Positions 1 through 64,000 of a stretch of 64,000 nucleotides of DNA are shown here, one piece after another. Each line of letters begins with the position of its first letter. Positions within the stretch are counted from its first letter, which is position 1. Position numbers and translations under genes: made by a program. The notes beneath the pieces were generated by a model, which was given only the letters and a program-made list of their open reading frames with translations, ran no database searches and had not been told where the DNA came from. Location of the stretch: contig OY282377.1 in NCBI GenBank assembly GCA_958295785.1, forward strand, positions 262,394 through 326,393, written 5' to 3'. This stretch comes from an uncultured Latescibacterota bacterium. GTDB taxonomy: Bacteria; Latescibacterota; UBA2968.

Positions 1-2
1 TT

Positions 3-89
3 GCGCCCCAATACGACATCATTCGCATGATCGAAGACGCCATCGCCTATCGGAATGGACAGACCATCGATGTTTTGCCCACCGAATAG
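3..89 (+). CDS. C-terminal fragment, possibly a Gfo/Idh/MocA-type oxidoreductase
   Basis: The open frame enters from the left edge and ends at a TAG, leaving 28 codons. The tail contains IIRMIEDAIAYRNGQ, which resembles the end of Gfo/Idh/MocA-like sugar dehydrogenases, where a late helix precedes a short polar tail. That match is recalled and weak. A perfect rho-independent terminator follows within 40 bases, which supports this being a true gene end. The rest of the gene lies outside the window, so the product cannot be named with confidence. Confidence 0.4.
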   Translation, partial: APQYDIIRMIEDAIAYRNGQTIDVLPTE

Positions 90-124
90 GATCGGGATTT
101 AAGGATTTGAAAAGAAAAAAATAA

Positions 125-166
125 ACCCCTCCACCCGGCAGGTACTTGGGTGGAGGGGTCGTTTTT
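125..166 (+). terminator. Rho-independent terminator
   Basis: A perfect 12-bp stem (ACCCCTCCACCC pairing with 148-159) with an 11-base loop is followed by CGTTTTT. It ends the gene that enters from the left edge. Confidence 0.85.
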
Positions 167-345
167 GGCACCTCGAAAATCCTAAGAAGCTGTTTGTTGC
201 CTTCTCGCATTTCCTCTGAGTTTATCCGCGTTTATCTGTGGTTGCTTTCCCATCCTTTCCGCACTACTCCTCGCCAACCGAAAACGCCGCGTCCCGGCGG
301 CACTATCTCCCGAAGTGGAGCCGGGCGACGCCCGCTATCGTCCGA

Positions 346-2631
346 CTATTCATCGAAGCGAATTTCCCCTTCCCAGAGAGGTGTGTAGGAGCCGTCCTCG
401 TTGGCGAGGAACTGGCCGGTGCGGATGCGGGCGATGGCGTAGTCGGGAAGTTCGCGCACGGCTACGGGTCGCTCGGTTAGCAGAAGTTCGTAGTCGTTGA
501 AGCGGAAGTCGAGGTTGTCGAAGCCGTGTTGCTTGCGATGGTCGGGGAGGTCGCCCACGTCAACCGGGATGAGGTGCAGGAAGAAGCGTATGTCGGTGAC
601 GCTATTGGGGTGGACAGGTAGGGAGGGCGCGGTCATCGCCTTGACCCGATTGCCATGGCTGTCGGTGTAGTACACATAAGCCCGCAGGCTGTGGCCCTCA
701 TCCGAGTTAGTGGGCGTGTACACATAGGTGGGACTCGGAGGGGAGCCTGAGACATTGGTCCAGCCTTCGGCATCGCTGCCGCGCTCCCACTGCCAGGGGC
801 TCCGGTCTGTGAAGCCCGCGCGGTGCACGGCAGGGGACAACGCGACGTAGAACGGCGTACCCGCTATCGGAATGGCCTGTGCGATGAATCGGGCTACTCT
901 ATCCTCGTCTTGGTTCCCGACGTAAATCAGTTTGTTCCCACTGCGATACACGTCAAAATAGCCATCGCGACGGACTACGAGTTCAGATTCCTGAATCATC
1001 TCGTCTATCTGCGTGGAATAGCCGCTCTGGCGGTAGAGAAAGAACCGCCGGTTGTCTGGCGTCAGCAGAGCGGGGACGTCGATTCGTTGGCGCGAGACGA
1101 AGAAATCGTATGCGAAGATATCAGGCCACGCAGGCCACGAGCGTCCAATCATTCTTCCCTCAAGATAATAATTCATCACCCTACCTACCCCGGCAAACAG
1201 ACGGGAGGATGCGGTGACAAAAACACTCTGTCCCGGCTCTACTATTGTCCTGATATGCTCAAAATCCGAAATGGCCGCCTGAAGTTCAGACGCCTGCCGG
1301 TCGTGACCAACGCGCCCCATCTGGAAACTGGAAAGGACGAATATCAGCAGCGCGGCCGCGGAGAGACCGACCAGAAGACGGCCGGCGAATAACCGGCGCA
1401 TGCACAACAGCCCCGTCGAGAAGAGGACCAACGGCACGCCGATATAAAAGACGCTCTCAAAATCATGGATGGCGGTTTGGTGGCGCATCGGCAATGCCCA
1501 GCAGAAGCCGGCGCTCACCAGAGTTGCCAGCAGCATTTTCTGGCGGGCAAACAGCAGCCCAATGACGGCGCCGCCTAACGCCACCGCTCCGACAATCACG
1601 CCGAGGTAGTCGCCCTCATTGATAAAGTGGTTCTCAGAGGGAATGATATAGAACGGCAACGTCGCTCTGGCGATGCGGTAGCACTGATTCCCCAGGAAGT
1701 TCCCCCATGCCAGGTACTTGGCGAAGCGCTCATTGAACTCGTCATCCGCTCCAAGGCGATACGTCATGGACTTCACCGTAGGCAACTCCGTCAGCGGGAC
1801 CTCACCGTCAAGCGCCCGGTATTCGTTGCCCAGGTTGAAGCCCAGCACCGCCATGCCGAAAAGCAGGGTGACGACGCCCAGCATCATGTATCGGCTGAAC
1901 AGCAGCGCCGAGGCGCAGCGCTTGATTTGACCTGTCAGACTCGGAGGGACAGATAGCCGGCGCGCCCGGTTCAGCTCGATCGCCATACCCAGGACAATAA
2001 AGGGCAGCAGCAGCGCATAGACGTGCCAGCCCAACAGCAGCGCCGCGCACGCCTTGACGAGCAACTGCCGGAAGCGGCCCTCCTGGACAAAGAGAACCAT
2101 GCCGTGGAAGGTCAGCAGCACGCCGAAAAGGGAGAGACCATTTTCGGTAGCTATCATGTCGTTGTAATACAGCAAATAGTACGACGAGAACGCCAGCAGA
2201 GCGGCAGTCAAGGCAATCCAGCGGTTGGCGGTAAGCCGGCAGAGGGATAGGTAGGCCAGCGCGGCGCTGCCGGCAAAGAAGAGCAGAAGCAACATGCGGG
2301 CGGCATAGATTTTCGCCGTCAGGCCATCCCCGAACGGCAGGATGGCCAGTTTGATCAGCGCATAGCCGCCAATCGGAAAACGATTGTATGGAACGTAATC
2401 AGGGGCGCCGTCTTCATCCAGGGTTTGACGACGGAACAACAGGAAGTTGTGTTCGGGAGATAGATTCGCGGCTACCGACAAGTGGCCCGCCGATAAGAAA
2501 TTGTGGTATCCCGGCCGGTATAAAGAGTCTCGCCGGTCGTTGCCGAACAGTAGCGCCGTTGACAGCGCCAGCAGGAGCAGGAGCGGCGGCAACGCTGGAA
2601 GCAAGGAGGGTTTGAGCTTGTTGAAGATCAT
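346..2631 (-). CDS. Multi-pass membrane protein, glycosyltransferase-39/ArnT-like, with recurring C-terminal module
   Basis: About 761 residues. The start is placed at the ATG at 2631, because the first hydrophobic helix (LLPALPPLLLLLALSTALL) follows it at once. Roughly ten membrane segments fill residues 10-430, in the style of GT-C glycosyltransferases that use lipid-linked sugars. A soluble domain follows, holding a YFDVYRSGNKLIYV strand, then an Ig-like stretch (WQWERG, YTPTNSDEG, LRAYVYYTDS), then a terminal block with FFLHLIPVDV and GFDNLDFRF. That terminal block recurs in five other loci of this window. Its last ~200 codons are nearly the same in sequence as the end of the neighbouring broken gene at 2670-6002. 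Role inferred: surface-glycan or glycolipid assembly. The substrate is unknown and the GT assignment rests on topology alone. Confidence 0.7.
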   Translation of the reverse strand: MIFNKLKPSLLPALPPLLLLLALSTALLFGNDRRDSLYRPGYHNFLSAGHLSVAANLSPEHNFLLFRRQTLDEDGAPDYVPYNRFPIGGYALIKLAILPFGDGLTAKIYAARMLLLLFFAGSAALAYLSLCRLTANRWIALTAALLAFSSYYLLYYNDMIATENGLSLFGVLLTFHGMVLFVQEGRFRQLLVKACAALLLGWHVYALLLPFIVLGMAIELNRARRLSVPPSLTGQIKRCASALLFSRYMMLGVVTLLFGMAVLGFNLGNEYRALDGEVPLTELPTVKSMTYRLGADDEFNERFAKYLAWGNFLGNQCYRIARATLPFYIIPSENHFINEGDYLGVIVGAVALGGAVIGLLFARQKMLLATLVSAGFCWALPMRHQTAIHDFESVFYIGVPLVLFSTGLLCMRRLFAGRLLVGLSAAALLIFVLSSFQMGRVGHDRQASELQAAISDFEHIRTIVEPGQSVFVTASSRLFAGVGRVMNYYLEGRMIGRSWPAWPDIFAYDFFVSRQRIDVPALLTPDNRRFFLYRQSGYSTQIDEMIQESELVVRRDGYFDVYRSGNKLIYVGNQDEDRVARFIAQAIPIAGTPFYVALSPAVHRAGFTDRSPWQWERGSDAEGWTNVSGSPPSPTYVYTPTNSDEGHSLRAYVYYTDSHGNRVKAMTAPSLPVHPNSVTDIRFFLHLIPVDVGDLPDHRKQHGFDNLDFRFNDYELLLTERPVAVRELPDYAIARIRTGQFLANEDGSYTPLWEGEIRFDE

Positions 2632-3294
2632 GGCTACCCTATTTTTTACAAGTATATCCCCACTCTCACCTACCGGGATGAGTTCTCGACGAAGCGAATT
2701 TCCCCTTCCCAAAGGGGTGTGTAGGAGCCGTCTTCGTTGACGAGGGACTGGCCGGTGCGAATGCGGGCGATGGCGTAGTCGGGAAGTTCGCGCACGGCTA
2801 CGGATCGCTCGGTTAGCGGAAGTTCGTGGTTGTTGAAGTAGAAGTCGAGATTGTTGAAGCCGTACTGCTTGCCGTGGTCGGAAAGGTCGTTCACGTCGGC
2901 GGGGTACAGGTGGAGGAAGAATCGCACGTCGGTGTTGCTGGGGTGGACAGGTAGGGAGGGCGCGGTCATCGCCTTGACCCGATTGCCACGGCTGTCGGTG
3001 TAGTACACATAAGCCCGCAGTTGATAGCCCTCATCCGAGTTAGTGGGCGTGTATACCGTGTATACGCCGGTGGGACTTCGGGGGGATCCTGAGACATTGG
3101 TCCAGCCTTCATCATCTTTGCCGCGCTCCCACTGCCAGGGGCTCGGGTCTGTGAAGCCCGCTCGGTGTACGGCAGGGGACAACGCGACGTAGAACGGCTT
3201 ACCCACACTCGGAATGTCCTGTCCGATGAATTGGGCGGCTCTATCCTCGCCTTGTTTCCCGACGTAAATCAGCCTGTTCCCGTTGCGATACACA

Positions 3295-4386
3295 TAGGAC
3301 TTACGCAATCCCCATTGGAATATGAGGTGCTTTGAGTTGTTGTCTCAAGAAGTCAGCCACCCCCCGGTATTTGACTTGATAAATGGTTTGTCCTGTTTGA
3401 TAGGCCACCTGCGCGAGTCGAATCCAAACGAACATCGCACACCCAATATGATTTCGTACCATGCGTGCCAACCGACATTGACACTTTTCAAGCCCGGTCA
3501 CCTGTTTGACTTCGCGGTGAAATGGCTCAATTTTCCATCTTTGGTGACACACCTGTTGTACCCCTGAAGAATCGTTTTGAGCATGGTCGTTAGTCACGAC
3601 ATACGCCGTGCGTCTATCAGAAGACGCCCCCCGGAATAATTTCACTTTGCGGTCTTTGGGGAACCCTCTGATTTTAATTGACTTGCCTTGTTTGCGTTGC
3701 GCTTTCGTCCAAGTTAAGCTATCTACGCGCTGGTAGGGGATTGTGCCTGCCTCATCGTCCACGCGCCGGTTCGTCTTGAGGGGACAAGAATAGGTTTTTT
3801 GCATCTGCTCTATGTGTCGCATGACCGTTTTAGTCGCATACCCACTGTCCATCAAGACCCCGGTAAAAGGAAGGCGCTTCTGATAGACCAACCCAGAGAG
3901 CATGTCCTTGAGATGATCCCATTTGGTTTTGCCATCGCCTTGCGGGTCATAAATCCGATAGTCAATCAACCAGAATCGATCCTGTTGCGGATTGACATAG
4001 ACACATGTGACCACCCCGATGCCGTTGATGACGCCTTGGGCGTTGCCGCTATATTGACGGCGCACTAACGCGATCTTGCGTGCGTGTCGCTTGTCTAAAA
4101 CCGTGTCATCAAAGATCACATAGCCTTCAGGCGTCAACGCGATGTGGTCTTTGACGTGTTCCCACACCAAGCGGGGGGGGATACGATCACCGGCGAGATA
4201 GCGGTTGATCATATCATGACTGAACCCTTCGCTATGGTCGGCGAAAGGGGTCAGGGTATCGTTGAGGGGACTGCTAAGCAGATACTGACAGTAATCCAAA
4301 CGCGTCGGTCGGTCCATTGACACCTCCTCAAAGTGATTCATTTTACGGAATTGCACCCTTTTTTAACTCAGCATGCGTAAGTCCTA
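3295..4386 (-). mobile_element. IS701-like (IS4-superfamily) insertion sequence, copy 1
   Basis: 1092 bp with terminal inverted repeat TAGGACTTACGC at both ends. The right flank carries ATACA (4387-4391). The left flank has the same ATACA at 3288-3292, followed by two extra bases (CA) before the element. Two further copies of equal length lie at 4761 and 41694. The transposase resembles cyanobacterial IS701-type enzymes as I recall them, but the 5-bp target duplication differs from the 4-bp YTAR reported for that family, so the family name is tentative. Confidence 0.9.
3301..4317 (-). CDS. IS701-like transposase, copy 1 (intact)
   Basis: 338 residues starting at the ATG at 4317, which has AGGAGGT at proper distance; an upstream in-frame ATG lacks one. 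Likely RNase-H-fold DDE residues are the Asp of VIFDDTVLDK, the Asp of GVLMDSGYATK and the Glu within WKIEPFHREVKQ. The gene fills nearly the whole element. Compared with copy 2 it has scattered substitutions but no stop, so it may be active. It catalyses cut-and-paste movement of the element. Confidence 0.9.
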   Translation of the reverse strand: MDRPTRLDYCQYLLSSPLNDTLTPFADHSEGFSHDMINRYLAGDRIPPRLVWEHVKDHIALTPEGYVIFDDTVLDKRHARKIALVRRQYSGNAQGVINGIGVVTCVYVNPQQDRFWLIDYRIYDPQGDGKTKWDHLKDMLSGLVYQKRLPFTGVLMDSGYATKTVMRHIEQMQKTYSCPLKTNRRVDDEAGTIPYQRVDSLTWTKAQRKQGKSIKIRGFPKDRKVKLFRGASSDRRTAYVVTNDHAQNDSSGVQQVCHQRWKIEPFHREVKQVTGLEKCQCRLARMVRNHIGCAMFVWIRLAQVAYQTGQTIYQVKYRGVADFLRQQLKAPHIPMGIA

Positions 4387-4760
4387 ATACAAATAACTAT
4401 TACTCGTGGCAGTGACAAACAGTATATTGTTTTCTCCGCGCAGACTCTTCACATCCAGTTCTGTTTCAAAGTGGACAGCAAGCGGTATATGCACTACCCT
4501 GGTTTTCCTGCGCAGGGATTCGTATCTGCCGGAGGTTAGGTCCAGCAGTCCTCCATTTCCTTCTGGAATAGACCCCCAACCACCCAAAGAAAATGAGAGT
4601 GAGGTCTCAGGGATACCCATGCCGATTAAGACATTGCGCATAAGTATTCCATGCGGACTTTTCGGCCTGTCGCCGACCAGCAGAGTGTCCCGCCATCCGC
4701 CGCGCATCCTGACTGCTTCGCTGCTGAAATCGTATATGCTGTCGTAATATCCTTCATATG

Positions 4761-5852
4761 TAGGACTTACGCAATTTTCATTGGAATATGAGGTGCTTTG
4801 AGTTGTTGTCTCAAGAAGTCAGCCACCCCCCGGTATTTGACTTGATAAATGGTTTGTCCTGTTTGATAGGCCACCTGCGCGAGTCTTATCCAAACGAACA
4901 TCGCACACCCAATATGATTTCGTACCATGCGTGCCAACCGACATTGACACTTTTCAAGCCCGGTCACTTGTTTGACTTCGCGGTGAAATTGCTCAATTTT
5001 CCATCGTTGGTGACACACCTGTTGTACCACTGAAGAATCGTTTTGAGCATGGTCGTTAGTTACGACATACGCCGTGCGTCTATCAGAAGACGCCACCCGG
5101 AATAATTTCACTTTGTGGTCTTTGGGGAACCCTCTGATTTTAATTAGCTTGCCTTGTTTGCGTTGCGCTTGAGTCCAAGTTAAGCTATCTACGCGCTGGT
5201 AGGGGGTTGTGCCTGCCGAATCGTCCACGCGCCGGTTCGTCTTGAGGGGACAATAATAGGTTTTTTGCATCTGCTCTATGTGTAGCATGACTGTTTTGGT
5301 CGCATACCCACTGTCCATCAAGACCCCGGTAAAAGGAAGGCGCTTCTGATAGACCAACGCAGAGCGCATGTCCTTGAGATGATCCAATTTGGTTTTGCCA
5401 TCGCCTTGCGGGTCATAAATCCGATAGTCAATCAGCCAGAACCGATCCTGTTGCGGATTGACATAGACACATGTGACCACCCCAATGCCATTGATGACGC
5501 CTTGGGCGTTGCCGCTATATTGACGACGCACTAACGCGATCTTGCGTGCGTGTCGCTTGTCTAAAACCGTGTCATCAAAGATCACATAGCCTTCAGGCGT
5601 CAGCGCGATGTGGTCTTTGACGTGTTCCCACACCAAGCGAGGTGGGATACGCTCACCGGCGAGATAGCGGTTGATCATATCATGACTGAACCCTTCGCTA
5701 TGGTCGGCGAAAGGGGTCAGGGTATCGTTGAGGGGACTGCTAAGCAGATACTGACAGTAATCCAAACGCGTCGGTTGGCGCATTGACACCTCCTCAAAGT
5801 GATAAATTTTACGGAATTGCACCCTTTTTTAACTCAGCATGCGTAAGTCCTA
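4761..5852 (-). mobile_element. IS701-like insertion sequence, copy 2
   Basis: 1092 bp with ends TAGGACTTACGC / GCGTAAGTCCTA, flanked by a perfect 5-bp direct repeat ATATG (4756-4760 and 5853-5857). It sits in the same host gene as copy 1, 374 bp away and in the same orientation. Confidence 0.92.
4767..5783 (-). CDS. IS701-like transposase, copy 2 (intact)
   Basis: 338 residues starting at the ATG at 5783 behind AGGAGGT. It carries the same DDE-type motifs as copy 1 (VIFDDTVLDK, GVLMDSGYATK, WKIEQFHREVKQ). It differs from copy 1 at a limited number of residues, including the second codons (MRQ instead of MDR), so the two copies are related but not a fresh tandem duplication. No inactivating lesion is visible. 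Confidence 0.9.
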   Translation of the reverse strand: MRQPTRLDYCQYLLSSPLNDTLTPFADHSEGFSHDMINRYLAGERIPPRLVWEHVKDHIALTPEGYVIFDDTVLDKRHARKIALVRRQYSGNAQGVINGIGVVTCVYVNPQQDRFWLIDYRIYDPQGDGKTKLDHLKDMRSALVYQKRLPFTGVLMDSGYATKTVMLHIEQMQKTYYCPLKTNRRVDDSAGTTPYQRVDSLTWTQAQRKQGKLIKIRGFPKDHKVKLFRVASSDRRTAYVVTNDHAQNDSSVVQQVCHQRWKIEQFHREVKQVTGLEKCQCRLARMVRNHIGCAMFVWIRLAQVAYQTGQTIYQVKYRGVADFLRQQLKAPHIPMKIA

Positions 5853-6047
5853 ATATGTTGTACTGTGTCCGTACGGCATATACCTTGCGTTAATTCTGAT
5901 TAAGGACTCTTTGGTCAGCGGAAGATCATTCTGACCGCAACCGCCATCCTTGAGAATGAAACCCGGCATGATCAACAGTACCACCAGTGAATATATTCGC
6001 ATCTTTCATCTCCTTTCTATGTTGAAGTGAGCAACCTTGACACCTTA

Positions 6048-6973
6048 GAAGCCCTAACATAAAGAAAGTAAGCGTCTGAAACAGATGAGAGAACAGCCGA
6101 TGGAGAGGAACGCCTCATGGATGTCCGCTCTGCGCTCGTCGCGCACCCGCAGTCTGCGGAACTGCCGGAGCCAGGCCAGCGTCCGCTCAACGACCCAGCG
6201 GTACACGCCCAACCCGCTGCCATGCTCTGTACCCCGTCGGGCGATCACCGGCGAGATGTGGCGTGCGCGCAGGGCCTTCCGGTGTGCCCTCGAGTCATAG
6301 GCACGGTCTGCATACAGCCGTTGGGGTCTGCGGCGCGGACGACCGCGTTTGCCTCTGACCGCGGGCACAGCGTCCACCAAGGGCAACAATTGCGTCACAT
6401 CATGCCGGTTCGCCCCAGTCACAATCGCGGCCAGAGGCACCCCGTTGGCATCGGTGATCACATGATGCTTACTCCCGGGCTTGCGGCGGTCTGTGGGATT
6501 GGGGCCGGTTTTTCCCCCCAGCGCCTACCGCACGCAGGGAGGCGCTGTCCACGCAGGCACGAGACCAATCCAGGCCGTCGGCCGCTCGCAGTTTGGACAA
6601 CAGCAGATGATGAAGCCGCTCCCACACGCCTGCTTCATGCCATTCCTTCAGACGACGCCAGCAGGTCATCCTGGAACCACACCCCATCTCTTGGGGCAAC
6701 TGCTCCCATGGGATGCCGCTCTTCAGGACAAATAGAATGCCGGTCAATGCCTTGCGGTCGTCAATGCGCTTCCGTCCGGGGTAGCGGAATCGTCTCGGCT
6801 TGGGAACCGGCAAAAGGGGTTGGACCTTTTCCCAGAGTTCATCGCTCACCAAGGGGTTGGACATCTGTCCCTCCTCGCCCGATAAAGATGCCGGGCATGG
6901 ACGTTGTAAGGGTTGGGCTGAGAAGAAAATCGGCCTCTCACAACTCCATGTCAACCCTTTTTGTTAGGGACTC
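6048..6973 (-). mobile_element. IS5-family (IS427-like) insertion sequence
   Basis: 926 bp with imperfect terminal repeats GAAGCCCTAACA / TGTTAGGGACTC, flanked on both sides by TTA (6045-6047, 6974-6976). A 112-bp derivative that keeps only the two ends lies at 57621-57732. The element sits just upstream of the start of the broken gene at 6002 and may have displaced its promoter. Confidence 0.85.
6054..6864 (-). CDS. IS5-family transposase in two frames
   Basis: ORFA runs from the ATG at 6864 (GAGGAGGG upstream) to 6469. ORFB covers the rest down to 6054 in another frame. The switch lies at a G6A5 run: reading on in the ORFB frame gives KTGPNPTDRRKPGSK, the usual IS427-type junction. Catalytic candidates are the Asp of CVDSASLRAV, the Asp of LYADRAYDS and the Glu of WVVERTLAWLRQ. 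The frame change could be programmed slippage, as in many IS427 elements, or a one-base indel in the homopolymer. The sequence alone does not decide. The combined product is about 270 residues. Confidence 0.8.
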
Positions 6974-7111
6974 TTAGTGTCATCCCTGTGTAGTATATCA
7001 CAAAATCCTTTGTTTTTCTTGTGTTATCTGTAGGTTTCTGCTCTTTTGGGCCCCAAAAAAAAGTCACTGGACTCCAACGAAAGCCGCAGTGACAGGGGGG
7101 ATTGTATCTTT

Positions 7112-7139
7112 GGGCGAGCACGGGGGCATCGCCCCTACG
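7112..7139 (+). repeat. Short GC-rich dispersed repeat R1, copy 1
   Basis: An imperfect palindrome of about 28 bp, consensus GGGCGGGCACGGGGGCA followed by CCGCCCCTACG. At least eight copies occur between genes here (7112, 10733, 11983, 12030, 15546, 16252, 61308, 62806) in both orientations. It forms a GGGGGC/GCCCC hairpin. Function unknown; REP-like. Confidence 0.75.
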
Positions 7140-7239
7140 CACACTGCGGGCAGGCACGGGGCCTCGCGGTGAAGATCTGAAAACATGGGGTGCAGATCAC
7201 CATAAAATTGATCTCGAGGGGGCGCGAACCGGCGAGGGA

Positions 7240-7395
7240 TTTCAAGTCGTCAAGCGTCGCTGAGTGGTTGAGCGCACCTTTGCATGGTTGCTGAATTTTC
7301 GGAGGCTTTCAAAGGATTACGAAATCTTGACCCGTAGCGGCGTTTGCATCATTTGAATCGATTGCGTATTTTGTCTGCGATTGCTAGGGTGCTGT
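7240..7395 (+). pseudogene. IS5-family transposase C-terminal remnant
   Basis: The frame at 7264 reads VVERTFAWLLNFRRLSKDYE, the hallmark DDE Glu region of IS5-family transposases. The codon before it is TGA where Trp is expected (VKRR-stop-VVERTF), and another stop follows after CII. No terminal repeats remain visible. The rest of 6974-7513 holds repeat R1 and nothing else I can identify. Confidence 0.75.
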
Positions 7396-7513
7396 CTCAC
7401 GGGTTTTGGGTCTCGTTGATTTGGAACCTCTTTGACCTCCAATCTGTGTGAACGGCATTTTTCTTCTGTCTTACATCGCAAACTGTCCAAAGTATTGGAC
7501 AAATGGAAAACTC

Positions 7514-8728
7514 ATGAAAATTAAATCCGTGGAAGTCGTTCGCATTCAACGGCCAGATGCAGATCCGGCCACAACGGGGTCGGGCACAACGCTATCTGCC
7601 TCAACGGGTGCTCGCCCAAAAACGCAGGGATACAGAAAGGCGTGGCCCACGCAAATCGAAGTTGCCAACCCCATGTCCAAATTCCCGCGTTTTAAGCAAC
7701 GCCGCCAGCTTTACAGCGCGAAGAAATGGCCCAGTTTCGCTGTCAAAGTGACCGCAGAAGACGGCACATGGGGCCTGGGCACCGCATCGGGACGGCCCGC
7801 CGCGATGGTCGTAGAAGACGCATTCGCGCACATCTTGGAAGGCGAAACCTGTATGGCGATTGAAAAGCTGTGGGATATGATGTTTCGCGTGTCCAAATCT
7901 TTTGGCACCGTCGGCATTGCCTCGGTCGCCATGAGTGCCGTCGATCTGGCGTTGTGGGATTTGGCCGGCAAATTGCAGAACAAGCCCGTCTATGAACTCT
8001 TGGGCGGCCCAACGTGCGACCGCCTGTTTGTCTATGCCACGGGCGACGATGTCGATTGGTACAGAGAATTGGGGTTTCGCGCTTTTAAGCTGCCCTGCCA
8101 ATACGGCCCGGTGGATGGCTTGTGGGGGTTGCGGGAAAACGAGCGGCGAATCGCCGAGGTCCGCGAGATGATAGGCGAAGGGTGTGACCTTATGCTCGAT
8201 TGTTATATGGCTTTTGATGTCGAATACACAACGCGCCTTGCAGAGCGTCTGCGATGCTACGACCTGCGCTGGATGGAAGAATGCCTGATCCCGGAAGATG
8301 TCGGCGGGCACCTTGAACTCAAAAAACGCCTGCCGTGGATGCCCTTGGCCAGCGGCGAGCACTTTTACACGCCTTATCCCTACCAGTTGATGATCGAAAA
8401 CCGCTGTCTGGACATTCTCCAACCCGATATTCAGTGGGTGGGCGGCATGACCGCGTGCGTCAAAATTTGCCACATGGCCGCCGTTGCCGGTTTGGAAGTT
8501 TGCCTGCACGGCGGCGGGCGAGACGCGTACGGTCAGCATTTGAGTTGGGCAATGCCGAACATCTCTTGGTGCGAGTATTACATCGGCTCTGATCCGGGCG
8601 TCCCGCTCGAAGAAGTGGCGCAACCCGGCGCGCTCGTGCCGCGCGACAGCCATCTCAAATTCGCGCCGACAGGCCCGGGCTTTGACTTGGGCATTGAAGA
8701 GGAATGGTTGGTGCCGTTTCAAGCTTAA
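7514..8728 (+). CDS. Enolase-superfamily dehydratase, L-rhamnonate dehydratase-like
   Basis: 404 residues from the ATG at 7514 (MKIKSVEVVRI). The order of motifs follows E. coli RhmD as I recall it: TPMSK-like loop (PMSKFPRF), VDLALWDLAGK, the GPVDG loop, the metal-ligand series LMLDCYM / WMEECL / SGEH, and a late CLHGGG with the general acid/base His. RhmD removes water from L-rhamnonate to give 2-keto-3-deoxy-rhamnonate; closely related enzymes act on other acid sugars, so the exact substrate is open. The gene starts a same-strand trio with the BKACE and hotdog genes downstream (29-bp and 88-bp gaps), pointing to a catabolic unit. Confidence 0.8.
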   Translation: MKIKSVEVVRIQRPDADPATTGSGTTLSASTGARPKTQGYRKAWPTQIEVANPMSKFPRFKQRRQLYSAKKWPSFAVKVTAEDGTWGLGTASGRPAAMVVEDAFAHILEGETCMAIEKLWDMMFRVSKSFGTVGIASVAMSAVDLALWDLAGKLQNKPVYELLGGPTCDRLFVYATGDDVDWYRELGFRAFKLPCQYGPVDGLWGLRENERRIAEVREMIGEGCDLMLDCYMAFDVEYTTRLAERLRCYDLRWMEECLIPEDVGGHLELKKRLPWMPLASGEHFYTPYPYQLMIENRCLDILQPDIQWVGGMTACVKICHMAAVAGLEVCLHGGGRDAYGQHLSWAMPNISWCEYYIGSDPGVPLEEVAQPGALVPRDSHLKFAPTGPGFDLGIEEEWLVPFQA

Positions 8729-8757
8729 ATCGCGCTTAACAAGACAAAGGAATGACA

Positions 8758-9588
8758 ATGGACAAAACGATCATTTCAGTCGCAGTCGCGGGGTCCGGGC
8801 CGACCAAAGAGATGAATCCCGCGGTGCCTTATACGCCGAAAGAAATTGCAGAAGCCGCTATCGAATGTCACAAAGCCGGCGCGGCAATCACGCATGTTCA
8901 TGTGCGCGATCCCAAAACCGGCATTGTGTGCTCGCGGCTCGACCTGTTCAAAGAAGTGGTGGATCGCATTCGGCAAGCCTGCGATATTGTCATCAATCTG
9001 ACGACGAGTGGCGGCAATATCAAAGGCGAAAACATCATCGAAGAACGCCTTGAGCCGGTCACCCTCAAACCCGAAATTTGCTCGCTCGATATCGGCTCAT
9101 TGAATTTTGGCAATCGGGTTTTTATGAACCCGCCCGACTGGGGGATCGCCGCGGCAAAGCGCATGCGCGAGCACCGCGTCAAACCCGAGATCGAAGTCTT
9201 CGACGCGGGGCACATCCGCCAAGCCCGACGCATGATTGAGGATGGCTTGTTTGAAGACCCGCCCTTTATCCAACTGTGCATGGGGCCAGGGTGGGGCATT
9301 GAAGCCACACCCGAAAATTTGGTTTTCATGAAAAGCCTTTTGCCGCCCAATGTGATCTGGTCCGCGCTGGGCGTGGGAAAAGCACAGTTGCCTATGGTGA
9401 CGATGGCCTGTCTTATGGGCGGGCACATGCGCGTGGGCTTTGAAGACAATATTTATTTGCGAAGGGGCGTCCTGCTCAAAAGCAATGCCCAAATGGTCGA
9501 TCTCGCGGCGAGTCTCGTGGAAAAATTTCAGGGCGAGATTGCCAGGCCAAACGATGCCCGCGCCATGCTCGGCCTGACCTACCCTTAG
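8758..9588 (+). CDS. BKACE-family beta-keto acid cleavage enzyme (DUF849)
   Basis: 276 residues. The ATG at 8758 is chosen over the one at 8752 because AAAGG lies seven bases before it. The family cleaves a beta-keto acid with acetyl-CoA, giving acetoacetate and a new acyl-CoA, using zinc held by a paired His motif, seen here as THVHVRDP near residue 45. INLTTSGGN, the FDAGHI strand and a late SALGVGK region also fit the TIM-barrel family. The neighbouring sugar-acid dehydratase and hotdog protein suggest a pathway that turns a keto-sugar acid into CoA esters. The real substrate cannot be read from the sequence. Confidence 0.85.
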   Translation: MDKTIISVAVAGSGPTKEMNPAVPYTPKEIAEAAIECHKAGAAITHVHVRDPKTGIVCSRLDLFKEVVDRIRQACDIVINLTTSGGNIKGENIIEERLEPVTLKPEICSLDIGSLNFGNRVFMNPPDWGIAAAKRMREHRVKPEIEVFDAGHIRQARRMIEDGLFEDPPFIQLCMGPGWGIEATPENLVFMKSLLPPNVIWSALGVGKAQLPMVTMACLMGGHMRVGFEDNIYLRRGVLLKSNAQMVDLAASLVEKFQGEIARPNDARAMLGLTYP

Positions 9589-9676
9589 AAGCGGTCTTAA
9601 ACCGAAATATGACCCCTCCCCCGGCCCCTTCCCGCAACACAGTTGTACATCTGTCCACTCATCTCTAAACTTTTTT

Positions 9677-10561
9677 ATGATACGACAATCAGTCGATATC
9701 CTGACGGGCACTACGGAGAGCAACGTCGATTGGCGTATGCTCAATATGAACGCGGAGTTGATCGCGTCCAGCCTGACCACCACGTTGGGGCCTGGGCTTC
9801 ACAGCGCGCTCGGCCCGTATTGGAAATTCAATGTCAACAGCGGCGATGGTGTCGCGCCCATCAACCACATTTTGAAATTTGAGACCTTTGGGCATCCGTG
9901 TCCCTTGCGGACACCCCTGCGGCATGAGTACCGGCTTCGCCTTGTCGCCACGCGCAACAATGACCGCATCCTCAAACGCGGTCATCTCGTTATGACGTGC
10001 GACCTTTTCAAAAAGGACGAGGCTCCGCACCCCCTGGTCGGGCGGTCGGAATTTTGGCTAGCCCTTACCCGGCCATTCGCGCCACCCGCTGAACGCAGGA
10101 TTTCCGATGTACCGGCGGGTCTCAAATTTTTGAAAGAACGCGAACCAACCGCACATGATTTGATCAGCCGGGGCATTGAATCCTATCGTTGCGATGCCAA
10201 TGACAAAACGCTGACCCGCGCCGCGCAATCAATTGTTTTTCACATGGATCAATCGGATCAGTATCGCCACATCAACACCGTCAAATACCTGGATCGCGCG
10301 CTGGATCTCTTGTCCCTTCAATGCCACAAAACCGGCGGCGATGTCGGGCGTTTGCGATTCCGCGAGATTGCGATCTATTTTCGCAAACCCTTTGTGCCCG
10401 GGCAGGTCGCTGAAGTCGATCTCGATTTTGTGCAACACGCGGATAGGTTCCACGGCGCCGTGCGGTTCTATCACACCAACGCCGACGGCAACCGCAGCGA
10501 GCGCGTTTCTATGGCGATGGAAACGCGCGGTCCTTTGGCTGATGGCGCGTCCAATATTTAG
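9677..10561 (+). CDS. Double-hotdog, acyl-CoA thioesterase-like protein
   Basis: 294 residues. The C-terminal half contains HMDQSDQYRHINTVKYLDRALD followed by a strand-rich stretch, the pattern of 4HBT-type hotdog enzymes (an Asp/His-Asn site before the long helix). The N-terminal half would be a second, degenerate hotdog. There is no signal peptide. No clear Shine-Dalgarno precedes the ATG at 9677, and an internal ATG near codon 22 is an alternative. It follows the BKACE gene on the same strand, so hydrolysis or transfer of an acyl-CoA made by BKACE is a reasonable but unproven role. Confidence 0.6.
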   Translation: MIRQSVDILTGTTESNVDWRMLNMNAELIASSLTTTLGPGLHSALGPYWKFNVNSGDGVAPINHILKFETFGHPCPLRTPLRHEYRLRLVATRNNDRILKRGHLVMTCDLFKKDEAPHPLVGRSEFWLALTRPFAPPAERRISDVPAGLKFLKEREPTAHDLISRGIESYRCDANDKTLTRAAQSIVFHMDQSDQYRHINTVKYLDRALDLLSLQCHKTGGDVGRLRFREIAIYFRKPFVPGQVAEVDLDFVQHADRFHGAVRFYHTNADGNRSERVSMAMETRGPLADGASNI

Positions 10562-10587
10562 ATCGCATTTATAGATCGGAGGCTGGA

Positions 10588-10626
10588 ATGACTGACAAAG
10601 AGAAATATTTCTGGGATCTGAGGGGA
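10588..10626 (+). pseudogene. Start fragment resembling phytanoyl-CoA dioxygenase
   Basis: A well-placed ATG (GGAGG eight bases upstream) begins MTDKEKYFWDLRG, which looks like the N-terminus of bacterial phytanoyl-CoA dioxygenase-family proteins as I recall them. The reading then runs into proline-rich non-coding sequence and repeat R1. Only these ~13 codons resemble a gene, so this is a truncated relic or chance. Confidence 0.35.
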
Positions 10627-10732
10627 TTGCGCGGATTGCCCCCACGGCCCCGCCTCTGCTCTCCGTCCCCTATCTGCACGCCCCAATGTTTGTCCCTCTA
10701 TGGTTGCCTTTCGCCTTGTGTCTTGCCTTTTT

Positions 10733-10760
10733 GGGCAGGCACGGGGGCACCGTCCCTACG
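10733..10760 (+). repeat. Dispersed repeat R1, copy 2
   Basis: GGGCAGGCACGGGGGCA then CCGTCCCTACG; same family as 7112-7139. Confidence 0.7.
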
Positions 10761-10823
10761 TTGTTATTTTCGCATCTTTGTCCAACAAAGTCTTGTCAAA
10801 AATGGCGTGATTGTATCATTTTT

Positions 10824-10857
10824 TTGTTCATCATTTTGTTCATCATTTTGTTCATCA
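10824..10857 (+). repeat. 12-bp tandem repeat upstream of rpn
   Basis: About three copies of TTGTTCATCATT end 20 bases before the start of the Rpn gene. The location is suitable for tuning promoter or leader length by slippage; no effect is shown. Confidence 0.7.
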
Positions 10858-10877
10858 ATTTTTTCAAGGTGGCGTTT

Positions 10878-11867
10878 ATGGCCGAATACGATACGATATC
10901 CAAACACTTGATTCAAACCTACCCGGACGATTTCATCCGCTTCACACTCGGACGCGCTGACGTGGAGGTGCTCGAGGTGCTCGAGACCGAGCAACCCACT
11001 GTGGAAGCCCGGCGCGCCGATAGCCTGATTCTCGTGCGTATTGAGGGTGAGGATGCGTTGATTCATTGCGAATTTCAAACCGCGGACAGCACGGACGTCC
11101 CGATGTCGCGTCGCATGGCCGGCTATATTGGTCGCGCCATAGAACGCTATGGTCTGCCGATCTTTTCCTTTGTGATCTACCTGCGTCCCGGTGCTGGACG
11201 ACGCGATAAGGGATACTACATCCAAGAACTGCCCGGCCACCGCGTTGTCGTGGAATATCAGGTGATTCGTCTGAGTGAGATCGATGGTCAAGCGATTATT
11301 GCGGGCGGTCATCCGGGCTTGCTTCCGTTTGCGCCGCTGATGAAACCTCCGTCTGGGATGTCTGCGGATGCGTGGTTGCGTCAATGTCTTCAGGCGACGG
11401 AAGCCTTGCCCTTGGACGCTTCAACCAAGGTTGACATGATGGCGGGTATGGCTATTTTAGGTGGGATATCGTACGAGTTGAGCACCGTTAGGCGTATTAT
11501 TTCTCAGGAGGGTTTTATGGATGCGATTATGCGTGAATCATCATTTGCTCAATACCTTACCCAACAAGGTATTGACCGCGGCATTGAACAGGGCATTGAA
11601 CAGGGGATGCGTCGCGGCAGGGAGCAAGGGATTGAACAGGGCATTGAACAGGGGATTGAACAGGGTCTGGAGCGCGGGAGCAGAGAAAGCACCATTGAAG
11701 CTATTTTCGATGTGTTGGAGGTTCGCTTTGATGCAGATGCGCCCGGTCAGTTCGCTGGTCGCATTCGGGCCATTGACGATTTGCAACGGCTCAAGCAGTT
11801 GCTTCGTGCGGCGGTGCAAGTGGACAATCTCGAGGGATTTCAGCGTGCGTTGGACGCAGAGGCATAG
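10878..11867 (+). CDS. Rpn-family recombination-promoting nuclease (YhgA-like/PD-(D/E)XK)
   Basis: 329 residues from the ATG at 10878, with AAGGTGG upstream; the longer frame before it is leader sequence. The N-terminal half has the Rpn nuclease core: ARRADSLILVRI, then ALIHCEFQ as the D...ExQ variant of the active site. The middle (MAGMAILGG, STVRRIISQEGF) matches the usual helical region. Residues ~225-265 are a run of GIEQ/GLER repeats, coded by a 12-bp tandem repeat (11581-11670), and a C-terminal ~60-residue helical domain follows. Rpn proteins cut DNA and are reported to act in phage defence. A strong in-frame internal start (see 11517) would give a C-terminal short form. A terminator follows at 11943. 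Confidence 0.85.
   Translation: MAEYDTISKHLIQTYPDDFIRFTLGRADVEVLEVLETEQPTVEARRADSLILVRIEGEDALIHCEFQTADSTDVPMSRRMAGYIGRAIERYGLPIFSFVIYLRPGAGRRDKGYYIQELPGHRVVVEYQVIRLSEIDGQAIIAGGHPGLLPFAPLMKPPSGMSADAWLRQCLQATEALPLDASTKVDMMAGMAILGGISYELSTVRRIISQEGFMDAIMRESSFAQYLTQQGIDRGIEQGIEQGMRRGREQGIEQGIEQGIEQGLERGSRESTIEAIFDVLEVRFDADAPGQFAGRIRAIDDLQRLKQLLRAAVQVDNLEGFQRALDAEA
11517..11867 (+). CDS. Predicted internal in-frame short isoform of Rpn (RpnS-like)
   Basis: Within the rpn frame, CAGGAGG at 11506-11512 stands four bases before an ATG at 11517. Translation from here gives a 116-residue protein that lacks the nuclease core and keeps the GIEQ-repeat linker and the C-terminal helical domain. In E. coli, Rpn genes have been reported to make such C-terminal small proteins, which inhibit the toxic full-length nuclease. 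The motif here is seen directly; the isoform and its inhibitory role are inferred. Confidence 0.6.
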   Translation: MDAIMRESSFAQYLTQQGIDRGIEQGIEQGMRRGREQGIEQGIEQGIEQGLERGSRESTIEAIFDVLEVRFDADAPGQFAGRIRAIDDLQRLKQLLRAAVQVDNLEGFQRALDAEA

Positions 11868-11942
11868 CACTGGATTACGGCGTTGCCGCCAATTTTGGCT
11901 CGGCGGGATGATGCCTGATGTAGCATAGGCACTTGCCACACA

Positions 11943-11981
11943 AAAAGCCCGGGTTCGCAATGAACTCGGGCTTATTTTTTT
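11943..11981 (+). terminator. Rho-independent terminator after rpn
   Basis: AAGCCCGGGTTC pairs with GAACTCGGGCTT (one mismatch) around a short loop and is followed by ATTTTTTTT. Confidence 0.8.
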
Positions 11982-11982
11982 T

Positions 11983-12008
11983 GGGCAGGCACTGGGCGTC
12001 GTCCTACA
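11983..12008 (+). repeat. Dispersed repeat R1, degenerate copy
   Basis: GGGCAGGCACTGGGCG then TCGTCCTACATG; several mismatches to the consensus. Confidence 0.5.
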
Positions 12009-12029
12009 TGCCTTGTATCTTGCATTTTC

Positions 12030-12057
12030 GGGCGGGCACGGGGGCACCGCCCCTACG
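12030..12057 (+). repeat. Dispersed repeat R1
   Basis: GGGCGGGCACGGGGGCA then CCGCCCCTACG; matches the consensus. Confidence 0.75.
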
Positions 12058-12294
12058 TTTCTATCCTCGCATCTTTCATCCGCGTCATCTGCTCAATCCG
12101 CGATCTGCCTTTGGGGTGGCAGGGACTGACCCCTATTCACTCTCCACTCTCCACTTGTATCTTTGGGAACAGAGCCTGCTTCCACGATTGCCTTTTATCC
12201 GCGTTCTCATGGGGTTGCTGCTCTCGCCTTTGCCTTTCATCCGCGATCCGCCTTTGGGGTGGCAGGCCGGGGAATGACCACTGACCACTTGGTA

Positions 12295-12924
12295 TTAGGT
12301 GGGAAGTGCTGCGAGGTGGGTCGTGTCGTTGAGGGCAATGACGGTGGGATCGCCTGCGGGGTCGAGTTGCAGATGGTGGATGGCGGCTGTGCGGCACGAG
12401 AACAGGGGTTTGCGCTCATGTTCGGGCATATAGCCCATGATCGCTTGCAAACACGCGATAATCGGTCTGCTGTGCGTGACGCACGCGATTTGCTGGTCGG
12501 GCGATAGGTGGACGATTCGGCTGATGGCGCGGGCAACGCGGTTGTGCATGTCGGCATCTTTTTCACTGCCCGGAACGCGCGCTTCTTCCGGGGATTGGCC
12601 TTCGAGCACGCCGGGATAATATTCTCGCGCCTCTTCGCACGAGAGGGTCGCCAAGTCCCCGCTTTCGAGTTCGCGCAGGGCATCTTCCACTTGGGGCACG
12701 ACCTGAACCAAATTGCCTATTCGCTCGACTGTTTGCCGGGCGCATCGCTGTGGGCTGGTGTACAGGGCGCAAATGTCAAAGTCATTTCGCAGGCGTTCGC
12801 CGATGAGCACGGCTTGCTGTTTGCCCCGACGCGAGAGGGGCATGTCCGCCCACCAGCCGCAGCGGCGTTCGCCATCGCGTTTTGCGGTATGTCCATGGCA
12901 GATCAAAATGAGGTCGGTTGGCAC
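12295..12924 (-). CDS. Histidine phosphatase family protein with altered RHG motif
   Basis: 209 residues. The start is set at the GTG at 12924, which has GGAG five bases upstream and begins right before the first strand (PTDLILICHGHT). Phosphoglycerate-mutase/phosphatase-type features are present: MPLSRRGKQQA, YTSPQRCARQT and the second histidine in CVTHSRPI. The canonical Arg of RHG is Cys here (CHG), so the phosphate-binding Arg is lost while the nucleophilic His stays. That may weaken or change activity. The gene stands alone, transcribed toward the rpn terminator. Confidence 0.75.
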   Translation of the reverse strand: MPTDLILICHGHTAKRDGERRCGWWADMPLSRRGKQQAVLIGERLRNDFDICALYTSPQRCARQTVERIGNLVQVVPQVEDALRELESGDLATLSCEEAREYYPGVLEGQSPEEARVPGSEKDADMHNRVARAISRIVHLSPDQQIACVTHSRPIIACLQAIMGYMPEHERKPLFSCRTAAIHHLQLDPAGDPTVIALNDTTHLAALPT

Positions 12925-13267
12925 GCGGACTCCTTTGTTGGGGTGCGTTTTTTGCACAGTACGCGACAAAACAACTGGCCGCTTCTCAGAGGCTGTTTTA
13001 AGATTATCTGTGTCCCTTGATCTTGTATGGGCCCTCCCCCCGTTACTCGCGCCGCTCGTTGTAGGCGACGCCTGTGCCGGCAGGGGGATCGGGTCTCCCT
13101 TCCCCGTTTTCGGGCGGGGTCTGTGCGTCTATGAACTGCTATCGCAGTTGTACCCCGCTCCGCGCTTTTTGGCGTGTATTCTGGTTTTTTCGTTTGATTT
13201 TTGAAAGGGTTTTGTTGATGTTTGGACAAATGGTAGGTTATTCACCTAAGATAAAAAGGAGATGCGT
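12925..13267. other. Intergenic region, no gene seen
   Basis: This divergent spacer lies between the phosphatase and the beta-barrel gene. It holds a short GTTGTACCCCGC match to the end of repeat R2 near 13148 but no convincing promoter or ORF. Confidence 0.5.
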
Positions 13268-13804
13268 ATGAAATCAATGGTTTGGGTGTTTTTTGTTTTC
13301 GTGGTCGCAATGGTCGGGCGGGCAGATGCCCAAGTGGATGTCAAGGCGGGCGGCGGGTTGCTGTTTGATCCCACGCGCTGGGGTGGGTACCTGTCTGTCG
13401 AGATTCCCATCGGCGATACGTATCCAACTTATTTGGCGCCTTTTGCCGAGTTTTATCGGAAGAGCGGCGTTTCTGAAATACCCGCAGGTCTCAGTTTGAT
13501 TTACAAAGCCCCGTTGTCCGATCAATACGGCACGGTGTTTTTTGGGGTTGGCGGTGGGATATTACACGCGCGGGGGTTTCCGCTGTTGATCGACACCATC
13601 GCCGGCCCCGTTCCATCTCCATCTGGTGAAACGGGAAGCACGACCAAGGCGATGATTGCCGTGGGGGGCGGTGTTCGATTCGATGTTGCCGACCGAGCGG
13701 GCGTGTTTGTGCAAGGCCGGTGGTTTCGCGCCTTCGCGTCTGGTTTTCCAAATAATTTCGCATTGCACGCAGGGCTGAAGTTCTCGTTGGGCGAAGGCGA
13801 TTGA
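13268..13804 (+). CDS. Exported outer-membrane beta-barrel-like protein
   Basis: 178 residues. The ATG at 13268 is preferred because AAGGAG lies six bases before it; the ATG at 13262 touches that site. A signal peptide (MVWVFFVFVVAMVGRADA) with an ADA cleavage site is followed by alternating aromatic and Gly-rich strands (GGYLSVEIPIG, YGTVFFGVGGGI, AMIAVGGGVRFDV, FALHAGLKFSLG) ending in an amphipathic strand. This fits a small eight-strand barrel or a similar OmpA/OmpW-style porin fold. The specific function is unknown. It has its own terminator. Confidence 0.65.
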   Translation: MKSMVWVFFVFVVAMVGRADAQVDVKAGGGLLFDPTRWGGYLSVEIPIGDTYPTYLAPFAEFYRKSGVSEIPAGLSLIYKAPLSDQYGTVFFGVGGGILHARGFPLLIDTIAGPVPSPSGETGSTTKAMIAVGGGVRFDVADRAGVFVQGRWFRAFASGFPNNFALHAGLKFSLGEGD

Positions 13805-13831
13805 GAAGATGGATTCAGGGACGTTGAAACG

Positions 13832-13859
13832 AGCCGGGGTTTATCCCCGGCTTTTTTTT
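13832..13859 (+). terminator. Rho-independent terminator
   Basis: AGCCGGGG pairs with CCCCGGCT around TTTAT, followed by a T8 run. It lies between the convergent beta-barrel and pepA genes. Confidence 0.85.
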
Positions 13860-13861
13860 GA

Positions 13862-15364
13862 TTACGCCGTTGACCCATGCCTCAAGAAATCGATCAGCAA
13901 CCGCACGCCAACGCCTGTCGCACCGATAGGGGTGTCGGGTTTGTCGGAATCCGCCCAAGCGGTGCCGGCGATGTCGAGGTGTGCCCATGGGAAATTTTGG
14001 ACGTAAGCCTCGAGGAACGCAGTAGCGGTGAGCGTGCCGGCAGGGCGACCGCCCGAGTTTTTGAGGTCCGCGACCTTGCTTTTGATGAGGTCTCTGTGAT
14101 CGTCAAAGATGGGAAGATGCCACGCCATTTCGCCCGTGCGATTGCCCGCCTGGTGGATTTGGACGATGAGATTATCGTCGTTGCCCATCAGGCCGCTGGT
14201 TTCGTTGCCGAGCGCGATGACGCACGCGCCCGTGAGCGTGGCGAGGTCGATGGCGGCTTTGGGTTTGTAGCGCGCACAGTATGCGAGGGCGTCGATGAGG
14301 GCGAGGCGGCCTTCGGCGTCTGTGCTGTGAATCTCGACGGTTTTCTCGCCTAGGGGATGCAAGATGTCGCCGGGGCGATAGGCCCTGCCATCGGGCATGT
14401 TTTCCGCTGCGGCGATGAGGCCGATGACGCGGTGGGGCAGGTCGAGTTTTGCCGCGGCGCGCATCGCGCCAATGACGGCTGCCGCGCCGCTCATGTCGAA
14501 TTTCATGTCCCACATGCCGTCGCCACTTTTGAGGGAGATGCCGCCCGTGTCAAAGGTGATGCCTTTGCCGATGAAGACGATGGGCGCGGCTTCGGAATTT
14601 GTGCCCGCGTGTTCTAAAATGATGAAGCGCGGCGGCCGGACGCTGCCTTGACCCACTGCGCTGAGCGCGTTCATGCCTTCGGCTAAAATGCGCTGTTCGT
14701 CAAAAATTTCACAGGACAGTCCGGTTTCGCGGGCCATTTCCAAAGCGCGGTCCGCGAGTGTTGACGGTGGCAAGTCGTTGCCGGGGGTGTTTGCCAAGTC
14801 GCGGGCGAAGCACGCGCTTTCGGCGATGATTTGCCCGGCGGACGCGCCCGCTTCGGCATCGGTTTGTTTGGATGCGTCAAATTCGACCAGGGTAAATGCG
14901 TCGAGGCTTTTGAGCTCGTCCTCGTCTGTTTTGTACGCGGTGAATTTGTAATTGCCGAGAACAGTGCCTTCAACCGTGGCTTGTGCGGCGTCTGAAATGT
15001 CGAGACCGCCAATGCCGCCGCCGTGGATGATGGAGGCGAGGGTTTTGGCGCCGCGCTTGATGGCTTCTCGGGTCGCAGATGCAGAGGCCAAGCGCACGCG
15101 GTTGAGCGAGAAGTCTTCGCGTTTGCCCAAGCCAACGAGAATGAGGCGCGACGAGGCCACGCCCCGATGGGGATACAGCACGGCGGTTTGTTTGAATTTG
15201 CCGCTGAAGTCGCCGCCCGCGATGAGGTCGGCGATCAGGCCATCCAATGCCCGATTTGCCGCGCCTGTCGCGCCGCCCGGTTCTGTGACGCCTTCAAAGA
15301 GGTTGAGCACGATGGCGTCTGTGTCTTGTTCGAGGATGTTGCCGATGGTGGTGGAAATGTTCAT
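13862..15364 (-). CDS. pepA: Leucyl aminopeptidase (M17)
   Basis: 500 residues, the normal length for the family. It removes N-terminal residues from peptides in the cytosol with two metal ions. The N-terminal macro-like domain (residues 1-170) precedes the catalytic domain, which carries GKGITFDTGGISLKS (Lys and Asp ligands), MKFDMSGAAAV, and STDAEGRLALIDAL with the Asp/Glu ligands and catalytic Arg. The family motif is NTDAEGRL; here Ser replaces Asn. A trimming WAHLDIAGTAW segment and the C-terminal TPIGATGVGVRLL are also typical. The upstream sequence offers only a weak ribosome site. Confidence 0.95.
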   Translation of the reverse strand: MNISTTIGNILEQDTDAIVLNLFEGVTEPGGATGAANRALDGLIADLIAGGDFSGKFKQTAVLYPHRGVASSRLILVGLGKREDFSLNRVRLASASATREAIKRGAKTLASIIHGGGIGGLDISDAAQATVEGTVLGNYKFTAYKTDEDELKSLDAFTLVEFDASKQTDAEAGASAGQIIAESACFARDLANTPGNDLPPSTLADRALEMARETGLSCEIFDEQRILAEGMNALSAVGQGSVRPPRFIILEHAGTNSEAAPIVFIGKGITFDTGGISLKSGDGMWDMKFDMSGAAAVIGAMRAAAKLDLPHRVIGLIAAAENMPDGRAYRPGDILHPLGEKTVEIHSTDAEGRLALIDALAYCARYKPKAAIDLATLTGACVIALGNETSGLMGNDDNLIVQIHQAGNRTGEMAWHLPIFDDHRDLIKSKVADLKNSGGRPAGTLTATAFLEAYVQNFPWAHLDIAGTAWADSDKPDTPIGATGVGVRLLIDFLRHGSTA

Positions 15365-15545
15365 GGTGAGAATCTCGTTTTGAAAGTGAGGAGCGGTCAG
15401 GGGGTTAAGGGCGCCACAGAAAGCACAGAAGGCTCAAAACACCTGTCTGCACGATTGAAAGTGAGATGGAAGTTTAGCCACAAAAAACACGAGCGGGGCA
15501 CAACTGGCGACAGCCCGTTCAAAGGCACAAAAGGCGAGAGTGTGT

Positions 15546-15572
15546 GTAGGGGCGATGCCCCCGTGCTCGCCC
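15546..15572 (-). repeat. Dispersed repeat R1, inverted copy
   Basis: GTAGGGGCGATGCCCCC then GTGCTCGCCC. A partial R2-like string (GGGGCACAACTGGCGAC) lies just before it near 15495. Confidence 0.7.
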
Positions 15573-15596
15573 GAAGATACGAGATATGAGATGCAG

Positions 15597-16166
15597 TCAC
15601 GGGACGAGGGTTGCCAAGTCGATGTTCAGCCCGGGGAAAATGCCGGGTTGAAAAATGTCGCTGGATTCGACGGTTGCCGTGCGGAGATAGCCTCCCTCGG
15701 TGGCGCGGTATTCTTCAATGCCAGGCCCTTGGGGATCTGCGATCCAATACCACGGGATGCCGCTTTTGAGGTAGGCGTCGAGTTTGGTGAGGTGATCGCG
15801 GTTGGCTGTGGATGGCGACAGAATTTCGACGACGAGGTCGGGCGCGCCATAGACGCGGCCATCTCGAATGCGGTGCAGGTGTTCGGTGGCGACGAATACG
15901 AGGTCGGGCGCGTAAGCCAGTTCCCGGTCTTCATCGAGTACGACGATGATGTCTTGGCTGAGGCGACCCAAGTTGTTTGCGCGAATATGCGGAAGTAAGA
16001 TGCCAGATAGAATGCCCGATAGTTCGTTGTGTTCAAATGTCGGTCGCATGAGTTCTATCAACTCCCCGTATTCGAGTTCGCACTTCGGGCCGATTTCGTC
16101 TTCGTCAGTGGCGAGAAATTCCATGAGAGACATTTTGCGAACGAGCGATGCCGCGGGTGAAGTCAT
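15597..16166 (-). CDS. Uma2-family (DUF820) PD-(D/E)XK endonuclease-like protein
   Basis: 189 residues from the ATG at 16166, with AGGAGGT six bases upstream. The Uma2 pattern is clear: an early MSLMEFLA helix, YELIEL-type strand, a YAPDLVFV strand with Asp, then GAPDLVVEILSPSTANRD with the Glu and a following helix, and IPWYWIADP near the end. These proteins have a restriction-enzyme fold and are often mobile and multi-copy; their biological role is not settled. The gene stands alone, flanked by R1 repeats. Confidence 0.85.
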   Translation of the reverse strand: MTSPAASLVRKMSLMEFLATDEDEIGPKCELEYGELIELMRPTFEHNELSGILSGILLPHIRANNLGRLSQDIIVVLDEDRELAYAPDLVFVATEHLHRIRDGRVYGAPDLVVEILSPSTANRDHLTKLDAYLKSGIPWYWIADPQGPGIEEYRATEGGYLRTATVESSDIFQPGIFPGLNIDLATLVP

Positions 16167-16251
16167 AAGAACACCTCCTTGAGAAGCGTGAAGCCATCGG
16201 CTATCAGCCTTCGCCACTCTGCCACCGAGGACTTGGCTCTGACCGCTATTC

Positions 16252-16275
16252 GGGCGGGCATGGTGGCACCCCTAC
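16252..16275 (+). repeat. Dispersed repeat R1, degenerate copy
   Basis: GGGCGGGCATGGTGGCACCCCTAC. Confidence 0.55.
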
Positions 16276-16303
16276 TAGGGTAGATGGTCAAGGGCGGACC
16301 GCT

Positions 16304-16924
16304 TCACGCCAAAAATGGATTGATGCGTTTTTCGCGGTCTATGGTCGTGTCCGGCCCATGCCCGGGGTGGAGAATGGTATCGCCGGGAAGGGTGAGGATT
16401 TTGTTGTGAATCGAGTCCATCAAGGTTTGTAAATCCGCGCCCTCGAGGTCGGTTCTGCCAATAGAGCCAGCGAAAACCGTGTCGCCAACAATGGCGTGGC
16501 CAGGCCATGTGAGCGCGATGTTGCCGGGCGCGTGACCCGGAACGTGGAGAATGTTCAGGGTTTCGCGGCCAAAGGCAATGGCGTCGCCTTCGTCGATGAA
16601 ACGGTCGACAGCGGGTGGCGGATCGGTTTGAAAGCCGAGAAATGCCGCGATGTCTGCAAGCCCCTCGACCATAAACATATCGGCTTTGTGGATGGCGAAA
16701 GGCGCGCCCGTTTTTTCCATGAGCGATGTGACGCGCCCAATGTGGTCAAAATGCCCGTGCGTGGCGACGATTTCGACGATTTTGAGGTCGTGGTCTGCAA
16801 CGAGTTGCAAGATGGTATCAACACCGTCGCCGGGATCGACCACAATGCCTTCGCACGTTTCTCGGCACGCGAGGATATAACAGTTGACGTCGAGCGGGCC
16901 GACGATGGTCGATAGAAAGATCAC
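16304..16924 (-). CDS. MBL-fold metallo-hydrolase, glyoxalase II-like
   Basis: 206 residues starting at a GTG (16924) with AGGGA upstream. The metal site THGHFDHIG, the later HVPGHAPGN and GDTVFAGSIGRTD, and the final PGHGPDT give the full HxHxDH/H/D/H ligand set of hydroxyacylglutathione-hydrolase-type enzymes. The substrate is likely a thioester, or a persulfide if it is an ETHE1-like member. It lies nine bases after the Gfo/Idh gene and is probably translated from the same message. Confidence 0.85.
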   Translation of the reverse strand: MIFLSTIVGPLDVNCYILACRETCEGIVVDPGDGVDTILQLVADHDLKIVEIVATHGHFDHIGRVTSLMEKTGAPFAIHKADMFMVEGLADIAAFLGFQTDPPPAVDRFIDEGDAIAFGRETLNILHVPGHAPGNIALTWPGHAIVGDTVFAGSIGRTDLEGADLQTLMDSIHNKILTLPGDTILHPGHGPDTTIDREKRINPFLA

Positions 16925-16933
16925 GGCTTTTCC

Positions 16934-17992
16934 CTATGTGATTTTGACTTCGCCGCCGGTTTCTTGGCTGCGATAAATGCCGTCGAGAATCGCCATGACT
17001 TGCAGCGATTGTTCGGGAGGTACGGGCGAGGGCTTGCCTTCGGCGATGGCGCGGGCAAACTCAACGCATTCTTGGGCGTGTGCTTCGAGCAGGTCGCGGG
17101 TGTTTTGCAAGGTGCGGTTGTAGTGCTGTTGCGTGTGGTAGTTGCTTTGATAAATTTGGCAACTCGGCCAATGGCTGCCCCCTTTGGTGCCATAGAGCCA
17201 CATTTGCATGTCTTCGCCCTGCGTGTGGTGGTGAAGCAGCCAACTGACTTCGATTATGAGGGTCGCGCCATTTTCAAAGCGCACAAATGCCGCGGCAAAG
17301 TCTTCCACGTCGAATTGATCCGATGGGATGGGGCCGCCCCAGTTGCTGAACGCGCCTTTTTGGTGGGCGATTTCTGCACGCGCAACGCCGGTGACCGCGA
17401 CGGGTTGGGGGTTGTTCATAAACCAGAGCGTGAGGTCGAGGATGTGAACGCCGATGTCAATGCAGGGGCCGCCCCCGCTGTGTTGTTTTTGAATAAAGCC
17501 CGGCGTGGTTGGCGCGCCTGCGCGGCGGAGCATCCAACTGCGCGCGTGGTAAATGTCGCCGAGAGCGCCCGTGTCGAGTTCGGCGCGCATGGCTTTTGAT
17601 TTGCCGGAAAAGCGAAAGTGTTGCGCGGTCATCAGGGTTTTGCCCGATTTGTCGCGCGCGGCAATCATGTCTTTGACGAGTTCGGGATTTGGGGCCAGGG
17701 GTTTTTCGCAAATGACGTGTTTGCCCGCTTCGAGCGCGGCGATGCCCAAGGGCGCGTGATAGTTGTTGGGGGTGCAAATGTCGATGATATCGATGTCGGG
17801 ATTTTTGAACAGGTCTTCCGGATCCGTGGAAAGGATGGATACGCCATTGTTGTCGCCCCAGTGTTTGAGCACGTCGCCTCGGATGTCGCTTCCCGCGATC
17901 AGGTCGGCGTGTTCGGATGCCTTCCAGCCCGGGAGGTGCGTGTGCGCGATGCCGCCAACGCCGATGATGCCGACTTTGAGTTTGTCTGCCAT
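16934..17992 (-). CDS. Gfo/Idh/MocA family NAD(P)-dependent oxidoreductase
   Basis: 352 residues from the ATG at 17992 (AAAGGGG upstream). The Rossmann motif GIIGVGGIAHTHLPG opens the protein, the CEKPLAPN loop supplies the catalytic Lys, and DIGVHILDLTLWFM holds the Asp/His pair used in this family. The C-terminal half is the usual open sheet. These enzymes oxidise or reduce a sugar, inositol or amino-sugar hydroxyl; the exact substrate is not visible. It forms a two-gene unit with the MBL hydrolase. Confidence 0.88.
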   Translation of the reverse strand: MADKLKVGIIGVGGIAHTHLPGWKASEHADLIAGSDIRGDVLKHWGDNNGVSILSTDPEDLFKNPDIDIIDICTPNNYHAPLGIAALEAGKHVICEKPLAPNPELVKDMIAARDKSGKTLMTAQHFRFSGKSKAMRAELDTGALGDIYHARSWMLRRAGAPTTPGFIQKQHSGGGPCIDIGVHILDLTLWFMNNPQPVAVTGVARAEIAHQKGAFSNWGGPIPSDQFDVEDFAAAFVRFENGATLIIEVSWLLHHHTQGEDMQMWLYGTKGGSHWPSCQIYQSNYHTQQHYNRTLQNTRDLLEAHAQECVEFARAIAEGKPSPVPPEQSLQVMAILDGIYRSQETGGEVKIT

Positions 17993-18100
17993 AGTGGCCC
18001 CTTTCTCCTGTTGTAAAGTGATTGCACGATGCAGAAGATAATATCGCACGGGATTGAGGAAAAGTTTTTTTTGGCGCGTTTTTTTGGGCGTTTTTAATCT

Positions 18101-18129
18101 TGACGGATATACAAATGTTCACTATATTC
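18101..18129 (+). promoter_or_regulatory. Sigma-70-type promoter
   Basis: TTGACG and TATATT with a 17-base spacer, about 70 bases before the gene at 18199. The AT-rich stretch just upstream could act as an UP element. Confidence 0.75.
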
Positions 18130-18198
18130 ATGGCGGTTGGAAAACGGAATATAACGCTCTGCAAAAAGTTTATCGCCATTCAAAAAGGAGAGGTTCCC

Positions 18199-18492
18199 AT
18201 GAGACGCATTGTTCCCATGTCGGCTATTGGTTCTCGGTCTATCGCGCAATTCTGTCAGGAAGTCAGCGAGGTGATCAATCGCGTGCGCGCTGCTTATGGC
18301 CCCATTCCCATGAAAGCCGTGGCCGATCAGCCCGAGGTCAAGGCCGCAGAAGCGACCATTGAACAGGCGGCGCGGTTGGTGCAAAGCGGGCTTGAAAACG
18401 TGGATGTCTGGCGCGGCGCGCTGGTGGTCTATGAGTTGACGTGGATGTCCGCGCTGAAAAAGGTGCGGCAGTCGGGCAAGTCGGCGGCGTGA
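18199..18492 (+). CDS. Small helical protein of unknown function (97 aa)
   Basis: Starts at the ATG at 18199 behind AGGAGAGG. The sequence predicts mostly helix: an N-terminal IAQFCQEVSEVINRVRAAYG segment, a central EVKAAEATIEQAARLVQSGL and a C-terminal LTWMSALKKVRQSG. There is no signal peptide or membrane segment. I do not recognise the family. It has a strong promoter of its own and is followed 33 bases later by a VOC-family gene, likely on the same transcript. Confidence 0.65.
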   Translation: MRRIVPMSAIGSRSIAQFCQEVSEVINRVRAAYGPIPMKAVADQPEVKAAEATIEQAARLVQSGLENVDVWRGALVVYELTWMSALKKVRQSGKSAA

Positions 18493-18525
18493 GTGTCGTT
18501 CTCGGTGGATGAACAGGAGGTTGTT

Positions 18526-18897
18526 ATGCAAATTCGGGGATCGGATTTCGTGATGTATCCCGTCAGGGATATGGCGCGGAGCCTCGCCTTCTACCGCGAT
18601 ACATTGGGCATGGTGGTCGAAGGTGAATATGGAGACGGTACTTGGGTCGAATTGACCGCATCACCGACCACATTGGCACTTTTTCAACCCGATGATCCGC
18701 ACAACGGCCCGCCCACAGGCGGCGCGGCCATCGCCTTGGCGGTCGAAAATGTGGATGCGGCGGTTGGCGAATTGAAGGAAAAGGGCGTGGAGGTGCTATG
18801 GCACTCGGAATCGCCTGTGTGTTATTTTGCGGCGATTCGCGATCCCGATGGCAATGGCGTCATTTTGCATCAACGCAAAGACGGGACGTGTGGATGA
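18526..18897 (+). CDS. VOC-family (glyoxalase/bleomycin-resistance fold) protein
   Basis: 123 residues from the ATG at 18526, with AGGAGG six bases upstream. A single VOC unit: the FVMYPVRDMARSLAFYRDTLGM start, a DGTWVELT strand, a VENVDAAVGELKEKGV helix and the terminal IRDPDGNGVILHQR. Metal-ligand positions are not obvious in the first strand, so it may bind rather than transform a ligand. Its neighbours do not suggest a pathway. Confidence 0.85.
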   Translation: MQIRGSDFVMYPVRDMARSLAFYRDTLGMVVEGEYGDGTWVELTASPTTLALFQPDDPHNGPPTGGAAIALAVENVDAAVGELKEKGVEVLWHSESPVCYFAAIRDPDGNGVILHQRKDGTCG

Positions 18898-18929
18898 GTG
18901 TTGCATGCACATCATTTTTCAATATCATA

Positions 18930-18956
18930 AAGCTGCGTTTATGGCGCGGCTTTTTG
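18930..18956 (+). terminator. Likely rho-independent terminator
   Basis: AAGCTGCG pairs with CGCGGCTT (one T-G pair) and runs into TTTTT, closing the 18199-18897 unit. Confidence 0.65.
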
Positions 18957-18976
18957 AATGTGGGAGATGAGATAGA

Positions 18977-20599
18977 ATGGATGCCCCATGGCAAAACGAG
19001 TTGTATTTCGGGGACAATCTCGATATTCTGCGCGAACAGATCGCCGATGAGAGCGTCGATCTGATTTACCTCGACCCGCCGTTTAACTCGAATGCCACGT
19101 ACAACGTGCTGTTCCGCGAGAAGGGCGGCGAGGAGTCGGCGGCACAGATCACGGCGTTTGAGGATACGTGGCACTGGAGCATAGAATCCGAGGCCGCATT
19201 TCGGGAGGTGGTGACAGATGGCCCCGAGAAACTGGGCAGGTTGCTCCAAGCGATGCGCGATTTCCTGGGTCAGAACGACATGATGGCGTATCTGACGATG
19301 ATGGCGCAGCGCATGGTTGAACTTCACCGCGTGCTAAAACCCACGGGCAACATTTATCTGCATTGCGACCCGACGGCGAGCCATTACTTGAAACTGCTCT
19401 TGGATGCCGTTTTCGACCCTGATAACTTCCAAAATGAGATAACTTGGAAGCGCACTAGTGCCCACAGTGATTCAAAGAGATTTGGACAAGTTAAGGACAT
19501 CATTTTTTATTATTCCAAGACGAATGACCGAATATGGAATCCTGTGTATATTCCTCATGACGAATCCTATGTATCTAACTTCTATCGCTATGAAGATGAA
19601 AGAGGAAGATATAGACTTCACGAAATCATACGAACGGCTTCAATGGGACCTAGGCCTAATCTCGTCTATAAATATAAAGGCTACACGCCCGAATGGGGCT
19701 GGCGCATGGAACGAAACAAGTTGGAAGTTCTGGATAAGGACGGGAGGCTTATATGGTCGAAAACAGGAAGGCCGTACCGTAAAACCTATCTGTCAGAGGG
19801 GATGGTACCAACGAATTTGTGGACAGATATAAACCCACTATCCGCTCAATCCAAAGAACGCCTCGGCTATCCCACGCAGAAGCCCGAAGCCCTGCTCGAG
19901 CGCATCATCAATGCCAGCAGCAACGAGGGCGATGTGGTGCTCGATCCCTTCTGCGGTTGCGGCACGGCGGTCGCAGCGGCCGAACGGCTGAACAGGCGGT
20001 GGATTGGCATTGATGTGACGCACTTGGCGATCACCCTGATTCGGCACAGGATGTCCAATTCTTTTGGCGAGGATCTGCGGCCTTATGAAGTCATCGGCGA
20101 TCCAAAAGACCCGCCCAGTGCCCGCGCTTTGGCACAGCACGACCGCTATCAGTTCGAGTGGTGGGCCTTGGGCTTGGTCGATGCGCGCCCGGCGCGCGAT
20201 CAGCGCAGGGGCGCAGACAGGGGCATAGACGGGTATATCAATTTCTTTGACGACGACAGCGGCAGGGCCAAGCGCGTTGTTGTGCAGGTGAAGAGCGGGA
20301 ATGTGACTGTGTCTCAAGTGCGGGATTTGAAGGGCGTGATAGAGCGCGAGCAGGCGCAGATGGGCATTTTCATCACGCTGAAGCCACCGACTCGCCAGAT
20401 GGCTCAGGAGGCGATTTCCGCGGGGTTCTATGCCCATGAGCATTTCCGCAACGAGTTCCCACGCGTGCAGATCTTGACCATTGAGGAGTTGCTTGCAGGC
20501 GCGAAGGCGCAGTATCCGCGCTACGCGCTTCAAGCCACATTTAAGCGCGCGCCGCGCCGCCGCCGCGAGGAGGGGGGCAATGTCCTTTTGCTGTTCTAA
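18977..20599 (+). CDS. DNA methyltransferase fused to an Mrr-like nuclease domain
   Basis: 540 residues. Near the start [15 protein letters not shown] is the catalytic DPPF/Y motif of N4/N6-amino methylases; [26 protein letters not shown], near residue 315, is the SAM-binding motif, so the order is the permuted beta-class type. From about residue 410, [11 protein letters not shown] and VVVQVKSG form the D...QxK site of Mrr-type endonuclease domains. The middle (about 19437-19850, residues 155-290) is clearly more AT-rich than the rest and probably is the target-recognition region. One chain could thus both modify and cut, or sense methylation. No separate restriction gene is adjacent. Confidence 0.8.
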
Positions 20600-20619
20600 A
20601 AGTGGAGATCAAAAAAAAG

Positions 20620-20653
20620 AAGGCCGAGAGTCTCTGTGGATCTCGGCCTTTTT
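20620..20653 (+). terminator. Rho-independent terminator (bidirectional)
   Basis: AGGCCGAGA pairs with TCTCGGCCT and is followed by TTTTT; an A-run on the other side serves the convergent gene at 20673. Confidence 0.85.
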
Positions 20654-20672
20654 GCGTGGATGGGAAATGGTC

Positions 20673-22085
20673 CTATCGCGCCTCACTCGGCGTCAAGCGC
20701 AAGATCACATCGGGGCGGTTGAGCACCACATACACGGCGCCATCGGGGCCGGAAACAGCTTCGCGCACTCGCCCTGCGTTTTTCAAGATCACCTCTTCGT
20801 GCATCACGCGATCCCCTTCAACCGACAGCACGCGCACATCTTCGTACTTCAAAGACGCCACCAGCAATTTGTTTTGCCACTTGGGAAACAACGCGCCCGA
20901 GTAAAAGTTAATGCCGCACACGGCAATTGACGGTCGCCAAAAAAGGGCGGGTTGTTCCATTCCGGGTTTGCGTACCCATTCGGACACCATCGTGCCATTG
21001 TAATTGAGGCCATAAGTAATGACAGGCCACCCGTAGTTCTTCCCCCTGGCAATCACATTCAACTCGTCGCCCCCCATAGGCCCGTGCTCGCTGTCCCAAA
21101 CTTTCCCGGTCACTGGATCGACCGCCAGCCCTTGGGGATTGCGATGCCCGAAAGAATAAATCGTTTTTAGCGCGCCCGCTCGCCCCACAAACGGATTGTC
21201 TTTGGGAACGCGCCCATCGGTGTGGATGCGGTGGATCTTGCCATTTGGCCGACTCAAATCCTGCGCGTGATTTTGCGCGCCTCGATCTCCAATGGCAAAA
21301 TAGAGGTCGCCCTGTGCATCAAATGCGATGCGACAACCGTAGTGGTGCCGGGATGTGCGATACGTTTCGCGAGGGGCTTCGTAAATCACTTCTCGATCAA
21401 TAAAGACATTGTCTTTGATGCGACCGCGCACGAGGCGCGTCATCGCAGGCGACCGCCGCTGTCCTTCGACGCGGTTGATCTCATGGCTATAGGCCAGATA
21501 AATCCAGCCATTCTCACGATATGCCGGATCGACCGCCACATCCATCAACCCGCCTTGCCCCGCGTGAATCACTTGGGGCGTTCCCGCTATCGGGTCGGCG
21601 AGCATGCGTCCGTTCTTCGCCATCCGCAACGCGCCCACGCGCTCGGTAATCAATGCGGTGTGTGCGTCTATAAAATCAATCGCCCAGGGGATTCTCAGTC
21701 CCTTGACCCAAATGTCGATATCGACCTCGTAATCCTGCGTCTGGATAAAATCGGGCGGCGGGGGTTTGGGTTGTCCCATTGTTTTTTCGGCTCGTTCAAT
21801 AAATGTGACAATCGCCGCAATCTGCTCGTCTGTCAGCAAGTTCCCAAAGCCCGGCATGCCCAAATCCGTCAGCCCGTTTTTGATGTTGCGGATGCGATAG
21901 CTTCGCCCATCCCCGTATTTCCATATCCCATCGACCATGCTCGGGGCATTGCCCCCTCGCAAATCAGGGCCATGGCACTGCGCGCAAAACGCCATGTACA
22001 ATGCCTTCCCCTCTGGCGCGTCATCTTGTGCAAACGCGGAATGAGACAACGCGGTCAACAAACAAATCGCAACAAAATAGTTCAT
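20673..22085 (-). CDS. Cytochrome c fused to PQQ-dependent sugar dehydrogenase-type propeller
   Basis: 470 residues with AAAGGA seven bases before the ATG. A signal peptide (VAICLLTALSHSAFA) leads to a mono-heme cytochrome c (CAQCH at about residue 34, distal Met in LGMPGFG). From about residue 120 comes a beta-propeller of the aldose-sugar-dehydrogenase type: IPWAIDFID, GGLMDVAVDPAY, YGCRIAFDAQGDLYFAIGDRG, FGHRNPQGLAVDP, DSEHGPMGGDELN. It would oxidise a sugar or alcohol outside the cytoplasm and pass electrons through its own heme to the respiratory chain. PQQ binding is inferred from the family. Confidence 0.88.
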   Translation of the reverse strand: MNYFVAICLLTALSHSAFAQDDAPEGKALYMAFCAQCHGPDLRGGNAPSMVDGIWKYGDGRSYRIRNIKNGLTDLGMPGFGNLLTDEQIAAIVTFIERAEKTMGQPKPPPPDFIQTQDYEVDIDIWVKGLRIPWAIDFIDAHTALITERVGALRMAKNGRMLADPIAGTPQVIHAGQGGLMDVAVDPAYRENGWIYLAYSHEINRVEGQRRSPAMTRLVRGRIKDNVFIDREVIYEAPRETYRTSRHHYGCRIAFDAQGDLYFAIGDRGAQNHAQDLSRPNGKIHRIHTDGRVPKDNPFVGRAGALKTIYSFGHRNPQGLAVDPVTGKVWDSEHGPMGGDELNVIARGKNYGWPVITYGLNYNGTMVSEWVRKPGMEQPALFWRPSIAVCGINFYSGALFPKWQNKLLVASLKYEDVRVLSVEGDRVMHEEVILKNAGRVREAVSGPDGAVYVVLNRPDVILRLTPSEAR

Positions 22086-22304
22086 ACTTTTTCCTTTCGG
22101 TGGTTAAAAGCCGATAGGCTGACTAATACCAATTTGATTTTTATTTTTCCTTATCCTGCCTCCCATCAGGGAGGAATGAGGAATGAGGGACAGGCGTTCC
22201 GTAGAGATCATGCGTTGCTCGTCTCAAGCGTTTGGTTCTGCCTCCATGTGGGTTGCCTTTGATGCGTTGGCTACGCCTGTGCCTACGGCGTGCGGCGTCA
22301 AACG

Positions 22305-22618
22305 CTCAAATTAGTTGCGTCCTTGTCGCTTTCTTTTTTGCCGCGTCAGGGCCTGTTGGAGCCGCTCGAAAGTGCCGTTCTGGCGCCATTTATTGAAGGA
22401 GCTATTCACGGTCTTATCGTGCCCAAAATCTTTGGGCAACATGTGCCATTGACAGCCGGTTTTTGCGAAGATATAGGATGCCGTTGATCACTTGGTGCAA
22501 GTCGGCAGGCGGGCGTCAGGGACCTCCTTTTCGCCATTTGGGTTTCGGTAGCCAAGGGGCGATCAATTGCCATTGCGCTTGGGTGAGGTCCGTCGGATAT
22601 TGCTTCGGCGTATTCATC
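22305..22618 (-). pseudogene. IS5-family transposase remnant (N-terminal half)
   Basis: Reverse reading from 22618 gives MNTPKQYPTDLTQAQWQLI, then WLPKPKWRKGGP, an in-frame TGA, RPPADLHQVINGILYL, a one-base frameshift in an A run, then GCQWHMLPKDFGHDKTVNSS and FERLQQALTRQ. This is the usual head of IS5-type transposases. The catalytic part and terminal repeats are gone. Nothing else is evident from 22086 to 22737. Confidence 0.8.
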
Positions 22619-22737
22619 TTGGTCCTTTCGTTTCAAGGTGGTTGGATGCCCCCTGAATTTGGACAGATGAATACGCTTTCGCAACGTTTTATTTCCTTCT
22701 CTATAATTCTAAGATGGCTTCTAAGGAGCGCGTATGT

Positions 22738-24039
22738 ATGTGCCCCCCCCCCGCAACGGATCTTGACAACAAGGTTTCAGTCTTTGGTTACCTCTATCTG
22801 TGTCTGAACGTGCTTTTCTTTTGCTCTCTCTTCGTTGCCGACCCGTGGACATTCCATGCGCTTAGCAGGGAAGACGACTGGGTGGAGAATCTCACCGCAG
22901 TATGGTTTCTCCTGGCGGGCTTCCTGCTGTTCGGCACGGCTTGGATGGAGCGGAGCTTCTTCCGGCGTTGCGTCTATATTCTGGGCGGTATGGCGATGGT
23001 GTTTGCCGCCGGCGAAGAAATCAGTTGGGGGCAGCGCATCTTCGGGTTTGCGACGCCCGATTTCTTGATGGGCTTGAATGAGCAGAAAGAATTCACGGTC
23101 CACAATATCGCCAATAAAACGTTTGACATTATCTACTTGAATGGCACGCTGATCCTGTGCATGGCAACCTGCGCGGCTTTCTTTTGCCGGAAAGACCGGC
23201 TTTTCGGGATTCCGTTGCCGTCAATTCCGCTGATGCTGGGCTTTCTGATCATACTTTCCTATGAGTCAGGAGCGAGCCTCACAGAAATCTCAAGAGCGAA
23301 CTCTAGAGAATACTTAGCGAACTTCAGAGAATACTTGGTGGGCATCAAAAGATCCTTCGGATTTATTGTGGTTGAGGAGAAGGGGTTGCTTTTGCTCTTT
23401 CTCCTCTTCGCGTTGTTTTCAAGGCAAGTCAAATTGATCGTTGCTTCCGCTGCAACTCTGGTGCTCGTTTTGGCTCTCACATACGTGAACTATCATAATG
23501 TGAACAGTTATGAGGTGCGCGAGTATCTGTTCGGCCTCGGTTGCCTTTTCTATTGTTTGGAGCTCGTGCTGGCTCAGGGACGGTTCGCGGCAATCTCACG
23601 GGTGCCATTCACCGGCCTGAAACTGCTGGGCAGACGGGTTCCATTCTATCTGATGACCTGCTCTCTGGTCATTGCAGGCAGTATCGGGGTGATGTTTTTT
23701 TCCTATTTCGACGCCATGACCAGAACTGCCGCCTTTGACGTCTATCTCATCGAGAACGAGTTAGCCTACGTCAAGGAGCCATGCGCTCCGGCGGATACAG
23801 AGCCACCCTTCTTTTTGCACATCATTCCCGCCGACGCCAATGACCTTCCCGACGACCGCAAGCAACACGGTTTCGACAACCTTGACTTTCACTTTCTCTG
23901 GGACGGTGGCAGGCGCTTTGACAGGAAATGTCTGGTGACCAGGCCACTCCCGGATTACAAGATCACCAGTATCCGGACCGGCCAGTTCATACCAGGGGAA
24001 GGCGAGATATGGGTAGAGAGGTTCACGTTGAGCAGGTAG
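22738..24039 (+). CDS. Multi-pass membrane protein (GEEISWGQR type) with recurring C-terminal module
   Basis: About 433 residues from the ATG at 22738 (GGAG nine bases upstream); an ATG at 22714 is possible but lacks a ribosome site. About nine membrane helices occupy residues 15-330. The AAGEEISWGQRIFGF segment and HNIANK belong to a family of uncharacterised membrane proteins I recall by that signature. The last ~100 residues are the shared module: FDVYLIENELAYVKEPC, FFLHIIPADAND, GFDNLDFHF, a second Cys in DRKC and LPDYKI with IRTGQF. A run of ten C bases lies right after the start codon. Function unknown; likely cell-envelope. Confidence 0.7.
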   Translation: MCPPPATDLDNKVSVFGYLYLCLNVLFFCSLFVADPWTFHALSREDDWVENLTAVWFLLAGFLLFGTAWMERSFFRRCVYILGGMAMVFAAGEEISWGQRIFGFATPDFLMGLNEQKEFTVHNIANKTFDIIYLNGTLILCMATCAAFFCRKDRLFGIPLPSIPLMLGFLIILSYESGASLTEISRANSREYLANFREYLVGIKRSFGFIVVEEKGLLLLFLLFALFSRQVKLIVASAATLVLVLALTYVNYHNVNSYEVREYLFGLGCLFYCLELVLAQGRFAAISRVPFTGLKLLGRRVPFYLMTCSLVIAGSIGVMFFSYFDAMTRTAAFDVYLIENELAYVKEPCAPADTEPPFFLHIIPADANDLPDDRKQHGFDNLDFHFLWDGGRRFDRKCLVTRPLPDYKITSIRTGQFIPGEGEIWVERFTLSR

Positions 24040-24138
24040 ATGCGGCCATGGGGCCATCCATGCCGGAGCCTTCGGGCTGGCAACGAGCAGTCCGACGGGC
24101 AGGAACGTGCGCGGCGCGGTGCTCTGGAGCCTTGCCAT

Positions 24139-24987
24139 CTATGGCCGCCGGTAAATCGCATATACGGAAGCCGCAAGGTAGTCGCGCAACACCGGCACGC
24201 GCAGCAATAGGTTGGAAAGTCGCCAGAGCGCGGGCCAGCGTTTGAGTTGCGGGTTCACAATCAACCGTTCCGTTATCCATCCCATTTCTTCGACGTAGCG
24301 AAGAAACTCCGAAAACTTCATTTTGTTCAGTCCTTCCCGCGTATCTTCGAACGACTCGGCCTCATCCGCTACCGGTCGCCAGAACTCGCGCCTGAGACGC
24401 ATCAGCGCGTCTTCCGAAAACAGGACACCGGCCCACGGTATTCGGAATCTGAAGAACCGGTTCAGGTGGTCTCCGAACGGTGAATGAAACAGCGGGCCAA
24501 ACGCCATAATTATTACGCCCCCCACGACGCTTGACTTGAGGACGCCGTCCATACGGCGGAGGTGATCGCCAGGGCGTTCCACGTGCTCAAGCATTTCGTG
24601 AGAAAGTACGATGTCATACTCTTTCTCGTTCGGTATATCATGGATATTCGCGCACTCGAATGTGACTTTGTCCTGCAACTGCGCCTTCCTGGCACAACGC
24701 TTTGCGATTTCGATGTAATGCGGGTCTTTATCGATACCCGTCACGTGCCTGCATCCGCGCTTCGCCAGCGCCAAGGCCATTTCTCCCATGCCGCACCCGA
24801 CGTCCAAGTAGCGCATAGCCGGGTCAATGGGAATTTCGTTGTCCAGTCGGCGATTCCATTTTTCAAAGCGAGCCGTCGCGGATTCGATGCCGAGATCACG
24901 CTCAAGCTGACGAAGCTCCTCCGCTTCGGGATGCCTGCCATGCGCGAAGGGCCGAAGCAACCAGTAATCAATCGTCTTACCAAACAT
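24139..24987 (-). CDS. Class I SAM-dependent methyltransferase
   Basis: 282 residues from the ATG at 24987 with GGAGG in place. Motif I reads YLDVGCGMGEMALALA, the acidic end of strand 2 is GIDKDP, and motif IV-like YDIVLSHEMLEHVE marks the UbiE/COQ5-type fold. A C-terminal ~90 residues with several aromatic clusters may bind the substrate. It follows the deacetylase-like gene on the same strand, so a glycan or lipid-linked sugar acceptor is possible. Confidence 0.85.
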   Translation of the reverse strand: MFGKTIDYWLLRPFAHGRHPEAEELRQLERDLGIESATARFEKWNRRLDNEIPIDPAMRYLDVGCGMGEMALALAKRGCRHVTGIDKDPHYIEIAKRCARKAQLQDKVTFECANIHDIPNEKEYDIVLSHEMLEHVERPGDHLRRMDGVLKSSVVGGVIIMAFGPLFHSPFGDHLNRFFRFRIPWAGVLFSEDALMRLRREFWRPVADEAESFEDTREGLNKMKFSEFLRYVEEMGWITERLIVNPQLKRWPALWRLSNLLLRVPVLRDYLAASVYAIYRRP

Positions 24988-25139
24988 TTGCCCTCCGAGG
25001 TCGTCCTGTTTTTCGTGTATAGCAGCATCGCCAAAGCGCGCCACAGATTATTCACTGCGAAACCTTGTGAGCCGTTCCCGCTACCGTTCAAGGCGGAACG
25101 CCACCTCCCAAGCGATGCGGCATCGGGGCGGTAGCACGG

Positions 25140-26273
25140 CTAAGGGCGCGGGCGAAGCACGTAGGGCCGCTCGTTTGGCTTGAGTGAAAGCGCGGCGGCC
25201 TGTGTGTCGAAGACGAGTTCATCCAGCACTTCACCGTTCTGAGAGACGGTGAATGTTCTGCCGACCCAATCCGTTGGTTGGTCGAACAGGATGGTCAGCG
25301 GTTGGTTGAACCTGACGTTGTCCAGACCGTCGGACAGCGTGATTTCGATGCTTTCGGTTCCGGCGCCGCCCTCAACCACATCAACCGTTATCACGGCGTT
25401 CTCTCTTTCCCGGACATAAAGGGTTATGTCGTTCATCGAAGCGGTCCAGAAATCCCGCGCCGCGATGGATTGAACGTCTTTGCGAAATTCGTCCCAATCG
25501 TACCATCCCCACCACTCAGGCTTTCCGATGGCGTGGTACGTCAAGATGACCCACGCGGTCTGCGCCAATGCTTCATCCAGGATAGGCACCAACTCGTCAT
25601 TGTCGTTGATGCAGCCCTCGCAACCCTGAAACTCAATGCTTTGCATCTCCAACGCCCGCAAGCCGAACCAATTATCCGGCGCCAACTGATCTCCCGGGAT
25701 ATTGTAAGATTCGCTTGGGTTCCTAGTCAATAGTCTGCCGCTCAAAAACCCTGAAGCCTCCAGAGCCCGTTGCGTCTCTTCTTCGTGCCCGGCGCTTCTT
25801 GGATAGGCGTATGCGACGGGCTTCATTCCTCAATCTTTCATGGTGTCATAATTGGCTTGGAACGATTCGAGGGCTTCTTCGTAAGACAACTCGTCGTGGT
25901 CGATGTGATTGTGTCCATGCCCAAAGTAGCTGAACCCCTGGGGGACCAGTTCCGACATCAGATAGGCGATCCGCTCATCGTCAGGCCCGCTGAATATGCG
26001 ATCACCGGAAAAGGAATTTCCGGTCACCACTTCATAGCCCATTACCAGGCCCTGCTCCAACACGTAGCTGTCTATGTCCGGTTCCCTTCCGGGGATGGGC
26101 CAGTCATCGTTGGTAATCGAGATTGCGGCGGCGTGGTTGTCAAACCACTTTGCGACTGATGCGTTCAGAGGGGTGTTGGACTGGCATCCCACCGCCAGGA
26201 CCAAAACGCCGAGTAACAGCGCCGTCGCGATCATTGCAACGCAATGTTGCCGGGGGGTGAGTGAATGGGTCAT
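25140..26273 (-). pseudogene. Polysaccharide-deacetylase-like lipoprotein split by an in-frame TGA
   Basis: Two open frames, 26273-25830 and 25826-25140, lie in the same phase and are separated only by TGA-GGA. Read through, they give 377 codons. The N-terminus is a lipoprotein signal (MIATALLLGVLVLAVGC). The first half shows the NodB-like start SITNDDWPIPG and the metal-type FGHGHNHIDHDEL. The second half begins KPVAYAYPRSAG, as in family-4 deacetylases, and ends in a beta-rich tail. The ATG overlaps the stop of the upstream glycosyltransferase (ATGA), so it is translationally coupled. The codon at the break is usually Leu in such proteins, as I recall. A nonsense mutation is the simplest reading. 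Confidence 0.75.
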
Positions 26274-28271
26274 GGTGAGCCTATCTTCCTCATTACTGCC
26301 GCATTAAAAGGGAACTCCGCCTTCCAAAGGTGGTTGAAACCGCCTCCCACGCGCACATACTGGCCGGCGCCGATGCGAGCAATATCATACTCCGGGAGAG
26401 GGATTCTCACCATACACTTCCCGTCGAATATCACGCCGCGCTTATAAAAATTGAAGTCCAGGTTGTCGAAGCCATGCCCCCGGCGATGGTCGGGCAGGTC
26501 GTTCACGTCAACCGGGTACAGGTGGAGGAAGAACATTGCTTTGGTGTCGGCCGGGGCGCATGGGTCTTTGACGTAGCCCAGCGTGTTCTCGCTGAGATAT
26601 ACGTCAAAGTCGGAGCGAATGACGGGTTCGCCGGATACGAGCATCTCGTAGGCGGGGAGGGCCGCCAGTTCGCCGGACGCTTTGATGTTCCCAATCAGAG
26701 CGATACTGAATTTTCCATCGTCAGCAGGGACGCGCTCAACTGAAACTTGCTCGCCCAGCAGTTCCAATTCCTCCGGTATTGATATTTTGTCATAGACCAG
26801 GAAGGTTCTATCTGGAACATTGGGGAACGAGACGACCAAATCGACCATCTCGCGGAGACACAGACGGAGACCCGGTTCGGCGGAGGCCCCACACCAGCGG
26901 GTCCCATAGTAGTAATTGTCTGGGCTTCCCTCTTCTCCGTGGTAGAACTGGATGGACGGGCCTGCCCATCGTACTACGTAAACCACGTCCTCTTCCCGCA
27001 CCCGCTCTTCCAGGGCGGCAAGAACGGATTTGAGGTTTTGACTTGTCCCGTACAGACTGTCCTGCCTCATGGCGTCCACTCCGGCAAGGGCTATTGCGCC
27101 AGCGTACACGACGGTTAGCGCCGGCACCAGCCACTCCCGGTGCGTCAGCGTAGCCAGACTGTCAACCGTCCTATGCAACGCCACGCCCACCGCCAGGAAA
27201 ACAATCGGTCCCAGATAGATAACCTGGCGAATGCCCCCAAGGGGGTATATTCCCAGCAAGGCAGCACCGACGGAAACTGCAATGCAAAGCGTAAATAAAG
27301 CTACGATGGCACTGCCGGGAAACTCTCCTTGAAACTTTCCAAGGAATGCCGCGACCAGGAGGAGCGCGAAGGCGACAAGCGCCGCTGTCGCGACAACCCA
27401 CGGCAAATGATACGTCAATAAACCCCAGGTCCCGTCGATCGAAAACTCGAAGATCGAGTGCGCTTCAAATTTCCCCTGGTAGTAATTCTTCTGTAAGTAG
27501 CTTTTCGAGGCAAATCCTCCTTCTTGCCATTGATAGCGCAAAGTGACCGCGTAGCTTATGGCGCACCCCGCCAGGAAGCACCCCGCCGGCCAGACCAGAG
27601 CGATGCGCCGCTGGAACCAATGGCGAAATCCGGATCGGGCGTAAATCCCCTTCTGGCGTTGCCGGGGTCGGGAGGGGGGCAGAACCGTAGCGGCACTCAT
27701 CAGGGCGACGCCGAACAGGACCAAGCCGTACTGGAGCAACGGCGCGAGGAACAGCGAAAGGCAGAGCAGGGCCTTGCGGCCGTCCCGCAGATACCACAGC
27801 AGCCCCGCTATCATCAGCATGGCCAGGATGCGCGTCAATGGAGTATTCCCGCGCATCCTGGGCGTTCTCTATCGCGGCAACCGAAAGAGTCGCCAGCAGG
27901 GCCGCCAGAAAGGCGGCTCCCCGGGCAACTCCCAGGCGCGGCAACAAGAATAATATCACGGCCACGGTCAAGACGCTGGCCGTGGCCGGCAGAACGCGGA
28001 TGCTGAAGTCCGAGATAGCCACTCTCTGGACAGCCCACAGCGCCAGAGGGTACAGGATCGGCGAGGAGTTGTCGTAGCGGGTATAGGGGATTACTTCCGA
28101 GAGGGTGCCACTCGAATTCTTGGCGGCAACCCCTTCGTCATACCATACGGAATCCCCCGTCAGGTCATAGAAGCGCAACCCCGCCGCCAACAGGAGCAGG
28201 CACACGAAGGCCGCAAGAACCAGCCGTTCCGGAGAAACACGCGCGGGGAGGGAGCGGACAGGAATGCTCAT
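26270..28271 (-). pseudogene. Frameshifted GT39-type glycosyltransferase with C-terminal module
   Basis: The first part (ATG 28271, overlapping the previous stop as ATGA) reads LRFYDLTGDSVWYDEGVAAK, the acidic first loop of GT-C enzymes, and runs to AQDAREYSI near 27838. The natural continuation, LTRILAMLMIAGLLWYLRDGRKALL, lies one frame over, so one base was gained or two lost there. The repaired product would have about 667 residues and about ten membrane helices. It ends with the shared module (FDVYLSENTLGYVKDPC, FFLHLYPVDVND, GFDNLDFNF, FDGKC). An internal ATG could still yield the 528-residue C-terminal part. Confidence 0.8.
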
Positions 28272-30265
28272 TTGCCTTCTCTCCAAGGGAACTCCTCCTT
28301 CCAAAGGCGGTTGAAACCGCCTGCCACGGGCACGTACTGACCGGTACTGATGCGGGCAATATCATACTCCGGGAGAGGGATTCTCGCCATACACTTCCCG
28401 TCGAATATCAAGCCGCGCTCGTCCAAATCGAAGTCCAGATTGTCAAAGCCGTTTTGCCGGCGCCGGATGGACAGGTCGTTCGCGTCAACCGGGTACAGGT
28501 GCAGAAAGAACCGCGCCTCCGTGTCGGCGCGGGCGCACGGCTCCTTGACGTAGGTCAGCGTGTTTTCGCTGAGATATACGTCAAAGTTGGAGCGGATTAC
28601 AGGTTCGCCGGCTACCAGCGCCTCATAGGCGGATACGCGAGCCTCGTAGGCGGATTGATACGCGCCGGCGCTGTCGAAGGCCGCATTCACTCTGAAGATG
28701 GCGCCGTCGGCCAGTTCCGCCACCGGCTCCAACGGCAGCGGCGATTTCATATCCCAAAGGGTGCAATTTATCCGGCTGCGTTCGCCTTGGCCGACCCATA
28801 CGACGTACTTTTCCGGCTCCCCGTACTGCCGGGATTTCAGGATGGCCCGCTCGAACCAGCGCTGACAATCGTAGATGGACTGCACTCCCCGTAGCGGAAC
28901 GGGAACCAAGGTCACCAGCGTTCCCGGAACCCCCGCGTTCCAGCGGAGTACGTTGGGGTCGTTGCTGTAATACCGGCCGGAGACGGGGTTCGCCCGGACA
29001 TATGCCGTCAGCTCGGAATCCTCCCAGTACGCCGTGTTGAGACTCTTGCCGATGTACCCCGATTCCAGCGCTTCGGCGGTCAATCGCAGATTCTGCCACA
29101 CCGAGCCGCCGATATGATAGGAGCCGCCGACGAGCGCGAGAGTAACCAGCGCCCACCGGCCCATGGACATCCTGCCCGTCGCCTTGCTGCACAGGAGTGC
29201 GTCCAGCCAGAATGCCGCGACGAACAGCAGCGGGACATAGACCGGCGCGAGGTATCGGCTATCTATGGCCTGCCAGGACGTGAAGGGCATCATCGCGGCG
29301 ATAATCGCAAGGTACATCAGCGCGAAGATCCAGAAGACGGAAGACGCCCGGCCCGGGGTGATGAGGAGCAGCTCCGCCAGCAGCAGAAACAGGCCGGCAA
29401 TCAGCCACGGCGAGAGCGGCAACTGCCAGAGGGTCGGAGATAGCGGGTCGGCCCACTTGTAGAACGTCGCGCCGATCTGTCTCAGCGAATCGAACAGGGA
29501 CTGTCCCGACGCTAAGGACCTGTCTCCGGTGAGGGTCCCGGTGACCAGGTAGTTGCGCGCCAGCGCCGCCGCGAGCGGGAGCGACGAGCCGGCGCCGAAG
29601 GCCAAGGCGTCCTTCAACCGCTCGCGTACCAGAGTGTTCCGACGCGCAAGGAGCATAAGGACTGCGGAGAAGATGAGCGCAACCCCGATGTACCGCGTCA
29701 ACGCGGCGAGCGCGGCGAATACGGCGGAAAGCACGAGGGCCGGCGTGCCGCTTCTCCGGTTCAGGAACGATTCCAGCGGCATCAGGGCGAGGAGGGTGAA
29801 CAGGATGAAGAGGGGTTCGCTCAGGAAGGTCGAAGCGGTATGAGAGAGGGGGAGGGCCGCCATCACCGCCACTGCTACGCCGAGCGCGATCGCCGGCGTC
29901 CGGAGCCGCCGGGTCAGCCAGAGACCCGACGCCAGGATGAGCAGGCCGAAGGCAGCGGCGTTCAGGAAGCGGCCCCCGTCCACCGGCTCAATGCCGAACA
30001 GGCTCAAGAACGCCAGTGCCATGGGGAAGAAAGGCGGCCACAGCGTAAACTTGCCGCCGCCGGGGCTGAGCAAGCCCTCTCCTGCGGCCAGGCTCTCGGC
30101 CGCGGATATGTAATTCATGGAATCGTTGTTGAGCGCCGCACCGTAGGCGGACGTGCGGACGAGGATGTGCGCCGCGCCGAGAAGGGCGACGAGTGCAATG
30201 AGCACGGGAAGGCAAAGGGGCATCCCTATGCGCCCATTTAACAGCGTTGTCCAAATCTTCATCAT
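28268..30265 (-). CDS. GT39-type membrane glycosyltransferase with C-terminal module
   Basis: 665 residues, ATG at 30265 with AAGGAGGAG upstream; it overlaps the stop of the preceding small gene. An N-terminal helix is followed by a periplasmic loop with ALNNDSMNYISAAESLAAGEG and GGKFTLWPPFFPMALA, as in dolichyl-phosphate-mannose-type GT-C enzymes, where an Asp in this loop is catalytic. About eleven membrane segments follow, then a ~230-residue soluble region. The last ~100 residues are the shared module with both cysteines (KEPC and GKC). The only intact gene of its operon apart from the 114-residue protein. Role inferred: transfer of a lipid-linked sugar outside the membrane. Confidence 0.8.
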   Translation of the reverse strand: MMKIWTTLLNGRIGMPLCLPVLIALVALLGAAHILVRTSAYGAALNNDSMNYISAAESLAAGEGLLSPGGGKFTLWPPFFPMALAFLSLFGIEPVDGGRFLNAAAFGLLILASGLWLTRRLRTPAIALGVAVAVMAALPLSHTASTFLSEPLFILFTLLALMPLESFLNRRSGTPALVLSAVFAALAALTRYIGVALIFSAVLMLLARRNTLVRERLKDALAFGAGSSLPLAAALARNYLVTGTLTGDRSLASGQSLFDSLRQIGATFYKWADPLSPTLWQLPLSPWLIAGLFLLLAELLLITPGRASSVFWIFALMYLAIIAAMMPFTSWQAIDSRYLAPVYVPLLFVAAFWLDALLCSKATGRMSMGRWALVTLALVGGSYHIGGSVWQNLRLTAEALESGYIGKSLNTAYWEDSELTAYVRANPVSGRYYSNDPNVLRWNAGVPGTLVTLVPVPLRGVQSIYDCQRWFERAILKSRQYGEPEKYVVWVGQGERSRINCTLWDMKSPLPLEPVAELADGAIFRVNAAFDSAGAYQSAYEARVSAYEALVAGEPVIRSNFDVYLSENTLTYVKEPCARADTEARFFLHLYPVDANDLSIRRRQNGFDNLDFDLDERGLIFDGKCMARIPLPEYDIARISTGQYVPVAGGFNRLWKEEFPWREGK

Positions 30266-30606
30266 CGGCGGAACTCCTCCTTCCAAAGGTTATCGAAACC
30301 GCCGTCCACGCGCACGTACTGGTCAGTGCGGATGACAGTGAAGTCGTAATCGGGAAGTTCTCGCAGAGCGACGCACCGCTCGTCCAACCGAACCCTATAG
30401 TCGTTGAAGCGGAAGTCGAGGTTGTCGAAGCCGTACTGCTGGCGATGTTCGGGCAGATCGCTTGCGTCCGCCGGGTCGACGTGCAGGAAGAAGGTTTCCT
30501 GTATGTCCTCTGCGCCGCACGGCTCCTTGAAATAGATCAGCATGTCCTCGCGGAGATAAACGTCGAAGGTGGAGCGGATTGGCGGCTTGCGAGGTAAGAT
30601 TGGCAT
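30262..30606 (-). CDS. Stand-alone copy of the recurring module (114 aa)
   Basis: The whole protein is the module: STFDVYLREDMLIYFKEPC, FFLHVDPADASD, GFDNLDFRF, a second Cys in DERC, LPDYDFTVIRTDQY and a final LWKEEF. There is no signal peptide and no membrane segment, and the ribosome site is poor. It overlaps the next gene by ATGA and starts six bases after the stop of the small gene broken by the IS630 element. It may be a remnant of a longer protein or a true separate subunit. Its ends match the fused copies closely, which marks the domain borders. Confidence 0.65.
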   Translation of the reverse strand: MPILPRKPPIRSTFDVYLREDMLIYFKEPCGAEDIQETFFLHVDPADASDLPEHRQQYGFDNLDFRFNDYRVRLDERCVALRELPDYDFTVIRTDQYVRVDGGFDNLWKEEFRR

Positions 30607-30744
30607 ATCTTTCAGCCATCAGTAGCGGTAGCGATTCTAATCAAAGGTTCCGTATCTTCAATCAGATAAAGATAGGGAATCGGATAGAGATTGGAGCTTC
30701 TGCGAAAACCGACCTGTTTCAACAAAAGCCCGGGCACATCAGTA

Positions 30745-31934
30745 CTCTGTAAATTAAATACTTTGGAATTTCAATTGTTTCAAGGAGGCGTTCGCATGCC
30801 CAAACAACACGTCCAACTCACCCCCACAGACCGAGACACTTTGACCGCCTTGATCACCAAAGGAGACCAAAAAGCCCGAATCTACAAACGCGCTTTGGGC
30901 TTGCTTGAACTCGACCGAGGCAAAACCTACACCCAAGTGGCTCAAACCCTCGGCATGACCGGACAGACCCTGAGTCATTGGGCAAAGAAATACCGCACCC
31001 TCGGCTTGGACAGCCTCAAAGATGCCCCGCGGCCAGGACGTCCGGTGGAGATGACCGGCAAGCAACGGGCCCAAATCACCGCCTTGGCCTGTTCAACCCC
31101 ACCGGCAGGCCATGGCAGATGGACGTTGCGCCTCTTGGCGGATCAGTGCGTGGCATTGGGCTCTTGTGAGCATCTCTCACACACGCATGTTAAAACGAGT
31201 CTAAAAAAAACGAATTGAAGCCCCACTTGAAGAAAACTTGGTGCATCCGCAAAGTGGATGCGTCCTTTCTCGCACGCCTGGAAGCCTTGCTTTGGCTGTA
31301 TGACCAACCTTATGATCCCAATGTTCCTGTGGTCTGCTTTGATGAACGTCCTTGTTTTCTCATCGGACAAGTCCTGGATCCCTTGCCCCTGACAACAGGC
31401 CAAGTGACCAAAGAACATGATGCCTATACCAAACACGGCTCGTGTGCGCTGTTGGCCGCCATTGAGCCTTTAACCGGCAAACGGCTTGCCGAAATCTATC
31501 CTCGGCGCACGATGAAGGAAGACACCCACTTTTGTCAGGCTCTGACACAGCATTGGCCACAAGCGGAGAAAATCCGCTTGGTGCAAGACAATCTCAACAC
31601 GCATACCCGCCATGCCTTCTATCGTTACTTGCCGGCCGATGAGGCGTTTGCCCGCGCGCAGAAGTTTGAGTTCTTCTTTACTCCCAAGTCGGCGAGTTGG
31701 TTGAACATGATCGAGATCGAATTTTCGGCTCTGGCGCGAGGATGTTTGAATAGGCGCATTGCGACGCAGGCGGAACTGCGCCGGGAAGTTTTGGCCTTCT
31801 TTCAGGAGCGGGAGGCCAAGGGCATCCCCTTGAATTGGCAGTTCACTTTGCCCAAGGCCAGAGACAAGATGAATACCCATTATCAACGCGTTTATCCAGA
31901 CAATTCAAAACTTAGTATAACTTAATTTACAGAG
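30745..31934 (+). mobile_element. IS630-family insertion sequence, copy 1
   Basis: 1190 bp between TA dinucleotides (30743-30744 and 31935-31936). The ends are inverted repeats CTCTGTAAATTAA / TTAATTTACAGAG. TA target duplication is typical of IS630/Tc1-mariner elements. A second copy lies at 43157. Confidence 0.9.
30796..31925 (+). CDS. IS630 transposase, orfA and orfB joined by -1 frameshift
   Basis: orfA starts at the ATG at 30796 (AAGGAGG upstream) and holds an N-terminal helix-turn-helix (TYTQVAQTLGMTGQTLSHWAKKY). It stops at 31218. orfB lies one frame back, and an A8 run at 31203-31210 is a classic slippage site that joins LKKN to ELKPHLKK. DDE residues sit in VVCFDERPC, LVQDNLNTH and MIEIEFSAL. 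The fused product would be about 375 residues. Confidence 0.9.
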
Positions 31935-32005
31935 TATTGAGGGTTGGCATTTTGACATCCTTTCTGAATATCATGGTTGCATTGCGCTGTGACTTTCTCG
32001 ACTTT

Positions 32006-33043
32006 CTATCCTCTCACCGCATCGACAATTCGCGCGATGACTTCATTCTGGCTTGCGGTCTTGTTATTCTCTGCTCTGAACTGATCCCACAGCCCCGGGT
32101 TTTGTGCAATGACCAACCCCAGTCGCGGGCACATCCAGATGTGTTTCGCGCCCGCGCCCGACGCGGCAAAGGAATCTCTGGGCGCGTCTGCCCACTGCTT
32201 TCCGTGGTCGTTGCACCAGAATCCGTGCCCGTATTTCCAGTTTTCTTCTGGCGCGTTTTTCAAAATGAAGGCATTGGTTTGGGTGGCTTCTTTGAGGTAA
32301 TTTTCCGGGGCAACCTGAACGCCGTTCCAATGGCCGTAATTGAGCCACAAGTGCCCTGCGCGCAGTTGATCGCGCAGCGTGGTATGCACCTGCGTGTAAT
32401 ACCCGAAGATGTTGATTCGCGCATTGTTGCCCAGGTCAAAATTGGTGTGCGAATGCGTCCACATCCCGCCGATGGGGTCGCGCATCTTTTCTGCGATCAC
32501 CTTGCCACACCCCGGCGACCCCTCGGGATCGTTCGCGTCGTAATACCCGTACAGTTTGGCGATAGCGTGCGTGAGGATGTTCATGCCGTAAGTTTGATAG
32601 TGAAAGACTCCGCCCGGTTTTTCCCCCGGTTTCATGTAGCCCGACACATTGCAGATGAGGTGCCGAAAGGTAATCTCGCGGTCTTTTTCAAACGCATACC
32701 GTCCTGGCTTTGGGCCTTCCTGCTCGCCCACATCCATCATTTCCGGATAGTAATTGACGACCCGTTCATCTGGCGAAGACAATTTGCCCTCGGCGACCAC
32801 AATGCCCAAGAGCGTGGCGTAATACGATTTTGCGGCAGATGCCTGCGAATGCGCGGAACCCGCCGCAACGCCTTGCCGCCACTCGGCAACGAGATAGCCA
32901 TAACGCGCAATCCCCACCTGAAAGGGCCGATCGCCTGCCACCTCGTGCAACCACGCCTGCACCCGCGCGAGTTTGTCCGCATCAAAGCCGAGATCGCCGG
33001 GCAATCGCGTCTCCCACTCCGCGCCTGGAAATATCATATCCAT
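32006..33043 (-). CDS. Serine hydrolase of the beta-lactamase/PBP-like family
   Basis: 345 residues from the ATG at 33043 (GAGGAG upstream). The SxxK nucleophile pair is in SQASAAKSYYATLLG, preceded by YGYLVAEWRQG; the Tyr-containing second motif is likely the NYYP or GYMKPGEK region. WTHSHTNFDLGN and LGLVIAQNPG fit the later strands of esterase-type members. There is no export signal, so a cytosolic esterase or amidase is more likely than a true beta-lactamase. The large opposite-strand frame over the same DNA lacks family features. Confidence 0.75.
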   Translation of the reverse strand: MDMIFPGAEWETRLPGDLGFDADKLARVQAWLHEVAGDRPFQVGIARYGYLVAEWRQGVAAGSAHSQASAAKSYYATLLGIVVAEGKLSSPDERVVNYYPEMMDVGEQEGPKPGRYAFEKDREITFRHLICNVSGYMKPGEKPGGVFHYQTYGMNILTHAIAKLYGYYDANDPEGSPGCGKVIAEKMRDPIGGMWTHSHTNFDLGNNARINIFGYYTQVHTTLRDQLRAGHLWLNYGHWNGVQVAPENYLKEATQTNAFILKNAPEENWKYGHGFWCNDHGKQWADAPRDSFAASGAGAKHIWMCPRLGLVIAQNPGLWDQFRAENNKTASQNEVIARIVDAVRG

Positions 33044-33243
33044 ACCAAAAATCTCCTCGCAAAAGCTCCTGCGGTTCATCCGTCATAACCCACGCCCTCT
33101 TTGCGAATATTCCGGAGCAGGGGACCTCGTTTATTTTCGTAACGATGGCGATCTATGAACACACAACTGACCACCCCTTCGTTTTCCAAACAAAGATCGG
33201 ACACAATCCCACCGGTTCGCTCAATCCAGTGCGCCATCCATTT

Positions 33244-34377
33244 TCACTGTTCCACCCTGAACCCATCTTCTCGTGCCACGCCTTCTTCGATTGCGGTTGC
33301 TTCGAGGTCAAAGCCCGTCCCCGGCGTGTCGGGGACGATCAAACACCCGTCCCGCATTTTCCATCCGTCTAAGACAATGCCCGGCATATCCGCAGGGGCG
33401 GCTTCTTGCAGGGAAAAATGGGGGATGGACGCGGCAAAATGCGCGTGGGCATAGCGCTCGATCAAACTGCCCCAGCAGTGGGGGGCGCACTTGCCGCCCC
33501 AGGGTTCGATCATCGCGGCGGTTTCGCGCCACCATGTGAGGCCCTTGGCGCGGAAATCGTGTTGCACCACGTCGATCCACCCGCGTTTGACCATGTCGAA
33601 ATAATTGGGCGGCGGAGGCCCGGATTCGCCATCGGCGACCAGGGTCTCATAGCCCTTTTGGACGATGAATTGCTTAAAGGCTTCGTTAAAAGACCGATCC
33701 TCGTGAAAGGGCTCTTCAAACCAGTAGATTCCCACATCTTCGCAGCGCGTGAGAATGTCTTTTGCGATATTGAGCGTCGTGCCGTTGTTGGCATCGATGA
33801 GGATTTTCGCATCTGCACCGGCGGCTTCCCGAACGCTGTGAATGACCAACACATCGCGGTCCGTGCCTTCTGTGACGGGCATCCAGCGCGCGCCGCGACC
33901 GACCTTGATTTTGAAATTTTTGTACCCGTACTCATGCCCGGTTTTTACTTCCTCGTGGAAGATGGCTGCGGCCTCTTCGTCTGAGGCGTCCAAGTCGTCG
34001 ATATAGACCGAGCCGTCGTACAATTCAACCGCACGCGACCCCCGAGCCCCCAAGAGTTGGTACAGGGGTTGATCCGACAATTTTGCCGCCAAATCCCACA
34101 GGGGCAAATCAATCGCCGTGCCGGCTTCGTTTGATCCGCCGGGCAATTGGAACACCTCTCCCACGGTTTTGCCCACCAATGCCTCGGCTTCTTTCCGGTC
34201 CAACCGCGCCCATCCAACGCCGATGGCGCCGCTGTTTGTGTGGATGCGAACCACGGGATCTGTCACCGTATCCCCGTGGATGCCAATGCGCGCATTGCGC
34301 CCGACCACGCGGGGACGCTTGAATCTCAGGACCACTTTTTCAATTCGGCCAATTTTTTCGCGGTGTAAATTCGGCAT
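33244..34377 (-). CDS. Mandelate racemase/enolase-superfamily enzyme
   Basis: 377 residues from the ATG at 34377 (GAGGAG six bases upstream); the longer frame upstream is leader. Superfamily signs: the NFKIKVGRGARW Lys, metal ligands in ILIDANNG, WFEEPFHED and ADGESG, and a His in CAPHCWGS. The order and spacing suit acid-sugar dehydratases of the MR group. It differs clearly from the rhamnonate-dehydratase-like gene at 7514. It is divergent from an FAD oxidoreductase, with which it shares a promoter region. Substrate unknown. Confidence 0.82.
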   Translation of the reverse strand: MPNLHREKIGRIEKVVLRFKRPRVVGRNARIGIHGDTVTDPVVRIHTNSGAIGVGWARLDRKEAEALVGKTVGEVFQLPGGSNEAGTAIDLPLWDLAAKLSDQPLYQLLGARGSRAVELYDGSVYIDDLDASDEEAAAIFHEEVKTGHEYGYKNFKIKVGRGARWMPVTEGTDRDVLVIHSVREAAGADAKILIDANNGTTLNIAKDILTRCEDVGIYWFEEPFHEDRSFNEAFKQFIVQKGYETLVADGESGPPPPNYFDMVKRGWIDVVQHDFRAKGLTWWRETAAMIEPWGGKCAPHCWGSLIERYAHAHFAASIPHFSLQEAAPADMPGIVLDGWKMRDGCLIVPDTPGTGFDLEATAIEEGVAREDGFRVEQ

Positions 34378-34423
34378 AAAAGACTCCTCATTTGATATAG
34401 ACTGACGCAATTTCAATTTCGGA

Positions 34424-34451
34424 AATATAATGTCAAAGCGCATAATATCAA
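34424..34451 (-). promoter_or_regulatory. Possible promoter for the enolase-family gene
   Basis: On the minus strand, TTGATA and TATATT are separated by 16 bases, about 50 bases before the start at 34377. Confidence 0.5.
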
Positions 34452-34498
34452 GTGTCAAAATACCCGACAGTAATGCACGGGCGCGGGCGCGTTCTATC

Positions 34499-34528
34499 TT
34501 GACATCAGGCGGCTTTGCCGCATAGTTT
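34499..34528 (+). promoter_or_regulatory. Possible promoter for the FAD oxidoreductase
   Basis: TTGACA and TAGTTT with an 18-base spacer, which itself contains the dyad GGCGGCTTTGCCGC; about 50 bases before the GTG start. Confidence 0.5.
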
Positions 34529-34578
34529 GTGTTCGCAAGCAAGGCGGAGGGCCAACGGGAAAACCGAGGAGGGTCGCG

Positions 34579-35910
34579 GTGTTGATCCATAGAGAAGCGA
34601 AAAGAGACATTCCGGTTGTGGAAAACGTGGATGTCGTTGTCTGTGGCGGTGGGCCAGCCGGTATTGCGGCTGCGATTGCGTGTGCGCGGCAAGGGGCAAG
34701 GACGCGATTGATCGAGTTACACGGTTGCCTAGGCGGTGTTTGGACGACGGGCGCGCTGAGTTGGATCATCGATTCCGCGGACAAGCCCGGCATCATGGCG
34801 GAGATCACGGCCCGGCTCGACGCCCGGGAAGCGCGCAGTCTTCGCGTGCAGGGTGGAAAGAACTACGCGTACGATGTCGAAGAGATGAAGTTGCTTCTCG
34901 ATGAGATGTGTGTCGAGGCGGGGGTCGAAATTCGGCTGCTGACGCGCGTGGTTGGCGCGGCGTGCGACAGCGAAAATAGACTTTCAGTCGTGGTTACAGA
35001 GTCCAAAACCGGGCGCGAGGCGTGGCACGCACTGGCTTTTATTGACGCAACGGGTGACGGTGATTTGGGGGCCGTTTCCGGATGCGGGTTCGATGTAGGT
35101 CACCCGGAAACCGGAGATGTCCAACCGATGAGTTTGATGGCGTTGATCACCGGGTTGCAGTTCGATCAGATCGAACCTTATGTAGGCGGGTCTATGACAG
35201 AGCCGAAGCAACGACTCAGCGCGTTGATGCACGAGATCGGTGTTCCGCCTTCTTATGGTCACCCGACATTATTTCGCATCAGGGACACTTTGTTCGCGCT
35301 TATGGGCAATCATCAATACGGCGTGAAATGCGACGATGCCCAGGCGATCACAGAGGCGACGATCCGCGCGCGTCGGGAGATTCATACACAAGTGGTTGCC
35401 TTGCGCGCACGCGGCGGGGTATGGTCGAATATGCGCGTGGTGTCAACAGGCGCGCAGATTGGCATTCGGGAAGGGCGGCGGCTTCGCGGACGATATGAGG
35501 TGACAGGGACGGATATCCTCCATGGCGTGCGGTTCGAGGATGCTGTCTGCCGGGTCACGATGGGTATTGACGTACACTCGACTGACCCGGCAAAAACAAA
35601 GACCGTAGAGGCCAAGCCGCACCGGTCACGACCTTATGACATTCCGCTCAGGGCGCTGATCGCACGGGATGTAGATGGGCTGCTTATGGCGGGCCGTTGC
35701 ATAAGCGGGGATTTTATCGCACATTCGAGCTACCGGGTGACTGGAAACGCCGTGGCAATGGGCCAGGCCGCTGGCGTTTGTGCAGCCAAATCCGCGCTGT
35801 CGGATAGGTTGCCCCATGAAGTCCCGTGGCGCGAGGTCAAAGCGGATCTCGACGCGATCAATACTGGCGCAGACAAAACGAGTGAAAAAAATATGGGATG
35901 CGCATTCTGA
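34579..35910 (+). CDS. FAD-dependent oxidoreductase (FAD_oxidored type)
   Basis: 443 residues starting at a GTG with GAGGAGG upstream. The N-terminal dinucleotide motif VVVCGGGPAGIAAAIACARQG is followed by the acidic strand end LIELHGCLGG, which may hold the flavin-linking region. FIDATGDGDLGAVSGC in the middle and VDGLLMAGRCISGDFIAHSSYRV near the end are the other FAD contacts of this family. Such enzymes oxidise small molecules of various kinds, and the substrate is not visible here. The acidic/Lys-rich tail ends just before the smc promoter. Confidence 0.85.
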   Translation: MLIHREAKRDIPVVENVDVVVCGGGPAGIAAAIACARQGARTRLIELHGCLGGVWTTGALSWIIDSADKPGIMAEITARLDAREARSLRVQGGKNYAYDVEEMKLLLDEMCVEAGVEIRLLTRVVGAACDSENRLSVVVTESKTGREAWHALAFIDATGDGDLGAVSGCGFDVGHPETGDVQPMSLMALITGLQFDQIEPYVGGSMTEPKQRLSALMHEIGVPPSYGHPTLFRIRDTLFALMGNHQYGVKCDDAQAITEATIRARREIHTQVVALRARGGVWSNMRVVSTGAQIGIREGRRLRGRYEVTGTDILHGVRFEDAVCRVTMGIDVHSTDPAKTKTVEAKPHRSRPYDIPLRALIARDVDGLLMAGRCISGDFIAHSSYRVTGNAVAMGQAAGVCAAKSALSDRLPHEVPWREVKADLDAINTGADKTSEKNMGCAF

Positions 35911-36055
35911 CTGTTCCGAAAAACAAACCTATCAATGCCTTTGCGATGGGGGAAGTGTTCGGGACGCTGGATCGACCCTTGAAGAAGTTCGCAATTTTTT
36001 TTGATGATCAAACTTCCGCAAAATTCCAAAGACCATTGGCACACCACTTTTCGTC

Positions 36056-36084
36056 TTGACGATTGGCACAAGATATAGTATTAT
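36056..36084 (+). promoter_or_regulatory. Sigma-70-type promoter for smc
   Basis: TTGACG and TATTAT with a 17-base spacer; the leader to the smc start is about 180 bases and contains no other gene. The rest of 35911-36271 shows nothing further. Confidence 0.7.
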
Positions 36085-36271
36085 AGCCGCGTATTACAAC
36101 CCTCTCCTCTACAAAATGTAGTTCCCCAACTCTCCCCAAGCGGCGGTTTGTAAATGCCGTTCCCGGTTTTTCCCCCTCTGTTGGCGCGTCAGCGTTCTGA
36201 CCCTATCATATCCCCCTGTTTTTTCGCGCTTTGTGTTCTCAATTCCCCTGTTTTGCGTAGGAGGTCCCGCG

Positions 36272-39200
36272 TTGTATCTGACTCGTTTGCAAGCACTGGG
36301 TTTTAAGTCCTTTGCCCAAAAACTCGATATGCCCTTCCAAAAAGGCATTACGTGTGTTGTGGGGCCAAATGGCTGTGGCAAGTCCAATGTGGTCGATGCG
36401 CTGCGCTGGGCACTGGGCGAACAGCGTCCTCGATCACTGCGGAGTGGCAGTATGGGCGAAGTTATTTTTTCTGGAACGCGCTCGCGCAAGCCGCTCGGTA
36501 TGGCCGAAGTCTCGCTCACCTTGGACAATTCTCAAAAAGTTTTGCCCACTGAATTTTCAGAAGTGACCCTGACCCGCCGGTTGTTCCGATCCGGCGAGAG
36601 CGATTACTTGATCAACAAAATTCCGTGCCGTCTGAAAGACATTCAAAACCTGCTGATGGACACCGGGCTGGGCACGCAATCTTCTTATGTGATCGAACAG
36701 GGCATGGTGGATGAGATCATCAGCGACAATGCCGAAGAACGCCGCCGATGCTTTGAAGAGGCCGCCGGTGTGACGCGGTATAAAATCCGCCGCAAGTCCG
36801 CGTGGAACCGGCTCATCGCCGTGCGACAAGACCTCCAGCGCATGGAAGACTGGCTCGGGGAAATCCAACGCCAGGTCACGTCGCTCCAGCGGCAGGAGCG
36901 CAAGGCGCGGCTCTACAAAGCCCTGTCGGACGAAGTGCGCGACCTCGAAGTCAAATTGGCGCGGTTTCAATATTTTGAGTTGGCGGACAAAGCCGTGCCC
37001 CTGCGCGAGGAAATGGTTTTTATCCGAGAAGATGTCGAAATTTCCGAAACCCAAATGACCACCCTCGAAGCCAAGATCGAGGAAATGCGCGCCGAACTGG
37101 CAGATCGAGACCGGGCCCTGGCCCAAGCCAATGCCGAGATCGCGCAGCACGTCGAGCGCGTGCATCGCAAGGACCGCGAGATAGGGGTTGCACGCGAAGA
37201 GGTGCGCGGCATGCGCGCTTTTTTGGAACGCGCCGACCAGCAGCAAATATCGCTGAAAGCGCGGCTTGCCAGCGCCCAAAAAGGCCAGAAAGCCGCGGAG
37301 GAAGACCGGCGAACCACCGCACAAAAGCTCGAAGCCGCGGAATCGAATCTCGAAACGAAAGCCGCCGATCTCGAATCGAACACCCGCAATCTGGATGCCC
37401 AACGCGCGCAGGTGGATGCACAGAAAGCCCAACTGATGAATCTGTTGCGCCAAAGCAGCGAGCAGGGCAAACGCCTCGAGCGCATGCAGGTCGAGCGCGA
37501 GGGCATTGTGCAGCGGCAGGCGCGGTTGACCAAAGACATCGAGCGCGTGGCTGCGCGCCGCATCGAGGCCGATGAAATTGCCCAGCGGTCCGCCGAACAG
37601 ATCGCCGCGGTTGAGGGTCGAGTTGCCCAACGCACCGCAGAACGCGCCCAACACATCGCGGAGCGAGATCGCTGTGTGGCAAAGCGAGATGAACAGGTCG
37701 AATCGCGCAATCGCTTGCAGGCACGCATCGAAGCCGATCAAGCGCGGGTCGCCCTGCTTCAAAAATTGCGCGAGGGTTTTGAGGGCTATTCCAAAGGCGT
37801 GCGCGCTTTGGCTGTGGATTCGCCCTTTTCCAATCGCATCCAAGGCGTTGTGGCCGACATGGTCGATGTCGCGCCCGAATACGTCACCGCCATTGAAGCC
37901 GCGCTGGGGAGGGCGTTGGAATGTTTGATCGTGCGCGATACCGACGAGGCGCGTTGGGCCATTGATTTTCTTCGAGAAGGCGAACACGGCGCCGCGGCTT
38001 TTTTGCCCATTGAGCGCATCGTCCAAGCCAATGGTGTGCCGCGTGACTTGCCCAATGGGAAGGGCGTCGTGGGCTGGGCGAGCGACCTATTGGCCCCGCA
38101 ACGCGATGAACGCGGCGCCGCATCCGCGCTGTTGCGCCACACCTTGCTCGTTCAAGACGCGCAGACCGCGCTGATGCACAGCGATGCGATGCGCGTCATG
38201 GGCGTTGAGATGGTCACGCTCAGCGGCGAGGTGTTTGCCGCAGATGGCACGGTTTACGGCGGCGCAGATGCGACTTCGGAATCGGGCCTTATTGGCCGGC
38301 AGCAACAAATTGACGATCTCGAATCGGCCATTGCATCCGCACAATCCGAGCTTTTAACGTGCGAAACACAGGTGGCATGCACGGTCAAAACGCTCGACGA
38401 ACACCTCGCGCAAATCGAGGCGTGTGATCGCGCCTTGGCCGGTTTGCACAACCGCCGGGCGGGTCTTCAGCGGGATCGGCAAAATGCCGAGACAGAAGCC
38501 AAACGCCAGGCCCGTGCCGCGACCGAACTCGACAGCGAGACCGCGCAACTGGCCGAGCGCGAAAGCGAACTCGCGCAACTCATCGCCCAAGCAACCGGGG
38601 CACAAGGCGCGCTCGACGCCAAACGCCAGGCCCTTGAAGATGCGGTTCGCCGCGCAGATGCGGACTTGCGAAAAAAGGAAAACCAGCGGCGCGTGTTGCA
38701 AGATGGCGTGGCCGCTGAGCGCGTGGCGATAGCTTCTTTGCGAGAGCGCATCGAAAGTCTCGCGCAGGAATCGGCGCGCCTGTTGCGCGAACAAGAGGCG
38801 ATAGCCCGCGAAATTGAGCGATTGGGCAGCGAGGCCGCTGGGAGCGAAAAACGCAAACGCGCACGCGAGGAAAATATCCGGATCGCATCGGGCGAACTCG
38901 AGATTTTGCACAAGCAACAGACTCAGATTGAGCAAAAACGCGATGTCCAAGCCCACGGGCAACACGAAATCGTCGTGGCGACGCGTGCGATGGAAGAAAA
39001 TTTGCGAAAAAAAAATCGCCGCACCACACACCACCGCGAGCGATTGAGTGAACTTCAGGTCGCTATGGCGCGCATGAAAGAGCGCGGCGAAGGGCTTATT
39101 CAACGCATCAAGCGCGATTACGAGGTCGATATTGCCGAACAAGGGCGGCTTTCCGATCCCGAATTTGGCGCGGATATGACGGAGAAAAAGGCGCGGGAAC

Positions 39201-39886
39201 TGCAAGAGCGTTTGCGGCGCATGGGGTCTGTGAACTTGGCCGCGCTCGAAGAGTACGAAGTGCAAAAAGAGCGGTTTGAATTTCTCACGCGCCAACGAGA
39301 CGATCTCTTGGAGGCCGAGGAAATCGTCAAGCGCACCATCAAGCGCATCGACCGCACGGCGCGCCAACGTTTTCTCAATACCTTTGGTCGCATTCGGGAG
39401 AACTTCCAAAACACATTTCAGGAATTTTTTGAAGGCGGCGAAGCGGACCTGACCATGCCCTCGGATGAAGACCCCCTCGAAGCCCCCATCGTGATTACCG
39501 CGCGGCCATGGGGCAAACGCCTTCAGAGCATCAATCTGCTTTCGGGCGGGGAGCGTGCGCTGACGGCCATTGCCCTGCTTTTTGCCATTTATTTGGTGAA
39601 ACCCAGTCCCTTTTGCGTTCTCGACGAGGTGGATGCCCCCCTCGACGACGCCAATATCGCGCGCTTTGTCAAGGTGATCCAAAAATTCTCTGCCCAATCG
39701 CAGTTCATTGTCGTCACCCACAACAAAGGGACGATGGAATCCGGCGAAACCCTGCACGGCGTGACAATGGAAGAACCCGGCGTGTCGCGGCTCGTTTCCG
39801 TCAGGATGTCCCAAGAAGGCGAAGACCGAGTCGATGAGGTCGCCGCGCTCACCGAAGTTGTGGCACAACCCGCGGATGATGATTGA
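36272..39886 (+). CDS. smc: Chromosome segregation protein SMC
   Basis: 1204 residues starting at TTG (36272), chosen because AGGAGG lies seven bases upstream and the protein then begins with YLTRLQALGFKSF, the normal SMC start. Walker A is GPNGCGKSNVVDALRWALGE; the hinge is near residues 510-670 (FSNRIQGVVADMVDV, GGADATSESGLIGRQ), set between two very long coiled coils rich in Ala/Glu/Arg; the C-terminal head has the signature LLSGGERALTAIALLFA and the Walker B FCVLDEVDAPLDDANIARF. SMC dimers compact and separate chromosomes with ScpA/ScpB. The terminator follows directly, so it is transcribed alone. Confidence 0.97.
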   Translation: MYLTRLQALGFKSFAQKLDMPFQKGITCVVGPNGCGKSNVVDALRWALGEQRPRSLRSGSMGEVIFSGTRSRKPLGMAEVSLTLDNSQKVLPTEFSEVTLTRRLFRSGESDYLINKIPCRLKDIQNLLMDTGLGTQSSYVIEQGMVDEIISDNAEERRRCFEEAAGVTRYKIRRKSAWNRLIAVRQDLQRMEDWLGEIQRQVTSLQRQERKARLYKALSDEVRDLEVKLARFQYFELADKAVPLREEMVFIREDVEISETQMTTLEAKIEEMRAELADRDRALAQANAEIAQHVERVHRKDREIGVAREEVRGMRAFLERADQQQISLKARLASAQKGQKAAEEDRRTTAQKLEAAESNLETKAADLESNTRNLDAQRAQVDAQKAQLMNLLRQSSEQGKRLERMQVEREGIVQRQARLTKDIERVAARRIEADEIAQRSAEQIAAVEGRVAQRTAERAQHIAERDRCVAKRDEQVESRNRLQARIEADQARVALLQKLREGFEGYSKGVRALAVDSPFSNRIQGVVADMVDVAPEYVTAIEAALGRALECLIVRDTDEARWAIDFLREGEHGAAAFLPIERIVQANGVPRDLPNGKGVVGWASDLLAPQRDERGAASALLRHTLLVQDAQTALMHSDAMRVMGVEMVTLSGEVFAADGTVYGGADATSESGLIGRQQQIDDLESAIASAQSELLTCETQVACTVKTLDEHLAQIEACDRALAGLHNRRAGLQRDRQNAETEAKRQARAATELDSETAQLAERESELAQLIAQATGAQGALDAKRQALEDAVRRADADLRKKENQRRVLQDGVAAERVAIASLRERIESLAQESARLLREQEAIAREIERLGSEAAGSEKRKRAREENIRIASGELEILHKQQTQIEQKRDVQAHGQHEIVVATRAMEENLRKKNRRTTHHRERLSELQVAMARMKERGEGLIQRIKRDYEVDIAEQGRLSDPEFGADMTEKKARELQERLRRMGSVNLAALEEYEVQKERFEFLTRQRDDLLEAEEIVKRTIKRIDRTARQRFLNTFGRIRENFQNTFQEFFEGGEADLTMPSDEDPLEAPIVITARPWGKRLQSINLLSGGERALTAIALLFAIYLVKPSPFCVLDEVDAPLDDANIARFVKVIQKFSAQSQFIVVTHNKGTMESGETLHGVTMEEPGVSRLVSVRMSQEGEDRVDEVAALTEVVAQPADDD

Positions 39887-39907
39887 TCGTTTGAGGTATT
39901 GTGAACA

Positions 39908-39947
39908 AAGGGCGACGGCGCGTACCGTCGCCCTTTTATTTTTTTCT
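39908..39947 (+). terminator. Rho-independent terminator after smc
   Basis: AAGGGCGACGG pairs with CCGTCGCCCTT around a 6-base loop, followed by a T-rich tail. Confidence 0.85.
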
Positions 39948-40046
39948 AAAGCGCGTATATTTAGGCAGAATGACAATTCAGTCGTTGCCCATCTGAAAGC
40001 GAACTGCTTGGGGTTGGGCGGAACGGAGCCCCTTTGGAGATTTCCA

Positions 40047-41081
40047 ATGCAAAAGCGATTGCGTGCGAAATGCCTGTGTCCAATGCGATATCTCGTTCTC
40101 TCCGTTCTGGTTTTGTTTTTTGCGTGTGGCCCACGGCCCGCCGAGATCAAGGTTGCGACCTACAATATCTATTGGCTTGACGATGGCATTTCCGATGCGC
40201 GCAAAGCGCGGTTGCAAACGGTGGTGCGCGAACTCGATGCCGACATCATCGGCTTTCAGGGAATCCAATCGAAGGTCGCACTCGCGCGCATTTTGCCCGA
40301 TAATTATACGATTGGCATGGTGGATGATCCCGATGCCTTGCAAGAACTCGCTATCGCCGTGCGCGCCCCGCTGGAGATTGCCGATCTCAAAATGGTATTT
40401 CCAGAAAAAGTACACGACCGCGCATTTCCCCAAACGAGCGATTTGCTCCAAGCTTATGTGGAGGGGTATAGTCGCCGCTTGATTGTGCTGGTTCACCACG
40501 CCAAGTCGCGGGCAAGTGGTCGGGCTGAAACCGATCCGCGCAGAGAAGAAAGCGCGACGATGATTACGCGCTATCTGTCCAGCCGCGTAAAATACGACCA
40601 TATTGTGTTGCTCGGGGATTTTAATGACAACCCCGATGACCGCTCGCTCAATATTCTCGAATCCGGCGACCCAGCCGCGTCTGCTGGAATTGACGACGCG
40701 CCCGATGCGTTTCTCTACAACACGTCCGAAGCCCTGTTGGAAAAGGACTATTGCTCTCACGGATACAATCATCTCTACGACAAAATCGAAAGCGACACCT
40801 TTGACCCCGCGGTTCCGGGCGCACGCGCAGAGAACAATAAGTGGCGGGGAAAGCCCCACGATTTTCTGCGCGAGGTCGAGGTCAAAGCGATCCTTTTTGA
40901 TCAAATCCTCGTTTCCCAAAATCTGCGGGAGCACGTCGTCGAATCGGGCGTTTTCACGCACGCGGAAGCCGTTAGAGGCAGCCGCTCGCGCATTCGCCTT
41001 TACGGCGATGAGGTCGTTTATACAAACCGCGGCAGCTTTGCTTCGGATCACGTCCCCGTGTGGACGATTTTGAAATTTTAA
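40047..41081 (+). CDS. Endonuclease/exonuclease/phosphatase-fold lipoprotein
   Basis: 344 residues from the ATG at 40047 (GGAGA upstream). The N-terminus has a lipoprotein signal ending LVLFFAC. The fold is clear: IKVATYNIYWL, LIVLVHHAKS, IVLLGDFNDNPDD with the Asp/Asn pair and the final SDHVPVWTI with the catalytic His. The usual Glu of the QE motif is missing: the matching place reads GFQGIQSK. That would remove one metal ligand, so activity may be altered or shifted to another acid. Likely outside the cytoplasm; substrate unknown. Confidence 0.8.
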   Translation: MQKRLRAKCLCPMRYLVLSVLVLFFACGPRPAEIKVATYNIYWLDDGISDARKARLQTVVRELDADIIGFQGIQSKVALARILPDNYTIGMVDDPDALQELAIAVRAPLEIADLKMVFPEKVHDRAFPQTSDLLQAYVEGYSRRLIVLVHHAKSRASGRAETDPRREESATMITRYLSSRVKYDHIVLLGDFNDNPDDRSLNILESGDPAASAGIDDAPDAFLYNTSEALLEKDYCSHGYNHLYDKIESDTFDPAVPGARAENNKWRGKPHDFLREVEVKAILFDQILVSQNLREHVVESGVFTHAEAVRGSRSRIRLYGDEVVYTNRGSFASDHVPVWTILKF

Positions 41082-41107
41082 TTGCGGGCAGGGCACAGAG
41101 GAAACAA

Positions 41108-41320
41108 ATGCCAAAAGGGAATCAGCCACTCGCAGAGGTATTCGGTCATTTGCCGACAGATTTTAGCAAAGTCGTTTACACAAAATTCTCAGACGCATTG
41201 AACGCGATAACGCGCCCAAAAGTTGGGAAGATCGCAGATTTTATGAAATTGCTTCAGTCAAAGGTAGATGAGAAACAGGAATTGCCGCCAACGAATAGAA
41301 CGATTGAAAACCCATTTTGA
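41108..41320 (+). CDS. Small protein of unknown function (70 aa)
   Basis: ATG at 41108 with AGAGGAAA upstream. The sequence is mixed helix, with a central FSKVVYTKFSDALNAI and a basic C-terminal part. No family recognised. It ends 11 bases before the start of the broken adenine methylase and is probably its partner in one message. It could be a regulator or restriction-related accessory, but that is a guess. Confidence 0.5.
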   Translation: MPKGNQPLAEVFGHLPTDFSKVVYTKFSDALNAITRPKVGKIADFMKLLQSKVDEKQELPPTNRTIENPF

Positions 41321-41693
41321 AGGGTAGTCGCATGCAAAAATTGCTGTTTGATGACGCTGAGTTTAAGTCTTTCAGTGCAGGCAAAGAAGACTCCTTAAAG
41401 GCGGTCAATGTCGCATCTGTCCCTCGGCGAAGTCCGTTTCGGTATCCCGGGGGAAAAACATGGTTTGTTCCCCGGCTGCGAGAATGGCTTTGCAGGCATG
41501 CAAAGCACAACGTCGGTAAACGCCCCAGGCTGATGGTAGAGCCTTTTGCCGGGGGCGGTATCATCTCTTTAACGGCAATTTTTGAGAACTTAGTTGAAAC
41601 TTCGTTGATGGTTGAACTCGACGCAGAGGTCGCGGCTGTATGGCAAACAATTATTGCTGGTGAAGCAGAATGGCTTGCCGAAAGAATACTAAA

Positions 41694-42785
41694 TAGGACT
41701 TACGCATGCTGAGTTAAAAAAGGGTGCAATTCCGTAAAATTTATCACTTTGAGGAGGTGTCAATGCGCCAACCGACGCGTTTGGATTACTGTCAGTATCT
41801 GCTTAGCAGTCCCCTCAACTATACGCTGACCCATTTCGCCGACCATAGCGAAGGGTTCAGTCATGATATGATCAACCGCTATCTCGCCGGTGATCGTATC
41901 CCGCCCCGCTTGGTGTGGGAACACGTCAAAGACCACATCGCGTTGACGCCTGAAGGCTATGTGATCTTTGATGACACGGTTTTAGACAAGCGACACGCAC
42001 GCAAGATCGCGTTAGTGCGCCGTCAATATAGCGGCAACGCCCAAGGCGTCATCAACGGCATCGGGGTGGTCACCTGTGTCTATGTCAATCCGCAACAGGA
42101 TCGGTTCTGGCTGATTGACTATCGGATTTATGACCCGCAAGGCGATGGCAAAACCAAATTGGATCATCTCAAGGACATGCTCTCTGGGTTGGTCTATCAG
42201 AAGGACCTTCCTTTTACCGGGGTCTTGATGGACAGTTGGTATGCGACCAAAACGGTCATGCTACACATAGAGCAGATGCAAAAAACCTATTCTTGTCCCC
42301 TCAAGACGAACCGGCGCGTGGACGAGTAGGCAGGCACAATCCCCTACCAGCGCGTAGATAGCTTAACTTGGACGAAAGCGGAGCGCAAACAAGGCAAGTC
42401 AATTAAAATCAGAGGGTTTCCCAAAGACCACAAAGTGAAATTATTCCGGGTGGCGTCTGCTGCCAGACGCACGGCGTATGTCGTGACCAACGACCATGCT
42501 CAAAACGATTCTTCAGTGGTACAACAGGTGTGTCACCAAAGATGGAAAATTGAGCAATTTCACCGCGAAGTCAAACAAGTGACCGGGCTTGAAAAGTGTC
42601 AATGTCGGTTGGCACGCATTGTACGAAATCATATTGGGTGTGCGATGTTAGTTTGGATAAGACTCGAGCAGGTGGCCTATCAAACAGGACAAACCATTTA
42701 TCAAGTCAAATACCGAGGGCTGGCTGACTTCTTGAGACAACAACTCAAAGCACCTCATATTCCAATGGTGATTGCGTAAGTCCTA
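41694..42785 (+). mobile_element. IS701-like insertion sequence, copy 3
   Basis: 1092 bp, ends TAGGACTTACGC / GCGTAAGTCCTA, flanked by a perfect 5-bp repeat CTAAA (41689-41693, 42786-42790). Same element as at 3295 and 4761. Confidence 0.92.
41763..42779 (+). pseudogene. IS701-like transposase with premature stop, copy 3
   Basis: The reading equals copies 1 and 2 until RRVD; there GAT-GAG of copy 1 has become GAG-TAG, giving a stop at 42327-42329 with no shift of frame. The rest stays open to 42779 and includes WKIEQFHREVKQ. The middle Asp motif reads VLMDSWYATK. This copy cannot make full-length enzyme and depends on the others. Confidence 0.88.
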
Positions 42786-43156
42786 CTAAACTTTAAAATG
42801 TCGAAGGAAAACGCCATCGCTGAGATCAATACAAAGAGGAGATTAAAAAAAGAAAAAGCGTTTCAAACCATCGTAAAAAACCGGATGTCTCACGGTGGCA
42901 TTTTGGCGGCAGGTGCCGGGTTTCTAAAGCATGGGGAATCGGGCAAAGGCGTGCTTTCGCGCTGGTATCCCACCACGCTTGCCAAGCGTCTGCGAGCCAT
43001 TCATCTGGTGCGAGATAAATTGCGTTTTGAGCACGGAGACGCATTTCGCGTATTGGAACGATATAAGGATGATGAAGATATCGTATTTTTTTTTGATCCT
43101 CCCTATACCGCTGGTGGCAAGAAAGCGGGGAATCGGCTTTATACCCACTTTGAATA

Positions 43157-44346
43157 CTCCGTAAATTAAATAATTTGGAATTTCAATTATTTCAAGGAGG
43201 CGTTCGCATGCCCAAACAACACGTCCAACTCACCCCCACAGACCGAGATACTTTGACCGCCTTGATCACCAAAGGAGACCAAAAAGCCCGAATCTACAAA
43301 CGCGCCTTGGGCTTGCTTGAACTTGACCGAGGCAAAACCTACACCCAAGTGGCTCAAACCCTCGGCATGACCGGGCAGACCCTGAGCAATTGGGCAAAGA
43401 AATACCGCACCCTCGGCTTGGATGGCCTCAAAGATGCCCCGCGGCCAGGACGCCCGGTGGAGATGACCGGCAAGCAACGGGCCCAAATCACCGCCTTGGC
43501 CTGTTCAACCCCCCCGGCAGGCCATGGCAGATGGACGTTGCGCCTCTTGGCGGATCAGTGCGTGGCATTGGGCTCTTGTGAGCATCTCTCACACACGCAT
43601 GTCAAGACGATTCTAAAAAAAACGAATTGAAGCCCCACTTGAAGAAAACCTGGTGCATCAGCAAAGTGGATGCGTCCTTTCTCGCACGCATGGAAGCCTT
43701 GCTTTGGCTGTATGACCAACCTTATGATCCCAACGTTCCTGTGGTCTGCTTTGATGAACGTCCTTGTTTTCTCATCGGACAAGTCCTGGATCCCTTGCCC
43801 CTGACAACAGGCCAAGTGACTAAAGAACATGATGCCTATACCAAACACGGCTCGCGTGCGCTGTTGGCTGCCATTGAGCCTTTAACCGGCAAACGGCTTG
43901 CCGAAATCTATCCCCGGCGCACGATGAAGGAATACACCCACTTTTGTCAGGCGCTGACACAGCATTGGCCACAGGCGGAGAAAATCCGCTTGGTGCAAGA
44001 CAATCTCAACACGCATACCCGCCATGCCTTCTATCGTTACTTGCCAGCCGATGAGGCGTTTGCCCTCGCGCAGAAGTTTGAGTTCTTCTTTACTCCCAAG
44101 TCGGCGAGTTGGTTGAACATGATCGAGATCGAATTTTCGGCTCTGGCGCGAGGATGTTTGAATAGGCGCATTGCGACGCAGGCGGAACTGCGCCGGGAAG
44201 TTTTGGCCTTCTTTCAGGAGCGGGAGGCCAAGGGTATCCCCTTGAATTGGCAGTTCACTTTGCCCAAGGCCAGAGACAAGATGAATACCCATTATCAACG
44301 CGTTTATCCAGACAATTCAAAACTTAGAATAACTTAATTTACAGAG
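43157..44346 (+). mobile_element. IS630-family insertion sequence, copy 2
   Basis: 1190 bp between TA dinucleotides (43155-43156 and 44347-44348); the left end has one change from copy 1 (CTCCG for CTCTG). It lies within the adenine methylase gene. Confidence 0.9.
43208..44337 (+). CDS. IS630 transposase, copy 2, orfA and orfB
   Basis: orfA 43208-43630 and orfB read to 44337, joined by the same A8 slippage run at 43615-43622 as in copy 1. Motifs CFDERPC, VQDNLNTH and IEIEFSAL are intact. It differs from copy 1 at about a dozen residues (for instance LSN for LSH in orfA), and no stop is gained, so it may be active. Confidence 0.9.
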
Positions 44347-44663
44347 TATTGAATTAGACCACAACGCTCTTTTCGCGGCGTGTGAAAAGATAAAAGGCGA
44401 TTTTATCATGACCTATGACAATGCAGATGAAGTGAGAGGACTCGCGCGAAAGCACGGGTTCATGGCTAAGCCTATTCCCATGAAAAATACGCACCACGCG
44501 GCGATGACTGAACTCGTCATTGGAAGAGACTTGGCGTGGATGAATGGCATTGATCGGGTGAAACTGGAAACGACAAAAACGAGAAGTGATGGATGATCAC
44601 CAAAATGTGGGACACGCCGACCCTCTCGTGCGCGTCGCGCTTCACAAAGACAATGGTGGATAT

Positions 44664-45677
44664 ATGATGCCCGATATGCTCGACACCTTGCAACGCTCCA
44701 TCCGCGACCTCCGCATTTCCGTCACGGATCGATGCAATTTCCGCTGCCCGTATTGCATGCCCGCCGAGATTTTTGGGGAAAAGTACGAATTTTTGCCCAA
44801 AGCCGATATCCTCACCTTTGAAGAAATCACCCGCCTCGCCAGCATTTTTGTCGGTCTCGGCGTTGCCAAAATCCGCATCACCGGTGGCGAACCCCTGTTG
44901 CGCCGGGGCCTCGAAACCCTCATCGCGGACCTGTCGCGCCTCAATGGCGTTTGCGACCTCACCCTGACGACCAATGGGTATCTCCTCGCCGACAAAGCGC
45001 GTGCCCTCAAAGGCGCGGGATTGCACAGGCTCACCGTGAGCTTGGACGCGATTGACGACCAAACCTTTGATCGCATGAGCGGGCGCACGCATGGCGCGGA
45101 GCGCGTGCTCAATGGCATTCGCGCCGCTGAACAAGTGGGCTTTTATCCCATCAAAATTAACGCGGTCGTTCAAAAGGGGATCAACGACCATCTCGTTGTC
45201 GATCTCGCCCAACACTTCCACAACACCGGGCACATCTTGCGGTTTATCGAATTTATGGATGTGGGCAATCGCAACAATTGGAACATGGCGCAAGTCGTAT
45301 CCGCCGCCGAGATCATCGACCGCATTCACGCGGTTTTGCCCCTCGAACCGATGTATCCCAACTACATGGGCGAAGTGGCAAAACGCTATCGCTATCTCGA
45401 TGGCGGCGGTGAAATCGGCATCATCGCCTCTGTCACGCAGCCCTTTTGCGGCGACTGTACGCGCGCCCGCCTATCCACCGATGGCAAGCTCTACACTTGC
45501 CTGTTCGCCTCAGAGGGGACGGATTTGCGCGATGATCTGCGGCTCGGCGCGTCCAACGCGGCATTGCGCGACAAGATCATCCACACATGGACGCATCGCA
45601 GCGACCGCTATTCCGAAACCCGCTTTGATCACACCCCCGAAGCGCGGAAAATTGAAATGTATCAAATTGGGGGCTGA
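44664..45677 (+). CDS. moaA: GTP 3',8-cyclase (molybdenum cofactor biosynthesis protein A)
   Basis: 337 residues from the ATG at 44664, with GGTGG before it. It makes the first intermediate of molybdopterin from GTP by radical-SAM chemistry. The radical-SAM cluster is in VTDRCNFRCPYCMP, the SAM loop in ITGGEPLLRR, and the second C-terminal cluster in PFCGDCTRARLSTDGKLYTC. The Gly-Gly tail, needed for activity in known MoaA proteins, is present (QIGG). It begins just after the ruined methylase and leads into a nitrite/sulfite reductase unit. Confidence 0.95.
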   Translation: MMPDMLDTLQRSIRDLRISVTDRCNFRCPYCMPAEIFGEKYEFLPKADILTFEEITRLASIFVGLGVAKIRITGGEPLLRRGLETLIADLSRLNGVCDLTLTTNGYLLADKARALKGAGLHRLTVSLDAIDDQTFDRMSGRTHGAERVLNGIRAAEQVGFYPIKINAVVQKGINDHLVVDLAQHFHNTGHILRFIEFMDVGNRNNWNMAQVVSAAEIIDRIHAVLPLEPMYPNYMGEVAKRYRYLDGGGEIGIIASVTQPFCGDCTRARLSTDGKLYTCLFASEGTDLRDDLRLGASNAALRDKIIHTWTHRSDRYSETRFDHTPEARKIEMYQIGG

Positions 45678-45740
45678 GCGCGCGAGACAGAAAAGGCCCT
45701 GATCCACCTCACGCCTCACTTCTCGCCGGTCTATTTTGCC

Positions 45741-45768
45741 TTGACAAATCCCTATAATCCCCTATGTT
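45741..45768 (+). promoter_or_regulatory. Promoter before the nitrite/sulfite reductase
   Basis: TTGACA and TATGTT separated by 16 bases, about 55 bases ahead of the start at 45824. Confidence 0.6.
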
Positions 45769-45823
45769 TCACACGTATTTTTGATCCTTTCAATCAATAC
45801 CCTCCCGACACAGGTGGTATATT

Positions 45824-48052
45824 ATGAGCGCGAGTTGGAAAGAAGCATTGCGCGATCTGATCCCGGAAGACTTGGGTGCAGAAATCGACACGTTTGAAGC
45901 GCAGATCGAGCAGAAAAAGCAGGGGAAAATTGACGACCGCGTTTTTGCCGAAACCCGGCTTCGGCGCGGTGTTTACGGTCAGCGTTACGACAATGGGCAA
46001 CGCTTTGACGGTCAGACGACAAAAACGCTCCGCTATCCCAGCGACGACCTCCTCAAGGGGCCAGACACGGTTTGGGACGCGCCGGGCATGCAGCGCATCA
46101 AAATTCCCTTTGGCGGGCTTACGTCCGATCAGATGGATGTGTTGGCCGATGTGGCCGAAGAATATTCAGATGGCATTTTGCACATCACCACGCGGCAAGA
46201 TATTCAACTCCACTACTTACACATCGAAGACACGCCCGACCTCATGCGCCGCCTCGCTGCTGCGGGCATTACCACCCGCGAAGCCTGCGGCAACTCCATC
46301 CGCAATGTCACGGCCTGTCCGCTTTCGGGCGTGTGCCAAACCGAGGCATTTGACGCGACCTCGTATTCACATGCCCTCGCCCAATTTTTGCTCGGGCATC
46401 CGGATTGTCAGGACTTTGGTCGCAAATTCAAAATCGCCTTTTCGGGATGCGCGCACGAGGCTTGTGGCCTGGCCAGCATGCACGACATGGGCATGATCGC
46501 ACGCATCAAAGACGGCAAGCGCGGGTTTGAAACTTATGTTGGCGGCGGTTTGGGTGCCGTGCCCCACCAGGCCAAGCTCTACTCGGAATTTCTGCCCCCG
46601 GAAGAACTCTTGCCCACGGCACAGGCCATCTGCCGGGTTTTTGCGCGCTTGGGCGAAAAACAAAACCGGGCGCGGGCGCGCATCAAATTCCTCGTCGCCA
46701 AACTCGGCATTGAAGAATTTATTCGGCTGGTCAAAGAAGAACGCAAAATCCTGCCCAAAGACCCGGCGTGGACGGCCTATCTCGACGACCTGGACGCATA
46801 TCGCGAAGAACCCCTCAAAATTGCCGCGCCCCTCAACGGCGTTGCGCGTCCAGAAGGATTCGATGCGTGGGCGGAAACCAACACTTACAAACAACGGCAA
46901 CAGGGCTATGTCGCGGCAACGGTATGCCTGCCCTTGGGCGATCTCACCTCCGAGCAGATGCGAAACCTGGCCGATGTCGCGCGCAAATACGTCAAAGACA
47001 CCATCCGCACGACCGTTGAGCAAAACATCATTTTGCGCTGGGTCAGCGAATCCGATGTGATTTCACTCTACCGCGACCTGCAAGCACTGGGGTTGGCCGA
47101 AGCGGGCGCGGGCACCATAGTCGATGTCACCGCTTGCCCGGGCACCGACACCTGCAAACTGGGCATTTCCTCGTCGCGCGGGTTGGCTGCGGAATTGCGA
47201 ACGCAACTGGCGAAAAAAAATCTCCAACTCGCCGACGCCATCAAAAACTTCCGCATCAAAATCAGCGGGTGTTTCAACTCCTGTGGGCAGCACCACGTCG
47301 CGGATCTGGGTTTTTACGGCAACAGCCGAAAGTTCAATGGCTATACCGTGCCGCACTTCCAAGTCGTGCTCGGCGGACAATGGACGGAAAACGCGGCCTC
47401 CTACGGCTTGGCCATGGGCGCAGTGCCGTCGAAAAATATTCCCGCCGTGATCGAACGCATCACCGGCAATTACGTTGAAAACCGCGCAAGGGATGAGAGT
47501 TTCCAAGCCTATATTCAGCGCATTGGAAAAAAAGAGGTCAAGGAACTGCTCCAGGGCCTCACGCAAGTGCCCGCGCACGAAATTGACCCCTCGTTCTACA
47601 CGGACTGGGGCGACATACGCGAATTTACTATCGGCGATATGGGCAAAGGAGAATGCGCTGGCGAAGTGGTTTCGCTGGTGCAATTCGAGCTTTCCGGTTG
47701 CGAAACCGAATCTTTTGAAGCGCAGATTCACCTCGACGAAGGCGACTATGAAGCCGCGTACAAAACCGCATTTAGCGCGATGTTACACGCCGCCAAAGCC
47801 CTGGTCAAAACGCAGTTTCTCGACGTGCCCGAAGATGCCGATGCCATTGTCGAAGAATTTCGCACGCGCTTTTGCGACACCGAGTTGTTCTACAACAAAT
47901 TTGCCGGCGCGAAATTCGCCAATTATCTCTTCCGCGTTCACGAAGAAGCCATCCCCGAATACACCCGCGACACTGCCCATCAGGTCATTGAAGAAACCCA
48001 ACTCTTCATCGAAGAAGCCTACGCCTGCTACGGTCAGATGAATGTGGTGTGA
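45824..48052 (+). CDS. Ferredoxin-type nitrite/sulfite reductase with C-terminal helical extension
   Basis: 742 residues with AGGTGG upstream. It has the two-fold layout of siroheme reductases: a first half with RNVTACPLSGVC and FSGCAHEACG, and a second half with TACPGTDTC and ISGCFNSCGQHH, whose four cysteines hold the 4Fe-4S cluster bridged to siroheme. Six-electron reduction of nitrite to ammonia or sulfite to sulfide follows; motifs alone do not separate the two. From residue ~610 a helix-rich domain (YEAAYKTAFSAMLHAAKALV) resembles HEPN-like tails. The neighbours ferredoxin and glutamate synthase make ammonia production likely. Confidence 0.88.
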   Translation: MSASWKEALRDLIPEDLGAEIDTFEAQIEQKKQGKIDDRVFAETRLRRGVYGQRYDNGQRFDGQTTKTLRYPSDDLLKGPDTVWDAPGMQRIKIPFGGLTSDQMDVLADVAEEYSDGILHITTRQDIQLHYLHIEDTPDLMRRLAAAGITTREACGNSIRNVTACPLSGVCQTEAFDATSYSHALAQFLLGHPDCQDFGRKFKIAFSGCAHEACGLASMHDMGMIARIKDGKRGFETYVGGGLGAVPHQAKLYSEFLPPEELLPTAQAICRVFARLGEKQNRARARIKFLVAKLGIEEFIRLVKEERKILPKDPAWTAYLDDLDAYREEPLKIAAPLNGVARPEGFDAWAETNTYKQRQQGYVAATVCLPLGDLTSEQMRNLADVARKYVKDTIRTTVEQNIILRWVSESDVISLYRDLQALGLAEAGAGTIVDVTACPGTDTCKLGISSSRGLAAELRTQLAKKNLQLADAIKNFRIKISGCFNSCGQHHVADLGFYGNSRKFNGYTVPHFQVVLGGQWTENAASYGLAMGAVPSKNIPAVIERITGNYVENRARDESFQAYIQRIGKKEVKELLQGLTQVPAHEIDPSFYTDWGDIREFTIGDMGKGECAGEVVSLVQFELSGCETESFEAQIHLDEGDYEAAYKTAFSAMLHAAKALVKTQFLDVPEDADAIVEEFRTRFCDTELFYNKFAGAKFANYLFRVHEEAIPEYTRDTAHQVIEETQLFIEEAYACYGQMNVV

Positions 48053-48077
48053 GAGGGAAAGGTGAGAAGGGAGACGT

Positions 48078-48641
48078 ATGCCAACTCATAAAATCAGCGT
48101 CAAATTGTATCTCGATCAGGGGCGTGATATCGCGCCTGAAATTTGGTTCAAAATTTTCAACAACTGGATTTCCGCGCACGATGGGGCAGACGTGTTGCTC
48201 GATGTGGCCGATTACAGCCATGTGCCCAATGGCCCTGTCACCTTGCTCATCGGTCACGAATACGACCTCAGCATTGACGACACGGACGCAAAGCGCGGTC
48301 TGCTCTACAATCGCAAACAACCCGGCGGCGATGGTTTTGCACAGCAGTTGTCCGCTGCGGTGCGCGCAACCTGTGAAACGTGCCGCCGCCTCGAGGCAGA
48401 AGAAGACGTGGTTTTTCGCGGCAATGAACTTCGGATCATCCTCAACGACCGCCTCAACGCCCCCAATACCGCCGGCACGCACGCGGCCATTCAAGACGAC
48501 CTTCAGGCGTTGTTGCGTCAGCTTTACGGCGGTGCAGAGGTGGCTGTCGCGCGGCGCGAAGACGCCAGGCAGCGGTTCACCCTAGACCTGCGCGCCGAGG
48601 GCGACTGGCCTATCGAAACACTCCTCAAAAATTTGTCCTAA
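48078..48641 (+). CDS. Conserved protein of unknown function (187 aa) next to nitrite/sulfite reductase
   Basis: ATG at 48078 with GGGAG upstream, 25 bases after the reductase stop, so co-transcribed. No signal peptide. The first half (KISVKLYLDQGRDI, WISAHDGADVLLDVADYSHVPNG) is a mixed alpha/beta fold; VTLLIGHEYDLSIDD follows, and the C-terminal half has the helix FAQQLSAAVRATCETCRRLE. I recall similar proteins only as conserved hypotheticals near such reductases. A role in cofactor supply, assembly or electron transfer is possible but unproven. Confidence 0.65.
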   Translation: MPTHKISVKLYLDQGRDIAPEIWFKIFNNWISAHDGADVLLDVADYSHVPNGPVTLLIGHEYDLSIDDTDAKRGLLYNRKQPGGDGFAQQLSAAVRATCETCRRLEAEEDVVFRGNELRIILNDRLNAPNTAGTHAAIQDDLQALLRQLYGGAEVAVARREDARQRFTLDLRAEGDWPIETLLKNLS

Positions 48642-48694
48642 AAGTAAAAAATCTTCTTCTGTACGCATGAAAACATAATTTCAACTTACAGACC

Positions 48695-48722
48695 TTGACA
48701 AACACAACCAAATAAGTATATT
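48695..48722 (+). promoter_or_regulatory. Sigma-70-type promoter for the ferredoxin gene
   Basis: TTGACA and TATATT with a 16-base spacer, about 55 bases before the start at 48777. Confidence 0.75.
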
Positions 48723-48776
48723 TGGCGAAATTAACGCCGGATGAGATCGGAACAACTGCAAGGAAAGGAAAAAAAG

Positions 48777-49040
48777 ATGGCCTATATCATCGCCGAGCCA
48801 TGCATTGATGTCATGGACAGGTCCTGTGTGGAAGTCTGTCCAGTAGATTGCATCTACGAACCCGATGCAACCCATTTGCCGGAAGATGAACGCCTCAACA
48901 TGCTCTACATTCATCCCGAAGAATGCATCGACTGCGGTGCCTGCGAGCCGGAATGCCCGGTCGAAGCGATTTTCGCCGAAGAAGACACGCCCGAAGAATG
49001 GACGGAGTACATCGAAATCAATGCAGTCGCTTTTGAGTAG
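48777..49040 (+). CDS. 7Fe/8Fe-type ferredoxin
   Basis: 87 residues from the ATG at 48777 with AAGGAAAGG upstream. It has the FdxA-like arrangement: [17 protein letters not shown], where the first Cys lies far from the rest as in 3Fe-4S sites, and [15 protein letters not shown] for the 4Fe-4S cluster. The tail carries many acidic residues. It is a cytosolic electron carrier; it sits between the reductase unit and glutamate synthase and may feed either of them. Confidence 0.92.
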
Positions 49041-49126
49041 CGTCTAAATTGAAACAACCGGTTTTCAAATGCCAGGGCCGGATCGCGGTTCTGGCATTTT
49101 CGCGCCATGCGATTGAGGAAAAAGTT

Positions 49127-52100
49127 ATGGCATATCCCCGCAAGCAAGGACTCTACAATCCCAAATACGAACGCGACGCCTGCGGCATTGGCTTTGTCGT
49201 GAATATCAAGGGCGAAAAATCCAATCAGATCGTTAAAATGGCCCTCGAGTCCTTGGTCTGTCTCGACCATCGGGGGGCGCGCGGCGCCGAATCCAACACG
49301 GGCGACGGCGCGGGCGTTTTGATGCAACTGCCTCATCGGTTTTTTGAACGCGCCTGTAAGGGCATCGACCTGCCAGCGCCTGGGCACTACGGCGTGGGCA
49401 TGATTTTTATGACCGATCACAGAGATCGATCCATTCGCCAAAAAACCCAGCAAATTATCGAAAATATCGCAACAGAAGAAGGGCAAGAGGTCCTAGGCTG
49501 GCGCGAAGTGCCCACCGATAGTGCCTCTTTGGGCCTCACCTCTCGATCATGTGCGCCCGCGATCTGGCAAATTTTCATCGGACGCAGCGCGGACCTGCCC
49601 GACCCGATGGCCTTTGAGCGCAAACTCTACGTCATTCGCAAGCGCGCCACCAATACGGTCCGCTACAATGGGCACGACGAAAATTTCTACATTCCCAGCC
49701 TGTCGTCGCGCACCATCGTGTACAAAGGCATGCTCACGCCCATGCAGGTGGCCGAATTTTATCCCGACCTGCAAGATCGCCGCATGGAAGCCGCGATTGT
49801 CCTCGTGCATTCCCGGTTTTCCACCAACACCTTCCCTTCATGGGAGCGGTCACACCCCTATCGCTACCTCATTCACAACGGCGAAATCAACACCCTGCGC
49901 GGCAATCAAAACTGGATGAAAACCCGGCAAGCCATGCTGGCATCCGAGCTTTGGGGAGACGATATGGAAAAGGTATTCCCCATTCTGTACGAGGAGGGCT
50001 CGGATTCCGCGATTTTCGACAATTGCTTTGAATTTCTGTCCCTGTCCGGGCGCTCAATGGCGCATGCCGCTGTGATGATGATTCCCGAACCCTGGGAAAA
50101 CCACGAGAGCATGAGCCGCGAGAGGCGCGCTTTTTACGAGTACCATTCCTGTCTGATGGAGCCGTGGGATGGCCCGGCCTCCATTGGCTTTACCGATGGC
50201 GAGATCGTGGGCGCGTGCCTCGACCGCAATGGGTTGCGCCCTTCGCGTTATTACATCACCAAAGACGACCTGCTCATCCTCAGCTCCGAGGCCGGGGTTT
50301 GCGACTTGGCCCCCGAGCGCATCGCGTACAAGAGCCGCCTGCAACCCGGTCGCATTCTCCTCGTGGATACGGCAAAGGGGCGCGTTATCTCTGACGACGA
50401 AGTCAAAGATGCGATGATTTTCGAGCACCCCTACCGGCAATGGCTCGACCAGCATCTCATTTCGCTCAAAGACCTGCCCGCAGTCGCGCCCATTGCCCCG
50501 CCTACAAATCACGCCGAGGTGCTCGTGCGGCAACAGGCGTTTGGATACACATTTGAAGACCTCAAAATTTTTGTCGGCCCCATGTCCAAAATCGGGCGCG
50601 ATCCGGTCGGGTCAATGGGCAATGACGCGCCCTTGGCGGTGTTGTCCAACAAGGCCCATTTGCTCTACAACTACTTCAAACAACTCTTTGCCCAAGTGAC
50701 CAACCCGCCGCTCGACCCCCTCAAAGAAGAGGTGATCACCTCGGCCGACGCCACCATTGGCCCCGAGCGCAACCTGCTCGTTCCCGAACCGGAAAGCTGC
50801 CGGCAAATCCACCTCGATACGCCCATCTTGACCAATGAAGAACTCGCGCAATTGCGTCGCGTCAATCGCCCGGGCCTCAAGGCCACCACCATCCCCATGC
50901 TCTTTGACGTGGCCGATGGCGGCCTCGAAAAGGCGATAGACCAATTGTGTGCAGAAGCCGATAAAGCCATTGACGCGGGTGATACCATTCTCATTCTTTC
51001 GGACCGCGGCATCGATCAAAACCGTGCGCCCATTCCCGCGCTTTTGGCGATGAGCGGCCTCCACCACCATCTCATTCGAGAAGGCAAGCGCACCAAAGTG
51101 GGCATTGCCCTTGAAACGGGCGAACCCCGCGAAGTGCATCACTTCTGCTTGCTCATCGGCTACGGTGCGCAGGCCATCAACCCCTATATGGCTTATGAGA
51201 GCTTGGCGGATATGATCGGCGAAAAGCAATTGACCGATATTTCCTACGCCGATGCGGTCAAAGGGTATGTCAAATCCGCGACCAAAGGCGTGGTCAAGGT
51301 GATGGCAAAAATGGGCATTTCCACCATCAAGTCCTATCGGGGGGCGCAAATTTTTGAAGCCGTGGGGATTTCAAAAAAGGTCATTGACAAATACTTTACC
51401 TGGACGGACTCCCGCATAGACGGCATTGGCCTCGACATAATTGCGCGAGAAGCCCTGATGCGGCATCGCGCCGCCTATCCCGCAATATCGGTCAATGGCA
51501 GCACCCTCGACGTGGGCGGCCATTTTCAGTGGCGGCAGGGGGGGGAATACCACCTCTTCAATCCCCTCACGATTTACAAACTCCAGCACGCCACGCGCAC
51601 CAACAATTACGATGTGTACAGAGAATACGCGGCCCTGATCGATGAACAGGACAAAAATTTGGCGACATTGCGCGGCTTGTTGGACTTCAACTACGCCAGT
51701 GCCCCCATTCCCATTGACGAGGTCGAACCCGTCGAAGCGATCACCAAACGCTTTAAGTCTGGGGCCATGTCTTACGGATCCATATCCAAAGAGGCGCATG
51801 AGGCCCTCGCCATTGCGATGAATCGCTTGGGAGGCAAGAGCAATACCGGCGAGGGCGGCGAAGACCCGGCGCGCTATGTCCTCGAACCCAATGGCGATTC
51901 CAAAAACAGCGCGATCAAGCAAGTGGCTTCCGGGCGTTTTGGCGTGACCAGCAATTATTTGGTCAATGCCCGCGAATTGCAGATCAAAATGGCGCAGGGC
52001 GCCAAGCCGGGCGAAGGCGGCGAATTGCCCAGCCAAAAGGTGTATCCGTGGATCGCCAGCGTTCGGCACGCCACGCCGGGCGTGGAACTCATTTCACCGC

Positions 52101-53689
52101 CGCCGCATCACGATATTTATTCTATCGAAGATTTGGCGCAACTCATTCACGACCTCAAAAACGCCAATCACCACGCTCGGATCAACGTCAAGTTGGTCGC
52201 TGAAATCAATGTGGGCATTGTCGCGGCGGGCGTGTCCAAGGGCCACGGCGATGTGGTGCTCATCTCGGGCCTCGACGGGGGCACGGGCGCGTCGCCGCAA
52301 ACGAGCATCAAACACGCGGGCCTGCCGTGGGAATTTGGCGTTGCCGAAACCCACCAGACGCTGGTGCTCAACAACCTGAGATCGCGCATTGTGGTCGAAA
52401 CCGACGGGCAACTCAAAACCGGGCGCGACGTGGTGATCGCCGCGCTGCTCGGCGCCGAGGAATTTGGCTTTGCCACCACCGCGCTCGTGGCGATGGGGTG
52501 CATTATGATGCGCGTTTGCCACCTCGATACGTGCCCGGTGGGCGTTGCCACGCAGCATCCCGAACTCCGCAAAAAGTTCATGGGCGATCCCGACTATGTC
52601 GTCAATTTCCTGCGTTTCATCGCGCGGGACATGCGCGAAATTATGGCGCGGCTCGGCATCCGCACGGTCGATGAACTCATCGGGCGCACGGACCTGCTCC
52701 ACCAAGCGCGAACCGATCACTGGAAAGCAAAGAGCCTCGACCTGTCCCCCATTTTGAAAAAAATAGACGCCAGGGACGACATCGGTCACTATTGCCAGAT
52801 CGAACAGGACCACGGCCTTGAAAACGCGATAGACAACCAGGTATTGCTCGACGTTTGCAAGCCCGCCCTCAAAGATGGCAGCAAAGTCCGCGCGGCATTT
52901 GAGATTAAAAATACCAACCGCGTGGTGGGCACGATTCTCGGCAGCGAAATCACGCGCCGGTTCGGCCCTGGCGGCCTGCTTGAAGACACCATCGACATCA
53001 CTTTTGAGGGATCGGCCGGGCAATCCTTTGCGGCTTTTACACCGCCGGGCATCACCTTCCGCCTCGAAGGCGACGCCAACGACTATTTTGGCAAGGGTTT
53101 GTGCGGCAGCAAATTGATCGTCTATCCGCGCAGGGGATCGACCTTTGTGGCCGAAGACAATGTCATCATCGGCAATGTCTCTTTTTACGGCGCGACCAAT
53201 GGGCAAGCCTTTATTCGCGGTCAGGCCGGCGAGCGGTTCTGCGTCCGCAATTCGGGCGTGCGCGCTGTTGTCGAAGGCGTGGGCGATCACGGGTGTGAAT
53301 ATATGACGGGTGGGATGGCGGTTATTCTGGGCAAGACCGGACGCAATTTTGCAGCCGGCATGTCCGGGGGCATTGCGTATGTGCTCGACGAAGAGGGCGA
53401 TTTCCCCACGCGCTGCAATCCCGAACTCGTCAATCTCGAACCCGTGCAAAGCGAAGCGGATATCGAAGAGCTCAAACACATGATCGCCCGACACGCCGAA
53501 TACACGCAAAGCCGCGTGGCGCAACGCATCCTCGCCCACTGGCATGACGCATTGCCCAAATTCGTCAAAGTTTTTCCCAAGCCCTACAAGCGCATTCTCT
53601 CGGCTTATGAAACCGCGCAACAAGCGGGCTTGGAAGGCGAAGACGCATGGCTCGAAGCCTTCCGCCGCGGCGTGGAAGTCGAGGCGTGA
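49127..53689 (+). CDS. gltB: Glutamate synthase, large (alpha) subunit
   Basis: 1520 residues from the ATG at 49127 (GAGGAAAAAG upstream). The glutaminase nucleophile Cys is in [11 protein letters not shown], preceded by about 18 residues that would be a cleaved propeptide. The class II amidotransferase domain fills residues 20-400, the central domain 470-770, and the FMN-binding synthase domain 850-1200 ([36 protein letters not shown], the 3Fe-4S cluster [15 protein letters not shown]). The GXGXG beta-helix domain follows. It transfers the glutamine amide to 2-oxoglutarate. gltD follows 133 bases later. Confidence 0.97.
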
Positions 53690-53822
53690 GAGGGGAGAGG
53701 CAAAAGCAACCGCATGAGAACGCATAAGAAAGATGCGAGGATAGGAACGTAGGGGCTGCGTTCCTGGATAACGTTTGTACCCCTTTACGCCTTTTATTGA
53801 CGACTGATTTTAAGGAGCAGGT

Positions 53823-55316
53823 ATGGGAAAACCGACCGGATTTATGGAATTTCAGCGCGAGCTCCCGGCCGATAGAGACCCCGCAGAGCGCGTTAAAGAC
53901 TGGCGAGAATTTCACCATCATCTTCCCGATGAAAAACTCAGGGAACAGGGCGCGCGGTGTATGGACTGCGGCATTCCCTTTTGCCATACCGGCGTGCGCC
54001 TGCCCGAATCCACGCCCTTTCCCTCGGGTTGCCCGATCAACAACCTCATTCCCGAATGGAATGACCTCGTGTATCGCGGCCTGTGGAAAGAAGCCCTCGA
54101 GCGGTTGCACAAAACCAACAATTTTCCCGAATTTACCGGGCGCGTGTGTCCCGCGCCTTGCGAAGGGTCCTGCGTGCTGAGCCTGACCGATCCGGCTGTC
54201 ACCATCAAAAACATTGAAGTTTCCATCATCGACAAGGGTTGGGAAGAAGGCTGGGTCGTGCCCGATATACCCGAAAAGCGCACGGGCAAGCGCGTGGCGG
54301 TCGTGGGTTCGGGGCCTGCGGGTCTGTCTTGTGCCGCACAACTCAACAAAGCCGGGCACAAAGTCGCGGTGTACGAACGCTCTGACCGGGTTGGCGGGTT
54401 GCTCATGTACGGCATTCCCAACATGAAACTCGCCAAAAAGGAAGTCGTTCAGCGCCGCATCGATCTCATGATCGAGTCGGGCATTGAATTTATCACCAAC
54501 ACTGAAATTGGCAACGACATATCCGCTCGGGATCTCCTGAACGAATACGATGCTGTTGTGCTCTGCATTGGCGCGCTCAAACCCCGCGAACTGCCCATCA
54601 AAGGCCGCGAACTCAACGGCGTCCATCAGGCGATTGAGTTTTTGCACAAAAACACCAAAAGCCTGCTCGATTCCAACCATGAGGATGGCGAATACATCAA
54701 CGCCAAAGACAAACACGTCATCGTGCTCGGCGGCGCGGATACGGGAACGGACTGCGTGGCTACGGCGATTCGGCACGGTTGCAAGAGCTTGCATCAATTC
54801 GACATCATTCCCGAACCGCCCAGATCGCGCACGGCCAACAATCCATGGCCGCAAATGCCGCTCGTTTTCAAAACCGATTACGGCCACGAAGAAGGCACTG
54901 CGGTTTTTGGCAAAGACCCGCGCGAATACCTCACGAGTACGACGGAATTTATCGGCGATGAAAACGGCAATCTCAAGATTCTAAAAACCATGCAAGTGGA
55001 ATGGGTGCCCGCTGAAAATGGCGCGCCCTTCCGCACAGTGCCCGGCACGGAAAAAGAATGGCCTGCAGATCTCGTTTTTTTGGCGATGGGCTGGCTCGGC
55101 CCCGAAGATACGATTTTAGACGAACTCGAGATCGAACGCGATGAACGCTCCAATGCCAAAGCAGTCGAAGGCGTGTTCACCACCAAAATCCCCGGCCTAT
55201 TTGTCGCAGGCGATGTGCGACGGGGCATGAGTCTCGTGGTTTTCGCGTTCGCCGAAGGCCGAGGCGCGGCCCGAGAAGCAGATCGCTACCTGATGGGATC
55301 GACCGATCTGCCGTAA
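53823..55316 (+). CDS. gltD: Glutamate synthase, small (beta) subunit
   Basis: 497 residues, AAGGAGCAGG upstream. The N-terminal iron-sulfur region has CMDCGIPFCH, GCPINNLIPEW and CPAPCEGSCVL for two 4Fe-4S clusters. FAD binding follows in RVAVVGSGPAGLSCAAQL and VYERSDRVGGLLMYGIP, NAD(P)H binding in VIVLGGADTGTDC, and the closing FAD motif is GLFVAGDVRRGMSLVV. Normal length. It feeds NADPH electrons to GltB. A strong terminator follows. Confidence 0.96.
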   Translation: MGKPTGFMEFQRELPADRDPAERVKDWREFHHHLPDEKLREQGARCMDCGIPFCHTGVRLPESTPFPSGCPINNLIPEWNDLVYRGLWKEALERLHKTNNFPEFTGRVCPAPCEGSCVLSLTDPAVTIKNIEVSIIDKGWEEGWVVPDIPEKRTGKRVAVVGSGPAGLSCAAQLNKAGHKVAVYERSDRVGGLLMYGIPNMKLAKKEVVQRRIDLMIESGIEFITNTEIGNDISARDLLNEYDAVVLCIGALKPRELPIKGRELNGVHQAIEFLHKNTKSLLDSNHEDGEYINAKDKHVIVLGGADTGTDCVATAIRHGCKSLHQFDIIPEPPRSRTANNPWPQMPLVFKTDYGHEEGTAVFGKDPREYLTSTTEFIGDENGNLKILKTMQVEWVPAENGAPFRTVPGTEKEWPADLVFLAMGWLGPEDTILDELEIERDERSNAKAVEGVFTTKIPGLFVAGDVRRGMSLVVFAFAEGRGAAREADRYLMGSTDLP

Positions 55317-55340
55317 AATATCGCCATATCAAACCACCGG

Positions 55341-55366
55341 GGCGCAGTGCAAACTGCGCCTTTTTT
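55341..55366 (+). terminator. Rho-independent terminator after gltD
   Basis: GGCGCAGT pairs with ACTGCGCC around GCAA, followed by T6. Confidence 0.9.
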
Positions 55367-55389
55367 GTTCTGTGACAAATCGACGAATC

Positions 55390-55514
55390 GCGGGGTACAA
55401 CTGGCCGGTGAACGGGCTTGAGAAGCAACCCGTTGTACCCCATCCTCATGCCAATTCATCAACGAGGTGCGTCGGGTTTTGGGGGTGTTGGGCGGGGACT
55501 GACCACTGACCACT
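55390..55514. repeat. Dispersed repeat R2 with internal dyad
   Basis: About 125 bp that recurs in reverse orientation at 62840-62961. It begins with GGGGTACAACTGGCCGGTG and has GTTGTACCCC 40 bases on, so the first half can fold on itself; the second half ends in ACTGACCACTGACCACTG-type sequence. Function unknown. Confidence 0.8.
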
Positions 55515-55538
55515 GCTGTGAATGTCAAAGAGGTCGCC

Positions 55539-56621
55539 ATGTTCCGCTATTGCTTCATCTTGCTGTTCGGTTTAGGTGTCGCGTTTGAAGCGCGTGCATT
55601 TGACGATGCCTTGCCCGTGCGAGGGATTACGATTTCAACGCACGGGGGTGGGCGCGATTGGGCGCGGGACGAGATGGTTTCAACGTTGCGGGATATTAAA
55701 ATTCTGGGGGCAAACTGGGTGGCGATCCATCCCTACGCGGGGATTTCACAGGACGGGTCGGTCGGGCTGAGGCGATTTGAAGGGGCCGGGGATTCTGCGC
55801 CGGCGCATTGGACGCGCCCGATTGTTGAGGCCCATGCACAGGGCTTGAAAATTTGCATCAAGCCGCATCTGGCATACTGGCGGTCGGGATTTGAATGGCG
55901 AGGCGAGATTGCGTTTCGCTCTGAGGAAGAATGGGCGCGCTTTTGGGCGGATTATCGGGCGTGGATTTTGTCCGTGGCCCATGCCTGCAAAGATGCCGAT
56001 GCGTTTGTCGTGGGCACGGAATTGGATAAGACCCTGCATCACGAGGCCGAGTGGCGCGCACTGATTGCGGAGGTGCGAAAGGTGTATCGGGGGCGGGTGA
56101 CGTACGCGGCGAATTGGTCGGATTACAAGCGCGTGCCATTTTGGGATGCGTTGGATGTGATCGGCATTCAGGGCTATTTTCCGATTTCCCAAAAGGAACA
56201 GCCCACCGAGGCCGACCTTCGCGCTGGATGGGAGCGGTTGGCCGAGGAATTGCGCGCTTATGGCGAAGCGATAGATCGCAACATCGTATTGACCGAGTTG
56301 GGATATAACCAATCGTATCGCACGGCGGCAGAGCCGTGGGCGTATCGCGTGGATGACGCTGGCGCGAGGCCCTTACAGGAAATGTGCTGGCGCGTCGCGC
56401 TCGAGGCCATTGAAAACGAACCGCGCATTGCCGGCGCGTTGCTGTGGAAATGGTTTCCAAATCCGCGACCCATTGGACGGGATTTCCAGTTGGCAACGCC
56501 GCGCATTATGCCCATTATTGCCCGCGCATGGCAAGGCGAGGTTCCCGTCATCACATTTGACGAAGAGGCGTACAAACGCTGGCGCGAAGCGCGAAGACGC
56601 AGGCGGTCGAATCGAGACTGA
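55539..56621 (+). CDS. Exported TIM-barrel glycoside hydrolase-like protein (GH113-type)
   Basis: 360 residues. The start at 55539 has AGAGG upstream and begins a signal peptide (CFILLFGLGVAFEARA). The barrel shows LGANWVAIHPYAG, LKICIKPHL, then FVVGTELDKT and VLTELGYN at the ends of strands 4 and 7, the two catalytic Glu places of clan A hydrolases. LLWKWFPNP near the end is also usual. Related proteins act on beta-mannan-type chains; the substrate here is open. The C-terminus is very basic (EARRRRRSNRD). Confidence 0.72.
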   Translation: MFRYCFILLFGLGVAFEARAFDDALPVRGITISTHGGGRDWARDEMVSTLRDIKILGANWVAIHPYAGISQDGSVGLRRFEGAGDSAPAHWTRPIVEAHAQGLKICIKPHLAYWRSGFEWRGEIAFRSEEEWARFWADYRAWILSVAHACKDADAFVVGTELDKTLHHEAEWRALIAEVRKVYRGRVTYAANWSDYKRVPFWDALDVIGIQGYFPISQKEQPTEADLRAGWERLAEELRAYGEAIDRNIVLTELGYNQSYRTAAEPWAYRVDDAGARPLQEMCWRVALEAIENEPRIAGALLWKWFPNPRPIGRDFQLATPRIMPIIARAWQGEVPVITFDEEAYKRWREARRRRRSNRD

Positions 56622-56650
56622 AGGCAAAAGTTTCGCTGATAGGAGCAATG

Positions 56651-57313
56651 ATGAACACACAAAGTTATGAACTCGGCACGATTGAGGCATCTGAGCAACT
56701 CATTCACGATCTGTATATCGACTTACGCAAAAAAGCCAACCACTGGGCGGCTATCACGCATCAAACGGCTCAAGCGAGGATGGGATATGTTGGACAACAT
56801 CTCGTCAGTGTTGTAACGGGGTATCGAGGGGGGCGTTCAGGGGCCAGAGGTAAAGACCTGATTCTGCCGAATAATGAACATGCAGAAATCAAGACTTGCT
56901 ATCGAGTTGATCAATTGGGGAAATGCAACGACTGCGGTGCGAGAGTCGCGAGTATAGAATTGTCCCGTCCTGAATGTGAATCGAAAAACCTACAACGAAA
57001 TGACGACTCAAAATGGTTAATTGGCATACGCCACGAGGAAGAATTTGCAAGTGTTTTGGAACCCAAATACTACTATCTCGTTCTCTTTGAATTTACAGAT
57101 CTCCATTCTCCCCATACGATACAATCTTCTATATGGCGCGTTGAATCCAAGGCGCCGGGTTTCTCGCTGTGTATGATAGATTACTACAAGAATATACGTC
57201 CAGCTTCGCGTTCAAAGGCCCCGTTCAATCTCTGGCCTTACCAACTGAAATTCGATGTCATGAGACCCTATCTGATATACCGTTCTTTGATTACACTGGG
57301 TGACGAAATTTAA
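56651..57313 (+). CDS. Type II restriction endonuclease, MamI-like
   Basis: 220 residues. The ATG at 56651 is preferred to 56648 because AGGAG lies five bases before it. ARGKDLILPNNEHAEIKTC gives the D...ExK catalytic set of PD-(D/E)XK enzymes. A CNDCGARVAS segment and a later Cys may bind zinc. The overall order (AARMGYVGQHLVSVVTG-like region, then the active site, then WLIGIRHEEEF) matches the MamI family as I recall it, so the target may resemble GATNNNNATC. It overlaps the next gene by 14 bases and faces a DNA methylase at 57733. Confidence 0.65.
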   Translation: MNTQSYELGTIEASEQLIHDLYIDLRKKANHWAAITHQTAQARMGYVGQHLVSVVTGYRGGRSGARGKDLILPNNEHAEIKTCYRVDQLGKCNDCGARVASIELSRPECESKNLQRNDDSKWLIGIRHEEEFASVLEPKYYYLVLFEFTDLHSPHTIQSSIWRVESKAPGFSLCMIDYYKNIRPASRSKAPFNLWPYQLKFDVMRPYLIYRSLITLGDEI

Positions 57314-57566
57314 GACGCTGACCTTTCCTCGCCGGAATGAAGCTCAACTTCACCCACTAAAATCACTACCTGATTACTCTCAGTCCCGGAATTTCACAAA
57401 GAAAAAGATATTGAAGTTCGCGGAATATCAAGGTTTTCAGGTAGAGGGCGCGCAGAGTAAATCAAAGCTATTAGAAGCGATACAAAATTTGTTAGACCTG
57501 GGACAAAGCGATCCCCACATGATTGCAGACAATCTCGCCAAAGCACTCTACTTGGATGACATATGA
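57300..57566 (+). CDS. Small restriction-locus protein (88 aa), possible SAP-like DNA-binding domain
   Basis: Starts at a GTG inside the end of the endonuclease gene, in another frame (coupled translation). KKKILKFAEYQGFQVEGAQ followed by KSKLLEAIQNLL has the spacing of a short helix-extended-helix such as SAP domains. Its stop overlaps the ATG of a third gene that is cut off by the MITE. It may help DNA binding or regulation in the restriction system. Confidence 0.55.
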   Translation: MTKFKTLTFPRRNEAQLHPLKSLPDYSQSRNFTKKKILKFAEYQGFQVEGAQSKSKLLEAIQNLLDLGQSDPHMIADNLAKALYLDDI

Positions 57567-57652
57567 TACCACCATTCCGCATTGCCACCTTTAATCCGCG
57601 AAAAAACAGAACCCTACTTAGAAGCCCTAACATAAAGAAATCAAGCGTCTGA
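57563..57652 (+). pseudogene. Truncated third gene of the restriction operon
   Basis: ATG at 57563 overlaps the previous stop as ATGA, reading MIPPFRIATFNPRKNRTLL before entering the MITE at 57621 and stopping at 57652. No downstream part is found after the MITE, so the gene is lost beyond 19 native codons. Family not recognised. Confidence 0.5.
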
Positions 57653-57732
57653 AACAGATGCGTGAACACCCGCAGGAACGCCTCAAAGTCGGCCTCTCAC
57701 AAATCCATGTCAACGCTTTTTGTTAGGGACTC
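57621..57732 (-). mobile_element. 112-bp MITE-like derivative of the IS5 element at 6048
   Basis: Both ends match the 926-bp element (left: GAAGCCCTAACATAAAGAAA, right: TGTTAGGGACTC) and TTA flanks both sides, but the transposase gene is deleted. It could be moved in trans by the full element. Confidence 0.85.
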
Positions 57733-59676
57733 TTAGGCTGAAAGATCGATGCTTTGAAAAAGGACTTCTTGCTCAAATGCACACTCATTGAGCCTTTGAT
57801 TGAGTTCTGTTTCGAGACGCAAGGCGTTGATGATCTTATCCAATGCCTTTTTCCCCTGAACTTCTGTCGAAGTTGTACACCGCTTCATCAGCGTATCGGG
57901 GATGGGGATATCCAGCAAATCGTCGGCATATAAATGAGCTGTCTGTCCCCTTACCAATCTCTGGATCTGGGCCACAACAGAGGGAAGGCGCAAGTAAGCC
58001 AACAGCGCGTAAGGGTCAATTTTTTCTTTGTTTGGACGCAAGAGCATGACTTCGCCTACGATAGAAGCATTTCCGCCCACCCATTTGGGAATTTTATGCA
58101 CGATATCGACTTTTTTTGCAATGTATATCACGGAATGCGCCGAAGATGTCAGGAGAATATCTCCTTCTTTTACAATCAGATTTTGCTTTGCTCTTTTGGG
58201 GATTTCAGAACAATCTATAAAGTTTCGGTCTCGAGGTTGCCAGTTGATCCCGTTGCCCGTTAGATTTCCCACTTTGACGACAAAGAGGCCATCTGGCGTA
58301 TAATTCTTGCGCGGTGGGGTTTTGCCAGTTGTGGCAAATTCTACAATATCCCGAAGTTTGAATTTGCTCTGTATGGAATTTTCTGCGGTCATCAGATTTT
58401 TCAGATAGGAAAAAGTGGCGTGCTTTGAGACTGTTGGAAGCATTCGGCAAACGCCTCGATTTTTGTTCTCGGCCAGAGATTTTTTTAAGTCTTCTGGCAG
58501 TTTGATCAATTGGTTCTCTGCGCGAAACCGACCCGTAGCATCAAATCCCACATTTGTAACATCGGCGAACGCGATGGTTATGCGATCAGAAGCCTCTGCC
58601 TTGGAAATGAATTTTTTGATAAAGAGGACGATTGTCGATGTTTGCGTGCCAGTCGCAGCAAACGTCTCGGGAGGGAGGGAAACCGCAGCATAGATATAAC
58701 CGAGTTGATCCAAAGCCTTTCGGGCGGTTTCCAAATTTGAGTTCGTCAGCACGCTCTTTGGCAATACGATAGCGAGAATACCGCCGGGCTTGAGGTATTT
58801 GATCGCCTGTTCAATAAAAATCACTTCGCTTTGCTGTCGATTGACGAGGCCCCCCTTTTTTGACTTGCAGGTCTCAAAACCCCGCAGGTCGTAAGAAGCA
58901 TTGTATAACGCAACGCCAAAAGGGGGATTGGTAAATATCACATCGAAATTTTCGGGGCCCAGCCAATTTTCAGGGCAATTGAAATCTGGATACAGAGAAT
59001 CCACGAGTTGGCGATGAAAAGTAGTGCCCGCGAAATGACCCAAATTGAGTTCTGACAAAAGCAGCATCCGGGGATTTTTATCAGTGCCCCAAATCGCAAC
59101 TTTTTTCGATGACGGTTGTTGACTCATAAATTTGAGCGTTTCAATTAAAAAGGTGCCCGAACCGCACGCAGGATCGTAAACAGCATCTTCCGGCCCCGGG
59201 ACGACAAATTCGACCATCATTCTCACGACATCATCAGGCGTGAGATAAATCCCCAAACCGCGGCGGATTTCTGGAGATAAGAACTCGCGCAATGCGGCAC
59301 TCCGCACATCATAAGGTACGCTCGAGAAATTGATCTCCTTAAAGACTTCACAGATCGATAAGAGTGCCGTATCGCTGAGATGAAAACGCGCATCTTTCCA
59401 CAAGTCTTGAAACCACGAATTGAAGGTTTTTACATACTGTGCGAAAAGGGCTTTTATTTGCTCTGCTAAATTTTTGTTTAACGGAGCAAATAATCCATTT
59501 AAGCTAAAATCCGTTGGGTAAGCGAGCTCTGGCCCCGATTCTTCATTGGCCTGTTTGAAAAATAAAAATTTTAGCAATTCATCAAAAGCTTCTTGGGGTT
59601 GTAAACCATCTATATTACGCATAATATCATGCGTGCGTGAATATAGAGAAGCCAGTTTGAACTGATCGGTATTCAC
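57733..59676 (-). CDS. N6-adenine DNA methylase with C-terminal target-recognition domain
   Basis: 647 residues. GTG at 59676 is preferred, with AGGAGG five bases ahead; the ATG one codon upstream is too close. The N-terminal helical domain (residues 1-150) is followed by the SAM site VYDPACGSGTFLIETL and the catalytic NPPFGVAL, as in HsdM-type gamma-class enzymes. From about residue 420, KLRDIVEFATTGKTPPRKNY begins an HsdS-like recognition domain, so modification and specificity are in one chain. It faces the MamI-like nuclease and is its likely partner. The stop codon lies in the TTA duplicated by the MITE. Confidence 0.85.
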   Translation of the reverse strand: MNTDQFKLASLYSRTHDIMRNIDGLQPQEAFDELLKFLFFKQANEESGPELAYPTDFSLNGLFAPLNKNLAEQIKALFAQYVKTFNSWFQDLWKDARFHLSDTALLSICEVFKEINFSSVPYDVRSAALREFLSPEIRRGLGIYLTPDDVVRMMVEFVVPGPEDAVYDPACGSGTFLIETLKFMSQQPSSKKVAIWGTDKNPRMLLLSELNLGHFAGTTFHRQLVDSLYPDFNCPENWLGPENFDVIFTNPPFGVALYNASYDLRGFETCKSKKGGLVNRQQSEVIFIEQAIKYLKPGGILAIVLPKSVLTNSNLETARKALDQLGYIYAAVSLPPETFAATGTQTSTIVLFIKKFISKAEASDRITIAFADVTNVGFDATGRFRAENQLIKLPEDLKKSLAENKNRGVCRMLPTVSKHATFSYLKNLMTAENSIQSKFKLRDIVEFATTGKTPPRKNYTPDGLFVVKVGNLTGNGINWQPRDRNFIDCSEIPKRAKQNLIVKEGDILLTSSAHSVIYIAKKVDIVHKIPKWVGGNASIVGEVMLLRPNKEKIDPYALLAYLRLPSVVAQIQRLVRGQTAHLYADDLLDIPIPDTLMKRCTTSTEVQGKKALDKIINALRLETELNQRLNECAFEQEVLFQSIDLSA

Positions 59677-59791
59677 CATGACCTCCTGTCGGGAAATAAT
59701 TTTAAACCCGAAAAGAATCATTCTGTTTTTATCGTACGGGACGATTTTCTGAGGCGAGCATTTGTTGTTGGCGGAAGAGGCCAACCATCCA

Positions 59792-61108
59792 TTACAGCCG
59801 TTGGGCAAGTTCGAGAAATGTCTGCTTTGCCACTGCGTTTATGCCGATTTGGAACGGACCGGGGCCCGCTTTGGTGTAGTGATTTGCCCGATCAACTTCA
59901 TACCCACCTTCTGGAATGAGCGCGTCTGTCGGCATGTAATTGCGCCCATCCTGACAATATCCCCAGGCGATGAGATTGGCGTCATTGAGATGGGTTCTGA
60001 GCAGGGGCAGCCATTCGGCCACGACCTCATTGCCGAGCCACGCGACGGTGTGTTCCTCTGCCAATCGAATAAGCCCAACGGCCCAGGGCAAAAAGCGTGC
60101 GGGGGGGATGCCAGCGGCGAAACGCTCGACCCAGTACGCGCCGAGATTGCGCTCGAGTTCTGCCTCGCGCTCGGCGAGGGCTTCCCAATGGGCGCGTGGC
60201 AAAATCGCGTCTCTATCGCGCGGGGCCAGCGCGAATCCCGATACGCAGTTGAGATCCAAGTCCAAATTTTCACCCCCTGATGCCAGCGCCGAAAGGACAT
60301 CATCGGCGAGTTGCGCGCCCGTTGCCACGACATCCTGCGGCGTGGCTTTGCGAAAGGTGTCTGAACCCGCCAAGCGGCGCGGTCGAATATTGCCGGCGAG
60401 TCCCTGAATGAATTGCGCGTGCGTGTTTGGGCCGAGGATTTCGACCAAGCGATTGCGACACACGCCGGGAAAATCAGCCGAAAGACCATCCCATGCAAAG
60501 CTATAGACCATCACGGGATGGCATCCGTAATTAAAAAGCACGCAACGCCCGTCTTCTGCGGCGAGGTCCATAACCCAAAGGTCGCGGTTTATATAGCCCT
60601 CCGGATTCGGCCCCATCCCCATACTGCCATCGGCATTCCGCCTTCGCCTGTTGATCCCAATTTCAGATGTGCCGCGATGTACGCGAACCGCAACCGGTTG
60701 CATGTTTTCGATGGCTTTGAGCACCATTTTCACCGTGCGAGACAGCAGGCTGTTTTCATACGCCTCGAGTGCTTTGGGTTTGCGCTCGGTCGTTGCATAT
60801 CCCTCAAATCCAGACATGGGGCCGCTGTGCGTATGCGAAAAATTGACGACGATTGCTTCAAAAGGAATCCCGGTCATTGCGGTCAACTCGCAGCGCAAAC
60901 GGCTTGTCGCGTGCCACGTCATGCCGATCATGTCTATCGAAATCCAGACCGTGCGATAGCCTTTTTGATCTTCGATCACGACCGCCTGCGCGACCAGCGG
61001 ATCGAGCACCTCTGCGCCCGGCGAAAACCTCGGCCCTCGACCACCCATTGGAAGGCCCAATGGCGGCGTTGAATCAAATTGCGCCCAACCAGCTTTTGCA
61101 TAAGACAT
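59792..61108 (-). CDS. Neutral/alkaline ceramidase-like hydrolase (N-terminal domain type)
   Basis: 438 residues from the ATG at 61108, with GAGG upstream. The SYAKAGWAQFDSTPPLGLPMGGRG start, WISIDMIGM, and VVNFSHTHSGP (zinc ligand pair) match the catalytic domain of neutral ceramidases, as does NYGCHPVM with a further His. There is no signal peptide and the usual Ig-like C-terminal domain is absent, so the real substrate may be another amide or ester. It stands alone. Confidence 0.8.
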   Translation of the reverse strand: MSYAKAGWAQFDSTPPLGLPMGGRGPRFSPGAEVLDPLVAQAVVIEDQKGYRTVWISIDMIGMTWHATSRLRCELTAMTGIPFEAIVVNFSHTHSGPMSGFEGYATTERKPKALEAYENSLLSRTVKMVLKAIENMQPVAVRVHRGTSEIGINRRRRNADGSMGMGPNPEGYINRDLWVMDLAAEDGRCVLFNYGCHPVMVYSFAWDGLSADFPGVCRNRLVEILGPNTHAQFIQGLAGNIRPRRLAGSDTFRKATPQDVVATGAQLADDVLSALASGGENLDLDLNCVSGFALAPRDRDAILPRAHWEALAEREAELERNLGAYWVERFAAGIPPARFLPWAVGLIRLAEEHTVAWLGNEVVAEWLPLLRTHLNDANLIAWGYCQDGRNYMPTDALIPEGGYEVDRANHYTKAGPGPFQIGINAVAKQTFLELAQRL

Positions 61109-61307
61109 TGTGAACCTCGCTTTCACCCCATCAGAATGGGGATATTTTGTCCAGCGTCTGCACTTTGGAATAAAATAAGACCTGACCGGGAATCATTTCC
61201 CGCATCGCTTTTCATGTCCTTTTTGCTACCAAAAAAGCCGGGCGAGCAGTATAATAAACCATCCGTTGGCAATCAACTGCCATTTCCAAACGGTTCCAAT
61301 GTCCGCG

Positions 61308-61329
61308 GTGTGGGGGCATCGCCCCTACG
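61308..61329 (+). repeat. Dispersed repeat R1, shortened copy
   Basis: GTGTGGGGGCATCGCCCCTACG, followed by the same TTTCTATCCTCGC seen after the copy at 12030. Confidence 0.6.
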
Positions 61330-61368
61330 TTTCTATCCTCGCCTCTCGCCTCCAATGACCACTGACCC

Positions 61369-62790
61369 ATGAGCAACAAACAATTGACAACCGCATCGCC
61401 GGACTATTCGCGCATTCCCAGCGTGGATCGGGTGCTCAAAGAGCGAGCGATTCAAAAGTTGTCTGCACGTTGCGGAATGCCCGTTTTGACCGCTGTTGTT
61501 CGGCAGGCCATTGACTGCGTGCGGGGGTTGATGCGCGGTGGCGAATTTGTGGGCGAATCGCGGGACGAGTTGATCGAACAAATCGTCTCGGATGTGCAAA
61601 CCCGATTGGCGGAGCGGCTCGCGCCAAATCTCAAGCGCGTCATCAATGCGACTGGGATCATTTTGCACACAAATTTGGGCCGTGCGCCCCTGCCCGAGGT
61701 TGCCGTGAAACAGATCGCCGAAGTTGCGGGTTCTTATAGCAATTTGGAATTGGACTTGGATTCTGGACAACGCGGGTCGCGCATCGCGCTTGTGGAAGAC
61801 CTGCTGTGTGAATTGACCGGCGCAGAAGCCGCTGCGATTGTCAACAACAATGCCGCGGCTGTTTTGCTGACTTTAAACACCATGTCGCAGGGCAAAGAGG
61901 CCATTGTCTCGCGCGGGCAACTGGTCGAAATTGGCGGGTCGTTTCGCATTCCCGATATTATGGCGCGAAGCGGTACGCGGCTCGTGGAGGTGGGAACGAC
62001 CAATCGCACGTATCTGCGCGATTACGAAGCGGCTATAACGGAAAATACGGGACTGTTGCTGGCGGTGCATCCGAGCAATTACAAGGTGATGGGATTTAGC
62101 GCGGAAGTTTCACCCGCAGAACTGGTGGCTTTGGGGCAACAACGCGGCGTGCCTGTGGCGCACGATTTGGGCGGCGGGGTGCTGATTGACCTGCGCGATT
62201 GCGGGTTGCCCTACGAACCGCTGGTCTCCGACAGCATTGCCGCAGGAGTGGATGTGGTGATGTTTAGCGGGGATAAAATTCTCGGCGGGCCACAGTGTGG
62301 AATTGTGGTGGGCAAGCGAGAGCCCCTTGTGCAAATTCGGCAAAATCCCCTGATGCGCGCCCTGCGTTGCGGAAAGCTGACGTATGCCGCGCTGGAAGCC
62401 ACGTTGCAGTTGTTCTCAAATCCCGAGACATTGACGCGGGAACATCCCACATGGCGCATGTTGACGGAATCCGTGACCGTGGTCGAGCGGCGCGCTCGGC
62501 GGTTGTTGCGCGCTATCGGCGATCTCAAAGGCTTTGCCTGTGAATTGGTCGATTCCCATGCACAAACCGGCAGTGGGGCCTTGCCTTTGGAAAATATCCC
62601 GAGCTTTGCCGTCGCCATATCAGGCGGCGATATTTTGACGCTGTCCGTTGCGTTGCGCCGCCACGACCCGCCCGTGGTCGGCTATGTGCGCGACAATCGG
62701 TTATTTTTAGATGTGCGTACCCTAAGTGATCGCGAAGTGGGTATTGTGAGCGATGGAATAAAAAGCGCGAATAGACGAATAGACGAATAG
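61369..62790 (+). CDS. selA: L-seryl-tRNA(Sec) selenium transferase
   Basis: 473 residues, normal for SelA. It converts Ser-tRNA(Sec) to Sec-tRNA(Sec) with selenophosphate, using PLP. The N-terminal tRNA-binding domain (IPSVDRVLKERAIQKL) is followed by VINATGIILHTNLGRAPL, the AAAIVNNNAAAVLLTL loop, VGTTNRTYLRDYE, and the PLP Lys in VVMFSGDKILGGPQCGI. No clear ribosome site precedes the ATG at 61369. The stop codon lies inside a tandem repeat of GAATAGAC units. selB follows after repeat R2. Confidence 0.95.
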   Translation: MSNKQLTTASPDYSRIPSVDRVLKERAIQKLSARCGMPVLTAVVRQAIDCVRGLMRGGEFVGESRDELIEQIVSDVQTRLAERLAPNLKRVINATGIILHTNLGRAPLPEVAVKQIAEVAGSYSNLELDLDSGQRGSRIALVEDLLCELTGAEAAAIVNNNAAAVLLTLNTMSQGKEAIVSRGQLVEIGGSFRIPDIMARSGTRLVEVGTTNRTYLRDYEAAITENTGLLLAVHPSNYKVMGFSAEVSPAELVALGQQRGVPVAHDLGGGVLIDLRDCGLPYEPLVSDSIAAGVDVVMFSGDKILGGPQCGIVVGKREPLVQIRQNPLMRALRCGKLTYAALEATLQLFSNPETLTREHPTWRMLTESVTVVERRARRLLRAIGDLKGFACELVDSHAQTGSGALPLENIPSFAVAISGGDILTLSVALRRHDPPVVGYVRDNRLFLDVRTLSDREVGIVSDGIKSANRRIDE

Positions 62791-62804
62791 ACGAATAGAC
62801 GAAT
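62768..62804 (+). repeat. 8-bp tandem repeat at the end of selA
   Basis: More than four units of GAATAGAC; the selA stop codon is in the middle, so unit number changes after it would not alter the protein. Confidence 0.8.
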
Positions 62805-62805
62805 C

Positions 62806-62832
62806 GTAGGGACAGGCCCCCGTGCCTGTCCG
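62806..62832 (-). repeat. Dispersed repeat R1, inverted copy
   Basis: GTAGGGACAGGCCCCCGTG then CCTGTCCG, abutting the tandem repeat. Confidence 0.65.
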
Positions 62833-62839
62833 AAGCAGC

Positions 62840-62961
62840 GGTCAGTGGTCAGTCCTCGCCCAACAGCCCCGAAACCCTACACGCTTCGTTGATGAATGGG
62901 CATGAGGATGGAGTACAACGGGCTACTTCTCAAGTCCGTTCACCGGATAGTTGTACCCCGT
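62840..62961. repeat. Dispersed repeat R2, second copy (inverted)
   Basis: The reverse complement matches 55390-55514 with scattered changes, including TTGATGAATGGGCATGAGG and GTTGTACCCCG. It lies between selA and selB. Confidence 0.8.
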
Positions 62962-62996
62962 ATTGGGTGGGATTCATTAAAAGGAGCGCGAGGCTG

Positions 62997-64000
62997 ATGG
63001 CGCATGTGATTGTTGGAACAGCCGGGCATATCGATCACGGGAAGACCGCGCTGGTGAAAGCACTGACTGGCATTGAAACCGATACCTTGCCCGAAGAGCG
63101 AGATCGCGGCGTGACGATAGACATTGGCTTTGCCTACTGGAAAGACAATGTGACCATCATCGACGTGCCGGGGCACGAGCGGTTTGTCAAAAACATGGTG
63201 ACGGGGGTGTGTACGGTCGATCTCGTCCTTTTTGTGGTGGCTGCCGACGACGGCGTGATGCCGCAAACGCGCGAGCATCTGGGCATTTTGAATCTGCTGG
63301 GCGTGCCCCGCGGCATTGTGGTGCTGACAAAGGTCGATCTGGTGGAAGACGATTGGTTGGAACTGGTCGAGGAAGAATTGCAGGAGGTGTTTGCCGAAAC
63401 CTTTTTGGAAGACGCGCCCATTGTGCGCGTGTCATCCCTGACCGGCGAGGGGATCGACGACTTGCGCGGGGTGATTGAGGAAGAGATCGCAACTATTGAA
63501 GCGCGGGCAGACCGAGGCGTGTTTCGCTTGCCCATAGACCGCGCGTTTTCCGTGCAGGGCTTTGGCACGGTGGTCACGGGCACGGTGATTTCGGGCGCGG
63601 TGCATGTGCGGGACGAACTGGCATTGTTGCCCGCGGGCAAAAACGTGCGCGTGCGCGGGGTGCAAACGCATGGGCAAGATGTGGAGGCGGCGCGGGTGGG
63701 CGCGCGGGCAGCCATCAATGTGAGCGGGGTTGTCGTGGATGAGGTGGCACGCGGCGATCTGCTCGTTCAGCCGGGCTATTTTGAGACCACGTATATGATC
63801 GACGCACGCTTGCACATGTTGCCAGACGCGCCCGCAGAGGTGACAAATCGCACGCGCGTGCATTTGCTTATGGGACCGCGAGAAGTCTTGGCCCGCGTGG
63901 TGTTGCTCGAAAGCGAGATTTTGTTGCCGGGCGATTCCCAACTCGTGCAACTGCGCTTGGAAGAACCCGGCGTTGCCGCACGGGGCGACCGGTTTGTGAT
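62997..64000 (+). CDS. selB: Selenocysteine-specific elongation factor SelB (partial)
   Basis: The first 334 codons; the gene runs off the right edge. ATG at 62997 with AAGGAG eleven bases upstream. The GTPase motifs are G1 [14 protein letters not shown], a Thr-containing switch I (GVTIDIGF, as typical for SelB rather than EF-Tu), G3 [12 protein letters not shown] and G4 LTKVDLV. Domain 2 follows with [15 protein letters not shown], then domain 3. SelB carries Sec-tRNA to UGA codons that have a SECIS hairpin. Paired with selA, it shows a selenocysteine pathway. Confidence 0.96.

What the first reader, a model, noticed from the sequence alone, without database searches (positions are those of the whole stretch)
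56651..59676. MamI-like restriction locus with a MITE that removed a third gene
A PD-(D/E)XK nuclease, a coupled small protein and a third gene start (57563) form an overlapping series on the plus strand, facing a methylase with built-in specificity domain. A 112-bp deleted IS5 sits right after the third start, and nothing of that gene remains beyond it.
Basis: partly seen in the sequence, partly recalled or inferred. Interest (0 to 1): 0.5.

Follow-up and report, generated by a model that had tools for sequence, protein, structure and literature searches.

The report
Broken MamI-type restriction gene beside methylase
This is a horizontally acquired two-gene restriction-modification locus whose cutting enzyme is broken into two pieces by mutation, with a small mobile element in the gap beside an apparently intact methylase; no sign of a lost third gene was found, so it looks like an ordinary decaying defence locus.

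Summary
The parts are real: a MamI-type nuclease ORF (56648-57313), an 88-aa ORF (57300-57566), an ATG at 57563, a 112-bp IS5-type MITE (57621-57732) and a facing methylase (57733-59679). The three-gene reading is wrong. The nuclease and 'small protein' are consecutive pieces of one restriction enzyme: they match positions 56-264 and 270-353 of one 374-position profile, and 8 of 8 relatives found encode both parts in one ORF of 319-331 aa. The third start is an off-frame reading of the enzyme's own tail; the true frame continues past the TGA in register with relatives. The MITE has TTA on both sides, and the joined flanks give both genes ordinary ends, so nothing need have been deleted. In 8 of 8 relatives a convergent methylase follows directly, with no gene between. 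The site is empty in 10 of 10 congeners. A zinc-ribbon cysteine invariant in 8 of 8 relatives is also lost. Best reading: a decaying restriction-modification locus with a surviving methylase; loss of cutting is inferred.

The parts
56648..57313 (+). N-terminal piece of the MamI-type restriction endonuclease: PD-(D/E)XK core, with one zinc-ribbon Cys replaced by Arg
   Evidence: PF09567 E 1.4e-18; PADLOC PDLC03588 positions 56-264/374, E 2.8e-112; D69, E79, K81 of L014 kept, C106 of L014 (8 of 8 relatives) is Arg here
57300..57313 (+). frame break: the reading frame of the enzyme changes register here
   Evidence: alignment with 8 uninterrupted relatives: the two ORFs abut without a missing stretch; 0 of 21 control gene comparisons in the window show a frame break
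57300..57566 (+). C-terminal piece of the same endonuclease (the 'coupled small protein'), corresponding to the C-terminal helical domain
   Evidence: PDLC03588 positions 270-353/374, E 1.7e-7; aligned to the C-terminal part of 8 relatives; model of the L014 enzyme
57564..57566 (+). in-frame TGA, about 17 residues before the end of the L014 enzyme
   Evidence: profile match runs through it to position 367/374 with one TGA; aligned to the L014 tail without a gap at the TGA
57563..57620 (+). 'third gene start': off-frame reading of the enzyme's C-terminal codons, not a gene
   Evidence: no gene between endonuclease and methylase in 8 of 8 homologous loci
57618..57620 (+). left TTA, probable target-site duplication
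   Evidence: in the 12 copies whose two flanks were printed (the window's own included), 8 have the same three bases on both sides and 4 have TTA left and TAA right
57621..57732 (+). 112-bp MITE, internally deleted IS5-type element, inserted between the ends of the two convergent genes
57733..57735 (.). right TTA, probable target-site duplication, which is also the methylase stop codon on the minus strand
57733..59679 (-). N6-adenine-type DNA methylase with C-terminal specificity domain, 648 aa, full length
   Evidence: PF02384 E 1.3e-35; PDLC03357 positions 3-607/620, E 9.9e-182, no stop inside; 59, 56 and 47% identity to the partner methylases in L013, L014, L015
56622..59782 (.). approximate extent of the acquired segment between the GH113 gene and the ceramidase-like gene
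   Evidence: 10 of 10 same-genus genomes have these two genes adjacent without the segment; edges read by eye

Best explanation
A two-gene, MamI-type (Type II) restriction-modification locus entered this chromosome between two conserved host genes. The endonuclease gene has since decayed: a register change near 57300-57313 splits it into a catalytic core piece and a C-terminal domain piece, a TGA cuts off the last 17 or so residues, and one zinc-ribbon cysteine is gone. A 112-bp MITE from a family that has multiplied in this genome inserted at a TTA shared by the ends of the two convergent genes, with no sign of a deletion. The methylase is still full length, so the likely present state is a methylase that marks DNA while cutting is lost. 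Shown: one ancestral gene, the lesions, the place and flanks of the MITE, empty sites in relatives. Inferred: loss of cutting, activity of the methylase, order of events.
For: Both ORFs hit consecutive parts of one PADLOC profile. 8 of 8 relatives (phage scaffold L012, marked UNVERIFIED in its record; L013 to L019 from Competibacteraceae, Chloracidobacterium, Xenococcaceae, two Pelagibacteraceae, Planctomycetota, Pseudoxanthomonas koreensis) have one ORF of 319-331 aa spanning both. The tail past the TGA aligns in register. The zinc-ribbon Cys is invariant in 8 of 8 relatives and Arg here. TTA stands on both sides of the MITE, and the joined flanks read ...REKTEPYLG and a stop. The empty site is seen in 10 of 10 congeners. 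The locus has 45% GC against 55% for the window. In the 64 genomes of the phylum searched, this one included, the enzyme family matches only here and as a scrap in G049, and the methylase family at E 1e-60 only here. Control: 0 of 21 comparisons of window genes with two congeners show a frame break.
Against: The first piece covers the PvuII-like core of the predicted fold (residues 1-212), so a truncated enzyme could keep some activity. At columns where three relatives agree, the first piece has 8 private changes in 134 and the second 5 in 23 (L013: 4 of 130 and 6 of 24), the methylase 32 in 250, so relaxed selection is not visible. The bases beside the element differ (TTA left, TAA right) in 4 of 12 copies examined, so the flanking TTA is not by itself proof of a clean duplication. 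The register change could be a sequencing error, though the TGA and Cys loss are substitutions. Methylase activity is untested.
Confidence: 0.8

Rival explanations
1. Split but working enzyme: the two ORFs are translated as separate polypeptides by overlap and reassociate, or ribosomes change frame at the junction, so restriction persists.
For: The two ORFs overlap by 14 nt and abut without a missing stretch. The core lies in the first piece, and that piece shows no excess of private changes.
Against: 0 of 8 relatives are split. The second piece also lacks the last 17 or so residues, and the first lacks a zinc-ribbon Cys that is invariant in 8 of 8 relatives.
Confidence: 0.07
2. Truncated but active nuclease: the 221-aa first piece alone cuts DNA and the rest is dispensable debris.
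For: The model of the L014 enzyme puts a PvuII-like core in residues 1-212 (VIA-align Z 9.8, rmsd 3.4, 135 aligned, 1ni0_A); the D, E and K of the presumed catalytic motif are kept.
Against: The C-terminal domain is present in 8 of 8 relatives; the break, at about residue 220 of L014, cuts off the predicted strand 220-224 and all that follows; the zinc-ribbon Cys is lost.
Confidence: 0.06
3. Sequencing or assembly error: the enzyme is intact in the living organism and the frame break is an artefact.
For: A single assembled contig represents the species here; a one-base change of register is a typical long-read error (general knowledge).
Against: 0 of 21 gene comparisons in the same window show a frame break (the unfiltered scan, which kept shadow ORFs, showed 0 of 50 with G038 and 3 of 58 with G031). 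The TGA and the Cys to Arg change are substitutions.
Confidence: 0.06
4. One reading: a third gene began at 57563 and was removed by the MITE.
For: An ATG overlapping the TGA, followed by 29 open codons, is there.
Against: 0 of 8 homologous loci have a gene between endonuclease and methylase; TTA on both sides and natural ends of both genes when the flanks are joined; the arrangement is at chance level; the stretch is the enzyme's own tail in another frame.
Confidence: 0.01

Closest known systems
MamI restriction-modification family (PF09567 RE_MamI; PADLOC PDLC03588)
   Same: Sequence family above Pfam's cut-off; the two pieces together cover most of the PADLOC profile; convergent endonuclease and methylase pair as in the relatives.
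   Different: The endonuclease is broken in at least two places; the target of this copy is unknown (MamI itself: GATNN/NNATC, seen only as a reference title in PMC7302621 and PMC11768872).
Solitary methylases next to degraded restriction genes
   Same: Full-length methylase beside a broken cognate nuclease; PMC6471742 (passages) reports from Seshasayee et al. that a number of orphan methylases neighbour degraded REase genes.
   Different: Here it is one acquired locus in one species, with no sign yet that the methylase is kept for another function.
Bacterial MITEs derived from IS5-family elements
   Same: 112 bp, inverted ends, shares both ends with a 926-bp IS with an IS4/5-family transposase, TTA or TAA beside the element.
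   Different: Nothing unusual except copy number: 125 places match the left-end pattern with up to 3 mismatches, and these include full IS copies.

Membership tests
MamI-type Type II restriction endonuclease | sequence match to PF09567 / PDLC03588 | tested here: met
   PF09567 E 1.4e-18; PDLC03588 56-264 and 270-353 of 374 in two ORFs
MamI-type Type II restriction endonuclease | one uninterrupted reading frame, as in relatives | tested here: not met
   relatives 8 of 8 uninterrupted, window broken; hence filed as a broken gene of the family, not as an enzyme
MamI-type Type II restriction endonuclease | PD-(D/E)XK residues (motif recalled) and PvuII-like core | tested here: met
   D69, E79, K81 of L014 invariant with the window included; model of the L014 enzyme, not of the window piece, matches PvuII, Z 9.8, 12% identity
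MamI-type Type II restriction endonuclease | four-cysteine zinc ribbon present in the relatives | tested here: not met
   C92, C95, C106, C109 of L014 invariant in 8 of 8; with the window included C106 drops out
MamI-type Type II restriction endonuclease | cleavage at GATNNNNATC | not testable with these tools
   Indirect look only: the ratio of GATNNNNATC to the reversed control pattern is 11.4 in this genome, 10.9 to 13.7 in 10 congeners, so no clear avoidance (worked out from the counts)
N6-adenine methylase with built-in specificity domain | N6_Mtase catalytic domain plus C-terminal specificity domain | tested here: met
   PF02384 E 1.3e-35; Methylase_S E 0.0011, below Pfam's cut-off; near full-length PDLC03357 match
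MITE of an IS5-type element | short internal-deletion copy with inverted ends, related IS in the same genome | tested here: met
MITE of an IS5-type element | target-site duplication with identical bases on both sides | tested here: inconclusive
   TTA/TTA in the window; identical bases in 8 of 12 copies with both flanks printed, TTA/TAA in 4

The most novel reading that the evidence does not exclude
The break is functional: this lineage makes a MamI-type nuclease from two polypeptides, or through a ribosomal frame change at the overlap, giving a restriction activity that can be tuned or switched off while the methylase stays on.
Probability: 0.05. Interest if true: 0.4.

Novelty: new member of a known kind. 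Interest (0 to 1): 0.12.

Why it matters
It removes a claimed third gene from the MamI type and shows how a frame break, an early stop and a MITE landing side by side can look like a three-gene operon with a lost member. It also gives one case of a horizontally gained restriction locus with a broken nuclease while the methylase frame stays whole.

Tried and rejected
Third gene: rejected on homologous loci, flanks of the MITE and chance level. Separate coupled small protein: rejected; it has no Pfam match of its own and matches the C-terminal part of the enzyme profile.

Led nowhere: DNA search of plasmids (no match at E 1e-5), tblastn of plasmids (no match), PDB sequence search (no match at E 1), viral-contig scan (10 stretches matched a pattern, none a relative). 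GATNNNNATC avoidance: the count here (1314) is below that of every one of the 10 congeners (1745-2395), but the reversed control is also the lowest (115 against 127-215), so it says nothing. Private-change counts gave no sign of relaxed selection (made on 4 sequences only: window, L013, L014, L015). The Foldseek search alone gave no match at E 0.001 or better; the PvuII-like reading rests on the VIA-align second look. A SAP-domain row for the C-terminal domain (2rnn, Z 3.2, rmsd 3.4, 61 aligned) is too weak to use. Paper searches: (MamI with restriction endonuclease) listed 8 papers, of which I looked into two and saw MamI only in their reference lists; the other six have unrelated titles and were not opened. 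One search (GATNNNNATC) found 20 papers, 15 listed, none opened. Searches were read as listings, apart from passages of PMC12707154; PMC6471742 was found through its reference list.

Results against the reading: the core is in the first piece and keeps its presumed catalytic residues, so loss of cutting is inferred, not shown. The bases beside the element differ in 4 of 12 copies. In one search three of 58 G031 queries showed frame changes; these were absent after overlapping shadow ORFs were removed (of 67 G038 and 41 G031 ORFs kept, 11 and 10 had a match of 60% identity or more in the window, 12 distinct window stretches, 0 frame breaks; matches under 60% identity were dropped before the count).

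Full report
What was claimed. A MamI-like nuclease, a coupled small protein and a third gene start form a series facing a methylase, and a 112-bp deleted IS5 removed the third gene.

What is there. The ORFs and the element are at the stated places. The 221-aa ORF (56648-57313) matches PF09567 RE_MamI at E 1.4e-18. The 88-aa ORF (57300-57566) has no Pfam match, but both ORFs match one PADLOC profile, PDLC03588 (374 positions), in sequence: 56-264 at E 2.8e-112 and 270-353 at E 1.7e-7. A six-frame search of the genome gives 43-267 and 269-367, the second running through one TGA. So they are two pieces of one restriction enzyme.

Relatives. tblastn in phage records gave one relative (locus L012; the record is marked UNVERIFIED), and the genome collection gave seven, L013 to L019. 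All 8 encode the enzyme in one uninterrupted ORF, 319-331 aa from the chosen start. In the alignment the two window pieces abut without a missing stretch, so the frame changes register there; the frame of the second piece then continues past its TGA with residues that line up, without a gap at the TGA, with the tail of L014, where 17 residues remain. The ATG at 57563 is in another frame of that same tail. Such a start is ordinary: 78 of 500 open stretches of 60 or more aa in the window end in ATGA, and 1148 of 2124 ATGs stay open for 29 or more codons.

A third lesion. The relatives share a four-cysteine zinc ribbon (C92, C95, C106, C109 of L014, invariant in 8 of 8). The window has Arg in place of the third cysteine, and that column is no longer invariant when the window is added. 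D69, E79 and K81, the presumed catalytic residues (motif recalled), are kept.

What the break severs. A model of the L014 enzyme (mean pLDDT 84.1, pTM 0.83, 8 aligned sequences) has a core and a C-terminal helical part (helices from 239 to 319). The VIA-align second look puts PvuII first (1ni0_A, Z 9.8, rmsd 3.4, 135 aligned, 12% identity, model residues 1-212); Foldseek alone had no match at E 0.001 or better. The window's first piece ends at about residue 220 of L014, at the start of the strand 220-224, so the core is nearly whole and the C-terminal domain is on the second piece.

The MITE. It is 57621-57732, 112 bp, with TTA on each side. Positions 1-52 and 65-108 match the two ends of a 926-bp element (L067) at 94 and 95%, whose transposase matches PF13340 and PF01609. 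The left-end pattern with up to 3 mismatches occurs at 125 places in this genome (60 forward, 65 reverse; 0 for the reversed control), full IS copies included. The MITE search matched 0 of 10 congeners, so the family spread after this lineage split off, or was lost elsewhere. In the 12 copies with both flanks printed, the three bases beside the element are the same on both sides in 8 and TTA/TAA in 4, so the flanking TTA is a probable, not a proven, duplication. A second line of evidence is the joined flanks: they read ...REKTEPYLG and a stop in the enzyme's frame, and the right TTA is the methylase stop codon, so both genes reach ends of ordinary length and nothing need have been deleted. The insertion changed only the last couple of codons of an enzyme tail that now lies beyond the TGA.

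The partner gene. The 648-aa methylase is full length: PF02384 E 1.3e-35, Methylase_S E 0.0011 below cut-off, PDLC03357 3-607 of 620, no stop inside. In 3 of 8 relatives (L013, L014, L015) the convergent partner is the same kind (59, 56, 47% identity). In the other 5 (L012, L016, L017, L018, L019) no match to it was found at E 0.001, and the convergent neighbour is a shorter ORF of about 300-370 aa; the 4 of these tested match PF01555 (L019 was not tested). In all 8 the convergent ORF follows the endonuclease directly, with no gene between.

Origin. In 10 of 10 same-genus genomes the GH113 gene and the ceramidase-like gene are adjacent, with no restriction genes between. The locus has 45% GC against 55% in the window. 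The methylase family is found in 1 of 64 genomes of the phylum (this one, E cut-off 1e-60); the enzyme family in 2 of 64, the second being a 22-residue scrap in G049. The simplest reading is that this lineage gained the locus.

Is it an assembly error? Of 21 comparisons of window genes with genes of two congeners (11 with G038, 10 with G031; 12 distinct window stretches; only matches of 60% identity or more kept), 0 showed a frame break. An earlier scan that kept shadow ORFs gave 0 of 50 and 3 of 58. An error at the register change is unlikely but not excluded; the TGA and the lost cysteine are substitutions.

Mechanism. Most likely the locus came in as a working two-gene system and the nuclease has since been lost by mutation, leaving the methylase. 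Loss of cutting is inferred. Private-change counts do not show relaxed selection (first piece 8 of 134 columns, second 5 of 23, methylase 32 of 250), so decay is recent or the first piece still does something. The target is unknown; MamI's GATNN/NNATC (reference title in PMC7302621, passages) shows no clear avoidance in this genome. The general pattern is known: PMC6471742 (passages) cites Seshasayee et al. for orphan methylases next to degraded restriction genes, and Oliveira et al. for this being an uncommon route.

Noticed in passing
own genome, loci L059, L074, L076, L078, L079, L080, L081, L084: A stretch of about 257 bp (82-99% alike where it aligns; only partly so in L081) recurs between a copy of the IS5-type IS, or its left part, and a copy of the MITE. 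I picked these 8 by eye from the 30 loci; it may be a compound mobile unit or a repeat family hit several times.
   Followed up: partly
L011 around 1555-1620 (G049, same class): A 22-residue scrap of a MamI-type enzyme (73% identity to L014); the longer profile match there contains a stop codon: perhaps another decayed copy.
   Followed up: partly
window 6044-6087: A second copy of the MITE left end in the window.
   Followed up: no
L012, L016, L017, L018: The same enzyme family is paired with PF01555-type methylases instead of the large methylase with a specificity domain, convergent in each: partner exchange in the MamI type.
   Followed up: partly
own genome, MITE and IS copies: In 4 of 12 copies with both flanks printed the element has TTA on the left and TAA on the right, unlike a plain 3-bp duplication.
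   Followed up: no
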